A stretch of 64,000 nucleotides of DNA from Neoarius graeffei. Taxonomy: Eukaryota > Chordata > Actinopteri > Siluriformes > Ariidae. Location: the NCBI RefSeq assembly GCF_027579695.1, contig NC_083572.1:12975915-13039914 (forward strand). Direction: 5' to 3'. A program made the position numbers and the translations under genes. This document shows, in pieces, positions 1 to 64,000 of this stretch. Under the pieces are notes generated by a model. The model was given only the letters and a program-made list of their open reading frames with translations. It did not search any database and was not told the DNA's origin. Position 1 is the stretch's first letter. The number at the start of each line of letters is the position of its first letter.

Positions 1-18
1 AAAATGTTAAACACTTTT

Positions 19-25
<7 letters not shown>

Positions 26-77
<52 letters not shown>
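26..77. repeat. (GATA)n microsatellite
   Basis: About 13 uninterrupted tetranucleotide units. Fish LINE and SINE tails often end in such tetranucleotides, but no element body is visible on the left because the window starts here. Confidence 0.95.
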
Positions 78-79
<2 letters not shown>

Positions 80-1215
80 GTAACATAAAATTAGCCAGTT
101 TAATGCATTTAAAAAAAAAAAGCCAGCATGATTTTTTCCTTAAAATAGTCATTTTCAGCTCTCGTCTCATTTGAGTTATAAAAGTGAACAGAAGTGAAGT
201 GAGTTATTACGACCCTGATTCCAAAAAAGTTGGGACAAAGTACAAATTGTAAATAAAAACGGAATGCAATAATTTACAAATCTCAAAAACTGATATTGTA
301 TTCACAATAGAACATGGACAACATATCAAATGTCGAAAGTGAGACATTTTGAAATTTCATGCCAAATATTGGCTCATTTGAAATTTCATGACAGCAACAC
401 ATCTCAAAAAAGTTGGGACAGGGGCAATAAGAGGCTGGAAAAGTTAAAGGTACAAAAAAGGAACAGCTGGAGGACCAAATTGCAACTCATTAGGTTAATT
501 GGCAATAGGTCATTAACATGACTGGGTATAAAAAGAGCATCTTGGAGTGGCAGCGACTCTCAGAAGTAAAGATGGGAAGAGGATCACCAATCCCCCTAAT
601 TCTGCGCCGACAAATAGTGGAGCAATATCAGAAAGGAGTTCAACAGTGTAAAATTGCAAAGAGTTTGAACATATCATCATCTAGAGTGCATAATATCAAA
701 AAATTCAGAGAATCTGGAAGAATCTCTGTGCGTAAGGGTCAAGGCCGGAAAACTATACTGGGTGCCCGTGATCTTTGGGCCCTTAGACGGCACTGCATCA
801 CATACAGGCATGCTTCTGTATTGGAAATCACAAAATGGGCTCAGGAATATTTCCAGAGAACATTATCTGTGAACACAATTCACCATGCCATCCGCCGTTG
901 CCAGCTAAAACTCTATAGTTCAAAGAAGAAGCCGTATCTAAACACGATCCAGAAGCGCAGACGTCTTCTCTGGGCCAAGGCTCATTTAAAATGGACTGTG
1001 GCAAAGTGGAAAACTGTTCTGTGGTCAGATGAATCAAAATTTGAAGTTTTTTATGTAAATCAGGGACGCCGCGTCATTCGGACGAAAGAGAAGGACGACC
1101 CGAGTTATCAGCGCTCAGTTCAGAAGCCTGCATCTCTGATGGTATAGGGTTGCATTAGGGCGTGTGGCATGGGCAGCTTACACATCTGGAAAGACACCAT
1201 CAATGCTGAAAGGTA

Positions 1216-2826
1216 CAGTGGTGCTTGAAAGTTTGTGAACCCTTTAGAATTTTCTATATTTCTGCATAAATATGACCTAAAACATCATCAGATTTTCACA
1301 CAAGTCCTAAAAGTAGATAAAGAGAACCCAGTTAAACAAATGAGACAAAAATATTATACTTGGTCATTTATTTATTGAGGAAAATGATCCAATATTACAT
1401 ATCTGTGAGTGGCAAAAGTATGTGAACCTCTAGGATTAGCAGTTAATTTGAAGGTGAAATTAGAGTCAGGTGTTTTCAATCAATGGGATGACAATCAGGT
1501 GTGAGTGGGCACCCTGTTTTATTTAAAGAACAGGGATCTATCGAAGTCTGATCTTCACAACACATGTTTGTGGAAGTGTATCATGGCATGAACAAAGGAG
1601 ATTTCTGAGGACCTCAGAAAAAGCATTGCTGGTGCTCATCAGGCTGGAAAAGGTTACAAAACCGTCTCTAAAGAGTTTGGACTCCACCAATCCACAGTCA
1701 GACAGATTGTGTACAAATGGAGGAAATTCAAGACCATTGTTACCCTCCCCAGGAGTGCTCGACCAACAAAGATCACTCCAAGAGCAAGGCGTGTAATAGT
1801 CGGTGAGGTCACAAAGGACCCCAGGGTAACTTCTAAGCAACTGAAGGCCTCTCTCACATTGGCTAATGTTCATGTTCATGAGTCCACCATCAGGAGAACA
1901 CTGAACAACAATGGTGTGCATGGCAGGGGTGCAAGGAGAAAGCCACTGCTCTCCAAAAAGAACATTGCTGCTCATCTGCAGTTTGCTAAAGATCATGTGA
2001 GACAAGCTAGAAGGCTATTGGAAAAATGTTTTGTGGACGGATGAGACCAAAATAGAACTTTTTGGTTTAAATGAGAAGCATTATGTTTGGAGAAAGGAAA
2101 ACACTGCATTCCAGCATAAGAACCTTATCCCATCTGTGAAACATGATGGTGGTAATATCATGGTTTGGGCCTGTTTTGCTGCATCTGGGCCAGGACGGCT
2201 TGCCATCATTGATGGAACAATGAATTCTGAATTAGACCAGCGAATTCTAAAGGAAAATGTCAGAACATCTGTCCATGAACTGAATCTCAAGAGACGATGG
2301 GTCATGCAGCAAGACAACGACCCTAAGCACACAAGTCATTCTACCAAAAAATGGTTAAAGAAGAATAAAGTTAATGTTTTGGAATGGCCAAGTCAAAGTC
2401 CTGACTTTAATCCAATCTAAATGTTGTGGAAGGACCTGAAGCGAGCAGTTCATGTGAGGAAACCCACCAACATCCCAGAGTTGAAGCTGTTCTGTATGGA
2501 GGAATGGGCTAAAAGTCCTCCAAGCTAGTATGCAGGACTGATCAACAGTTACCACAAACGTTTAGTTGCAGTTATTGCTGCACCTGGGGGTCACACCAGA
2601 TACTGAAAGCAAAGGTTCACATACTTTTGCCACTCACAGATATGTAATATTGGGTCATTTTCATCAATAAACAAATGACCAAGTATAATATTTTTGTCTC
2701 ATTTGTTTAACTGGGTTCTCTTTATCTACTTTTAGGACTTGTATGAAAATCTGATGATGTTTTAGGTCATATTTATGCAAAAATGCAGAAAATTCTAAAG
2801 GGTTCACAAACTTTCAAGCACCACTG
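1216..2826 (+). mobile_element. Tc1-like transposon B, copy 1, nested in A
   Basis: Inverted termini (cagtggtgcttgaaagtttg at the left, its complement at the right) are flanked by TA at 1214-1215 and 2827-2828. Length is 1,611 bp. It is the same family and orientation as the copy at 3752-10656. It lies inside the transposase of element A, so it is younger than A. Confidence 0.95.
1583..2606 (+). pseudogene. Tc1-like transposase, element B copy 1
   Basis: The reading frame starts with ATG GCA TGA, so codon 3 is a stop. The rest shows the paired-like DNA-binding part (KGYKTVSKEFGLHQSTVRQI), the GRPR-like linker and DD34E catalytic motifs ([19 protein letters not shown]). There is a frameshift near 1995-2030, a TAA at 2418-2420 where copy 2 has GAA (the catalytic-site region NPIE), and another stop near 2526. 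It ends at the usual HTRY-stop. Copy 2 has the same codon-3 TGA. Confidence 0.9.
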
Positions 2827-4260
2827 TATATCCAGGTTCTAGAGCAACATATTCTCCCATCCAGATGACGTCTCTTTCAGGGAAGACCTTGCATTTTCCA
2901 ACATGACAATGCCAAACCACATACTGCATCAATTACAGCATCACGGCTGCGTAGAAGAAGGGTCCGGGTACTGAACTGGCCAGCCTGCAGTCCAGATCTT
3001 TCACCCATAGAAAACATTTGGTGCATCATAAAACGGAAGATACGACAAAAAAGACCTAAGACAGTTGAGCAACTAGAATCCTACATTAGACAAGAATGGG
3101 TTAACATTCCTATCCCTAAACTTGAGCAACTTGTCTCCTCAGTCCCCAGACGTTTACAGACTGTTGTAAAGAGAAAAGGGGATGTCTCACAGTGGTAAAC
3201 ATGGCCTTGTCCCAACTTTTTTGAGATGTGTTGTTGTCATGAAATTTAAAATCACCTAATTTTTCTCTTTAAATGATACATTTCCTCAGTTTAAACATTT
3301 GATATGTCATCTATGTTCTATTCTGAATAAAATATGGAATTTTGAAACTTCCACATCATTGCATTCCGTTTTTATTTACAATTTTTTACTTTGTCCCAAC
3401 TTTTTTGGAATCAGGGTTGTATATCCTTTATTTCTTAACTCATGTAGTGTTTTGTTTTTTGTTTTTAAATCATGAAATGATTAAGAAAGTCCAGTAAAGA
3501 CAGCATTGCAAGCGAAAATTATTTTCTCAGCAGAAATGACGAATAATTAGCAAATTTAACAGCAGTTATTTCACTCTTTCAGGTTTAAAAGTTGTCGTGC
3601 CCCATTTCAACAGAACATACTTCTATAAGTTTCATGTACCAGTTCAAATTGTAGTTTTGTTGTTTTTGTTCTTAATATTGAGATATCGTTGAGATATAAT
3701 TTGATCAGTAATACCTCAGTAAAGCCACAACGATACGTACAGCCACATGTACAGTGGTGCTTGAAAGTTTGTGAACCCTTTAGAATTTTCTATATTTCTG
3801 CATAAATATGACCGAAAACATCAGATTTTCACACAAGTCCTAAAAGTAGATAAAGGGAACCCAGTTAAACAAATGAGACAAAAATATTATACTTGGTCAT
3901 TTATTTATTGAGAAAAATGATCCAGTATTACATATCTGTGAGTGGCAAAAGTATGTGAACCTCTAGGATTAGCAGTTAATTTGAAGGTGAAATTAAAGAC
4001 AGGTGTTTTCAATCAATGGAATGACAGTCAGGTGTGGGGTAGGCACCCTGTTTTATTTAAAGAACAGGGATCTATCAAAGTCTGATCTTCACAACACATG
4101 TTTGTGTTAGGACTAGGACTGTTTTGGCCTCTAGAGGCCGCTGTTATTTCCTTTTCATGTCGTGTTTATTTTGGCCTCTAGAGGCCGCCACTGTTCCTGT
4201 GTTTTGTGTTTGTGTTAATTGCCTAATTATCTTCACCTGTGTGCTTAATTAGTTTGTCTA

Positions 4261-4300
4261 TTTATACCCCTGAGTTCAGTCCTCTTGTCACGGAGTCTTT
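4261..4300 (+). promoter_or_regulatory. LTR core promoter and 5'-RNA self-priming segment
   Basis: TTTATA lies at 4261-4266 and acggagtcttt at 4290-4300, about 25 nt downstream, where the transcript should begin. This 11-mer is the exact reverse complement of 4584-4594 just after the LTR. In Tf1 the first 11 nt of the RNA anneal to the primer-binding site; the distance and length here match. The exact start site is inferred. Confidence 0.8.
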
Positions 4301-4513
4301 GTGCTGTTATGTTTATCTCCAGTTTCCTTTGTACTGTGTTTTTTGATCTTCTTAGCGTTTGAATTTTTGCACTTTGCTTTTCTTTTGGATTATACTCTTT
4401 GGTTTTTTTTTGTCTTTTGTTTTGCCCTGTATATAGTGTATATAGTTTAAATAAACCTTTTGATTCTTTTTCTACTTCCGCCTCACGCCTCTGCATTTGA
4501 GTCATCCCCCTGG

Positions 4514-4566
4514 TGGCCTAGTGGGGGTTTGCTGGATTATCACACCAACGAACCAGGTTCGAATCC
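4514..4566 (+). promoter_or_regulatory. Pol III type 2 promoter-like boxes in the LTR
   Basis: TGGCCTAGTGG (4514-4524) fits the A-box consensus TRGYNNARNGG at every position, and GGTTCGAATCC (4556-4566) fits the B-box GGTTCGANNCC. The 31-nt gap is within the tRNA range. The T-stem around the B-box pairs at only three of five positions and the acceptor stem does not pair, so this is a tRNA-like relic and not a tRNA gene. The same boxes recur in the 3' LTR, 4,824 bp downstream. Confidence 0.7.
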
Positions 4567-4583
4567 CAGCAAAACCCTAACAG

Positions 4584-4594
4584 AAAGACTCCGT
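4584..4594 (+). other. Primer-binding site, self-complementary to the LTR (self-primed)
   Basis: aaagactccgt starts two bases after the LTR's CA end and lacks the TGG start typical of tRNA-primed sites. It pairs perfectly with 4290-4300; the flanking bases on both sides do not pair, so the match is exactly 11 bp. It overlaps the region just upstream of the gag ATG (4596). Confidence 0.82.
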
Positions 4595-4595
4595 C

Positions 4596-5615
4596 ATGAC
4601 CGACTCAGCAGAGGCTGCTTCAACTGTCTACCCGGCCAACCTTCAGGGAATTATGGCAGCTTTGACACGCTTCGGAGCGACCATGGACGCTCATGGACGT
4701 ACGCTCACCAGCCAACGTGAGGCCCTCGCTCGCCACGAGGAACTGCTTCAGCAAATTGGGAAAACCCTGGCACAGCTGACATCTCTGCCTGCATCTCCTG
4801 CTCCTGATCCAGTTCCTGCTCCTGATCCAGCTCCCACTCCTGCTCCAGTGCCTCCTGCAATGCTGCCTTCTTCACCTCGCGAACCCAGCCTTCCTGCACC
4901 ACAGAGGTATGACGGCAAGCACAGTGAGTGCCGAGAGTTCCTTACCCAGTGTCAACTCACCTTTGAGCTTCAGCCTACCACCTACACTACGGATCGCCGC
5001 AAGATTGCCTTTGTGATCACCTTATTAGCTGGTAAGGCGCGAGCCTGGGCTACTGCTATCTGGCAAAGACAGGGACCTGAGTGCTTTGATTTCCAGCTGT
5101 TTTCTGAAGAGATGCTTCGGGTCTTCGATCAGGCAGACATCAGTACCGACGCAGCCCGAAAGCTCATGTCCATCCGGCAAGGAGGAAGCGTCGCAGATTA
5201 CGCCATCTCGTTCCGAACACTCGCAGCAGTAAGTGGATGGAACGAGACTGCCCTGGTGTCAGCCTTCCACCATGGTCTGTCTGACCCCATCAAGGACGGT
5301 CTGGCCTCTATTGGATGCCCAAGTGACCTCGAAACCCTCATCTCACATGCTATTCGTCTGGACAACAGGATGAGAGAACGCCACCAAGCCTTGAGCCCCC
5401 CCAGCCTCCCTACCTCTACCTGGAGACCGTCTACCTCCTTCAGTGACTGTCCAGAACCCATGCAAGTGGGTCGTACTCGCCTCTCCGCATCTGAGAGGGA
5501 GCGCAGAAGGAGGGACAAGTGCTGCATCTACTGTGGCAAGCCTGGTCACTTCCGAGCATCATGTCCCGAACTCTTGGGAAAAGGACCGCCCCGTCCAGCC
5601 GAGGGAGGGTTGTGA
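4596..5615 (+). CDS. Gag polyprotein of the sushi-type retrotransposon
   Basis: A 339-residue open frame. The start is 13 nt after the LTR end and 2 nt after the primer-binding site. It has a heptad-like N-terminal segment, a Pro/Asp/Ala-rich linker (about residues 66-88, [15 protein letters not shown]), a retrotransposon-Gag capsid-like domain (about 100-260, with [11 protein letters not shown] and an [13 protein letters not shown] stretch) and one CCHC zinc knuckle [14 protein letters not shown] (310-323) for RNA binding. Gag forms the cytoplasmic particle in which reverse transcription happens. The capsid region resembles the family from which the mammalian PEG10/RTL genes were domesticated. 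The frame ends just after the -1 frameshift signal at 5576. Confidence 0.93.
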
Positions 5616-5629
5616 CGGGGCCTACCCTC
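5576..5629 (+). promoter_or_regulatory. Programmed -1 ribosomal frameshift signal
   Basis: The heptamer G-GGA-AAA (5576-5582) is in the gag frame as X-XXY-YYZ. After a 6-nt spacer, ccccgtc (5589-5595) pairs perfectly with gacgggg (5614-5620). In the loop, gagggt (5605-5610) pairs with accctc (5624-5629), giving an H-type pseudoknot. Pol lies in the -1 frame. PEG10 uses GGGAAAC in the same position of its gag-pol overlap. Confidence 0.85.
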
Positions 5630-8600
5630 TCTCCCGGACTCCCTGGCCAAGGAATCTACATCCCGGTCTCCATCTCCTGGGGTGAGTCTGTCCACTCTTG
5701 TCAAGCTTTGATAGACTCAGGGGCGGCTGGGAACTTTATGGATATTCACTTCGCCCAAAGCATCAATATTCCGACTGCACCTCTTGAAGTCCCACTGTCT
5801 GTGTCTGCCCTCGATGGCCAAGCGTTAGGTGATGGAAGAGTCACCCAAGTTACTTCTCCAGTTTTCCTCCAGTCTCAAGGTCACAAGGAAGAAATATCCC
5901 TGCACCTGATTCCTTCACCTGAGTTCCCAGTTATTCTAGGCCTTCCTTGGCTTACTCGCCACAACCCTCGCATAGACTGGGTAACAAGCCAGGTTGTGGA
6001 ATGGGGCCCTGCATGCCATGCCTCTTGTCTGCTCTCTAGCTCTCCTGTGTCTCCTGCCGAGCCCCCTGATCTCACCGAGTTATCTCAAGTTCCCACAGAG
6101 TACTGGGATCTCAAGGAGGTATTCAGCAAGAGCAGGGCCGCCGTTCTTCCTCCGCACCGGGCCTACGACTGTGCCATCGACTTGCTCCCTGGGACTACCC
6201 CTCCTCGTGGCAGACTGTTTTCACTCTCTCAGCCAGAACGCAAGGCCATGGAGGAATACCTCAAAGATGCCCTGGTCTCTGGGTTTATTCGACCCTCCAC
6301 TTCACCTGCTGGTGCCGGCTTCTTCTTTGTCGGCAAGAAGGATGGGGGGCTCCGACCATGTATTGATTACAGGGGCCTGAATAAGATCACTGTGCGCAAC
6401 CGATATCCCCTTCTGCTGATGTCCACAGCTTTCGACCTGCTCCAAGGCGCCACCGTCTTCACCAAGTTGGACCTACGGAACGCATACCACCTCATCCGTA
6501 TCCGACAGGGAGACGAGTGGAAGACTGCCTTTAACACCCCGTCTGGGCACTACGAATACCAGGTGATGCCCTTCGGACTCACCAACGCACCAGCTGTTTT
6601 TCAGGCCCTAATCAACGACGTCTTAAGGGACATGATTAACCTATACGTTTTTGTCTACCTCGACGACATCCTTATCTTTTCCAAGACCGTGCAGGAGCAC
6701 CGCCACCATGTCCGCCAGGTTCTCCAGAGGCTGCTACAGAACAATCTGTTCGCCAAGGCCCAGAAATGCGAATTTCATGTTCCCGAGGTCTCCTTTCTGG
6801 GATTTATTGTACGGACAGGCCAACTCCAAATGGACCCTGCCAAGACCCTGGCCGTCCGGGATTGGCCTACTCCCAAGTCCGTTAAGGAGGTTCAGCGGTT
6901 CTTAGGATTCGCTAACTTCTACCGCAAGTTCATCAGGAACTTCAGTTCTGTGGCAGCACCCATGTCAGACCTCACCAAAGGGACAGGTGGATCTTATGGC
7001 TGGTCTCCTCAGGCAGAAAAGGCGTTCAAAGACCTCAAGGACCGCTTCTGCACGGCACCCATTCTGGTTCTCCCGGACACCTCCCAACCATTCATCGTGG
7101 AGGTGGACGCCTCGGACAGTGGTGTCGGCGCGGTGCTCTCTCAACGTTCGGAAGGAAAGCTGCACCCCTGCGCTTACTTCTCCCACCGCCTGAGTCCTGC
7201 TGAGTCCCGGTACGATGTGGGGGATCGAGAACTGCTAGCGGTCAAACTGGCCCTTGAGGAGTGGAGGCACTGGCTGGAGGGAGCACAACATCCATTCCTG
7301 GTTTGGACTGACCACAAGAACCTGGAGTACCTCCAGCAAGCCAAGAGACTGAACCCTCGACAGGCTAGGTGGGCCCTGTTTTTCAGTCGGTTTGACTTCA
7401 CCCTCTCATACCGCCCCGGCTCCAAGAACACCAAACCTGACGCACTGTCCAGACTGTTCTCTGCCACTAACAGGGAGAATGAAGTCGGGCCTATTATCCC
7501 TGTGTCCCAGATTGTGGCCCCTGTCCGCTGGGGTATTGAGGAGGCTGTCCGACGAGCCCAACGCCAGGACCCCGGTCCTGGGACGGGGCCACCAGGCCTC
7601 TTGTACGTCCCACATCAAGCCCGGGCCAAGGTTCTCCAGTGGGGTCACTCTTCCCCTCTCACCGCCCACCCGGGAGCTCGGAGGACCCTGGACTTCCTGA
7701 AAAGACGCTTCTGGTGGCCTAACATGGAGAAGGAAGTAAGGTCATTTGTCCTGTCCTGTGAGGTTTGCACCAGAACCAAGAACCCACGACAGCGTCCCCA
7801 GGGTCTCCTGCATCCTCTGACCATTCCCCGGCGTCCCTGGTCCCACGTGGCAGTCGACTTTATCACGGGTCTCCCTGAGTCACAAGGTAACACGGTCATT
7901 TTGGTCTTAGTTGACAGATTCTCCAAGGCCTGCCGCTTCATACCACTGTGCAAACTCCCCTCTGCTCTTGAAACTGCGAAACTTTTGTTTAATCATGTCT
8001 TCCGAGTCTTTGGTCTTCCACAGGACATCGTCTCAGACCGAGGGCCCCAGTTCTCCTCCCGAGTGTGGCACGGGTTCTGCAAGGTCATCGGAGCCACTGC
8101 CAGCCTCTCCTCTGGGTTTCACCCACAGTCCAATGGTCAGACGGAGAGGCTCAACCAGGACCTGGAAACCACCCTGCGAGGCCTGGCTATGGATAACCCG
8201 ACATCGTGGAGCACCTGGCTGCCATGGGCGGAGTACGCCCACAACACCCTGCAGTCATCGGCCACCAAGCTGTCGCCATTCCAGTGCCAATTCGGGTTCC
8301 AGCCACCTCTGTTCCCGGACCAGGAGGAGGACGCGGGGGTGCCCTCGGTCAACCAATATGTGAGACGGTGTCGCAAGACCTGGAGCAAGGTCAGGAAGAC
8401 CCTCATACAGACCTCCAGAACCAACCAGACTCAGGCCAACCGCCATAGAAGACCTGCACACGCTTTCCGCCCTGGGCAGCGTGTTTGGCTGTCCACTAAG
8501 GACCTTCCACTGCGGGTGGAGAACCGCAAGCTTGCTCCTCGCTACATTGGCCCCTTCAAGGTGGTGCGCAGGGTGAACCCTGTCTCCTACCGGCTCCAGT

Positions 8601-8914
8601 TGCCCCGGACTCTGAGGATCAACCCCACTTTCCATGTTTCCCTGTTATGGCCCGTACTGACGTCTACGTATGCCCCTGCCCCTAGGAACCCCCCACCCCC
8701 CCGCATCTTCCAGGGGCAGACTGTGTTCACTGTGAATCGCCTGCTTGACTCCCGCCGGGTCCGCGGCGGGTTGCAATATCTGGTGGACTGGGAGGGCTAT
8801 GGTTCTGAGGAGCGCTGCTGGGTTCCTGCTCAGGATGTCCTTGATAAAGAACTATGTCGGGACTTCCATTCGGCCCATCCGGATCGCCCTGGGAACGTCA
8901 GGAGACGCTCCTAG
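5577..8914 (+). CDS. Pol polyprotein (PR-RT-RNase H-IN-chromodomain)
   Basis: Expressed by -1 frameshifting at 5576-5582; an in-frame ATG at 5519 exists but lies upstream of the slip site and is probably not used. About 1,110 residues without a stop. Visible in order: aspartic protease ([10 protein letters not shown], about 5709-5738); reverse transcriptase ([20 protein letters not shown], catalytic YLDD near 6655); RNase H ([13 protein letters not shown] and TDHKNLEY); integrase zinc-binding HHCC (HPGARR...CEVC) and DDE core ([25 protein letters not shown]); C-terminal chromodomain (about 8728-8870, [16 protein letters not shown]). Such chromodomains steer integration towards marked chromatin. 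All catalytic residues checked are present. Confidence 0.95.
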
Positions 8915-8925
8915 AGGGGGGGGGG
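8914..8925 (+). other. Polypurine tract
   Basis: gagggggggggg lies just before the 3' LTR (three bases, TCC, intervene) and overlaps the end of the pol stop codon. It would prime plus-strand DNA synthesis. Confidence 0.8.
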
Positions 8926-8928
8926 TCC

Positions 8929-9406
8929 TGTTAGGACTAGGACTGTTTTGGCCTCTAGAGGCCGCTGTTATTTCCTTTTCATGTCGTGTTTATTTTGGCC
9001 TCTAGAGGCCGCCACTGTTCCTGTGTTTTGTGTTTGTGTTAATTGCCTAATTATCTTCACCTGTGTCCTTAATTAGTTTGTCTATTTATACCCCTGAGTT
9101 CAGTCCTCTTGTCACGGAGTCTTTGTGCTGTTATGTTTATCTCCAGTTTCCTTTGTACTGTGTTTTTTGATCTTCTTAGCGTTTGAATTTTTGCACTTTG
9201 CTTTTCTTTTGGATTATACTCTTTGGTTTTTTTTTGTCTTTTGTTTTGCCCTGTATATAGTGTATATAGTTTAAATAAACCTTTTGATTCTTTTTCTACT
9301 TCCGCCTCACGCCTCTGCATTTGAGTCATCCCCCTGGTGGCCTAGTGGGGGTTTGCTGGATTATCACACCAACGAACCAGGTTCGAATCCCAGCAAAACC
9401 CTAACA
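8929..9406 (+). repeat. 3' LTR
   Basis: 478 bp, same as the 5' LTR except C at 9067 for G at 4243. It is followed by the GTTTG target duplication at 9407-9411. Confidence 0.97.
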
Positions 9407-9423
9407 GTTTGTGGAAGTGTATC

Positions 9424-10436
9424 ATGGCATGAACAAAGGAGATTCCTGAGGACCTCAGAAAAAGCGTTGTTGATGTTCATCAGGCTGGAAAAGGTTACAA
9501 AACCATCTCTAAAGAGTTTGGACTCCACCAATCCACAGTCAGACAGATTGTGTACAAATGGAGGAAATTCAAGACCATTGTTACCCTGCCCAGGAGTAGT
9601 TGGCCAAAAAGATCACTCCAAGAGCAAGGCGTGTAATAGTCGGTGAGGTCACAAAGGACCCCAGGGTAACTTCTAAGCAACTGAAGGCCTCGCTCACATT
9701 GGCTCATGTTCATGAGTCCACCATCAGGAGAACACTGAACAACAATGGGGTGCATGGCAGGGTTGCAAGAGGAAAGCCACTGCTCTCCAAAAAGAACATT
9801 GTTGCTCATCTGCAGTTTGCTAAAGATCATGTGGCAAGCAAGAAGGCTATTGGAAGAATGTTTTGTGGACGGATGAGACCAAAATAGAATTTTTGGTTTA
9901 AATGAGAAGCGTTATGTTTGGAGAAAGGAAAACACTGCATTCCAGCATAAGAACCTTATCCCATCTGTGAAACATGGTGATGGTAGTATCATGGTTTGGG
10001 CCTGTTTTGCTGCATCTGGGCCAGGACGGCTTGCCATCATTGATGGAACAATGAATTCTGAATTAGACCAGCGAATTCTAAAGGAAAACGTCAGACATTG
10101 GTCTATGAACTGAATCTCGAGAGAAGGTGGGTCTTGCAGCAAGACAATGACCCTAAGCACACAAGTCATTCTACCAAAGAATGGGTAAAGAATAATAAAG
10201 TTAATATTTTGGAATGGCCAAGTCAAAGTCCTGACTTTAATCCAATCGAAATGTTGTGGAAGGACCTGAAGTGAGCAGTTCATGTGAGGAAACCCACCAA
10301 CATCCCAGAGTTGAAGCTGTTCTGTACGGAGGAATGGGCTAAAATTCCTCCATGCCAGTGTGCAGGACTGATCAACAGTTACCGGAAATGTTTAGTTGCA
10401 GTTATTGCTGCACAAGGGGGTCACACCAGATACTGA
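9424..10436 (+). pseudogene. Tc1-like transposase, element B copy 2
   Basis: Starts ATG GCA TGA, as copy 1. It keeps the N-terminal DNA-binding sequence and the DDE region ([22 protein letters not shown] with an intact Glu codon at the site where copy 1 has a stop). Small indels near 9600, 9830, 9970-9980 and 10095, plus a stop near 10273, break it. Not functional. Confidence 0.88.
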
Positions 10437-10656
10437 AAGCAAAGGTTCACGTACTTTTGCCACTCACAGATATGTAATATTGGATCATTTTCCTCAATAA
10501 ATAAATGACCAAGTATAATATTTTTGTCTCATTTGTTTAACTGGGTTCTCTTTATCTACTTTTAGGACTTGTGTGAAAATCTGATGATGTTTTCGGTCAT
10601 ATTTATACAGAAATATAGAATATTCTAAAGGATTCACAAACTTTCAAGCACCACTG

Positions 10657-11930
10657 TAGCATGTCAATATTGTAAATAATATCCTGGATTAGTAATTATA
10701 AAGAACATATCAGTGCTAAAATTGTTATAAATAATCATCCATAATATATTTAACTTCAGTTGTTTAGAGTTTGTTGTTGTTGTTACTGGTAGTAAGTGTA
10801 CAATGTACTGTACCGGTATATGGGCTTACTTATTACTCATACTAAACAATTCAGGGAATTTTTTTTTCATTCTTTTTTCCTTTCTTGAAAAAAAAAACAT
10901 TTTTAGGTAAAATGTTCAGCTCTCACAGCAATATTTCTGTCTGTGATTTGTTTTTGAAATGCAGTATGTACAGGGATTTGTCATTTGTTCCCAAAAATCA
11001 AAGCTGTTTTACTGAAATTATGTGGCTGTAACATGATGATTGACTGACTTATTTTCAGCTGTGTTTCTTCGCTGTTATGTCTTTAAACGGTCAACACTGA
11101 AGAATGGGCTGTCGTTTTAGTCAAACAGCACCTCCCACCCAACCCTGGCCTTCACAAGAAATCACAAAACTGATCATAAATCACAATTATTGTGGAAAAA
11201 CAGCAGAAAGAATGACTCTCTCGATCAAGCACTGCCAGCATGCATGTGGTGATGTACTGAGATGCCAATGAGTCCAATGCTACAGAAATCCTCAAGAGAG
11301 ATGGGCAAAGGATGCAAACATGCTGGACAAATACATGGTCAAAACCACAATATTATTTCCCTGATAGTTTGAAAGAAATGTACTCAAATCAGCCAAGAAA
11401 TATTTCTTGATCAACATTTGCTTCTTTACTTTTACACTGGAGCGACAAAGCCGATGTTGATCGTAAGTAATGATTTCACTGATGGTCTTAAATACATCAA
11501 TACTCACCCACATGTTTAATTATCTGCTTCGTAGCACTGATGTAACTGTTTTCCCAGGAGAACACAAATGAACCAGGATAGTCTGTATTTGAGTTAAATT
11601 TCACCCAAAAAAAAACAACTATGGTTTAAAATTATGGTTAAACTTCTTACTATGTCACTTAAAAAAACAGTTTCTTAGCTCAGTTGGTTCTACACATTTT
11701 TGCAGAGAAAACAAAATCAATGTCTGCAGGTTTCCACAAGGCTTTACTCATAATGATGTTGTGAAAATCCTTTCGTTTTTCACCAAACCATTCCTTTAAG
11801 ATATTGTTAGTAATGACCGTAACCCACGACTACGTCATCGCTTGTTTACCGCAGTGCATTACCCGGGGTAAGCTCCGCCGTATTGTTTACTTTCGCCTTT
11901 GTTAAACACTGCATTGTTGTGTCTAACCGG
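10657..11930. other. AT-rich intergenic DNA without recognised genes
   Basis: Short open frames (for example minus-strand 11292-11513) show no motif I recognise. A poly-T/poly-A cluster lies at 10860-10905. No splice-supported coding potential was seen. Confidence 0.6.
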
Positions 11931-11938
11931 TTTTAACC

Positions 11939-12205
11939 ATGCGGCCTAAAGTGAAGTACCTTACTGTGTCTCCACAACAAAGAGAACACCTACTGAGCTT
12001 TTATCAGCTGCCAGTCAAGAAGAAGAGAAGAAAGAAATGGATAAGTTTAATCCGCAATGAAAACCTTCGAACTGAATCAAAATAGACAAGTGTTTGTAAC
12101 TTGCATTTCTCTGGTGGGAAAAAGACAGCCTTAAACTGTGACCCAGCAATATTTCCATAGTCTGCAAAACGGCCTTCGGTTACAGAAGATTATCACAATC
12201 GACAC
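11939..12205 (+). pseudogene. Decayed THAP-like DNA-binding domain fragment
   Basis: From ATG at 11939 the frame reads a region with LLSFYQLPVKKKRRKKWISL, then SVCNLHFSGGKKT, which resembles the C-terminal half of a THAP finger (FP...W...R...S..CS.HF). The N-terminal cysteine pair is missing, and TAG codons interrupt it at about 12084 and 12168. Many fish TTAA-site transposons carry THAP domains, so this is most likely a transposase relic. The match is by eye only. Confidence 0.45.
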
Positions 12206-12450
12206 TGTTCATTGTCTGAAACTAGCGATATTCCAAAGCCTGTAAAACAAAGAAGCGTTATTCGGCCTTTGCCTCTCAACGTGCCGAAGCACTCGGCAAC
12301 CGAATGAGCCTGTCGGACCGATAAAACTCCCAAACCACGAAGCGTTCTCTTTCGGGTGTGTATAATGTTCAGTGTACCTCACTAGCGGCATTTATTGAAG
12401 AAAATGTATTTATACTGAACATGACACAGCAGATCAGAGGGTTTCCAAAG

Positions 12451-12484
<34 letters not shown>

Positions 12485-12769
12485 TGTGTAAGTGTAATGT
12501 TTCCTGATATCAAGTTTTATTTAACTAATCACTCATTTATAAATGTTCATCTGGGCCCAGGATCACAAAGCATTCTTAGACTTAAGTCAAAAGTTGATTT
12601 TTCATAATGGTTTCCCTTACTGCATCTGTAACTTTCATTGTGCTGGATCAAGATTAAGTACAAGGCGAAGATTTCATTAGAACAAAGCTTCTTAGAAAAT
12701 GGTAAGGAATAACTGAAGATTAAAAGAAACAAATTTAGAAATGATTGTATCCAAGTTATTGTGAGATGT
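12206..12769. other. Intergenic spacer with a (GT)n tract
   Basis: A (GT) repeat lies at 12462-12489. No gene recognised. Confidence 0.6.
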
Positions 12770-14156
12770 AGTCACTTTGCCAAGCCACTTTGCTTCAAGA
12801 AAACCCAAACTGTCACCCTTGGCTGAAAGGAAATTGGTTTGGATGGTCAGGAACAACCTGGGAACCTCCATGGCACAGCCCTGCCATGAACTGGAAACTG
12901 ATGGATCACGGTCTACAGTTCAGATCACCATGGACTAAGAGGCTGCCATCCAAGAAATAACCCCCTGTTCCAAAATGGACACCTTCAAGCTTAACTAAAG
13001 TTTGAAACTGATCACACAGACAAAGAAACCCTTCTGGAGGATAGCTGTATGGTCAGATGAGGCAAAGATTGAGTTGTTTGGCCACAATGACCACCGTGTA
13101 CAGAGGGACACTGTACCAGCTGGTGGTGGTGGTAGGATCATCATGCTCTGCGGCTGTTTTCCTGCCAGTGGATGGAATAATGAAGGAGGAGGAATATCTC
13201 AGAATTCTTCAGCATAAACCATCAGAAACTTGAAAACAACTTGGGAATTACAACAGGACAATGAACCCAAACATGCATCAGAGCTGGTTGTGGAGGATAA
13301 AGTAGGCTAACGTTAAGCTTAAAACAAGTCCTGACTTCAACTCTATTGAAATGTATGGATCATGCTTATAAGTCGAGTCCATGCCAAAAAAAAACAAATT
13401 TAACTGAACTCTACCAATTCTACCATAAATAGTCATGAAATATTGAACCAGAATTCTGCCAGAAGCTTCTCATCTCATTATCTCTAGCCGCTTTATCCTG
13501 TTCTACAGGGTCGCAGGCAAGCTGGAGCCTATCCCAGCTGACTACGGGTGAAAGGCGGGGTACACCCTGGACAAGTCGCCAGGTCATCACAGGGCTGACA
13601 CATAGACACAGACAACCATTCACACTCACATTCACACCTACGGTCAATTTAGAGTCACCAGTTAACCTAACCTGCATGTCTTTGGACTGTGGGGGAAACC
13701 GGAGCACCCGGAGGAAACCCACGCGGACACGGGGAGAACATGCAAACTCCACACAGAAAGGCCCTCGCCGGCCCCGGGGCTCGAACCCAGGACCTTCTTG
13801 CTGTGAGGCGACAGCACTAACCACTACACCACTGTGCCGCCCTGCCAGAAGCTTGTTCATGGTAAATAAAAATGTTTGGTCAAGGTGAATCTTGCGAAGA
13901 GACATTTTACCCAAATATTAGGTGTGCTGTATGTATATTTTTTTTACATCACCTGTGTTGATTTCAGAAAACCCAAAGAAAATTAAAACTTGTGCACCAA
14001 ATTCTAGTGTTTTTTAATTAAAGATGTATGCTGTACAATCATTTTACCACAGAAAAAGAACAGTTCAAAGAAATTACCGAAAGCCCAAATACTGCCATGA
14101 CATTCATATCCAAGATGACATTCATATCACTGTATGTAAACTTCTGACCACAACTG
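12770..14156 (+). mobile_element. Old Tc1-like relic, interrupted by a SINE
   Basis: Heavily mutated transposase pieces are visible: MVRNNLGTS near 12845 and WSDEAKIELFGHND (13051-13092, first catalytic Asp). The right terminus ctgtatgtaaacttctgacc...caactg ends at 14156, followed by TA. The left terminus is not found. The SINE 13469-13841 sits inside. Confidence 0.8.
13469..13841 (-). mobile_element. tRNA-headed SINE
   Basis: Read on the minus strand: tRNA-like head with A-box TGGTGTAGTGG and B-box GGTTCGAGCCC, a conserved body of about 300 bp, and a GATGAGATGAG-type tail. The 13-bp target duplication ctgccagaagctt is at 13456-13468 and 13842-13854. This variable-length duplication shows LINE-type retrotransposition. 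Confidence 0.92.
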
Positions 14157-14622
14157 TATATATTAATAAATATTTTATAAACAGAGCACAAATTCAGCCC
14201 GAGGTTCTGATCTAGCGAGTAGCTGAGTTGAGAAGGCTACAACCTTTATCATCGAAACCTTTAACTGTTGAGATTATTAAGACCTCTGTAAGGTTTATTG
14301 TTCTTATTGTATTACCATCAAAAGATTTAGAAGTTAAAACATTGAGAAGGGACTCTTTCTAGGAAAGTGGTCGCTCTGATGATTTTTTTTTAATGTATGG
14401 TGGATATAAAAAGTGTACACACACCCTGTTAAAATGAAATTAATTTTTTTTTACATCAGAAAAACCTGAGACCACGATAAATAATTTCAAAACTTTCCCC
14501 ACCTTTTAACGTGACCTATAACCTGTACAATTCAACTGAAAAACAAACAAATCAGTTCGGGGGGAAAAACATTTTAAAAAAACGTACAATAAGCTGGTTG
14601 CATAAGTGTGCACACCCTTAAA

Positions 14623-15817
<1,195 letters not shown>

Positions 15818-16157
15818 CTGAGTAAATGTCTGAACTTTATTTGGGGTTAATCAGAGTCATTTTAGTTGATGGCAGGTGTGAACCCAAAAAGACTGAATGC
15901 TGTAATTAAATCAAAAGGTGCTTCAACAAAGTATTAGTTTAAGGGTGTGCACATTTATGCAACCAGCTTATTGTATGTTTTTTTATTTTTTATGTTTTCA
16001 CTCCTACCAGATTTGTTTGTTTTTCAATTGAATTGTACAGGTTATAGGTCACATTAAAGATGGGAAAAGTTTTGAAATTATTTATCGTGGTCTCGTTTTT
16101 TTTACATCAGAAAAACCGATCATTTTAACAGGGTGTGTGCACTTTTTATATCCGCTG

Positions 16158-17753
16158 TAGAACAATTGACCAAAATTAGCCTGATTTTCCAACATTCAGA
16201 GTGGCATAACTTGGTTTATATTTGTCACAGAAAGAAAATAGTTTATTTCAAGCCCTTTTCAGTGGGAACATTTATAATACAGACACATCAGGGTCTTTTT
16301 TTTTTGGTCACATACTGACCTTAACCATGCTGAAAAGGTTGCATTGTGAATTTGCATTGTGAATTTAAAGGAAAACTCATATTAATAAGAAATCTGGTAT
16401 AGAAGTGGAGGTGTTAGATTCAAAGCTCCAGAATGTAATGCAGCTATACGACTTGGTGAGCTACAGGAGGACCAAGTGATGGCACTGATGCTGGTATTAG
16501 CATGAAAGATGAAGCTGATCAGTTTGAGCAGGATCTAAAGATGAGGACATGAGAGAGCTGGACAAGCTAAAGGAATAAAGGTTGAGATGAAGCAAGGGTT
16601 AAATCTGACTGGCACCACGATCAGTGATCAGTTGGATAGCGCTAACCAAAGTAAAAATAGACCAACATGTCAATGAATGAAATCAGCAAAAGTCAGTGAA
16701 ATGCTTTGCACAGTTGATGATCATATGAGTATAAATGTTAGTTCAGGGTTGATTTTCCTTGAAAGTTGGGTGTGGTGTATTTGATGACCAGAGAGAGAGA
16801 GGATGTGGTATGGTGCATCAGATAATCAAATTAGGTTTTTGTGCATTCCTGGCAGAGAGACTGCTGAATTCTTTCGAGGTCTGTGTGTTCTATAGACACT
16901 ATGTATAAAACACTGCTCTGTTGTGAAATTGTGACAAATACCATAAACAATCTCAACCCTGGAAAATACATTATACACTAAAAACAGATAAACTCCTTGC
17001 TGTAATTACGCCTGATCCTGTACGATCCTTCCAACAAACTGCCCCTGTTGTGCGCAGCACTATAGCTGTGTGTAACATACACACACAGCGGACGGCTGGG
17101 TTTATTTGTGGTGTCTGCCCATGATGGTGGATGCCAACGGTGAAGCCACATTTGGCTTCTGTGCTCCGTGAAACTTCTTCCATGAGCTTTCTTGTCTCTC
17201 TTTATTGCTATGTCTTTCTCTCTTTCTCTCCTTTCCCCTGCTGTGTGTCTGATCGTTCTCACTGGTCTGGAGCAGCCGCAGTTAACTCCCAGCTGTGTTC
17301 TCATCTGCTCTGCTTTTATCTGGAGCCTGAAAGCCAGCACTCTGAGTCATCATCTGAGTCTTTTGCAACCGTTATCCACAGCTTTGTGATGATCACTCCC
17401 ATACAATCATCAGGACTTCAGTTTTCTTTTTCAGTCTGCTCGAAGGGCAGTTACAAACCTAGCCCAAGTTGAAGAACTAGAACTTAAAAAAAAAGATAAG
17501 AAACGGAAAACAGAAGGTCTCGTCTCTCAGAAACTGGTGGTTCCTGATAAGAGCCACCGCAAGACAACAGCTGGCTTGTGGCAGCATCTAACTTCCTCTA
17601 GCGTTAACACGCTGCTTCAATGTCTGCGAAAACATCATAAAAAAAACAAATAAGTAAGACTAAGTTAGGAAAAGAGACGAACTAAAGACTGCTGTTAAAC
17701 TTTGCCTTCAAGGAAATCTATTTTGCATTTTTGGAAAGAATCTCCAGTTTAAC
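16158..17753. other. Intergenic DNA, no recognised gene
   Basis: AT-rich, with small unremarkable open frames. The frames around 16978-17472 overlap on both strands and show no domain. Nothing else seen. Confidence 0.55.
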
Positions 17754-17757
17754 TTAA

Positions 17758-18518
17758 AGCTAGACGGCCTTTCGATTTCATAAAACCTCTGAAATTTAGT
17801 TCCCTCTGAAACTTGGTTATTGTGATTATATATTTTATTTCTGTAATATCTATTTAAAAAAAAACCCAGGCCATTCTGTGGCTGGGAAGTTATTTACTCT
17901 GAAGGGATTCCCGAGCAAATAATGTGCATAAAATCGCTCGCTTCAGCAGTCAAGCAGACAGAGGAAGTCCGTGTGCGCATGCACAGGTTTACCTTCTTTT
18001 GGGTTTTACAGCAGCTGGCATCCACAGTGTTGCATTACTGCCATCTACAGGTTTACCTTTGACCGTGCACTGACAGTTACATCATTCTGTCGCTAAACGA
18101 ACAGCTGATCACACCGAGGTGCTCGCTGACCGCCGATATTTATTAGTTTGGTCCTGCGTTTCCTTTTCTTCTTGCTTTCCTTTACTGTAGTCGGTCTTTC
18201 ATGTTTCATTCGCGTCCTCCATTTTCCTCTCCTGTTTCAAATTTGTATCCCACAATGCTTTGTGCGAACAGGGAAAGCCCACCATGTGACGCATGACGTA
18301 GTATCTTGAATTGGGTCATGGTGAAGCAGGCAAAAATAGCGGAGGATTTAGGGCCACGTGGCTCTAAATTCATTAATTGTTCTATTTAAAAAAACTAATG
18401 AAATTGGAAGTCTGTGATTCAAATTCAGGAGCTTTCGGTCCACTAAACAAAAATAATTGGGTGTTGGGGAAAATTCTTTTTATGACCTACACTTGAAAAA
18501 CTGAAAGACAGTCTACTT
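17758..18518. mobile_element. Non-autonomous TTAA-flanked DNA transposon, copy 1
   Basis: TTAA at 17754-17757 and 18519-18522. The ends agctagacggcctttcg and (complement) aagtagactgtctttcag form imperfect inverted repeats. The interior is shared with 32894-33674, including the GCATGACGTAGTATCTTGAA segment. No coding frame. TTAA targeting points to piggyBac or Kolobok. Confidence 0.82.
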
Positions 18519-18914
18519 TTAAGTAACTTAAGTTTTCCATCATAGCGAAAAACTTTTTATAGTTTCTTGGTAACATGACAAACTTCAATTTTTTTGTCTT
18601 ATTAACTTAAGTGAAAGAAAACAAGAAAGGCTGATGAGAACAGAGGTGGAAAGTAACGAATTACATTACTCACGTTACTGTACTTGAGTAGCTTTTTTGT
18701 GTACTTATACTTTTTCAAGTAATTTTTAAAGAGTGTACTTTTACTTAAGTATGTTTTCTTTTAAGTAGTGTACATTTTACATCACAACCGTTACTGAGTA
18801 AAAAAAAAATAATAATAAAAAATTAAAAAAAGGCTAAAACGGAGAAGGGGAAATGTGTTCTGGAAATGAATCACGGGAAGGACAGTTGTCACGCGCGCGA
18901 GTCTCACACAGACG

Positions 18915-19139
18915 ATGGCGTACATGGAGGAGACCGAAGAACCTGTGGTGGACAACCCTGCAGAAAACGCAATTTCTTCCAGTAATGAAGTGCACCCCTG
19001 GCCGTACATACGTGATCACTTCAGCTTCGTAGAGAAAAGGGGTGACAGTTTCATTATGCAATGCAGATTATGTGTGCCCAAGAAGACAACCATTGCGGCA
19101 TACAAAAATTCGACGTCTAATCTGCGCAAGCATGTTGAG
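18915..19139 (+). pseudogene. hAT transposase first exon (BED zinc finger)
   Basis: A 75-codon open frame from ATG 18915 with an acidic start and a BED-type finger: WPYIRDHF, then CRLC and the histidine of LRKHVE. A good donor (G|GTAAGT) follows at 19140. In the family the second His and the RNase H-like core come from later exons, which are absent here, so the fragment cannot make a transposase. Confidence 0.8.
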
Positions 19140-19714
19140 GTAAGTATCGTCATTGGCATCATAATGTTTCCTTTCCATAGTAAAACCGACAATAGGCTGG
19201 TTATATTCCAAAAATAGTGGATGGCAATGCTAATGTTGAAGTAGCAACCTGTTGGTACTGTAACATAACGGTAACTAGTCTGTTATTTGGTTGGCTAATC
19301 ATGCAAGCAAGTTAGCTCGCCAACCTGACGTGATCAGTCCTCCTACCATTCTACATCCAACAGGCCAGAAAGGAATACTAAGCAAAACAAATAATGTTTG
19401 AATTGAAATGGTTGCAACGGTTTTCGGTGCTGAAACCAACCTTTCGTTACCCCTAGCATGGTTTATTAATCCTTTTCATTTGTTCAATAACACACAGTGC
19501 ACACAGGCAAGCTACGAGATTTCGGCGCAACATTTCACTTTCATATTTCGTGTACAATGCTTGTTTCCTCTTCTTTTTCATTTTTGCACAACACAATGGA
19601 GGCAGAAAACACCCATTGTTAAAAGTAACGTTTTACTTTTACTCAAAGTACATTTTAAATGATCTACTTTTTACTTTTACTTGAGTAGATTTTTTGTCTG
19701 ATAACTTTACTTGT

Positions 19715-20095
19715 GGGCGGCACGGTGGTGTAGTGGTTAGTGCTGTCGCCTCACAGCAAGAAGGTCCGGGTTCGAGCCCCGTGGCCGGCGAGGGCCTTTC
19801 TGTGCGGAGTTTGCATGTTCTCCCCGTGTCCGCGTGGGTTTCCTCCGGGTGCTCCGGTTTCCCCCACAGTCCAAAGACATGCAGGTTAGGTTAACTGGTG
19901 ACTCTAAATTGACCGTAGGTGTGAATGTGAGTGTGAATGGCTGTCTGTGTCTATGTGTCAGCCCTGTGATGACCTGGCGACTTGTCCAGGGTGTACCCCA
20001 CCTTTCGCCCGTAGTCAGCTGGGATAGGCTCCAGCTTGCCTGCGACCCTGTAGAACAGGATAAAGCGGCTACAGATAATGAAATGAGATGAGATG
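19715..20095 (+). mobile_element. tRNA-headed SINE
   Basis: Begins GGGCGGCACGG with A-box and B-box and ends in ATGAGATGAG. Target duplication aactttacttgt (12 bp) at 19703-19714 and 20096-20107. Confidence 0.93.
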
Positions 20096-20400
20096 AACTT
20101 TACTTGTACTTAAGTAAAATTTCATCAGAGTAACAGTACTTGTACTTGAGTATAATATTTTAGTACTCTTTCCACCTCTGGATGAGAGAACAATTAAAGT
20201 AAAGTAACTTTATTGGTCTCCCTAGGGAGAAATTTAGCTTAGAGTCAGGGAACATTGCTGCATCAAGAAAGGGACACAAACACACATCTAATTAACTAAA
20301 AGAACATATGTGCAATCTGGCATTTTTGCTCCAGGTGAACTGTGCAAATTAAAAATCCTAACGTTGATACATACAAACAATTCAAACAAGTACCATTAAT

Positions 20401-20438
20401 ACATTCATACATACATACATACATACATACATACATAC
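20401..20438. repeat. (CATA)n microsatellite
   Basis: About nine ACATACAT-type units inside the 3' untranslated part of the LINE, with looser CATA-rich sequence around it (20360-20660). Confidence 0.85.
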
Positions 20439-20690
20439 AAACGTACCTACCTAACATCCACTCAAGTAATATCCATACATCCAATCAATAACATCTATCC
20501 ATTCCTAGGTATCTCACAAAATTAATACCATTCCTACAGTCATGTATATAAATTACATTCATCCACTTCCATACATGTACAAAAGAACCATAGTTCTAAA
20601 TAACCTGTGCAAAATAGCCAAAGAAAGATAACACATTCTAGTCTTCCATCTATGCATACATACACCATCCATTTATTAGCCCACATACAT

Positions 20691-22804
20691 TCACCTCTGA
20701 TCATTCAGAAACTTAATTGAAAGCGGGATGAATGAATGTTTATACCTGTTATGTTTACATAAAGGGACACTATATCTCCTCCCTGAGTGTAAAAGTATAT
20801 ATTCAGAATAAAGCACATGGGAACTGTCAGATAAAATACTTTTAGCCTGACTAATTACTGATTGCTCAAAAAGCTCCTGCGGATTCAGAGGGGCGGGAGT
20901 TCCCATGATCTTACCTGCTGTCTTAACCAAACTAAAAATCTGAGCCTTCGACTTTACTGTTAGATTTCCAAACCAACTGGAAATACCGTAACGGAGAATT
21001 GATTCTATTGTTGCTCTGAAGAAAATCAACATGATATTTTTACAGACACCAAACGGACAAAGTCTACGCAAGAAATGGAGGTGCTGGTGAACTCTGGCGC
21101 ATACGCTAGACACCTGTGTTCTCCAACTCAGGTTACTGTCAATATAAATACCTAAGTATTTGAAGGTGGTCACCTGTTTTATATCTTGACCATGGATGAC
21201 CGCTGGCATTTTGTCACCCACTGATCTAGGATCAATAAGCATTTCCACAGTCTTACTTGTATTAATGTGAAGTTCATGTGAATCACACCAGACCACAAAC
21301 TTGTCCACTGCCGCTTGGTGGATACAAGAATTACCGTTTTTTGTAAGTAAACTTAAGATAACAGTGTCATCAGAGTATTTCACTATAAACTGATTTGGAT
21401 CAGAGCTGACACAATCATTTGTATAAAGTATAAACAAAAAAGGTGAGCTAACACACCCCTGAGGGGCGCCTATACAGCTCTCTGTAATATCTGAGAGGGC
21501 TGCATTAAATTTTACTTGCTGTGGTCTATTAGACAAAAAGGAGTGATACCACCTAATTAGAAAAGGATTTACATTCAACTTAACTTCCTGAGAAGGATAT
21601 GTGGCTGAATTAAATTAAAAGCAGAACTAAAATCAATAAAAAGGAGTTTAGCATATGCAGCAGGACTCTCCAAGTGTCTCAATATAAGGTGCATTATTGT
21701 CGATATAGCATCATTTGTACTCCGATTTTTTATATAAGCAAATTGGTATTTATCTAGCTGTGGTTCTACATATATGCAAAGTTGCTCAATCATTAGCCTC
21801 TCTAATGACTTAAACGCATTTGAGGTAATCGCTACTGGCCGGTAGTCATTGTCCTCTTGAGGACATGCTTTTTTGGGCACTGGAATTATGATGGATTTTT
21901 TCCAGAGTTTTGGGACTGAATGTGTATCAATGGAGAGCTGAAAAAGTCTATGCCAAACTGGAGTAAGTTCCTCAGCAAATGTCTTCAATACGAAAGCAGA
22001 TAGATTATCTGGGCCAGTGGCCTTGTTAGTATGCATTGATTTAAAGACCTTGGCAACAGCGTGTGGTTCAATTACTATCCTGTCTGTGTTTCCATTACAA
22101 ACTACTGTCTTTAAAACTGCAGCACAATCTCCAGTATTATCAGTGTTAAAATGCATATAAAAATCATTTAGTTCATTTGCCCTTGCCCTCCCATTATAAG
22201 CAAAAAGGGGCTTCCTTTTAGTATCCATATTGGTCATTTGGGCGGCACGGTGGTGTAGTGGTTAGCGCTGTCGCCTCACAGCAAGAAGGTCCTGGGTTCG
22301 AGCCCCGGGGCCGGCGAGGGCCTTTCTGTGCGGAGTTTGCATGTTCTCCCCGTGTCCGCGTGGGTTTCCTCCGGGTGCTCCGGTTTCCCCCACAGTCCAA
22401 AGACATGCAGGTTAGGTTAACTGGTGACTCTAAATTGACCGTGGGTGTGAGTGTGAATGGTTGTCTGTGTCTATGTGTCAGCCCTGTGATGACCTGGCGA
22501 CTTGTCCAGGGTGTACCCCGCCTTTCGCCCGTAGTCAGCTGGGATAGGCTCCAGCTTGCCTGCGACCCTGTAGAAGGATAAAGCGGCTAGAGATAATGAA
22601 TGAATGAATGAATGAATTGGTCATTTGCCTTATTGAATCCCACAGTTTCTTTGTGTTGGAGTTGGACAGATCATGTTCTGCCCGTCCCTTATATTCCCGT
22701 CGGGCTGCTTTTATTTGTAGATTTAAATCCTTTTGTGCAGAACGAACTCCTGCAGTGTGTCCACTTTTAAAAGCTGCTCTTTTCCTGTTAATGCATTCCT
22801 TCAT
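20691..22804 (-). pseudogene. LINE reverse transcriptase
   Basis: The upstream part (22627-22804) reads KECINRKRAAF...KLWDSIRQMTN. A SINE interrupts it at 22240-22615. It resumes at 22237 with NKATGPDNLSAFVLKTFAEE, then the fingers motif IPVPKK...DYRPVAITS. After a frameshift near 21576 it continues with GAPQGCVSSPFLFILYTND and the catalytic box YSDDTVI (usual: YADD). It ends near 20691. Frameshift and insertion make it inactive. Confidence 0.88.
22240..22615 (+). mobile_element. tRNA-headed SINE inside the LINE
   Basis: Same family as 19715-20095, with a GAATGAATGAATGAA tail. Target duplication attggtcattt at 22229-22239 and 22616-22626. Confidence 0.93.
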
Positions 22805-22935
22805 CTCTTTTGTAAAATATGGTTTATTATTAGAATATCGCTTAACATTTTTCTGGGGAATAATGGAGTCAACACAGAAAGAAATATATGAATCCTTTAT
22901 GAATCCATTAATGAATCATCTTTGGAGCAATTGAT

Positions 22936-24330
22936 GTATTTGATGAAGAAAACATTTTGGAGCATATTGTTATTGGACTGTCTTGGGCTGTTTTACATTA
23001 CACCGTTAATTTTTTTTTCTTATAATGCCATACCTTGTCATGTTTTATTGTTTCAATCATGAACCAAATAGTAAAGCTGTTGGAGTCAAGTCTGTTCTCA
23101 AGACCAATATAATTTTTTTTTTTTTTAATTTACTTGGACTTGTTACTGACTTAGTGGCATTTGTATACTTTGGGATTTGGTTTTGCTCAATATAGACTTG
23201 GTCTGGGCCAAGAGTTTGTCAAAAAAAAAGAAAATATTTGTGTTACAAGTTTGACAAGAAGTAATTCCTTCTTCTAGAAAACATAGCCTTGTCTTCAGTG
23301 CAGTGCAACTCTTGACTTTGAAAAAGAGTAGACGGTTTTTGGTCTTGCTTTCATTTGGACATGATCTTGACTTGGCCTCGACCCCCTAAAGCATTTTTTT
23401 TTTTGGTTATTCTTTCTGTTGGATTGACAATGGACCACAAATTTACTGTATGAGCATACTGCTTAGGCAGTGCTTCGCCAACATCCCTAACTGCTTATCT
23501 AGTGTCTTTACGCTACCTTTTAAATGAGCAAGGATTGATCTTGCCCAAAAGTAAACGTGTGTGACAATAATAAATGAGGTTTGAATGCCTGGGTGAGTCT
23601 GTTGTACTGAATTCTTCAATGGTGTGTCAAAATTCAAATTTCTATTTATGCATCTTACCATAATGGTAGTGTGATTATATGGGAAGTTGTAACAGGAGTA
23701 CGACATGTTTCTTGTAAACTGGATCCTTGTAAACATGGTTAATGGTACATTGTGAGGTCAGCTGGTTCTGGGCAAGTCACTTTGTTCCCTAGTCACTTGG
23801 ATCCATAGTTCTTATTCTTCATTCATTAGTCACCTGCTTCATTTGTTGTGGGCAAGGATTACTAAGGAAAATAGCTATTTGCACGCAAAATACAGAAAAA
23901 CACAGCACTCAGACAGATCTGAAAATTACAGCACTGACTGGGTAGCAGTGACCGGATACATCTACTGGATTTGCCAAGGCTCAATGTGGCAATGGGTTTT
24001 TTATTTTTTCCCCCCCACAGAACATTGGGACAATTCCACAAAATAGTCAGTGCAGCAGACATTGAAATTACATACCAGACTGGCCAAGATAAATCACTTC
24101 CACCAAGAATATCATAAACATGCATAAACAATAAGTCAGAAGGTCAAAATACATGCTCGGATATAGGAGATATAACTATAAAACCTAGACACTGATGATT
24201 TAATGGATGAATGATATTGAATGTAAATGCAAACATGAATATATAGGTCTTTGTCTACCCCCTTTGTCCATGCCCTTGATTATATCTGTAAAAAATCCAG
24301 TTGCAGTCCCCCAAAACATGTCCGCTCATA
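22936..24330. other. Intergenic DNA, no recognised gene
   Basis: T-rich stretches and short frames only. The 89- to 97-codon frames here have no motif I recognise. Confidence 0.55.
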
Positions 24331-25936
24331 CAGTAGGGCAAAAAAGTATTTAGTCAGCCACCAATTGTGCAAGTTCTCCCACTTAAATAGATGAGAGAGG
24401 CCTGTAATTTTCATCATAGGTACACTTCAACTATGAGAGACAGAATGGGAGGAAAGAATCCAGGAAATCACATTGTAGGATTTTTAATGAATTAATTGGT
24501 AAATTCCTCGGTAAAATAAGTATTTGGTCACCTACAAACAAGCAAGATTTCTGGCTCTCACAGACCTGTAACAACAACTTTAAGAGGCTCCTCTGTCCTC
24601 CACTCGTTACCTGTATTAATGGCACCTGTTTGAACTCGTTATCAGTATAAAAGACACCTGTCCACAACCTCAAACAGTCACATTCCAAACTCCACTATGG
24701 CCAAGACCAAAGAGCTGTCAAAGGACACCAGAAACAAAATTGTAGACCTGCACCAGGCTGGGAAGACTGAATCTGCAATAGGCAAGCAGCTTGGTGTGAA
24801 GAAATCAACTGTGGGAGCACTTATTAGAAAATGGAAGACATACAAGACCACTGATAATTTCCCTCGATCTGGGGCTCCACGCAAGATCTCACCCCGTGGG
24901 GTCAAAATGATCACAAGAACGGTGAGCAAAAATCCCAGAACCACACGGGGGGACCTAGTGAATGACCTGCAGAGAGCTGGGACCAAAGTAACAAAGGCTA
25001 CCATCAGTAACACACTACGCCGCGAGGGACTCAAATCCTGCAGTGCCAGACATGTCCCCCTGCTTAAGCCAGTATGTGTCCAGGCCCATCTGAAGTTTGC
25101 TAGAGAGCATTTGGATGATCCAGAAGAGGATTGGGAGAATGTCATATGGTCAGATGAAACCAAAATAGAACTTTTTGGTAAAAACTCAACTTGTCGTGTT
25201 TGGAGGAGAAAGAATGCCGAGTTGCATCCAAAGAACACCATACCTACTGTGAAGCATGGGGGTGGAAACATCATGCTTTGGGGCTGTTTTTCTGCAAAGG
25301 GACCAGGACGACTGATCCGTGTAAAGGAAAGAATGAATGGGGCCATGTATCATGAGATTTTGAGTGAAAACCTCCTTCCATCAGCAAGGGCATTGAAGAT
25401 GAAACGTGGCTGGGTCTTTCAGCATGACAGTGATCCCAAACACACCGCCCGGGCAACGAAGAAGTGGCTTCGTAAGAAGCATTTCAAGGTCCTGGAGTGG
25501 CCTAGCCAGTCTCCAGATCTCAACCCCATAGAAAGTCTTTGGAGGGAGTTGAAAGTCCGTCTTGCCCAGCGACAGCCCCAAAACATCACTGCTCTAGAGG
25601 AGATCTGCATGGAGGAATGGGCCAAAATACCAGCAACAGTGTGTGAAAACCTTGTGAAGACTTAGAGAAAACGTTTGACCTCTGTCATTGCCAACAAAGG
25701 GTATATAACAAAGTATTGAGATGAACTTTTGTTATTGACCAAATACTTATTTTCCACCATAATTTGCAAATAAATTCTTTAAAAATCAGACAATGTGATT
25801 TTCTGGATTTTTTTTTTCTCATTTTGTCTCTCATAGTTGAAGTGTACCTATGATGAAAATTACAGGTCTCTCTCATCTTTTTAAGTGGGAGAACTTGCAC
25901 AATTGGTGATTGACTAAATACTTTTTTGCCCCACTG
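24331..25936 (+). mobile_element. Tc1-like transposon, nearly intact
   Basis: Termini cagtagggcaaaaaagt / complement, with long matching arms (CACCAATTGTGCAAGTTCTC at the left, its complement at the right), flanked by TA at 24329-24330 and 25937-25938. Length 1,606 bp. It is the best-preserved Tc1 element in the window. Confidence 0.95.
24697..25665 (+). CDS. Tc1-like transposase, truncated by 18 residues
   Basis: A 322-residue frame from ATG 24697 ([20 protein letters not shown]). It has two helix-turn-helix units (about 1-110) with the PRKISPRG linker. The DD34E core has the Asp of [13 protein letters not shown], the first Asp of FQHDSDPKH and the Glu of SPDLNPIE, with 34 residues between the last two. 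A TAG at 25663-25665 cuts the end; the same frame continues for about 17 more codons to KGYITKY and a stop, so the intact protein would be about 340 residues, the family norm. Whether the shortened protein works cannot be judged. Confidence 0.88.
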
Positions 25937-26440
25937 TATGTTGCACCAAAACTCATACATATACTGTACAAACGCTCTAACAGGCATCAAAGTTGGCCAT
26001 AAAATCCTGTGTGGTTTAGTCTGACTGTGGTTTTGGTTTGTCTAGAACAAATCTGTAATTAAATCTGGCACATAATGAGTCCTTCTGGTCATTTACAGAT
26101 GGATCACACACACACACAGCAATTATATGGTCTGTGTGGATGGATTATTGGTCCTCCGGGGTGAAGAAGTGCATGGGGATCTCTATCGGATCATGTGTCA
26201 TATAAAGATAAGGATCGTGTGTGTGAGACACCTATTTCTTTTGTTTATACTGTATCAAGGTTTGGACATGGCACATTATACGTAATTCTGAGGTAATTAA
26301 TTTAAGTGTACACTTTGGAAAAGGTCAAATATTGAACCACTTCTTACTTTAAATATTATGCATTACAAATGATTAGTTCTGAATATTAACCAGAGAAAAA
26401 TAAAATCTTGCCAAAACAAACCAACTAGCTAGATAGATGT
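25937..26440. other. Intergenic DNA, no recognised gene
   Basis: A short ACACAC tract lies near 26107. Nothing else seen. Confidence 0.5.
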
Positions 26441-26500
26441 TATTTAGTGACTTTACTTCAGTTTCAACTGATCTCAATTCAGTCATAAATTCAGTTTCCC

Positions 26501-27367
26501 ATCCATCCATTATCCATAACCGTTTATCTTGTGCAGGGTCGTGGGCAAGCTGGAGCCTATCCCAGCTGACTATGGGCGAGAGGTGGGGTACACCCTGGAC
26601 AAGTCGCCAGATCATTGCAGGGCTGACACACACACCCCTTTTCCACCAGATCAGTTCCAGGGCTGGTTCGGGGCCAGTGCTGGTTCACAACACATTCAAC
26701 TTGCGAGCCAGCTGAGAACCAGTTTGCTTTTCCATAGCTCGTGGTGCTAAGAGAAGCCACGTCATTATGTCACTGTATACATCAGTTACATCACTACGTT
26801 TGCAGAAACCTTGGCGCAAATATCGAAGCAAAAACAACACGGAAGAAGCAGCAGCAGCAACAATAATAATAATAATGGATGACTTCGCGTTTGTACAGCT
26901 GCTGCTTCTCGTCGCTTAAAAATGGTGATCTTTCGCGGTCTTGTTATTGTTGTTGGTCTTAACAACTCTGCCCCCCCGCTGACGTAAGCGGTTCTTTCCT
27001 CTGGCCCAGCAGAGAGTTGGTGCTAGCCTGGAACCGGTTTTTCTGGCCCCAGAGCCAGTTCTTTGTCAGTGGAAACAGAAAACCCGGTTCCAAACTAAGC
27101 ACTGGCCCCGAACCAGCCCTGGAACTGCTTTGGTGGAAAAGGGGCAACAGAGACAAACAACCATTCACACTCTCACCTACAATTAGACACTAATTAGCCT
27201 AACCTGCATGTCTTTAGGGGAAACTGGAGCACCTGGAGAAAACCCACACAGAGACAGGGAAAACGTGCAAACTCCACCCAGAAAGGCCCTCATTGGCCGC
27301 TGGGCTCAAACCCAGAACCTTCTTGCTGTGAGGCAACAGTGCTAACCACTACACCACCGTGCCGCCC
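26501..27367 (-). mobile_element. tRNA-headed SINE split by a MITE
   Basis: Minus-strand SINE with target duplication attcagtttccc at 26489-26500 and 27368-27379. The body is interrupted by the inverted-repeat element 26635-27144. Without it the SINE has normal length. Confidence 0.9.
26635..27144. mobile_element. MITE with long inverted termini (ccccttttccacc)
   Basis: The left arm ccccttttccacca, then cagttccagggctggttcgg, is matched by the complement of the right arm over about 45 bp. The centre contains GCAGCAGCAGCAACAATAATAATAA. No coding frame. The target duplication could not be settled because the left edge is an ACAC run. Confidence 0.82.
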
Positions 27368-27379
27368 ATTCAGTTTCCC

Positions 27380-28265
27380 TTTACCTCAGTTTGACCATTA
27401 CCTCAGTTCGAATTTAACTAACCTCAACTTTACCTCAGTTTGAATTTGTATCCGTTCAACTTTAATTCAATTTGGCTTTACCTCTGACTTTACCTCAGTT
27501 TAATTTACTTCTTTTTGAATGTACCTCAGCACAAGTTTTCTTCAGTTTGACCATTTCTTTCAGTTCCTATTTACCTCCGTTTGACTTTACTTCAATTTGG
27601 CAATTTCCTTGGTTCGACTTTTCCTCATTTGCTCAATTTGAATTTGCCTCAGATTGAAAATGAGCTCGGTTTGATGTTTCTTCAGTTTGAATGTACCTCA
27701 GCTTCAGATTTTACCTCAGCTTGACTTTACTACTGGTTGAATTTACCTCAGCTTCAGATTTTACCTCAGGTTGTGCTCTTCTGGCGCCGTATGAGTGGCA
27801 GCCAGTTTCAGTAGCTCTTCCTTTTCTTATCATTTTTTGTTTCTTTTTATTGTCTTTAGTCGTACCCTTCTTAGTATTTAATCTTACTTGTTCACATGCT
27901 ACTATGGATGTGCTTTTGGTGAGGCTACTTTTTACTTATTTTGGGACTTTTTGTAAATTTCTCCACCAAGGGATGAATAAAGTTTATCTTATCTTATTTT
28001 TTCCCCAGTTTTTCAATCACCTTTAATTCACATTTACCTCAAGTTGCCTTTACCTCAATTTGACCACTTTATCAATTTGAATGTAATTCAGTTTTCATTT
28101 ACCTCCATTCGACTATTAGCTCTGTTTGAATTTACCTCAGCTCAGCTTCATTCCAGTTCGACATTACCCCAGTTCACATTTACTTCAGTTTGACTTTACG
28201 TCAGTTTGATCATCTCCTCCATTTGAATTGACCTCAAGGCAAATTTACCTCAGTTGGATTCCATT
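27380..28265. repeat. Degenerate minisatellite, unit like TTTACCTCAGTTTGA
   Basis: Dozens of imperfect copies of a roughly 14-16 bp unit (tttacctcagtttga and variants). The same unit also occurs left of the SINE (26450-26495), so the SINE inserted into the array. A retroelement tail (27781-28006) interrupts it. Confidence 0.85.
27781..28006 (+). mobile_element. Retroelement 3'-end fragment
   Basis: Not made of the surrounding minisatellite unit. It ends GGGATGAATAAAGTTTATCTTATCTTAT, i.e. a polyadenylation-like AATAAA followed by an ATCTT-type tail, typical of fish non-LTR elements. Similar tail logic to 31045-31258. Confidence 0.65.
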
Positions 28266-28858
28266 TCTCTTAAAGCGGAGTGATCAGGGAACTCACGTCT
28301 GCCATCTGCATTTGTGAATGAATGGAATTGCAGTTGTCTTTATACTTTTTGGTGAAAATCCAAATAATTGTGTTTTCAGATCAATGTGTGACCTGTAGGT
28401 TTCGAGCAGTGCTCTGAATAATGAGTTATTGAATGAACACACAACACTAACACAAGGTACTACAGGTCTGTTTATAATTCTGCTGTTTGGAATTATTGTT
28501 TCTGAATCAAGATGATGTGGACAGATGTGTGCAAAGTTGAATGGGGTCACATATCGTTGTTTTTTGGTTTATTTTTTTATAGAAGCATTTTGGAGAAAAA
28601 CAGATATATACATTTTTAAATATGTTTCCCACAGATCTATATCAACCTTTCAATTACTTTCAATTTTCAAACCAATCTTTATGAAACATCTTCCAAGAAA
28701 GTCAAGTCAAAATCGTTTGTGGTTAAAATGTATAGTGTCTCGGGACATGTATGACTGTTTTAGAAAGTGGTGTTTGGGGTGCAAGTGTGTGTGTGTTTGA
28801 GGGTGTGAGGGTGTGTGTTGAAATGCAGAAAGAGGCTTGGTGTCATTTGATTCTCAAA

Positions 28859-28910
28859 CCAATCACAAACTTCGAAAGCAGTTCCTGTGAAGGGGTTAGA
28901 ACAGTATAAA
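28859..28910 (+). promoter_or_regulatory. bglap core promoter: CCAAT and TATA boxes
   Basis: CCAAT at 28859-28863 and TATAAA at 28905-28910. A start about 30 bp downstream (near 28935) would give a 5' leader of about 80 nt before the ATG at 29014. A compact TATA promoter fits osteocalcin genes. Confidence 0.7.
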
Positions 28911-29013
28911 GGTGCTCAGGGAAACGACAGAAAGCAGAGGAAGAAGAACCGAAGACGAGCAAGACACAGAAAGTGAAGCTCTGAAGAAGAGGCAAGCTAC
29001 AAAAGACAAAAAG

Positions 29014-31388
29014 ATGAAGACTTTCACCCTCCTCATCCTCTTTTCTGTGCTGTCTGCCTGCATATCCACAGGAGGTAAGATGGACAAATAAAGAAATTTT
29101 CTCTTTACATTTTTAAATTGCAGTTTAAAGAACATCACTAGGGCTGTACGTCTTTACGTTCTGCGTTCATGTTTGTCCTGTGTGCAGTAGTGGATATCGC
29201 TGCTGAACCTGACTCTGCTCCTGAAGCTGATCCTGCAGCTGATCTTACAGCCGATTCTGCAGCTGATCTTACAGCTGATTCTGCAGCTGATCCTGCAGCT
29301 GATTATGCAGTTGATTATGCAGCTGATCCTGCAGTTGATGCCGCCGCAGCCTCAGACTCTTCCTCTGAATCAGACTCTTCCTCTGAATCAGACTCATCCT
29401 CTGAATCAGATTCCGCCTCAGACTCCGCCTCAGACTCTGCATCTGACTCTGCATCAGAGTCCGATTCTGCCTCTGATTCTTCCTCATCTGAGTCCAACTC
29501 TAACAGTGTTGAAGGTGAGACACGTGCCACTACATTACACTAAAGAGTTGTTTGGACAGGACTGGCTTTGAGTGTTTAATGTGTGTGTGACGCTGGTGTT
29601 TTCCATCCTTCAGCCACAGGTGCACCTGACCACGTGATGGTGAAGAGATCTCTCGCCACGGCTCTGCTGAGAAGACACAGAAGGGCAGGAACGGCAGCAG
29701 CTGACCTGACCCCATTTCAGCTGGAGAGGTACACTTCCTGCTCCATGCTATACTCATGCTTTCTTAGATTCTATTCTAGTCCCTGAAGACTGTATAAGAC
29801 ACTATTCAACTCCGTATATTCTTAAGAGAATCTTTTTCTATTCTATTCTATGAAGACTGTATCAGATTCTATTTTCCTATGTTCCTGAGAATCTTATTCT
29901 GTTCAATTCTATTCTAAGAAGACTATATCAGACACTATTCTACTACATATATTCCTGAGAATCCTTTTCTATTCTATTTTATGAAGACTGAACCAGATTC
30001 TATTCTACTATATTCCTGAGAAATGTATTCTATTCTGTTCTATTCTCTGAAGACTGTATCACACTATTCTATTACGCATATTCCTAAGAAACATTTTCTT
30101 TTCAATTCTATAAAGACTGCATCAGATTCTATTCTCCTATATTCCTGAAAACCTTATTCTATTCTATTCTATTCTATTCTATTCTATTCTATGAAGACTG
30201 TATCAGACACGATTCTACTACATATATTTCTGAGAATCTTTTCTTTTTTCTTTAAAGACTGTATCAGATTCTATTCTACTATAATCCTGAGAAAATTATT
30301 CTATGCTATACTATGCTATTCTATTCTCCGAAGATTGTATCACACTAGTCTATTACATATATTCCAAAGAATCATTTTCTTTTCTCTTACATAAAGACTG
30401 TATCAGATTCTATTCTATTCCTGAAAACTTTATTCTATTCTATTCAGTTCTATTCTATGAAGACCTTTTCAGACATGATTCTACGACATATTCCTCAGAA
30501 TCTTTTTCTTTTCTTTGAAGACTGCATCAGATTCTATTCTCCTATATTCCTGAAAACCTTATTCTATTCTATTCTATTCTATTCTATTCTATTCTATGAA
30601 GACTGTATCAGACATGATTCTACTACATATATTCCTGAGAATCTTTTTTTTTCTTTGAAGACTGTATCAGATTATATTCTACTATAATCCTGAGAAAATT
30701 ATTCTATGCTATACTATGCTATTCTATTCTCCGAAGACTGTATCACACTAGTCTATTACGTATATTCCGAAGAATCATTTTCTTTTCTCTTATTTAAAGA
30801 CTGTATCAGATTCTATTCTATTCTATTATATTCCTGAAAACCTTATTCTATTCTATTCTATTCTATTCTATTCTATTCAGTTCTATTCTACGAAGACCTT
30901 TTCAGACATGATTCTATAACGTATATTCCTGAGAATCTTTTTCCTTTCTTTGAAGACTGTATCAGATTCTATTCTACTATAATCCTGAGAAAATTATTCT
31001 ATTCTCCGAAGACTATATCACACTATTCTACGATGTATATGCAATGTGCAATATCTCTTCTGTTGGACTCTTTCTTCCTCTTCCCCATATCTAATTCTTA
31101 TTCTTTTTTATATTTGTATATGTAAATGCCTAATTTAATTTATCTAGAAGTTTTTCTCTCTTTCTATTCTCTGTTTATCCTGTAATGATGCTACTGGAAT
31201 TTTAATTTCCCTGAGGGAACCCACCCAAAGGGATCAATAAAGTTCTATCTAATCTAATATTCCTAAGAAACATTTTCTTTTCTCTTCTATAAAGACTGCA
31301 TCAGATTCTATTCTATTCAGTTCTATTCTATGAAGACCTTATCAGACACTATTCTTTATATATATAATATTTTTTTTCTCACACATAC

Positions 31389-31457
<69 letters not shown>

Positions 31458-32086
31458 ACTGAGAATCCTTTTCTTTTCTTTGAAGACTGTATCGGATTCT
31501 ATTCTACTATAATCCTGAGAAAATTACTTGATTCTATTCTCCGAAGACTGTATTACACTATTCTATACTGTATATTCCTAAGAAACATTTTCTTTTCTCT
31601 TATAAAGACTGTATCAGATTCTATTCTATTATATTCCTGAAAATCTTATTCTATTCTAGGAATAGCTGTAATTTCAGCCAGTTGTCTGTATGTAGGTCTC
31701 AATTTGTACTCCATTTTATTCTATTCTACTGAAAGACATTCCACTCTTGCTAGGGTCACCTTTTAAGGAACACTCCTTAGTTATCTACGTGTTAACTTTA
31801 TTAAGAAATATATGCATAGGTTTTTAAAAACCTGCTAATTCAACAACTGCATACTTTAAAGTGCAAATGTCCAACAACAGTAATATGCTCTATAATGTGA
31901 ATGTTAACAATATTTATAATATTTAATATATAACAATATTTTCTGTCATCTAAACTGAAACATTTTCATTATTTTTCTAACAGTCTGAGAGAGGTGTGCG
32001 AGCCCAACTTGGCCTGTGAACACATGTCTGACACCGACGGGATCGTGGCAGCTTACAACGCATACTACGGCCCTGTCCCTTTCTAA
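29014..32086 (+). CDS. bglap: Osteocalcin (bone Gla protein), OC2-like with acidic propeptide
   Basis: Coding exons: 29014-29074, 29188-29514, 29614-29728, 31984-32086; GT-AG at every junction and phases agree. Exon 1 encodes a signal peptide ([18 protein letters not shown]). Exon 2 (109 codons) is an acidic propeptide: Ala/Asp repeats, then Ser/Asp/Glu repeats. Exon 3 ends the propeptide with a basic cleavage site RRHRR. The predicted 48-residue mature protein has a Gla domain with Glu at mature positions 14, 18 and 21 for vitamin K-dependent carboxylation, Cys20 and Cys26 for the disulfide, and the usual C-terminus AYYGPVPF. It is secreted and binds calcium and hydroxyapatite in bone. The long acidic propeptide is the mark of teleost OC2; OC1 lacks it. 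Confidence 0.93.
29188..29514 (+). repeat. Tandem repeats in bglap exon 2
   Basis: First half: codon repeats for (S)AADLTAD-like units. Second half: SDSSSE- and SDSAS-like units, partly identical at DNA level (gactcttcctctgaatca repeated). Serines followed by acidic residues are typical casein-kinase-type (Fam20C) phosphorylation sites. The repeat makes length polymorphism likely. Confidence 0.85.
31045..31258 (+). mobile_element. LINE 3'-end fragment in bglap intron 3
   Basis: Ends TTTCCCTGAGGGAACCCACC, then GGGATCAATAAAGTTCTATCTAATCTAAT: a hairpin-like CCCTGAGGG, AATAAA and an ATCT-type tail, typical of fish LINE 3' ends. It is flanked on both sides by the minisatellite. Confidence 0.75.
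31398..31450. repeat. (AT)n microsatellite
   Basis: About 25 AT units inside bglap intron 3. Confidence 0.95.
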
Positions 32087-32218
32087 ACGGACTCGGAGAG
32101 AAGCTGCTTCTACAAGGACTCAAAGCTAATCCAGATTTAGTTGGAACAGAAATCAGCTTTGCGGTATTTGAACGGGTCTCACTACTTCCCCTGCTTTGCA
32201 AAGAGGTGAAGGGAGAAA

Positions 32219-32224
32219 AATAAA
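32219..32224 (+). terminator. bglap polyadenylation signal
   Basis: AATAAA 133 nt after the stop codon. A second AATAAA is at 32791-32796, so a longer 3' UTR is possible. Confidence 0.75.
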
Positions 32225-32229
32225 GGACT

Positions 32230-32889
32230 GTTTTAGCTTTTACCCTCGACAGCTCCAGCTTTTGCTTTGCTGTATGTTTTCACTGAAACCACTAGTGTGT
32301 TTCTGGTTTTGTATCAGAGGTGACCGCAACCACAGTGACAACTCATTTAGGTAGTAGTCTAAGAATAGCATGGGTTCATCACGATGTACATGATCTCTGT
32401 GGTGTGATCGACATGACAACTGTATACCGTCACAGGGACTGTAAAATGCCACATCTGCTAATGTAGTGTTTCATCGTAGAGCTATTTTGCTTTATCTGCA
32501 TAGATCAAGGAATGGCACATTAGTAGGCAAGCCATAAACACGTCATTCATTTTATTTAGTCTTAAGTTATTGTTGTTTTGTTGAGTTTATGTTCTCTTGA
32601 ATGCTGAATGCCATTTTTTTTTTGTCACAAAGGTGCTAAACCTCCCTATTTCACACTTGAAGCTTAGGGAGATAAAATCATGAACTGTACTTTACACACA
32701 TTTGCTAGTTGATCTAGGACTCGTCTCTTATTTTAATATACACAGCATTTTTTTGTGACAATGATATGGAAAATGCTTGTATGTTGTTTTAATAAAATTG
32801 TTTTAACATGTACAATTCAGAAATCATACTATGATTTGTTTTTTAAAATTTTTTTTATTTATTTATTTTTAAATTTGGCCGAATCATAT
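32230..32889. other. bglap 3' flank
   Basis: Possible long 3' UTR to the second AATAAA (32791). No other gene seen. Confidence 0.5.
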
Positions 32890-32893
32890 TTAA

Positions 32894-33674
32894 AGCCTTT
32901 CAATTTCATAAAATAAGTGAAATTTAGTTCCCTCTGAAATGTGGTCATTGTGATAGATGTTTATTTGTGTAATATCTCACAAAATATCAGGCCATTCTGT
33001 GGCTGGGAAGTTATTTAATTTGAGGGGATTCCCTAGAAAATAATGTGCATAAAATCGCTTGCTTCAAGCAGACCGAGGAAGTCCATGTGCGCATGCGCAG
33101 GTTTACCACCTTCTTCTTCTTTTAGGTTTTACGGCAGCTGGCATCCACCATGTTGCATTACTGCCATCTACAGGTTTACCTTTGACCGTGCACTGACAGT
33201 TCCATCATTCTGTCGCTAAACGAACAGCTGATCACACCAAGGTGCTCGCTGACCGCCAATATTTATCAGTTTGGTCCTGCGTTTCCTTTCCTTCGCAACA
33301 TAACGTCTTTTCTTCTCACTTTCCGTTACTGTAGTTGGTTGTTCACGTTTCATTCGCGTTCTCCGTTTTTCTCTTCTGTTTCGAGTTTGTATCCCACAAT
33401 GCCTTGCGCAAATGGGGAAAGCCCACCATGTGATGCATGACGTAGTATCTTGAATTGGGTCATGGTGAAGCAGGCAAAAATAGCGAAGAATTTAGGGTCA
33501 CGTGGCTCTAAATTCATTAATTGTTCTATTTTTTAAAAAACTAATAAAATTGGAAGTCTGTGATTTGAATTCAGTAGCTTTCAGTCCACTAAACAAAACT
33601 AATTGGGTGTCGGGGGGGGGGGGGGGGAGTCTTTTTATGACCTACACTTGAAAAATCTGAAAGGCAGTGTACCT
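32894..33674. mobile_element. Non-autonomous TTAA-flanked DNA transposon, copy 2
   Basis: Flanked by TTAA at 32890-32893 and 33675-33678. It matches 17758-18518 along most of its length. The left tip has lost the tagacgg part of the terminus. It contains a G16-like run near 33611. Confidence 0.82.
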
Positions 33675-33678
33675 TTAA

Positions 33679-34466
33679 CAAACAGTTGACAGGCCGTGAA
33701 CAATCTATATTTGTAGTATGGTGTTGAATCCAAACCAAAAAGAAACCATTTGCACATTTTATAGGCTACATTTTCAGTAGCATACCAAGGAATAGTTTGG
33801 AATTGTAATTTACACTTTATTTTTTTACACCAGTAAGCCAATAAGTTAGTGTTCAAAGTTTGTCTCGTTAGTTCAGCACTGAAACCACAACACTGTGCAT
33901 ACGTAAATCATTACACGCTCACCTCAGTCCGTGTTGAGTTGTTCAGTATCTTTCACACACTTGCTCATACCTTGAACTAAACTTTTTTCAAAACTATTAC
34001 GAACAGACATGGAACTGGGATATTCTGTGATTGGGACCATTTAAGCCCTTGTAACTCTTAAAAATTAAACAAGTGAGTTGTTACAGCATGGAATTAGTCA
34101 ATACACAAAATGTAGTGAACTAACTAACTGACTTTCAATGCTAACTTTCAAATAACTACGGATAGTCTAATAATTTACTCAAGTAAATTCATTGTTGGTT
34201 ATCCTCCTGGTCACGGTTGTGTGTCATGGAACTGAAGCCTATCCCAGGAGCACTGTGCACAATTGGTGGTAACACACTTTGGGTGGGATGCCAGTCATTC
34301 ACAAGGTACTGTTCCAAATCTAATAGTTCCTGAAAAGACAATCTTGCAAACAGGGTGATAGTTTTGATTTATCTGTACTGAGGAAAGTTTAATCCATTTA
34401 TCCAGCACACACAGACACAGCTGTTCAGAAATGTTTCTCAGTTCATTCAAAGACAAACACAAGTAT
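33679..34466. other. Intergenic DNA with an old SINE-body fragment
   Basis: 34200-34310 resembles the SINE body (cctatcccaggag, then ggtgggatgcca) but is highly diverged. No gene seen. Confidence 0.5.
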
Positions 34467-34776
34467 ACACTAATCAGCCATAACATTATGACCAGTGACA
34501 GGTGAAGTGAATAACATTGATAATCTCATTACAATGGCACCTGTCAAGGGGTGGGATACATTAGGCAGCAAGAAGAGAACAGTCAGTTCTTGAAGCTGAT
34601 GTGTTGGGAACAGGAAAAATGGGCAAGCTTAAGGATCTGAGCAACTTTGACGAGGGCCAAATTGTGATGGTTAGATGACTGGGTCTGAGCATCTCCAAAA
34701 TGGCATGTCTTGTGGGCTGTTCCCAGTATGCAGTGGTTAGTACCTACCAAAAGTGGTCCATGGAAGGACAACTGGT
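34467..34776 (+). mobile_element. 5' fragment of a different Tc1/mariner-like element
   Basis: Left end CACTAATCAGCCATAACATTATGACC, a leader, and a transposase start MGKLKDLSNFDEGQIVM with an in-frame TGA at about 34678, then the second helix (LVGCSQYAVVSTYQKW). It breaks off where a SINE begins. Confidence 0.8.
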
Positions 34777-34790
34777 GCAATTTGAGTGTG

Positions 34791-35135
34791 GGTACTGGTT
34801 AGCGCTGTCGCCTCACAGCAAGAAGGTCCGGGTTCGAGCCCCGTGGCCGGCGAGGGCCTTTCTGTGCGGAGTTTGCATGGTGTCCGCGTGGGTTTCCTCT
34901 GGTTTCCCCCACAGTCCAAAGACATGCAGGTTAGGTTAACTGGTGACTCTAAATTGACCGTAGGTATGAATGTGAGTGTGAATGGTTGTCTGTGTCTATG
35001 TGTCAGCCCTGTGATGACCTGGTGACTTGTCCAGGGTGTACCCCGCCTTTCGCCCGTAGTCAGCTGGGATAGGCTCCAGCTTGCCTGCGACCCTGTAGAA
35101 GGATAAAGCGGCTAGAGATAATGAGATGAGATGAG
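34791..35135 (+). mobile_element. tRNA-headed SINE, variant subfamily
   Basis: Body and B-box are normal, but the usual GGGCGGCACGGTGGTG head is replaced by CAATTTGAGTGTGGGTA, and ttctcccc is deleted after GTTTGCATG. Both features are shared with 37012-37337. Confidence 0.8.
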
Positions 35136-35245
35136 GAGACAATCACAGGTGAGTCGAATTAGTCATTACACAGGTGCCCAGAAGACAGTTGACTATAAAA
35201 GGGTGTTACTTAAAGAAAACCCCTCCCCATTTCATGCTGTCAGCA

Positions 35246-36596
<1,351 letters not shown>

Positions 36597-36645
36597 GTAG
36601 TAGTTTTTGTTGTGGGGTGTACTCATTTTTGCACCACCCTAATTT

Positions 36646-36991
36646 CTCATCTCATTCTCATTATCTCTAGCCGCTTTATCCTGTTCTACAGGGTCACAGG
36701 CAAGCTGGAGCCTATCCCAGCTGACTACGGGTGAAAGGCGGGGTACACCCTGGACAAGTCGCCAGGTCATTCACACTCACATTCACACCTATGGTCAACT
36801 TAGAGTCACCAGTTAACCTAATCTGCATGTCTTTGGACTGTGGGGGAAACCGGGGCACCCGGAGGAAACTCACGTGGACACGGGGAGAACATGCAAACTC
36901 CACACAGAAAGGCCCTCGCCGGCCACGGGGCTCGAACCTGGATCTTCTTGCTGTGAGGCGACAGCGCTAACCACTACACCACCGTGCCGCC
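36646..36991 (-). mobile_element. tRNA-headed SINE
   Basis: Common family, minus strand. Target duplication ccaccctaattt at 36634-36645 and 36992-37003, in the 3' end of the Tc1 remnant. Confidence 0.92.
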
Positions 36992-37011
36992 CCACCCTAA
37001 TTTGAGTGAAG

Positions 37012-37337
37012 CAATTTGAGTGTGGGTAGTGGTTAGCACTGTCGCCTCACAGCAAGAAGGTCCGGGTTCGAGCCCCGTGGCCGGCGAGGGCCTTTCTGTG
37101 CGGAGTTTGCATGGTGTCTGCGTGGGTTTCCCCCGCAGTCCAAAGACATGCAGGTTAGGTTAACTTGTGACTCTAAATTGACCGTAGGTGTGAATGGTTG
37201 TCTGTGTCAGCCCTGTGATGACCTGGCGACTTGTCCAGGGTGTACCCCGCCTCTCGCCCGTAGTCAGCTGGGATAGGCTCCAGCTTGCCTGCGACCCTGT
37301 AGAACAGGATAAAGCGGCTAGAGATGATGAGACGAGA
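37012..37337 (+). mobile_element. tRNA-headed SINE, variant subfamily
   Basis: Has the same atypical head (CAATTTGAGTGTGGGTAGTGG) and the same internal deletion as 34791-35135. It ends GATGAGACGAGATG. Confidence 0.8.
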
Positions 37338-37617
37338 TGTTATATTAAACTTGGTCTTGTCGACATTTTGGAAATTGTGTTCATTGAGATGTTGTTTAAA
37401 ATGTTACTGGAACTCATTTACACTGAGCACTGTAGTCCAGTAATGAGCTAAATCCCATTTTAGGAGCCTGGCTGCTGTTGTGTTCTTGTTCGAGATCTAG
37501 CAATGAATTTCTGTTTACTTTTAAAAGAGCTACAGTGCACATAAAAAACCAAAATGAGCTGAGGTCGCAGCCCTGAGCCTTCTGGGATACAGTCTGTGCT
37601 TGTTTCTCTCCCTCTCC

Positions 37618-37627
37618 GTCACGTGAT
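37618..37627 (+). promoter_or_regulatory. CLEAR-like E-box upstream of tom1
   Basis: GTCACGTGAT, core TCACGTGA, lies 141 bp before the tom1 ATG. CACGTG E-boxes of this type bind MiT/TFE factors that control lysosome and autophagy genes. No TATA box is evident; the region 37560-37720 has several CpG and GTGACGTGA motifs. Confidence 0.5.
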
Positions 37628-37767
37628 GTGATGTGACGTGACTGCGCGTTCACGGTTCACTTCTGCGCGTTCTCGTGCTTCTCAAACCGGCAGAAATAAC
37701 TGCGGAACGCCAACAGAAATATAAATGCATGCGGATAATATTAATTCTCTCATAATTTGAAGTAAAA

Positions 37768-40700
37768 ATGGACTTTCTTACCGGGAGCCCGTTCTCTTCT
37801 CCGGTCGGCCAGCTTATCCGTGAGTGTATTTATTTGTTTATTTATTCGTTATTCACTTTATAAACATATTTAACTTCCTGCAATTGTATTGTTTGGTTAA
37901 TAGAAACTGTTAGCAAGAATGCAACAAAGCTAACGTTTAGCTTCCTGGAGTATTGACCTTCACTTAGTCACAAAGGACTCGATAATTTTATAATTTACCT
38001 AGCTATACATGTGTACTGTTTTATTTAAATAAAAAGTTGTTCACATATATAATTCTTGAAGTTAGTGAGCGGTGACACAATGAAAGCTAACATTCACATT
38101 AACACAGCACTCTGTATTAATGCTTTATTCTAGAATGTTCTCTGGGAAACACTTTATCTTGTAAAGCTTGCATGTCTTTTTCCCCCCTTCTTCTTCTCCT
38201 TCTCTTTTTATTCTTGTTTTGTTCATGGCCGAGCTCTCAGCTGTGTGGGTGGGGGTGTGTGAAATAATAATTAGGGAACTGAAAACACAGCTCCTGTTTA
38301 TATCTGGAATAAAACACTTAGCTGTTAAAGGGGGGGATGAAGTGTGTGACTCTTATCACCTCAAAGTCAAAATTGATCCTTTTATACAGCAAGAGTTTGC
38401 AGTCAGCTGTTAAAGAACCATACGTCATATTTTTATCCCTTTCTAGTTACATTGAGTCAGTTCCTTTTATTACCCTAAAACAAGTGTTGCCAGACAAAAC
38501 AAACCTCACCTGGTAACGCTTATAATGAATATTGTGGAAAAAAAAATAGGTACCCTATGGGTCCGTGTGGCTACTGCTTATAAATAAAATTGTTTTCTGA
38601 TCCCATGTCCATACAGTAAATATAGCATATTTATTTTTTTCGCAGTCCAGTTTCCATCAAATCCTTCGTTCTGATTGGCTGGCAAGCGGGTCCGTGCCCT
38701 AAGATATGGACCCCGGTTACGGACCTCTGGCGACTCAGCAAACATAGTAGCAATTTTTGTCAACGTTTTTCTTTTTTATAAGATTTATTTTTAAGATTTT
38801 TATCAAAAATCTTAATTTTTTTGCCAGTATTTCTCAGCATAATAACATTAATTTTACAGCATGGATAGCGATAACGACAGTGTTCACAGCGAAAGCGAGT
38901 TTTACTACCCTGAGGAAGAAGAAATAAAATAAAACATTTCAAGAGAAAGCTAAAAACCTGTAACTGTTGCTAACGCCGAGTAAAACATGGCTGAATCCTG
39001 AATGACTCCTATTTGTATAAATAGGGGACTACATATGTGGCAAAATGTTTTTTTCATGCCATGGACGTGCACTTGTATACCGAGGAGGAAGCAATTTGCA
39101 TTACAGCCGTGAATGAGGATTCAAAATAGCAGCTCGGCTCGGTTTTCCCTTTCGGGCGCTCTCGTTTTCTGTTAGAATTTGGTAAAGAAAAAAATAAATG
39201 TTATTTACCAGCTGAAGGTCGGGCTGTATGGTGAAATACCGTGACCTCGGCCCAGAATACTGACCTCGGCCCAGAGGGCCTCGCTCAGTACTTTTCAAGT
39301 CAAGTCAACTTTATTGTCAAATATGCTATACATGCTCGACATACAGTACAGATGAAATTTCAGTCCTCTCTGACCCACGGTGCAAACAGGCAATGCAATA
39401 AATAAAAATAGAATAATTGAAAAAACAAACAATATAAACACTCTAGATAAGAACTAGACATAGACTAAACACTCAAACAATATAAACAGTATAAATAAAC
39501 AGTATAAACACTAGATAAGAACTAGACAGACTAAACACTCAGACAATATAAACAGTGTAAACACTAGATAAGAACTAGACGTAGACGTTTTGGGCTGGAA
39601 ACCGTCAGCAGTATCTGGCAACACTGGTGTCTTCATCCACGTTGTTTTCCCGGCGCTTGGTGATGCCATGACAACCAGGAAAAGGAAGTACATTTTCACG
39701 CATGCGCATATTTCATTTCCGCATTATTACTATCGTGTAGCACGGTCGCATAAACTGCCGTGTATCGCAAGTGGGGCTGCACCGGTGCTAACACGCTTCT
39801 CTAGTAAGCAGGTTTGTGACGTGTGAACACTCCACAAAATTTACACCGGTGTAAGATATATCGCAACAAAATACATCGATGCTGCACCGATGTAAATATG
39901 TGCCGTGTGAACACCCCTATAGAAAAGTTCTCTATATCTGGCAGCACGGTGGTGTAGTAGTTAGCACTGTCGCCTCACAGCAAGAAGGTTCTGGGTTCGA
40001 GCCCCGTGGCCGATGAGGGCCTTTCTGTGTGGAGTTTGCATACACACACCACTTTCAAGACTTTGGTCACAGTTTCACGATACAGACCTCCCAGCTGGTA
40101 AATAACGTATATATTTACTCTGAGGCAGTAGCCACAAAAGTGAAGTGTAATCCAAAAATGAACAATTTTAAAATCCATCCATCCATTATCTGAAGCCGCT
40201 TATCCTGTCCTACAGGGTCACAGGCAAGCTGGAGCCTATCCCAGCTGACTACGGGTCAGAGGCGGGGTACACCCTGGACAAGTCGCCAGGACATCACAGG
40301 GCTGACACATAGACACCAATTCACACACTCATTCACACCTACGGTCTATTTAGAGCCACCAGTTATCCTAACCTGCATGTCTTTGGACTGTGGAGGAAAC
40401 CCACGCATACACGGGGAGAACATGCAAACTCCACACACAAAGGCCCTCGTCGGCAGCTGGGTTCGAACCCAGAACCTTCTTTCTGTGAGGCGACAGTGCT
40501 AACCGCTACACCACTGTGCCGCCCTCGAATTTAAAAATCACAGAAGTAAAATATACCCAATGTCCATACTTTTATATTATTCTACTCTTAGTTTTCGAAA
40601 CTGAAACCTCTGAACCGAGGCTGACATACACACGCTGTCACCCTGACCGAAACTCTTATTTCCCGGAAAAGGCCTGGTGCTAGAGCTCAGTGGAACACAC

Positions 40701-41700
40701 TTTCCCTCTGTAATAAGCATAAACATGTCAGAAAGCGATTTCTATAGTCTCTTCTATTTATTTCAAATGGTGAACCGAATTGTATACACTCACCGGCCAT
40801 TTTAATCGGAACATGTGTATACGCAGTGTGCGATCGTTACATTCTTACAACATGATGACATAGTGGCTAGCGCCTCTATATGAGGCAGTAGACACAACAA
40901 AAATGATTTTGACGTTTTTGGTGACCTTGACCGGATGACCCTCAGAATGTTGGAGGTTCTGTTTGAGATCAATGCCCATCTATCCTGAAAGTTTCATGAA
41001 GATTGGGCCAGACGTTTTCCCGTAATGTTGTTCACAAAAAAACAAAACAAAGAAACCTGACTGAAAACAATACCTTGCCCCCTGGTGAACTCCGTCCCAG
41101 GTGAGGTAACTAGAAGAGCACTTGGTTGAGTTCATACCTCCAACAAGCCACATATCATCATCAAATCACTTGAACCTAGGATAATACTAAAGCTCTACAC
41201 CAAATTTCATCCAAATCCATTCACGGCTTTTTGAGTTACGTTGGGAACAGGGTGGGGGAGGAAAAAAAAATCCTGGATCCACATACATATCCGGATTTGC
41301 ATCAAAATCTAATCAATTGTTCCTTGGCCCATGGCTCACATTTCCTCCAAATTTCATCCAGATCTGTTCACTACTTTGAGTTACGTTGAGAAAAAGCAGA
41401 CAGACAAAAACAAACAGGTGAAAATATAACCACCTTCAACAACGTAAACATTAGCTTCCTCGTTAGTCTCTCCTGAAGTTAATGATTCCTCTCTTGAAGT
41501 TAATAAGACAAAAAAAACCACCCCACCTTTATGTTATTAAGAAACCGAAAAAGTCCTCCATTTTGAAAACTTTCCTGCGTTACAAATAAAGGCAGGGGCT
41601 TCAAAGTTTGGGAGAATAGCAGGGTACAAATAATTTACAGCAGGGTGCAAAATGGTAAAATGTCTGTCAGCGGCAGACATAATGCACGCAAAGCGTGCAG

Positions 41701-41749
<49 letters not shown>

Positions 41750-44700
41750 TGCAAGTACAAATTTTTCATGGGGCGGGATGGTTTGGAACAGGTCGTCTAA
41801 AATTGGGATAACATTTACCCGGGACGGGTATTTGAGGTGGGTCATCTAGCTTAAGCTTGATTAGCATTGTTACGCACGCCAGTGTTTCCCACAGAAATTT
41901 TGGAGACTATGGGGGAGGCGCGGGTGTTGTTTAAAATTGAGTGATATGTTAAATATTAAGTTATTAATGAAAAACTATTGATTAAAAAAAACAGACACTG
42001 AGAAATGGTCCTATAAACAACTTTACCAATATAAAAGATTACCAGGACTACAAAAATGCAGAAAAATAGGCTTTACTTATCCAAATGCACCTGTTGGTTC
42101 AAAAGTTAAAGTTCATAGAACCTCACAGCACAACATGAAGTTACCTTAAAATATAATATAAATGCCTCAGCTTTCATGTAAGAAAAAAAACTATTAATAC
42201 TAGTACTGTGTGCAGGCAGTCTCTCCTGAAGACTAAATTAAACAATAATTATAAACTAATAAAATAAATGGCTCAGGCTTCGTAGAAGAAAAAAACAATT
42301 TGAACAGAATCTCACAGTATGATGCTGAAGCTGCCTAAACAATGGAAAATAAAATACCATTCTGGCAAAAACGTTGGCATCCATTAATTTCTTGTATTAA
42401 GTAAAAAAAAATATGTTGCCAGATACTGCTGACGTTTTACAGCCCAAAATATGTTCAAAACCCACCAAAATGCACTTAAAACCGCCCAAATTGGGCGGGA
42501 AAACGCGCAATCTGGCAACACAGGGCAGTAATGGCTGCACTCGTGTCGAGGATGTAAACACAATCTGGCAACACAGGCGGCAGTAATGGCTGCACTCGTG
42601 TCGAGGATGTAAACACAGTTGACGCGGCAACGGACATACATGACATAGTGGATGTAATTTACGTTCACAACTTTTTTTGCTGTCAGAAATATTTAATATT
42701 AAATTTTGTGACTCGACTGACAATAGCCGGCAGCATAAGCCATAGCCGGCGATTTGCCGCCGGTGACTGGCTACTTTTGAGACCGCTGAAAGGTATAGCT
42801 TTACCACTGACACTGGAGACTCCTTCCAAAAATTTCCTCCTGCGAAACTTCATCATATCAACAGTCACACTAGTTTGTAACAAGCTGTGCAAGTTATCAA
42901 GACTGTCGTCAACCGTATTGTTAATCAGCACCTTCTGACCAATCAGAATCAAGAACTCAACATGCTGCGGTACAGCAATGATTATTACACGGCTTTGTTG
43001 GATACTTGATTCTTATTGGCCGATTACGGCATTCTATGCTCCGTTATTTCTGAATAAAGGACCACTGCAATACACACAGTTCTGATCATAGACTCTGGAT
43101 GACCATGTCCAGTCATATCAATTCTCAGAAAGAAATCCAGTAGATTGTCGCTTTAATGAACAATGTCAGGTCAATCATGACACCTTGTACTTAAAAAAAA
43201 AAAAAAAAGTTAGTCAAAAAACACCATGGAAGATTTCTCTAATTTTAACGTTTAGTATAACGTGAATGTAGCAGAAGCAATAAAATCAATATTTTGTGTC
43301 AAAGTATTGATTTCTGTATTAAGTGGGATAAAATACAGCAAGCTGGTTATTGCGAAATAATGAATCAGCTCTCTATACATTATCCCTTACATGTTCACCT
43401 ATGGAGCACTTGCATGTGACGTCACAGCCGACCCAGATTGTGACAGACGCCATCGTGTCGGTCAAACGCCATATTCCGCCTTCTACTTCTGGTTCTACTT
43501 CTGCTTTTACTTCTACCTTTTCTTCTGGAAAACCCTACTATATACAATTCTACTACAACGGCTGTGGCTACAAGCTCTCCCTACCTGTGCACGTTTTTTA
43601 TGTTTTTTTGTGTGTATTTTTGCGTGTTGTTCGTCTGTACCGGACTTCAATATCCACTACAACCGTATGGACTTACTGGACATTGGTTTCCAGCAGAAAA
43701 TGACGGTTTGTAGCGATTTCCATCGCATGCACAACATTCCGGACGAGGGAAAAAAAAAAAAAAAACATTCCGGGCGAGACCAGCGGGGTCTCTGTGGATT
43801 GTTATCGGAAGCAAAGCGAAGGAGGCGGCGCCGGGAGCAGAAGCAAAAGCGAGGCTGCAGGCAGAGCCGGCCTGTTGACTAAGCTCAGAAAACAGCTACT
43901 CAAACCTCCACTGTCAAGCCTCTACCTCTCCAACGCCAGATCCATGTAAACAAGACGGACGATTTGGAATTACCTTATTCTATAATCGGCTGGTCAGTGC
44001 TATACTCAATACTTAAGTGACTTACCCATCCAATGAGGATTGTTATTTTCTTGTTTACAAGATGCCACATCTGAGTCGCTGACAAATCCTGAATTTCTGT
44101 AAAGAAAACTGTCCAGAGATTTATAAGCACGCAGTGCTTCACCACTGAACAGCGAGGGAAAGTTAATGAGGTAATCATACACGTCCGGGTATTCCGCTGG
44201 CAGTTCAAAATCCGGTCGTGAAAACTCCGTCCGGAAAGCCATGAGGGTCACAAATCTGTAGATTGTTTATTTTAGACATATATCTAGTTATCTGTTCATT
44301 AGAAAAATGAGCCGTGTAGTCCGTCGGTTGAAATTGATCCATTCTGTACATGAGTGCAGCAGTATTCAGCGGTGTTTTTGACCGACAAGATGGGGGTTGT
44401 GTACTTTCCGGTCACGTGACTGCAAGATCTCTATAGAGATCTTGCATGTGACGTCACAGCCGATCCAGATTGTAACAGACGCCATCTTGTCGGTCAAACG
44501 CCTTATCCGCCTTCTACTTCTGGTTCTGTTTCTACTTCTACCTTTTCTTCTGGAAAACCCTACTATATACAATTCTACTACAACGGCTGCGGCTACAAGC
44601 TCTCCCTACCTGTGCACGGTTTTTGTTTTTTGTGTGTATTTTTGCGTGTTGTTCGTCTGTACTGGACTTCAATATCCACTACAACCGTATGGACTTACTG

Positions 44701-47700
44701 GACATTGGTTTCCAGGAGAAAATGATGGTTTGTAGCGATTTCCATCGCATGCACAACATTCCGGACGAGATAGCGAGACCAGCGGGGTCTCCGTGGATTA
44801 TCGGGTCTGGCAGGCGAAGGAGGCGGCGTCGGGAGAGGAAGCAAAAGCGAGGCTGCAGAGCCGGCCTGTTGACTAAGCTCAGAAAACATCCACTCAAATC
44901 TCCACTGCCAAGCCTCTACCTCTCCAACGCCAGATCCATGGTAAACAAGACGGACGATTTGGAATTACAGCTGGAATTACCTTATTCTATAATCGGCTGG
45001 TCAGTGCTATACTAGATACTACTGATATATCTAGTATCAGTACTAGTAATACTTAAGTGACTTACCCGTCCAATGAGGATTGTTATTTTCTTGTTTACAA
45101 GATGCCACATCTGAGGGCGGCTGACAAATCCTGAATTTCTGTAAAGATAACTGTCCAGAGATTTATAAGCACGCGGTGCTTCACCACTGAACAGCGAGGG
45201 AAAGTTAATGAGGTAATTATACACGTCTGGGTATTCCACCTCTGGCAGTTCAATATCCACTGACACGGTCGTGAAAACTACGTCCAGTAATCAATAAGGG
45301 TCACTAATCTGTAGGTCGTTTATTTTAGACATGTATCTAGTTATCTGTTCATTAGAAAAATGAGCCGTGTAGTCCGTTGGTTGAAATTTATCCATTTTGT
45401 ACACGAGTGCAGCAGTATTCAGCGGTGTTTTTTACTGACAAGATGGCGGCTGTGTACTTTCGGTCACGTGACTGCAAGATCTCTATATCCTAAGAGCCCA
45501 GGTCTATACTTAGCCCTGGTGTGTCAGCCATGGCCTACATGGGAGAAGCCATGGCCTCATGGTTAGAGAAGCAGCTTTGGGACCAAAAGGTCACTGGTTT
45601 GATTCCCTGGACCAACAGGAATGGCTGAAGTACCCGTAAGCAAGGCACCCAACCCCTAACTGCTCCCCATGTCACTCTGGATAAGAGCGTCTGCTAAATG
45701 CCTGTTAGGTAATGTAACGTAGTCCGGTTCTGATATTTGTGCAGATACAGTTCAGGTAATTTTGATCAGTTGGAGCTCTAATGGCCCTTTTCCACTACCC
45801 TTTTTCAGCTCGCTTCAGCTCACTTCAGCCCGACACGGCTCACGTTTCGACTACCTCAGAGCAGCACGACTCAGCTCGCTTCAGCCCTACTCGGCCCTCA
45901 AAACTCGCACGGTTTTGGAGTGGGGCTGAAGTGAGCCCAACCGAGCCGGGTGGGGCTAGGGGCGTGAGGAGACACTCCCCTGTGCACTGATTGGTGAGGA
46001 GGAGTGTCCTCACACGCCCCCACACGCCCCGCGAGCACGCTGGGATCTGTAAACACCGTAAACCCGGAAGAAGAAGAATGAAGCCTTATGCGCCTCGCCT
46101 CATCTATACGCTCTTGCCAGTATCTGTTGGCGTTGTCGGTGACAACAAGCCACAGCACCAAGACCAGCAACACTAACGACTCCATGTCCTCCATGTTTAT
46201 TGTTTATTATCCGGGTCGTGAGACTACCGCTTAAAAGGTCACTCATGTCACTGTTTGCGCCGCCTAACGACATCACGTGACGTCCACCCACTTTCGCTAA
46301 CTCCACCCAATGTGTCCACCCACTTCCAGCCAGCACGGTTCAGCGCGGTTGTAGTCGAAATGCAACTCCAACAGCCCCGCTCAGCTCGACTCAGCCCAAC
46401 TCAGCACGGCATGGCTCAGCCCAACTCAGCCGCGTTGGTAGTGGAAAAGCAGCATAAGACACCTGGCTCAGCTCAAGAGTCAATTAGGCCAAAAAAAAAG
46501 TGTGTTTCCGGTTACGTAGATTTCAAAATTGGGTCGGTAGGCAGGCTTTTTTTTTTTCAAGATGGCTGCCATAACCTATATTTAGACAGGAATAATTTCA
46601 CAAAATATAATGAATTTCTTTGCAGGTCACCTGAGTTACCACCTTCTGATGAATCTGATGCAGCATGAGACACCTTTTAACATGAATTTTTCTGTAAATA
46701 TAACAGCTCAATACACCATGAGAGAGAGAGAGCAGCCCCTCCCCTCTCTGCTCCCTGAGTGGAGCTCGTCGCCTTGGTAACGGTGCAGGGAAGAGACCCA
46801 ATATAACAAGCAAAGAGCGCTTTTTCTCAGAGTTATCTCTCCTCGAACAACGCTGATTTACACGGAAACGAAAGGAGCTATTCACAAAATTCTTTCACAT
46901 TGAGTGCTACAAGGCTCCCATGAACACATTAATGTAATTTTTTTTTTTTGTCCCTAGTGTAAAAAATGTGGACACTAGAGCGAGTTAAAAACAAGTGACT
47001 TTTCTGATTTTGCAGTAAAAGCACTGCCACATTTATAATGGGAGTCTATGAGGCAGAGTGCCTGTCCTCTCCTTACTTTCAGGCTTCTCATTCAAAAACT
47101 GTAAATCCTATCGCTCAGGGAGACACTTGTCTTGATTCACACAATGTGTGACTACAACTTTTGAGAAAATTGTGTGTAGAGTGAAAATTGTGGCTGAGAA
47201 AACAGTTTAAATGAGAAAGTTAGAGCTTTTTTTTTCAAGCTGCCTACACTCTAAACTCCTGAGCTCCACTGGTGTGTAATGCGATAGACACCCATTGTAA
47301 AGTCTGAATTTCTCCAGATTTGCTCATGGTGTTTGATCTGTGACTGATAAAGTATAGAACCTAGCAAAAAAGTTGAACGCCAGATCCACACAGGAGAATT
47401 TTGTCTCCGTTTTAAAGTTTGAATCATGTCTCTAGGTGAAAGACAAAAGCGTTATCTCTGCTTCTGTTCCCTCCGACGGCCCCGACACACTACTGCCTCC
47501 GCAGAGTGCGCGCGCACACCGCATGTCGGGGCCGCGGATGAGTTACTCTCCCTTGATCAACGAAGTCGGCGGGGAATTTGTGGTTATTATCGGTACAAAC
47601 AGCGCGAATCACAACTTAAATGAGTGCGGTTCAGTTTGACATTATTGTCAGTCCGTTAGATAAACATTTAATTTTATTAAAATCGAAAATTAATATTTAG

Positions 47701-50700
47701 AGCCTGTGGGCTACAAAAATAAGTCATTAAAGTAGCCGGCTGGACTTAATTGTGTAGTCGGCTGTATGGCCGGCCATAGATATACATAGAAGACTAGATG
47801 CCTCGTCCCCGTTGCCCGTCAACGAAGTCGAACGTCCGCACATGGCGGCCATCTTACCTCAGACAGCTGGCTTACCCATTCAGCTTTGTGTTGTGTTGGT
47901 AGCGATATGTACTTTTCAGATGACCGTAACTTCCTCAAATTTCAATCGATATTCAAACGGTTTGGTTTGTTATATAAAAAAAACAAACGGAAGTATGTAT
48001 TTATGATATTAATGATGAATAATCATTTTATGTTTTAAAAAAAATACATGCTGAAATTCCTATGCTGTGAGAAGCCTAACACTGCATACTTATGGATAAC
48101 TGTGGCCTTAGGACAAATAACCATACAATTTATTTCCAATTTTTAGTGAAAATATTTTTACATGTGATAGGGCCGTAGGGGAAGCTAAAGTTAAATAAAC
48201 AGCTTGCTCACTTCTGAAACTTCAGAAATACTTCATCCACCTCAAAAACCTAATGCACTCACATCATAGCATAATAACAAATGTAAACTCGCATCATAGC
48301 ATAATAACAAATGCACTGCCCGAGTAAGTAATAGTATAAAACAGTGACAGCGACTCACGGTAGTTTGTGACAAAAAAAGCATTTAATTAAATCACATGTG
48401 GTTATACTTCCAAGGATAAAAAGATATCTTTACATTTACAAAAAGAACATTCAAAGCTGATTATCATGTCAGTCAATATATGTTAGCACAGAAGATTGAA
48501 ATTTCATTTGACTAGGCTCCAATGTGCAGTTAAAATAAAACTAAACATACTGATAAACATCTACAATTAAAACACACACAGACACACACATCATCTTGTC
48601 ATCAAAGTCAGTACTTTGATTTCCTCTAGAAATCATAATGCAAGTTGTTTTTTAAATTAACCAACCTGAAAATGAAAACCATGTGCAAGTGCAACTTCAG
48701 TTATTGAAAATATTATCTCATGACCTTCCATGTAAAATTACTTGGTGCTACGAGCTAGCCTAGCATGAAACACAACTTTGACAAAGCTGCAGTAAGTCGT
48801 TTTTGAAGAGAAAAGGTACGATTTTAGCATGTTCAAGCACCCAGAATTACAACCACATTAATAATGTTTTAATAAATCAAAGCATTTGTATATACGTCAA
48901 AATTTCAGCGAGATAAGAGTATAAACATTTAAGCATCTCAATGGTCTTACCTCAGTGTACCGCAAATTCTGTGGAAAAGCTTGCCTGTGGTAAGATGGCC
49001 GCCCTGTGCGGACGTTCTGGAATACGCGGTGAGGCATCTAGTCTTCTATGTATATCTATGTGGCCGGCAGCCGGCGCTTGTGGAAAGCCCTGATTTTCCC
49101 AGTGAGTGACACAAACTTCCGGTTCACGCGGTTGGGTTATATGTAAAAGTCGCGACTGGGAAAAAAAAGTTTAGGGTCGGGCGGTACGGATTAGGATCGG
49201 TCGGGTAACCGGAAAAAAACACTTTATTTATTTATTTATTTTTTTGGCCTTATCATTTCATCCCTAGGCTGTAGTCACATGAGTGGCAGATACCACCCTG
49301 GGGGGGAAGCCTTGCCACATTTAACCTCAAAACGCCTCTCTGAGATGTCTTACTTCTGTGAAGGAGCACGTTTTTCTCACCTCAGTACAAGCCAATATCT
49401 TGAGTGATTTAATTGCGTCTCGTCTGACGCACTCAAGTTATTCAAATGAATCTTGTGCGATGTAAATAAAGTCTGTGTTTTTGAACTCTGTGAACAGAGG
49501 GCATTTTGTCACTGCTCACCTAAAGAAAGCACACTTTTAGGTCTTCTAAACACATCCCTTGTTTTCAGAATGTACACCATTTTCATTAAACATGGAGGCA
49601 TATTTGTTTGATATTCATGATAAATGGCTGATACCAAGATGTCTAGAATGAGTGGCACATTGACTTCCTCTAACTTTCCCCACATTTCGTTGGTTACTCG
49701 TGACAGGAAGCTCATTTCATACCTGTTTAGGAGGAAATTGCAAAATTTTTCTGAAGTCTGGACATGCAGGAAATGGTTAAGCATTCCTGTGCTAAAGGTT
49801 GCTCTTACGTAAACGCAGCTTGTCTTGCTGACGAGCTTCATATCTTTTCAGATCCAGAGTTCATACCAAGCGTGCACAGTCCCTTATCCATCATGTGCTC
49901 GTAAAGGAATCCTGATCAATCTTGTCTACTAATGTAGACACTCTTGACCAATCCGGTCGTCTTCTGAAGCTGGAGTCTAATTTTCATTTGTACTTTAGCA
50001 TGCAGAGCTTGACCTTAACTTTTAAATCCACTTGCCCCCAATATTATCACTTGCCCTCTATTTTGCAAATACTTTTTTTTTTTTCCCTAGGAAAACCATA
50101 GCGTCATTGTGAATTGCAACATAAAATGAAGATCACAGATTGAGTTGAAGTTTGGTTATTGATTTTAAGTTTATTATTAAGTTTGGTTATTGGTTACTTT
50201 TTACTTGTAACGGACAATAACAATTTTATCAAAAATAGTTTTTCCTGCCTTATTCGATTTATTTCCATTTCACATGCATGCAGCTGTTGTAAAGTTCAGT
50301 GTGTTTGTGTCGCTCTCTCTCTCTGTCTCTCTGACTGTAGGTTCATTACTTGATAATGTAGAAATCATAAAATAGAAATCTATAACAAAGTTTGTATGAA
50401 GAAAACAGTAGGGTGCCAAGACTTTTGAACAGTACTGTGTTTGAGAATGTTTGTTTATATATTGGTTTTTTTTTTTATCATCCACCTCTAGGTTTTAAAA
50501 AAAAAAAAAAAAAAAAAACAACCTGTGCTGCATTATGACACAGGATAATGTTTGAGTTTAAAATTATTGTTTAGTGTGTGGGTTGTTGGTGTTTTATACA
50601 GACCTGGCAACCTGTAACTGAATCAGTGCAGCTGGTCTGTCAGGACGCAGCGCGGGTTTTCTTTTTTTTTATTTATTTATTTTTATATAAATAAACCTAG

Positions 50701-53700
50701 AGATGGATGATGTATATAATATAAAAACAGGGTTAGCCAAAATTATGTTAACACAAATGGTAGAAACCATTTATTCACAAAACATGCATCATATGTGGAA
50801 GATGATTTACAGGATGGTCTCAACCTGTTCGAGCAACAGTACCATTTAAAGCCCGGACACACATTTCACGGTCACGGAGCACCACGCATTCAGGAGAAAA
50901 ATAATCCATTAGTGTTAACATAATTTTGACTAACCATATATAAATATTTTGCACAGGACTGTGTTCCTCTGATAACTGAAACAAAGCTCCAGCTCTCTCT
51001 GCTCTTAATCTGTTCTGTTCTTTCAGGATTTATCGCGCATGTCGCTCCTTGTTGAGGGTTTTTTTTTTTTTTAATGCCCGAGTTGTTTGAAACCAATCTG
51101 GGTTTTGTGTGTCAAATAAAGAAGTGGCTTCACCTGTAAGAAAATCAAACACTTTCATGAAGACGCTAACTTGAATGTGAGCAGAAAAAAATAAAACAAG
51201 ATCCTTAAGCAAACTTTTCCATCCTCACTTCCGACTTTCTGCTTTTGTAAAATACGTTTTAAATATAATCGTGAATTTCTCTGGAGTTTTCAGGCTGAGC
51301 TCCTCTCCTCGTATTCTTTAACCACTCGTTTCCTCGTTGTTCTTGAAGCATTTGCTTCTATTTTTTAACATTTTTCTTGATAGCGGGGAGACGGTAATGC
51401 CTTTTATCTATTTCTCTGTTTGAACAAGCAAAAACGGCGCAAAAATTAACCACACTGAAGACCGATTAAGCCTTGCTTGCATGAAAGACGGTGTCTGTCT
51501 GACCCCAGCTGTAATTATCATGTGATGCATGACATCATGCACAAGGGGTCTATAGAGATCTTGCAGTCACGTGACCGAAAAGTACACAACTCCCATCTTG
51601 TCGGTCAAAAACACCGCTGAATACTGCTGCACTCGTGTACAGAATGGATCAATTTCAACCGACGGACTACACGGCTCATTTTTCTAATGAACAGATAACT
51701 AGATATATGTCTAAAATAAACGATCTACAGATTTGTGACCCTTATGGCTTTCTGGACGGAGTTTTCACGACCGGATTTTGAACTGCCAGCGGAATACCCG
51801 GACGTGTATGATTACCTCATTAACTTTCACTCGCTGTTCAGTGGTGAAGCACTGCGTGCTTATAAATCTCTGGACAGTTATCTTTACAGAAATTCAGGAT
51901 TTGTCAGCGACTCAGATGTGGCATCTTGTAACAAGAATCCTCATTGGATGGGTAAGTCACTTAAGTATTGAGTATAGCACTGACCAGCCGATTATAGAAT
52001 AGAATAAGGTAATTCCAAATCGTCCGTCTTGTTTACATGGATCTGGCGTTGGAGAGGTAGAGGCTTGGCAGTGGAGATTTGAGTGGCTGTTTTCTGAGCT
52101 TAGTCAACAGGCCGGCTCTGCCTGCAGCCTCGCTTTTGCTCCCGGCGCTGCCTCCTTCGCTTTGTTTCCGATAACAATCCACGGAGACCCCGCTGGTCTC
52201 GCTGTCTCGTCCGGAATGTTATAATTTTTTTTTTCTCGTCCGGAATGTTGTGCATGCGATGGAAATCGCTACAAACTGTCATTTTCTGCTGGAAACCAAT
52301 GTCCAGTAAGTCCATACGGTTGTAGTGGATATTGAAGTCCGGTACAGACGAACAACACGCAAAAATACACACACAAAACATAAACGTGCACAGGTAGGGA
52401 GAGCTTGTAGCCGCAGCCGTTGTAGTAGAATTGTATATAGTAGGGTTTTCCAGAAGAAAAGGTAGAAGTAAAAGTAGAACTAGAAGTAGAAGGCGGAATA
52501 TGGCGTTTGACCGACACGATGGCGTCTGTCACAATCTGGATCGGCTGTGACGTCACATGCAAGTGCTCCATAAACAGTACGTGTACCATACTACAACAGA
52601 GGGGGTATATAAAATAACTTGCAAAACAGTAAATGAAACCGAGACTAAGAAAACAGTTAAGACGTAATGGCGGATACGTAGTGGGGGATGCTTTTAGGAA
52701 CTGAAATAAAAGATCAAAAAGTCTAATTTTTGTGGTGCTAGTTTGTAATATATGCTCGTTCCAACTTGCCTGGTCGGGCATGTCGGGGACATATCCCACT
52801 TACCTGAATGCATGTTTCACTTGCCCTGGGCAATCGGGCAGTCCTTAATGCCAAGCCCTGGCATGATATTTTGTATTTCTCAAAATATAAACAAGGTAAT
52901 CATTTCAAGCAAAGCAGATAAGCAAAGAGATCTTTTTCAATCTCATGTTAATGAGCATGAAAAATGGTGTTTTTTTTAAACAAAAATAATTCGTAATCAT
53001 TTATCAAGTGTTATAACTCATCCCATATTTTGTAGTATTACTGATGTTCATATCAAATAATTTTGTTGTTCTGCTATTGGAGCCAACCGAAGTTTTTCCT
53101 CGCACTCCCTTCCTGACATTCACTCTGAGGTCAGAAATGCTTGGAGTTGCTCAGTCAGAGCAGAGAATGTACATGGCCAGCTGACGGTCACATGAAAATC
53201 CTGTGTGAGAAGGAGGGCCTTGGTGAATTATAAAGGCCCACACAGTAGAGGTTTCGTCTGGGAGGAACTCGTGGGAATGATGGTTTGAATCACATGAGCG
53301 CTCATACAGACTTCCAACATCTAGTAATCAGTAACAAGGGGCTGGTTGAACTGAAAGATCTGATATGGAAAGAGCTGTCCTGAAAGCCAGCTTTTACTAG
53401 CCACCAAGAGATTACAGATAAGACATTTGTTTAAATGTCCTGTTCTTGCTCAGTTGTGGCTTTAAATTATGTCCTCAATATCACTTCCTCACCACAGAAC
53501 AAACGTTCGATAATGAGTTTGAGATTTTTGGTTGCAGGTTGACGTTCTTACTGATATATACAGGGTGTTTCCAAAAAAAAAAAAAAAAAAAAGATATTAT
53601 TTGAGATGTAAATATCCCAGAAACTGCATAGTCTAGGCAAATGAAACTGAACAGGCTTAATGTTGAGCGATATAAGATTTATTCCTGAAAATTTGAGTGA

Positions 53701-56107
53701 AACATTTAAAGGCGTCACGCAGTGGCGATAAAAGTCGCATTATTCTGCACCAGAATGCTTTCGAGATTCGAAATAAATTGACCGTCGATTTTTCAAAAGC
53801 TTCCCGCGGTTGTAATCGGTCCTTATTTGGTCATGCCCATCACTTGAAATTTCCCGCGTTCGCAGCGCCCCCTCTCGGTCAATGGAACAGCTGCGTGACG
53901 TCATACCAGTAACCACTCGGTGCAGTTGCAATGGTGGATACACCAGAAAATAGGAGCGATGCTGAGGAAATTAGCTTTGATTTTACCGATACAGAAGAAG
54001 AAAATGGCCCACAAGTAGAGATTTTGACAGCTGAATGTCCTGGTGATATCCAGCCTTACAGATTTGAACCTGAGCGCTCATCTTCAGAAGAAAATAAGGA
54101 CAGTTCTGACGACGACAGAAACGAAGACGAGAATGAAGTAGACCGGCGACTTGAAGACTTGTTTTGGTTGGTTTCTTTGACTAAATCACTACTTGTGTGT
54201 ATTTTTAAAGACCATTTTCACTTGAATTAGAATGCTGTGTGATTAATCTATGATTATGTGTAATACTGATAGCTGTAGGGGGTGAAAGTATAGCTAGAAA
54301 GATTGAATTCTAGCAACTTGACAGCTTGCGATCTCGCGAAATGCAGTGGCCTTCTGATACAGTAGACCAGTAGACCCCTTGATATTCCAGTTTTCATCAT
54401 TTTCCTTTTATTGCGGTTGATTTTAACTTGATATTCAGTATGTTATAGGCTGGGAGTATTGAGCTTTGTATTGTATTGTTTAGTAAACGTACAATCGTCA
54501 GTAATAAGTGATAATTATTAGTTAAAGGCAGCTCTGTGGCATAAATCACTGTAAAATTTGGACACAAGTCCAAATTTGGCCTTTTGGTTTCTATCCTATA
54601 GATCTATTTTGCTCTCCCATGATGATCTTAGACCTATTAAAAGTGACATGGGGTGTTGTACATAATATTGCAAGATTGATGAGGCAGAACTAGCTGCTAC
54701 TAACTGTAACAATCAACAAATTATTTAATTAATTTAAGTAATTTTTTACCGATACAGATAAATTGGATATGATATGAAAAAAAACCAGTATAAACAAAGT
54801 ATACTCCTGCTATAGTATAGCTGCTGTAAAAAGTACCAGCTTCTTATTGGTAATTATCAGATCTGTACCTGGATTGATGATAATACAGTGAACAATGATT
54901 ATGAGCACTCCTGGATCTACATATATCTATTTTTATAAAAAATAAATTTTTTTTTTTTTGCATTGTAAATAGTTCAAAACCTACCTTATTTGCTTCCGTC
55001 TTTCTCATGGCCGTTGTCATTGGAGGTGGCATATCGGCACGCCCACCCTTTGTCTGGGAATGGCAGGTCCCCTCTGGGTAAACACATGGGGCTGTACCCT
55101 TCTTCAATTTCAGTTTCTTGGCATGTCCCATTCGATATTGTACTAATATTGTCAAAGTCTTCATCTTTGAAATGTTTGCTGCAAATGGACAAACTTTTGC
55201 TGGGTCCTGTCCAGTCTGCTCTGGTCCGACAAACAAATCGTCTCCATGCTTCTTGAACGGTCTTGTCAGTGGGAAATTCGTGTAAGGCAATTACTGGCTG
55301 GGGCTCGTTGTTACAGCCAAACACAATACACTGATTAGGCATTTTGTATCACAGAATATTAATACATCATTTCATAGTGTTTTGAGTGTTCAAAACTATC
55401 CACAAACTGAATAAATCCACAAAATCCGCAATGTAAACAACTCTGGTAAACGCATGCTATAGAGAAAACATGGCGACAGGCCAGCATCACCCAAGGGAGG
55501 TTACTGGTATGACGTCACACACAAGTTGACCTAGTCAACGGCTGGCTGCCTAAATTTGGCTGTGCGCGTCAACTTTAAATGCTTGTAGCGGGCGTATCGT
55601 GACACTGAGAACGCAGGAAACCGAGGGGCTTGAGTAACCCACCAAACCCGACATTTTGACACATGATATAGCCTGATTGCTGAAATTACCACATGACGCC
55701 TTTAAAAGTATGTGAATTCCATGAATGATTTCATTAATTTTCAATATTTGCGAACCCCCTCGACCGTCTCTTCCGATGCTGGTGGTCGTCCAGATCTTTT
55801 TGCCCTGCTGCACACAGACAGCCTTCCTCTTGAACTTTTTGTGTCATGTCCAAATCTGCATTGGAGTTGGTGCATTTTTTTAGAGAATTCTCTCATAAAT
55901 GTACACTGCACAGTCATGTTCGAGCGCACTCTAACACCACAATGCCTTTTCTTTTCCAGTGAATGGCATTTCTATACCTAAAAAAGATTTTAAAAAAACA
56001 ACAAAATTTTGACCTGTTTCCACACATGCTGTTAAAATTTGAGGTCAATTGAACAAGAATTGGCAAAGTTATTAGATTGTGAAATGATGTCAACACCCTG
56101 TATATAC

Positions 56108-56151
<44 letters not shown>

Positions 56152-58857
56152 TACACATTATTAAGCAAATGATTTTCTGATCATAAATCCTTATACCATA
56201 CGTCTGGCTATTTGGGTTTTGTTTTTTTTTAATGCCTGCGTCACATGATGGTGGTAGCATTATATGGTTTCAGGTTATCAAATTAATAACAAGGACTTGA
56301 CTTCCATGTCAACACCATTTACATTTTCTAATTGTTTTTGCAAGAAATGTAGAATCCAATCAGAGCTCTGCAGGTCCTCAAGGACTCTGAGGGTTGTTTT
56401 TGCTGTCTTGGGATTTCTCTGATGCTTAAGAGAACTTCCATCCATTCATTCATTATCCGTAACCGCTTATCCTGTGCAGGGTCGCAGGCAAGCTGGAGCC
56501 TATCCCAGCTGACTATGGGCGAGAAGCGGGGTACACCCTGGACAAGTCACATAGAGACAAACAACCATTCACACTCACACCTACGGTCAATTTAGAGCCA
56601 CCAGTTAACCTAACCTGCATGTCTTTGGACTGTGGGGGAAACCCACACAGACACGGGGAGAACATGCAAACTCCATACAGAAAGGCCCTCATCGGCCACG
56701 GGGCTCGAACCCAGAACCTTCTTGCTGTGAGGCAACAGTGTTAACTACTACACCACCGTACTGCCAGATATAGAGAACTTTTCTATAGGGGTGTTCACAC
56801 GGCACATATTTACATCGGTGCAGCATCGATGTATTTTGTTGCGATATATCTTACACCGGTGTAAATTTTGTGGAGTGTTCACACGTCACAAACCTGCTTA
56901 CTAGAGAGAAGCGTGTTAGCATCGGTGCAGCCCCACTTGCGATCACATGGCAGTTTTTGCGACCGTGCTATACAATAGTAATAATGCGGAAATGAAATAT
57001 GCGCATGCGTGAAAATGTACTTCCTTTTCCCGGTTGTCATGGCATCACCAAGTGCCGGGAAAACCACGTGGATGAAGACACCAGTGTTGCCAGATACTGC
57101 TGATGTTTTCCAGCCCAAAATATGTTCAAATCCGCCAAAATGCAGTTAAAACCGCCCAATCTGGCAACACTGGAAGACAGGCAGTTCTGTTGTTGATATT
57201 CGCCATTTTGGAAGCGCAAAATACCAGGATGCAAATTATGCAATGCCCGTATGTAATCAACTCTCCTCACGCGTAGCGAGTCTACCCCTGTAGCGTTCAG
57301 ACGTCCCATTTTATATCGGTGCTGCCCCGCAAACTAGCATTTACTCCGGAGTAAATTTCTTAAACCACCACCTGAGCAGGGTTTGCACCGGTTTAAGCAG
57401 CTTTCAGGGGCTACACCGGTATAACTTTGTACCGTGTGAACGCTCTACTGGGGCAGCCCCGGTGCTACACCGGAGTAATAGTTGCCGTGTGAACACCCCT
57501 TATGTATATTCCTGCTAATCTGCATAGAGCTGACTGAGGAGTCGAGGGTTAAGAGCCTGCCTCAGGGACTTTAAAGGAGAACTGAAGTCACGATGTAAGG
57601 TTACTAAAACCGAAAACGTAATTAAATAACATGTTAATTAAGAAATAAAGTAAGTTTAAAAATTACTTCAATTCTCCTTTAACTAACCTTTGTGTGATCA
57701 CGAAACTCTGGTTTGAGTTATATATTACCCAATGTGTGTTGAAGTAAAAAAAAAAAAAAGAACAAGCAAACAAACAAAAAAAAATCACGTTCTTAAGAAA
57801 TAGACTTGTTGGATCAGTGGAGAGCTTACTGACGCATACGGACACACTCAGTGACTCCCTTTCTGGAGGCTCAAAGTACGTGACTGTAGGAGTGTTTCTC
57901 TGTTATTTTAACATCTGTTCATGGTTTCGTAATGAGCAAAAAAATGTAATTGTTTATTTTGTTCAGTAATCACAATTTTTCAGTCAATTGAACAAATTAG
58001 TGTTCATGTACTTGATTTATTTGAAAATCATCAGAACGCAGCCTTTTCTTTATTTTAATATACTTGAACACTTGCTAGATGTCACAAATGATTTTAGACG
58101 ACTCTAAATCAATCAATCAATAAATAGATAAATGAATAATTGACAGAATGAATGACTTTGCCTCCACGTTCTGCAAAGTTACGTTTGAGTAGTTGCTCAG
58201 CCCTGCTCTCAGCTTCCAACTGGTTTGAATGTTTCAGACTTCAGGTTTATTTTGCTTTGTCATGTTGTGGTCGAATAAATATTGAAACAAAGGATTGTAT
58301 GTCTGATCTGTTCAACTGTCCTTGTTTGTGTTTATGCAGAGAAAGCCACTAGGGGGTCTCTAGAGAATGAGGATTGGGGCATAAACTTGGAAATCTGTGA
58401 CATCATCAATGAGACAGATGAAGGGTAGGACATCAACAAGTACAGTTCGTTCGTTCCTCTTATTCAGTCTTTTTATTCGTGTTTTCATTTACTTATTTAG
58501 GTAAATAGACCAGGCTTGCTTTTATTGATCATTTTTCTTTAAGTGCACTTTGTGTGTGTTAATAAGATGTTTTACTGATGGTATTTCCACTCCTTTAATG
58601 CACGTGCTTACAGACCCAAAGATGCAGTGAAAGCCATAAAGAAACGGATTGTAGGAAATAAGAATTTCAGAGAGGTCATGCTGGCACTGACTGTAAGTTT
58701 ATATATAAAATCACCTTTCTTCATTCTCTACCCCTCTGTTCCTAAACAATCTTGAACAGCTACAGATATTTTATGTTTCCTGTTAATTTAAAATGAAGAC
58801 TTTAGTGAAACAAGTTTCTAAATTGGCTAAATAATTATTAATCTGAAATGATTTTAT

Positions 58858-58912
<55 letters not shown>

Positions 58913-61900
58913 CAATTTTGTAAAATGAAAATGTATAGAATATTCAATATGTTACATCAATGAAATGTTGTATAAAGTTTATTAATATTTAACCTTGTAT
59001 AGAATTGTGAACTTCAGTTAAACTATTGAGTTTCCAAATTTTCTGAATGTCATCTTCAAACATGATCATATTTATTAAACAAAATATTATATTAAATATT
59101 GTACCCAAATGTGTTAGTATTTAATATTTTTATATAAAATGATGAACTCCTGATATTTACTTTCTAAACTGGCTGAATATTTAAATATTGGCTGGCGTTG
59201 AGTGGTCTATCAGGGATATTCCATTCAGCTAGCATGATATTGAACGAGTCGAAGACGAGTAGTTGAATGGAATATATCTGATATACCACAAAAAAAGCCA
59301 GCCGTTATTATTATTTTCATAAATACACACACTTCATATCAGCATTCTCGAAGGCCAACACTAGCTTACCCGCGACTCGGTGCTGTTAGCGCGGCAGTCC
59401 AGTCAGCTTCCACCTGGCGTAGCAGTAGCGTTAGCGAAGGCCGATGCTAGCTTACCCGCGACTCAGTACTGTTAGTGTGGCAACCTGGTTAGCTTCCAGC
59501 CGGCGTAGCAGTAGCTTTAGCGAAGGCCAACACTAGCGCAGTCAAGCCTATTATTATTTTCCCTGTGTAATTTACTTAGTTTTAAAATCGACAGCTACAC
59601 ACAATGGAGCGACCTGGCAGCCAAAATTCTCTCAAAATCGTCCGCTTTTAACGAAGCAAACCTGGCAGCCATGTTTGTTTACAAATTGTCACAGTCGCTC
59701 GCTAGCATGAAAGTTTTACGTCTCCGACGTGTGATGTCGTGTTGTCTTGACAACAGGCAATATTGTAACAATATTGCACGCTCAGTCTCCACTGGGGAGA
59801 GTGGCATAATACACGTAAGATTAGCGATATGATACTAATATTACATGCTATCAATAAACCCACTAGAAGGGAATAGAATACGTGTTCTTATTCCATTGAA
59901 AAAGTGGCCCATATGTACAGTAATTTTTAATATTGCATTATTTTATATTTTTTTAACATTTTAATAACTCATTATATTAAAATAGTGTCTTAAATATTGT
60001 ATTGCATGTCTTAATCTTTAGAAAAATACTGTACATCATTAATTTAACCTCGCGTATAGTCTGCTTTATATTCTTCCTTCTTTCCCCCTCCAGGTTCTCG
60101 AGACGTGTGTAAAGAACTGCGGCCATCGTTTTCACGCCCGTGTATGCACCCGGGACTTTGTAGAGGGAGTGCTGGTCCGAACCATTCTCCCCAAGAACAA
60201 TCCCCCTATGGTCTTACATGACCGAGTCTTAAGCCTCATTCAGGTTTGTTCTGAATTTCAGCACAGCACAAAGGCACAGTGTTTTTGATTTGTGCTGATT
60301 AGGGGGCATTTAAAATGGGCTCAGTTGGAATTAGTCGAAATTATATTTCTGCAAAATCTCTCTCATGCTTTTGGGCCATGTTTCCGTTTCTTAGGCATGG
60401 GCCGATGCTTTCCGGAACGTTCCGTCACTGTCTGGTGTGGTGTGTGTGTATGACGATTTGAAGAAGAGAGGCTTAGAGTTTCCTATGACTGATCTAGATG
60501 CTCTGTCACCCATACACACCCCCATCAGGGTAAATAACTGTTTATATTTCCCTGGACTTTAACCTACTACAGGACCGTGCCTTTTGCACGTTGTGCCTTT
60601 TGCACGTTGCACCTTTCAGTGAGATAACCCGAGCAATTCTCAGTTCTGAGGTTTTTATAAAGCAAGGCATGCAAATATTACAGCAACCTCTGTCATCATA
60701 AAAATGGGGGATAATTTTTATGTATCTAACAAATATTTTCTTCCTGAACCTTAAACATTGCGAGCAGGTGGAATGTCTGTCTGACTGACTGGGATAGTGT
60801 TATCATATGTACAGTAAAGAATTCCTCTTAACTCGAGGATCTAATCCTGTATTAAAGGGACGAGGGCTAAAATGGTGTCGAAATATATAATCTGGTGTAG
60901 ACAATAAACGTGACAATAAGGAAATTTCAGGAACTCGTTTTTCTGTTTAGCCCCACCCTCTTATTTGAATAATATGCTCACTCTAGTCCAAGTATTCCAT
61001 GCTTGTCAGTTGAGTAATAACAGTATGAGTTCCAGCATCTGAACCCTTTTCAAAATGAATGTTCTTTCGTAACTTTATATCACCTGTGCTTGGAACGTCC
61101 TACAGGTCAAAAGTTACATGAGATACCTTTTAGCTGTATTCTGGAAAGCAAACCACAGTAGAACAATTTCGAAAGCATTCATCTTAATATTTGGGTCAGT
61201 TACATAATCAGTCTTGCTTTTAGAACAAAGAGTTTCCAGTCCAACCATCTGGAACAGATCTGAGGTGTACTTTGGTCTGTTTTATTGGGAGAGATTCATC
61301 TCTGTTTGTGGCCTCTCCCAGAGCGTTCCGGAAAACGATGTGCCTTCTCCACCTGCTGCAGAACCCACGGTGCACATGCCCAAAGTGGCAAGTGCGCACA
61401 CTCCGCAGATCCCCCAGACAAACGGGGCACCTGCACCTATCTCACCTGAACAGGTACAACTAAAAATAGTGTCCTACTTCTTGCTATAATTATAACGGTC
61501 TTCTTTATATCTATGTTAATGATTGCAGAATTGAGCTGTAGCGAAGTGTGTATGTGTGTGTGTGTGTCAGAAACAGAAGCTCAGGGCAGAGTTGGACCTG
61601 GTGAATGGAAACCTGAAGGTAATGACAGATATGCTGAACCAGCTCACACCAGGAGAGAGCTCACCATCAGACACAGAGCTGCTGCAGGTATTTTTCACCC
61701 CATGCATCACTAACTTACTTTCTCATATCTGACTCGTTTACTCGTTCACTAGCTAGGAAAATCATAAGTGGATAGGTGAGATGAACTTCCTGTTCCACAT
61801 TCGAATGCGAACTGAAGTCATTTTTAAACTTACTTTATTTCTTAATTAACGTGTTATTCAATTACGTTTTCGGTTTTAACCTTATATCGTGACTCGTATT

Positions 61901-63101
61901 GGCAACTAATTGCAATTAAATGTTATACTTATCGGCCTGTTCGGTTTTTAGCCGTGTTGAATTTAGTTCGTTTGGTCCACGGCAGGCGTCGCTTATCCGC
62001 GCGATCTTCACGAGACTTGTGCGAGACTTCGAAACGTGAAGCGTCAGCCAGGTGTCAGCGCCGCCATTTTGAAAACTGTTCTCCAAACGAAATCTTGCAC
62101 AAAAACGAGTTTAAATGAACGACTACTGCCTACTTTTTTCAAACTTTCCTGATTGCGATCAAAACAAACAAAAGTTCTGGCTTGATTACGTCAGCATTCG
62201 AAAGAGGGCACGCGCGTCTTTTGACAATGCTGACAGATGTTGGTCGCTTTGATTTCCGCTGTACGTTTTATTTCCGAACTCCAATGTCTCGCACAGGTCT
62301 CAGTGAGTCTCGTTTACAGCCATTGCTTTGACATATGGACTGATGTATTACATGGCGTATTTCAAACACTCATAACTTGCTACAGCAGCGATAAAATAGC
62401 GATCAGAAATGCATTCCTATATTTAATAAAATGAGAAATAGAATTTTGATAAAATTTTCCTTCAGTTCTCCTTTACGTTCCTTGACCCCTACCTTAAGGC
62501 CTCTGCATGCTCTTGTGACAAGGCTTTCGCAGACAGTTGTAATTTATCGTTGAGCGGGGAGTAATAGGCGTGCGCGATGTTATTCACCGCCACAACGCAA
62601 GGGGGCATGAAGTCGCTAGGAGTAGTTGGTGGGTGTGGTTAGTGGAGTGTTTATCCTCCGGTTACTTATAATGACTAGAACTGGAGTCGTATAGATGTAC
62701 GTACTTCCTCGATCAACCGCTCTTCGTGCTGCTCCATCTTCGCTCGTGTTTTTAAAAATGGCGGTCGTGAAAACAAACCAAACCGGGAAAGTAGGGAAGC
62801 GGAAGTGCGTGTACAGCGGATGTAGAGTGGACCAATCGGAGCCTTCTTGTCTGCGACGCTGTCTGCGAGGCTTCTGCGGTGGTCACAATTTTTGGGAGGT
62901 GCGCACAGAGCGTCTGCGAAGGTGGGGGGGGGCTACGCAGACACTGTCTGCGACGCCATCTGCGAGGACTGGGTTGTCAGCATAAATTGGCCTTTACTCA
63001 TCACCCTACAGTCATTCTCTTCTTTTTCTCTCTGTGATGATAAATAACTTGGTTATATACCAGACATGGACCTTTTTATAGCTTTCTGCCTCTCTTCTCT
63101 C

Positions 63102-63144
<43 letters not shown>

Positions 63145-63702
63145 TAGCAGTTGTACTCGGTGTGTAAAAACATGCAGGCACGAGTAGTGGAGTTGATCCC
63201 CAGTGTATCTGAGGAAGAGCTGATTGGAGAATTGCTCATGATCAACGATGAGCTGAACAATGCTTTCATACGCTATGAAAGGTACTACTGTCAAGTTTAT
63301 GCTGTACTGAATCACGCAGGAACGTTAGTACTACACTTGGAGCTTGTACTGAATAAAACAAAAGGTGAACTTTGTGTTGCTTGGAGTTATGGCTATCACT
63401 ATCATATTTATCATTAAGTGGCTTCTGATTAATTTCCATTCCTCAATCCAGTTTCTTGATGTCAGCGCTTTTATACAAAGCCTAAATCTCAAATAATGCC
63501 CTAGTACCTTCTAGTGCACTCTATGCTTGACAGAAGACGGTTTGAGATTCAGCCACAGGAAAAGTGTGACACCAAGAAGTACCTGTTGGAATTAGTTGCC
63601 CATTGTGAAATGATTCAGGCTTGCTTTGAGTTCTGCTCTCTTTTTTTTTTTTTTTTAAGGTTTGAAAGGCTGAACACTGCCCAAAGAACACCCACGGAAC
63701 AA
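37768..63702 (+). CDS. tom1: TOM1-family endosomal adaptor (VHS-GAT), 5' part
   Basis: Nine exons: 37768-37819, 58340-58424, 58614-58692, 60094-60243, 60395-60529, 61322-61453, 61571-61687, 63148-63281, 63660-63702; all GT-AG with consistent phases. The gene runs off the right edge. Exons 1-5 encode the VHS domain (start [72 protein letters not shown]). Exon 6 is a Pro-rich linker. Exons 7-9 begin the GAT domain ([34 protein letters not shown]), which binds Tollip and ubiquitin. TOM1 works on endosomes with Tollip, myosin VI and clathrin in cargo sorting and autophagosome maturation. MDF at the start favours TOM1 over TOM1L2; the C-terminal part is not in view to settle it. Confidence 0.9.
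37820..39290. other. tom1 intron 1, first part
   Basis: Donor C|GTGAGT at 37820. Mostly unannotated. A short acidic frame starting [20 protein letters not shown] (38862-38930) looks like the first codons of a transposon protein. Segments such as CTCGGCCCAGA repeated at 39247-39280 look repeat-derived, but no termini could be paired. Confidence 0.45.
39296..39580 (-). mobile_element. LINE 3'-end fragment with internal short tandem repeats
   Basis: Starts AAGTCAAGTCAACTTTATTGTC, the complement of a LINE 3' end with AATAAAGT. Then a block AACACTAGATAAGAACTAGAC with ACTCAAACAATATAAACAGT repeats about three times (39440-39580). Confidence 0.6.
39587..39937. mobile_element. Truncated copy of the ACACCGGTGT-palindrome transposon
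   Basis: Reverse-complement match of 56766-57121, including GGTGTTCACACGGCA-type terminus (39907-39921). The left part is missing: it starts abruptly at TTTTGGGCTGGAAA. Contains the palindrome TTACACCGGTGTAA. Confidence 0.8.
39938..40037 (+). mobile_element. Truncated tRNA-headed SINE, attached to the preceding transposon
   Basis: Head and first 100 bp only, with GTAGTAGTTAGC in place of the usual GTAGTGGTTAGC. The junction with the transposon is the same as at 56764-56766. Confidence 0.8.
40174..40524 (-). mobile_element. tRNA-headed SINE
   Basis: Minus-strand copy of the common family, with an ATCCATCCATCC tail. The flanking AATTTTAAAATC / AATTTAAAAATC may be the target duplication. Confidence 0.87.
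40788..41430. repeat. Fragments of interspersed repeats
   Basis: 40788-40825 (CACTCACCGGCCATTTTAAT) looks like a Tc1-type terminus. 40900-41430 has two related blocks, each with AAATTTCATCCA, then TTGAGTTACGTTG (41208-41245 and 41350-41390), typical of old fish DNA-transposon debris. Family not determined. Confidence 0.5.
41703..41748. repeat. (GATA)n microsatellite
   Basis: About eleven units. Confidence 0.95.
42417..42616. repeat. Shared transposon segment with 53/55-bp tandem duplication
   Basis: 42417-42500 matches the CAGCCCAAAATATGTTCAAA region of the element at 57070-57170. Then AATCTGGCAACACAGG plus GCAGTAATGGCTGCACTCG and GTGTCGAGGATGTAAACAC occurs twice (about 42509-42561 and 42562-42616). 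Confidence 0.75.
43400..44433 (+). mobile_element. Element X, copy A
   Basis: Left end TGGAGCACTTGCATGTGACGTCAC, right end GGTCACGTGACTGCAAGATCTC. About 1.03 kb. Its right end abuts copy B directly. The right half encodes, on the minus strand from about 44342, MDQFQPTD-like and [29 protein letters not shown] frames; the left half has plus-strand frames. Superfamily not determined. Confidence 0.75.
44434..45486 (+). mobile_element. Element X, copy B (tandem with A)
   Basis: Both ends read TATAGAGATCTTGCA inward. Same order as copy A. It includes a stretch (44817-44990) encoding [17 protein letters not shown] and [15 protein letters not shown], like the start of a fish LINE ORF2 upstream of its endonuclease. 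Confidence 0.78.
45012..45360 (-). pseudogene. First-exon fragment of the transposon protein in element X copy B
   Basis: Minus-strand frame with [21 protein letters not shown] and [18 protein letters not shown]. The same exon is in copy A (44006-44342) and copy C (51646-51971). In copy C it is followed by a GGTAAGTCAC donor. The YLI...F...AYKSLDSY pattern resembles the N-terminal part of fish repeat-encoded proteins whose later exons carry SWIM/YqaJ-type domains; that link is from memory and tentative. Confidence 0.5.
45546..45717 (+). mobile_element. tRNA-derived SINE of another family
   Basis: Head ATGGCCTCATGGTTAGAGAAG and B-box-like GGTTTGATTCCC, then AGCAAGGCACCCAACCCC and CTCTGGATAAGAGCGTCTGC, with a TAATGTAA tail. 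The last motif is common to several fish SINE families (V-SINE/HAmo-like). Confidence 0.82.
45783..46453. mobile_element. MITE with cttttccactacc termini
   Basis: Inverted ends GGCCCTTTTCCACTACC / GGTAGTGGAAAAGCAGC. Subterminal arrays of AGCTCGCTTCAGCTCACTTC- and CTCAGCCCAACTCAG-type short repeats on both sides, as in hAT non-autonomous elements. No transposase. Confidence 0.78.
46487..49249. mobile_element. Harbinger-like element with another transposon nested
   Basis: Ends ggccaaaaaaaaagtg...tttccggtta and its complement (taaccggaaaaaaacac...ggcc), with TTA at 46484-46486 and 49250-49252. A 3-bp TTA duplication and GG-starting termini fit PIF/Harbinger. No intact transposase was recognised. 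The element 47775-49060 is inserted inside. Confidence 0.68.
47775..49060. mobile_element. Nested DNA transposon with catagatatacatagaagac termini
   Basis: Perfect terminal inverted repeats of 30 bp (catagatatacatagaagac, then tagatgcctc), followed by weaker pairing that includes CGTCCGCACA and GGCGGCCATCTTACC. 8-bp target duplication tggccggc at 47767-47774 and 49061-49068. 1,286 bp, AT-rich, no long coding frame. 8-bp duplications occur in hAT, P and a few other groups; family not determined. Confidence 0.88.
49250..50730. other. Intron DNA with one unrecognised 110-codon frame
   Basis: The minus-strand frame 49509-49841 ([16 protein letters not shown]...[16 protein letters not shown]...) has a protein-like composition but no motif I recognise. 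It could be a relic of a transposon protein. A poly-A run is at 50499-50518. Confidence 0.35.
50731..50935. mobile_element. Short MITE with 30-bp inverted termini
   Basis: ggttagccaaaattatgtta at the left and its near-perfect complement at the right, pairing over about 30 bp. The 205-bp centre resembles the end of a mariner-type transposase on the minus strand (CGTGGTGCTCCGTGACCGTG). Confidence 0.8.
51551..52571 (-). mobile_element. Element X, copy C (inverted relative to A and B)
   Basis: Begins TATAGAGATCTTGCAGTCACGTGAC and ends GTGACGTCACATGCAAGTGCTCCATA. Its far end has the same variant (GGAGCACTTGCATG) as copy A, so A and C are closest relatives. The first-exon frame lies on the plus strand from about 51645. 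Confidence 0.78.
52572..53560. other. tom1 intron 1, no recognised feature
   Basis: Short frames only. Nothing supported. Confidence 0.45.
53931..54170 (+). pseudogene. Acidic first exon, P2X7-tail-like transposon gene
   Basis: Open from ATG 53931. Acidic, Ser-rich; contains [20 protein letters not shown] and ends [10 protein letters not shown] before a possible donor near 54169. In fish many transposon-encoded proteins join a QPY.FEPE segment to the cysteine-rich cytoplasmic domain of P2X7 starting W-C-x-C. Here only the first segment is present. The frame does run on to 54230, but the last part looks intronic. Confidence 0.5.
54986..55342 (-). pseudogene. THAP zinc-finger first exon
   Basis: Minus-strand start at 55342: [37 protein letters not shown]. 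All C2CH zinc ligands (Cys5, Cys10, Cys and His of CSKHF) and the invariant Pro and Trp are visible, so this is a complete THAP DNA-binding domain. The frame continues to a likely donor (AATAAG|GTAGGT) near 54987. Later exons of the transposase are missing, so it is a fragment. Confidence 0.85.
56107..56149. repeat. (GA)n microsatellite
   Basis: About 20 AG units. Confidence 0.95.
56151..56438. other. tom1 intron 1, no recognised feature
   Basis: No coding frame or repeat terminus recognised. Confidence 0.45.
56439..56764 (-). mobile_element. tRNA-headed SINE joined to a transposon end
   Basis: Minus strand, with the variant head (complement of GTAGTAGTTAACACTG). It abuts the transposon 56787-57500 through the same GCCAGATATAGAGAACTTTT spacer as at 39937. 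Confidence 0.85.
56787..57500. mobile_element. ACACCGGTGT-palindrome transposon, complete copy
   Basis: Inverted ends aggggtgttcacacggca / tgccgtgtgaacacccct, with TAT on both sides. Contains perfect palindromes TTACACCGGTGTAA (56849-56862) and TTTACTCCGGAGTAAA (57338-57354 region), plus GCATCGATGC and further CACCGGT sites. Non-coding. The superfamily is unclear; the possible 3-bp duplication would fit PIF/Harbinger. Confidence 0.75.
57575..57678. mobile_element. Tiny TTAA-flanked MITE
   Basis: 104 bp between TTAA 57571-57574 and 57679-57682, with ends aggagaactgaagt / aggagaattgaagt (complement). Its minus strand matches the left 100 bp of 61808-62474. Confidence 0.82.
57700..58339. other. 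End of tom1 intron 1
   Basis: Includes an A-rich run at 57749-57760. The exon 2 acceptor TTTATGCAG ends at 58339. Nothing else seen. Confidence 0.5.
58861..58909. repeat. (AT)n microsatellite
   Basis: About 24 units in tom1 intron 3. Confidence 0.95.
58910..59900. repeat. Hairpin-plus-tandem-repeat element in tom1 intron 3
   Basis: 59209-59285 is an imperfect inverted repeat (TATCAGGGATATTCCATTCA against TTGAATGGAATATATCTGATA). 59349-59545 is an 86-bp unit repeated about 2.3 times (starts at 59349, 59435, 59521; CGAAGGCC..CACTAGC). Looks like the remains of a DNA transposon; no family assigned. Confidence 0.7.
61536..61570 (+). promoter_or_regulatory. TG-repeat acceptor of tom1 exon 7
   Basis: The sequence before the AG is GTGTGTATGTGTGTGTGTGTGTCAG, with almost no pyrimidine run. 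Exon 7 is 117 bp and phase 0-0. Confidence 0.75.
61808..62474. mobile_element. Longer relative of the TTAA-flanked MITE
   Basis: Left end GAACTGAAGTCATTTTTAAACTT and right end CCTTCAGTTCTCCTTTA pair as inverted repeats and match 57575-57678. The left TTAA is lost. The interior (61930-62440) is unique here and non-coding as far as can be seen. Confidence 0.72.
62500..62992. mobile_element. Possible non-autonomous DNA transposon
   Basis: Starts AAGGCCTCTGCATGCTC and ends GTCAGCATAAATTGGCCTT, a weak inverted pair, with CTGCGAC/GTCTGCGA short repeats in the right half. Boundaries uncertain. Confidence 0.4.
63103..63150 (+). promoter_or_regulatory. (TG)n tract and tandem TAG/CAG acceptor of tom1 exon 8
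   Basis: About 20 TG units run directly into TGAGTAGCAG. Use of TAG (63147) gives LLQQLYS, which matches the mammalian TOM1 spacing (LLQELNR); use of CAG (63150) deletes one Gln. Confidence 0.8.
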
Positions 63703-63814
63703 GTAAATTTACAGTTCACCTTTCAAATTCTCTAATACTGCATTCATTATTAAAAGATTAGTAAAATAGGAATTTATTTGTTTGTAATTTCTTAAATGCT
63801 ACATTGATCATTAA

Positions 63815-63910
63815 AAGTAGACGGCCTTTCGATTTCATAAAATTGGTGAAATTTTAGTTCCCTCTGAAATTTGGTCATTGTGATGCATGTTTATTTCTGT
63901 AATAATTAAA
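63815..63910. mobile_element. TTAA-flanked DNA transposon, copy 3 (left end only)
   Basis: TTAA at 63811-63814, then aagtagacggcctttcgatt, matching the left end of 17758-18518 for about 90 bp. Then the sequence diverges, so the rest is deleted or lies beyond a rearrangement. Confidence 0.75.
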
Positions 63911-64000
63911 AACAATACTGTCCAGATGACGTCTCCATCCATAGAAACCCCTCTGAACGCATACTGTGTTCACTATCAGCATCAGTACTTTACAGCAAAC

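What the first reader, a model, noticed from the sequence alone, without database searches (positions are those of the whole stretch)
4261..4594. Self-primed reverse transcription signature in a young sushi-type element
Eleven bases after the 5' LTR (4584-4594) are perfectly complementary to eleven bases at the predicted RNA 5' end (4290-4300), about 25 nt after TTTATA. The match is bounded by mismatches at both ends. Tf1 of fission yeast uses exactly an 11-nt self-primer, and the vertebrate Tf1/sushi group is known to share the layout. Here it comes with near-identical LTRs and open frames, so the mechanism could be tested in a live vertebrate element.
Basis: partly seen in the sequence, partly recalled or inferred. 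Interest (0 to 1): 0.82.

Follow-up and report, generated by a model that had tools for sequence, protein, structure and literature searches.

The report
Self-priming signal in vertebrate sushi retrotransposon
A young jumping element in this animal genome carries a short stretch at the likely start of its RNA that pairs perfectly with the site where its copying into DNA begins, and related families keep the pairing with different letters, so it very probably starts copying from its own RNA end instead of borrowing a cellular tRNA, a mechanism already known from yeast and predicted before for vertebrate relatives.

Summary
The element is a complete chromodomain Ty3/gypsy element of the Tf1/sushi kind, 5' LTR 4105-4582, TSD GTTTG. 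Of 45 copies counted from three related families, 32 pair 11 of 11 and 9 more pair with G-U; 4 have mismatches. Double changes that keep pairing occur at primer positions 3 (10 copies), 6 and 9 (one copy each). Two more distant families have different matched pairs of 10 and 9 nt, 30-31 nt after the TATA-like box. Two further duplexes resemble the three-duplex 'pretzel' of Tf1. Self-priming is thus strongly supported by sequence, not shown biochemically. It is a known mechanism in a known group: a new member of a known kind. The most unusual extra is a U5 that is probably tRNA-derived in three of the five families looked at.

The parts
4105..4582 (+). 5' LTR, TGTTAGG..CCTAACA, 478 bp
8929..9406 (+). 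3' LTR
4100..4104 (.). target-site duplication GTTTG (second copy 9407-9411)
4261..4266 (+). TTTATA promoter box; present in 25 of 25 copies aligned
4290..4300 (+). self-primer, predicted first 11 nt of the RNA (ACGGAGTCTTT)
   Evidence: RNA 5' end itself not mapped
4584..4594 (+). primer-binding site AAAGACTCCGT, 1 nt after the LTR
4304..4309 (+). CTGTTA, pairs with TAACAG 4578-4583 at the LTR end (second duplex), beside the primer duplex with GUG 4301-4303 unpaired
   Evidence: 12 of 5000 shuffles have it in place
4578..4583 (+). TAACAG, partner of 4304-4309
4487..4503 (+). GCCTCTGC-ATT-TGAGTC, can pair with 4602-4615 in the gag start (third duplex, a pseudoknot that the fold program cannot show)
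   Evidence: 0 of 5000 shuffles; nearly conserved in family B
4602..4615 (+). GACTCAGCAGAGGC, partner of 4487-4503, inside gag codons
4450..4455 (+). AATAAA; R/U5 border probably a little further on
   Evidence: inference
4514..4566 (+). probably tRNA-derived part of U5: A box 4514-4525, B box 4556-4566; overlaps a predicted U5 hairpin 4522-4579
4596..5615 (+). gag
5576..5582 (+). predicted -1 frameshift heptamer G GGA AAA in gag register, followed by a stable stem-loop
   Evidence: z -2.46; 2 of 200 shuffles as stable
5519..8914 (+). pro-pol frame: protease, RT, RNase H, integrase (H2C2, rve, SH3_Tf2-1), chromodomain
8913..8925 (+). polypurine tract beside the 3' LTR
   Evidence: sequence, by eye

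Best explanation
The element is a complete Tf1/sushi-type LTR retrotransposon that primes its own reverse transcription. Transcription starts at about 4290, so the RNA begins ACGGAGUCUUU. This end folds back onto the PBS at 4584-4594 while two flanking duplexes (4304-4309/4578-4583 and 4487-4503/4602-4615) hold the leader in a three-duplex 'pretzel' like that described for Tf1. RNase H of the element's RT then cuts after about nt 11, and the freed 3' end primes minus-strand synthesis through U5 and R. Because the primer is copied back into the PBS during plus-strand synthesis while the 11-mer of both new LTRs comes from the RNA's 3' R, a primer mutation should be written into the PBS one round later, keeping the two matched. 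Shown: sequences, complementarities, double changes. Inferred: start site, cleavage, priming and the order of rewriting.
For: 11-nt exact match at the right distance from TATA and LTR. Young family: 27 of 28 copies counted pair 11 of 11, one of them (L032) through a coordinated change in both of its LTRs and in its PBS. Family B: primer ACTGAGTC, PBS GACTCAGT; 5 of 11 perfect, 3 more with G-U. Family I: L124 has A-U where others have G-C or G-U at position 6. 12 distinct primer/PBS genotypes: 127 of 132 positions paired, reached in 38 of 20000 re-pairings (Watson-Crick only: 121, reached in 233 of 20000). Family C: 10-nt match, PBS exact in 2 of the 3 copies in which it was read and one change in the third. 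Family D: 9 nt in one element's own LTR and PBS. Second and third duplex. No TGG at the start of the PBS, as a whole-tRNA primer would require (rule recalled, and used in PMC6317226, passage). Chromodomain integrase with SH3_Tf2-1.
Against: No RNA data: start site, cleavage and strong-stop DNA are unobserved. 13 of 45 copies are not 11/11 Watson-Crick; 4 of them (L025, L061, L062, L064) have mismatches, 9 differ only by G-U. L064 and its presumed 3' LTR L070 (6.9 kb away) carry the A-type primer but the PBS is B-type. L072 and L085 lack TATA and primer (L072 also in its presumed 3' LTR, L086) and yet were copied. The minimum-free-energy fold of the whole leader forms the first two duplexes but is not better than shuffles (z -0.97, 20 of 100). 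The second and third duplex hardly vary and so carry no covariation; the second duplex's 6-mer occurs somewhere in 664 of 5000 shuffles. Matches in C and D are shorter and rest on few copies (4 and 10 of 5000 shuffles). The re-pairing control ignores relatedness.
Confidence: 0.9

Rival explanations
1. A host tRNA primes, and the match is incidental or serves only to fold the leader.
For: Most LTR elements use tRNAs (recalled); the U5 here is itself probably tRNA-derived.
Against: The PBS does not start with TGG, and primer and PBS differ together between families. Internal (half-tRNA) priming was not tested against host tRNAs.
Confidence: 0.04
2. The match is kept by selection on a leader structure used for packaging or translation, with priming from elsewhere.
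For: Two more long-range duplexes are possible, one inside gag codons.
Against: The match sits at the predicted RNA end and 1-2 nt after the LTR in families A, C and D and, by the sequences printed, in B and I: where priming must occur.
Confidence: 0.05
3. The double changes come from recombination or gene conversion between families, not from primer copying or selection on pairing.
For: Some family-B LTRs look mosaic by eye (L061 in the B-box region, L064 in the primer).
Against: L032's change is in no other copy read, and is present at all three sites; the D primer has no likeness to A. This would not argue against self-priming itself.
Confidence: 0.15

Closest known systems
Tf1/sushi group of chromoviruses (Tf1, Tf2, Tj1, sushi-ichi)
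   Same: Chromodomain, self-primer at the RNA 5' end, PBS after the LTR, three-duplex 'pretzel' (PMC10085805, passages); PBS complementary to the RNA 5' end in Tj1 (PMC4600332, passages). LTR ends fit the published Sushi motifs TGTYANR / CNTNACA (PMC3601003, passage).
   Different: Gag and pol are separate frames with a predicted -1 frameshift; U5 is probably tRNA-derived; the third duplex lies in gag codons. Whether other sushi elements share these was not checked.
Vertebrate sushi elements with predicted self-priming (Butler et al. 2001, not held; known here through citations)
   Same: Same group, same predicted mechanism in vertebrates.
   Different: Here the prediction is tested by matched changes across five families of one genome; whether that paper did something similar could not be checked.
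Tcn1-lineage chromoviruses of mosses and club-mosses (PMC6317226, passages)
   Same: Predicted self-priming by LTR/PBS complementarity.
   Different: Plant hosts; the criterion there was a match of at least 10 bp starting 0-5 bp after the LTR.
Cassandra elements (PMC7215508, search listing only; 5S content recalled)
   Same: A Pol III-type gene sequence inside an LTR.
   Different: 5S rRNA and non-autonomous plant elements; here tRNA-like, in an element with gag and pol.

Membership tests
Tf1/sushi chromoviruses | Ty3/gypsy order PR-RT-RNase H-IN | tested here: met
   pieces searched apart
Tf1/sushi chromoviruses | integrase C-terminal chromodomain and Tf2-1-like SH3 | tested here: met
   Chromo 1.1e-09, SH3_Tf2-1 2.6e-20
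Tf1/sushi chromoviruses | PBS complementary to the predicted 5' end of its own RNA | tested here: met
   the RNA end is a prediction
Tf1/sushi chromoviruses | three-duplex leader ('pretzel') | tested here: met
   complementarity, two of the three in the MFE fold, which is not significantly stable
Tf1/sushi chromoviruses | LTR end motifs TGTYANR / CNTNACA | tested here: met
   TGTTAGG / CCTAACA against table 3 of PMC3601003
Tf1/sushi chromoviruses | branching with Tf1/sushi in an RT-IN tree | not tested
   no tree was built
Tf1/sushi chromoviruses | RNase H cleavage after nt 11 and priming from it | not testable with these tools
   needs RNA and cDNA ends
tRNA-primed LTR elements | PBS starting TGG, complementary to a tRNA 3' end | tested here: not met
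   GAAAGACTCCGTC follows the LTR; by eye, no comparison with host tRNAs

The most novel reading that the evidence does not exclude
In this lineage the self-primed leader has taken in a tRNA gene as its U5. The module could stand in cis where a tRNA primer once stood, presenting tRNA arms to RT next to the PBS and forming the U5 hairpin, or it could act as an internal Pol III promoter giving short transcripts across the PBS. Separately, the genome would record the self-priming cycle itself: a primer mutation rewritten into the PBS (L032), copies caught one round behind (L064; L122 and L132), and LTR deletions whose edge lies at the primer's 3' end (L072/L086, L085).
Probability: 0.2. Interest if true: 0.75.

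Novelty: new member of a known kind. Interest (0 to 1): 0.5.

Why it matters
Self-priming was worked out in fission yeast; for vertebrates the passages I could read give it as an inference. A genome with several families, some with near-identical LTRs, offers a natural series of matched primer/PBS changes, so the mechanism can be tested in an animal by comparing copies and by mapping RNA and cDNA ends.

Tried and rejected
No relative was confirmed in viral contigs with the RT-RNase H piece (57 pattern matches, none confirmed) or in genome contigs with the integrase piece (11, none); both tools may leave out the window's own genome. ARAGORN finds no tRNA in the window or in nine LTR loci. Rfam gives no tRNA in the window or in five family-B loci; of five further loci only L105 gives a tRNA match, below the cut-off. 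A Pol III role of U5 is left open: exact A and B boxes are both present in 24 of 25 young copies, but in only 14 of 29 family-B LTRs (30 loci, one not located) and 2 of 15 other LTRs, which fits decay or no function. I first read L032's PBS as an insertion through a bulged primer; copies with the same extra A (L034, L035, L037) make a plain pair of substitutions simpler, so I dropped it. The windows L121, L143 and L144 missed the PBS. DNA slippage between the six-base repeats TGTGCT is an equal reading of the L072/L085 deletion.

Full report
Observation. The LTR is 4105-4582; the PBS follows after one base and gag starts at 4596. The LTRs differ at one of 477 compared positions, the TSD is GTTTG, and both frames are open. 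The pol frame is -1 to gag, with a G GGA AAA heptamer in register at 5576-5582 and a stable stem-loop behind it. Pfam gives gag, protease, RT, RNase H, integrase, SH3_Tf2-1 and chromodomain.

Copies of the same family. In the host genome (2.34 Gb, 38 contigs, unnamed) 40 of 104 first-look candidates were scored; 25 of the 40 span LTR and PBS, the window among them. I read the leaders of the 24 others. With the window, 25 of 25 have TTTATA, and 23 of 25 have both 11-mers as in the window. L025 has one PBS change (CpG to CA) and no primer change. L032 has primer ACGGAGTCATT and PBS AATGACTCCGT: both changed, still 11 of 11, and its 3' LTR has the changed primer too. The 17 further LTR pairs read have 0-1 substitutions each and matching TSDs; several have gap columns, L031 has 22. 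L034, L035 and L037 have one more spacer base and the same 11-mers.

Other families. Family B is older (2125 candidates, 40 scored, 83-97% identical to the query apart from the query itself). Its commonest primer is ACTGAGTCTTT and its commonest PBS AAAGACTCAGT: a G-C to T-A change at position 3. Of 11 copies with both parts, 5 pair 11 of 11, 3 more pair if G-U is counted, and 3 have mismatches. In the intermediate family I, 9 copies were read and 6 are free of indels in the two sites; all 6 pair at 11 positions with one G-U each, and L124 shows A-U at position 6 where L122 and L132 show G-U and the others G-C. So position 3 rests on 10 copies, positions 6 and 9 on one copy each. Left out of the count of 45: L036 (LTR truncated), L041 (no element), L072 and L085 (no primer), L128, L136 and L138 (indels), and second fetches of the same places.

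Shuffling PBSs among the 12 distinct genotypes reaches the observed pairing in 38 of 20000 trials, or 233 of 20000 for Watson-Crick pairs only. This control ignores relatedness, so it is a guide and not a probability.

Two more distant families. Family C (70% identical over 922 bases near the integrase end) has a very different LTR. All 5 of its 3' LTRs read have GCTGAGTTCT in R, 31 nt after the TATA-like box in L102. From that I expected a PBS AGAACTCAGC; the expectation was not logged in any call before the sequence was read, so it counts only as my word. The 5' side of the L102 element then showed CCCTGACA-GA-AGAACTCAGC. Of four further windows two held a PBS: L142 exact, L141 with one change. 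Family D (L145, one element, own 5' LTR) has CTCTGACCT 30 nt after its TATA-like box and AGGTCAGAG two bases after the LTR. 4 and 10 of 5000 shuffled R windows give matches as long.

Leader structure. PMC10085805 (passages) says that Tf1 needs three duplexes: primer with PBS, and two between sequences beside the PBS and the LTR. Here CTGTTA 4304-4309 is complementary to TAACAG 4578-4583, and GCCTCTGC-ATT-TGAGTC 4487-4503 to GACTCAGCAGAGGC 4602-4615. Chance: 12 of 5000 shuffles have the first in place (664 of 5000 anywhere in R-U5), 0 of 5000 the second. In family B each has one pair fewer. They hardly vary, so they add no covariation. The unconstrained fold of the leader forms the primer-PBS duplex and the 4304-4309 duplex, but is no more stable than shuffles (z -0.97; 20 of 100 as stable). 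The third would be a pseudoknot, which that program cannot show.

Exceptions. L064 has the G-type primer, as does L070, presumably its 3' LTR, but an A-type letter in the PBS. In a self-primed cycle the LTR 11-mers come from the RNA's 3' R and the PBS from its 5' end, so a parent with unlike LTRs would give such a copy; this is inference. L072 and its presumed 3' LTR L086 lack the stretch from U3 to about the end of the 11-mer, and L085 has the same junction (its 3' LTR was not read; the match range fits). The right edge lies where the primer ends, within a six-base repeat. This fits a mis-transfer of strong-stop DNA ending at the cleavage site, but DNA slippage explains it as well.

U5. The U5 of the window has A and B boxes with tRNA spacing; 10 of 20000 LTR shuffles have a B box and none both. 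Families B and I carry the same region with exact boxes in part of the copies. Rfam's tRNA model matches the U5 of L105 (1 of 5 loci searched) over positions 7-64 of 71, with all three arms, at 21.3 bits, below the cut-off of 29, E-value 2 over all families. So U5 is probably tRNA-derived without the acceptor stem; likeness to tRNA-Glu is recalled only. I see no such boxes in families C and D (by eye). Function is open. In the fold of the window U5 the region forms a long hairpin, not a cloverleaf, and is not clearly more stable than shuffles (z -1.64).

Literature. Seen as passages: PMC4600332, PMC6317226, PMC3601003, PMC10085805. Butler et al. 2001 and three further papers on self-priming that I looked up are not held. 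The passages say that Tf1/sushi elements, vertebrate ones included, are thought to self-prime. The 11-nt length in Tf1 is recalled. A search for self-priming, primer binding site, compensatory and LTR retrotransposon gave one paper, on amoeba elements (listing only); searches for tRNA or Pol III parts in LTRs gave no such fish element in the listings (the last listed 15 of 17). This is an open-access library, so it does not show that either point is unpublished.

Verdict. Self-priming is the best reading, with strong comparative support, in a group where it was expected. The finding is sound and good test material; its kind is known.

Noticed in passing
window 3819-3962 and 10443-10586: 144-nt inverted arms, 97% complementary, around the element; the sequence between looks like a Tc1-like transposon (recalled likeness), so the retrotransposon seems nested in it.
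   Followed up: partly
window 5576-5640: Predicted -1 frameshift heptamer G GGA AAA in register with a stable stem-loop.
   Followed up: partly
window 4514-4566: tRNA-like A and B boxes in U5 of a self-primed element.
   Followed up: partly
L072, L085, L086: Family-B copies without TATA and primer; deletion edge at about the primer's 3' end.
   Followed up: partly
window 13777, 19769, 22295, 27302, 34831, 36928, 37065, 39994, 40459, 56701: Copies of a repeat with a B-box-like GGTTCGAGCCC or near it, probably a SINE; a similar sequence interrupts the family C LTR in L140.
   Followed up: no
G000: 25150 first-look candidates for SH3_Tf2-1 (150 scored), several with frames over 1100 aa: chromoviruses seem very abundant here.
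   Followed up: no
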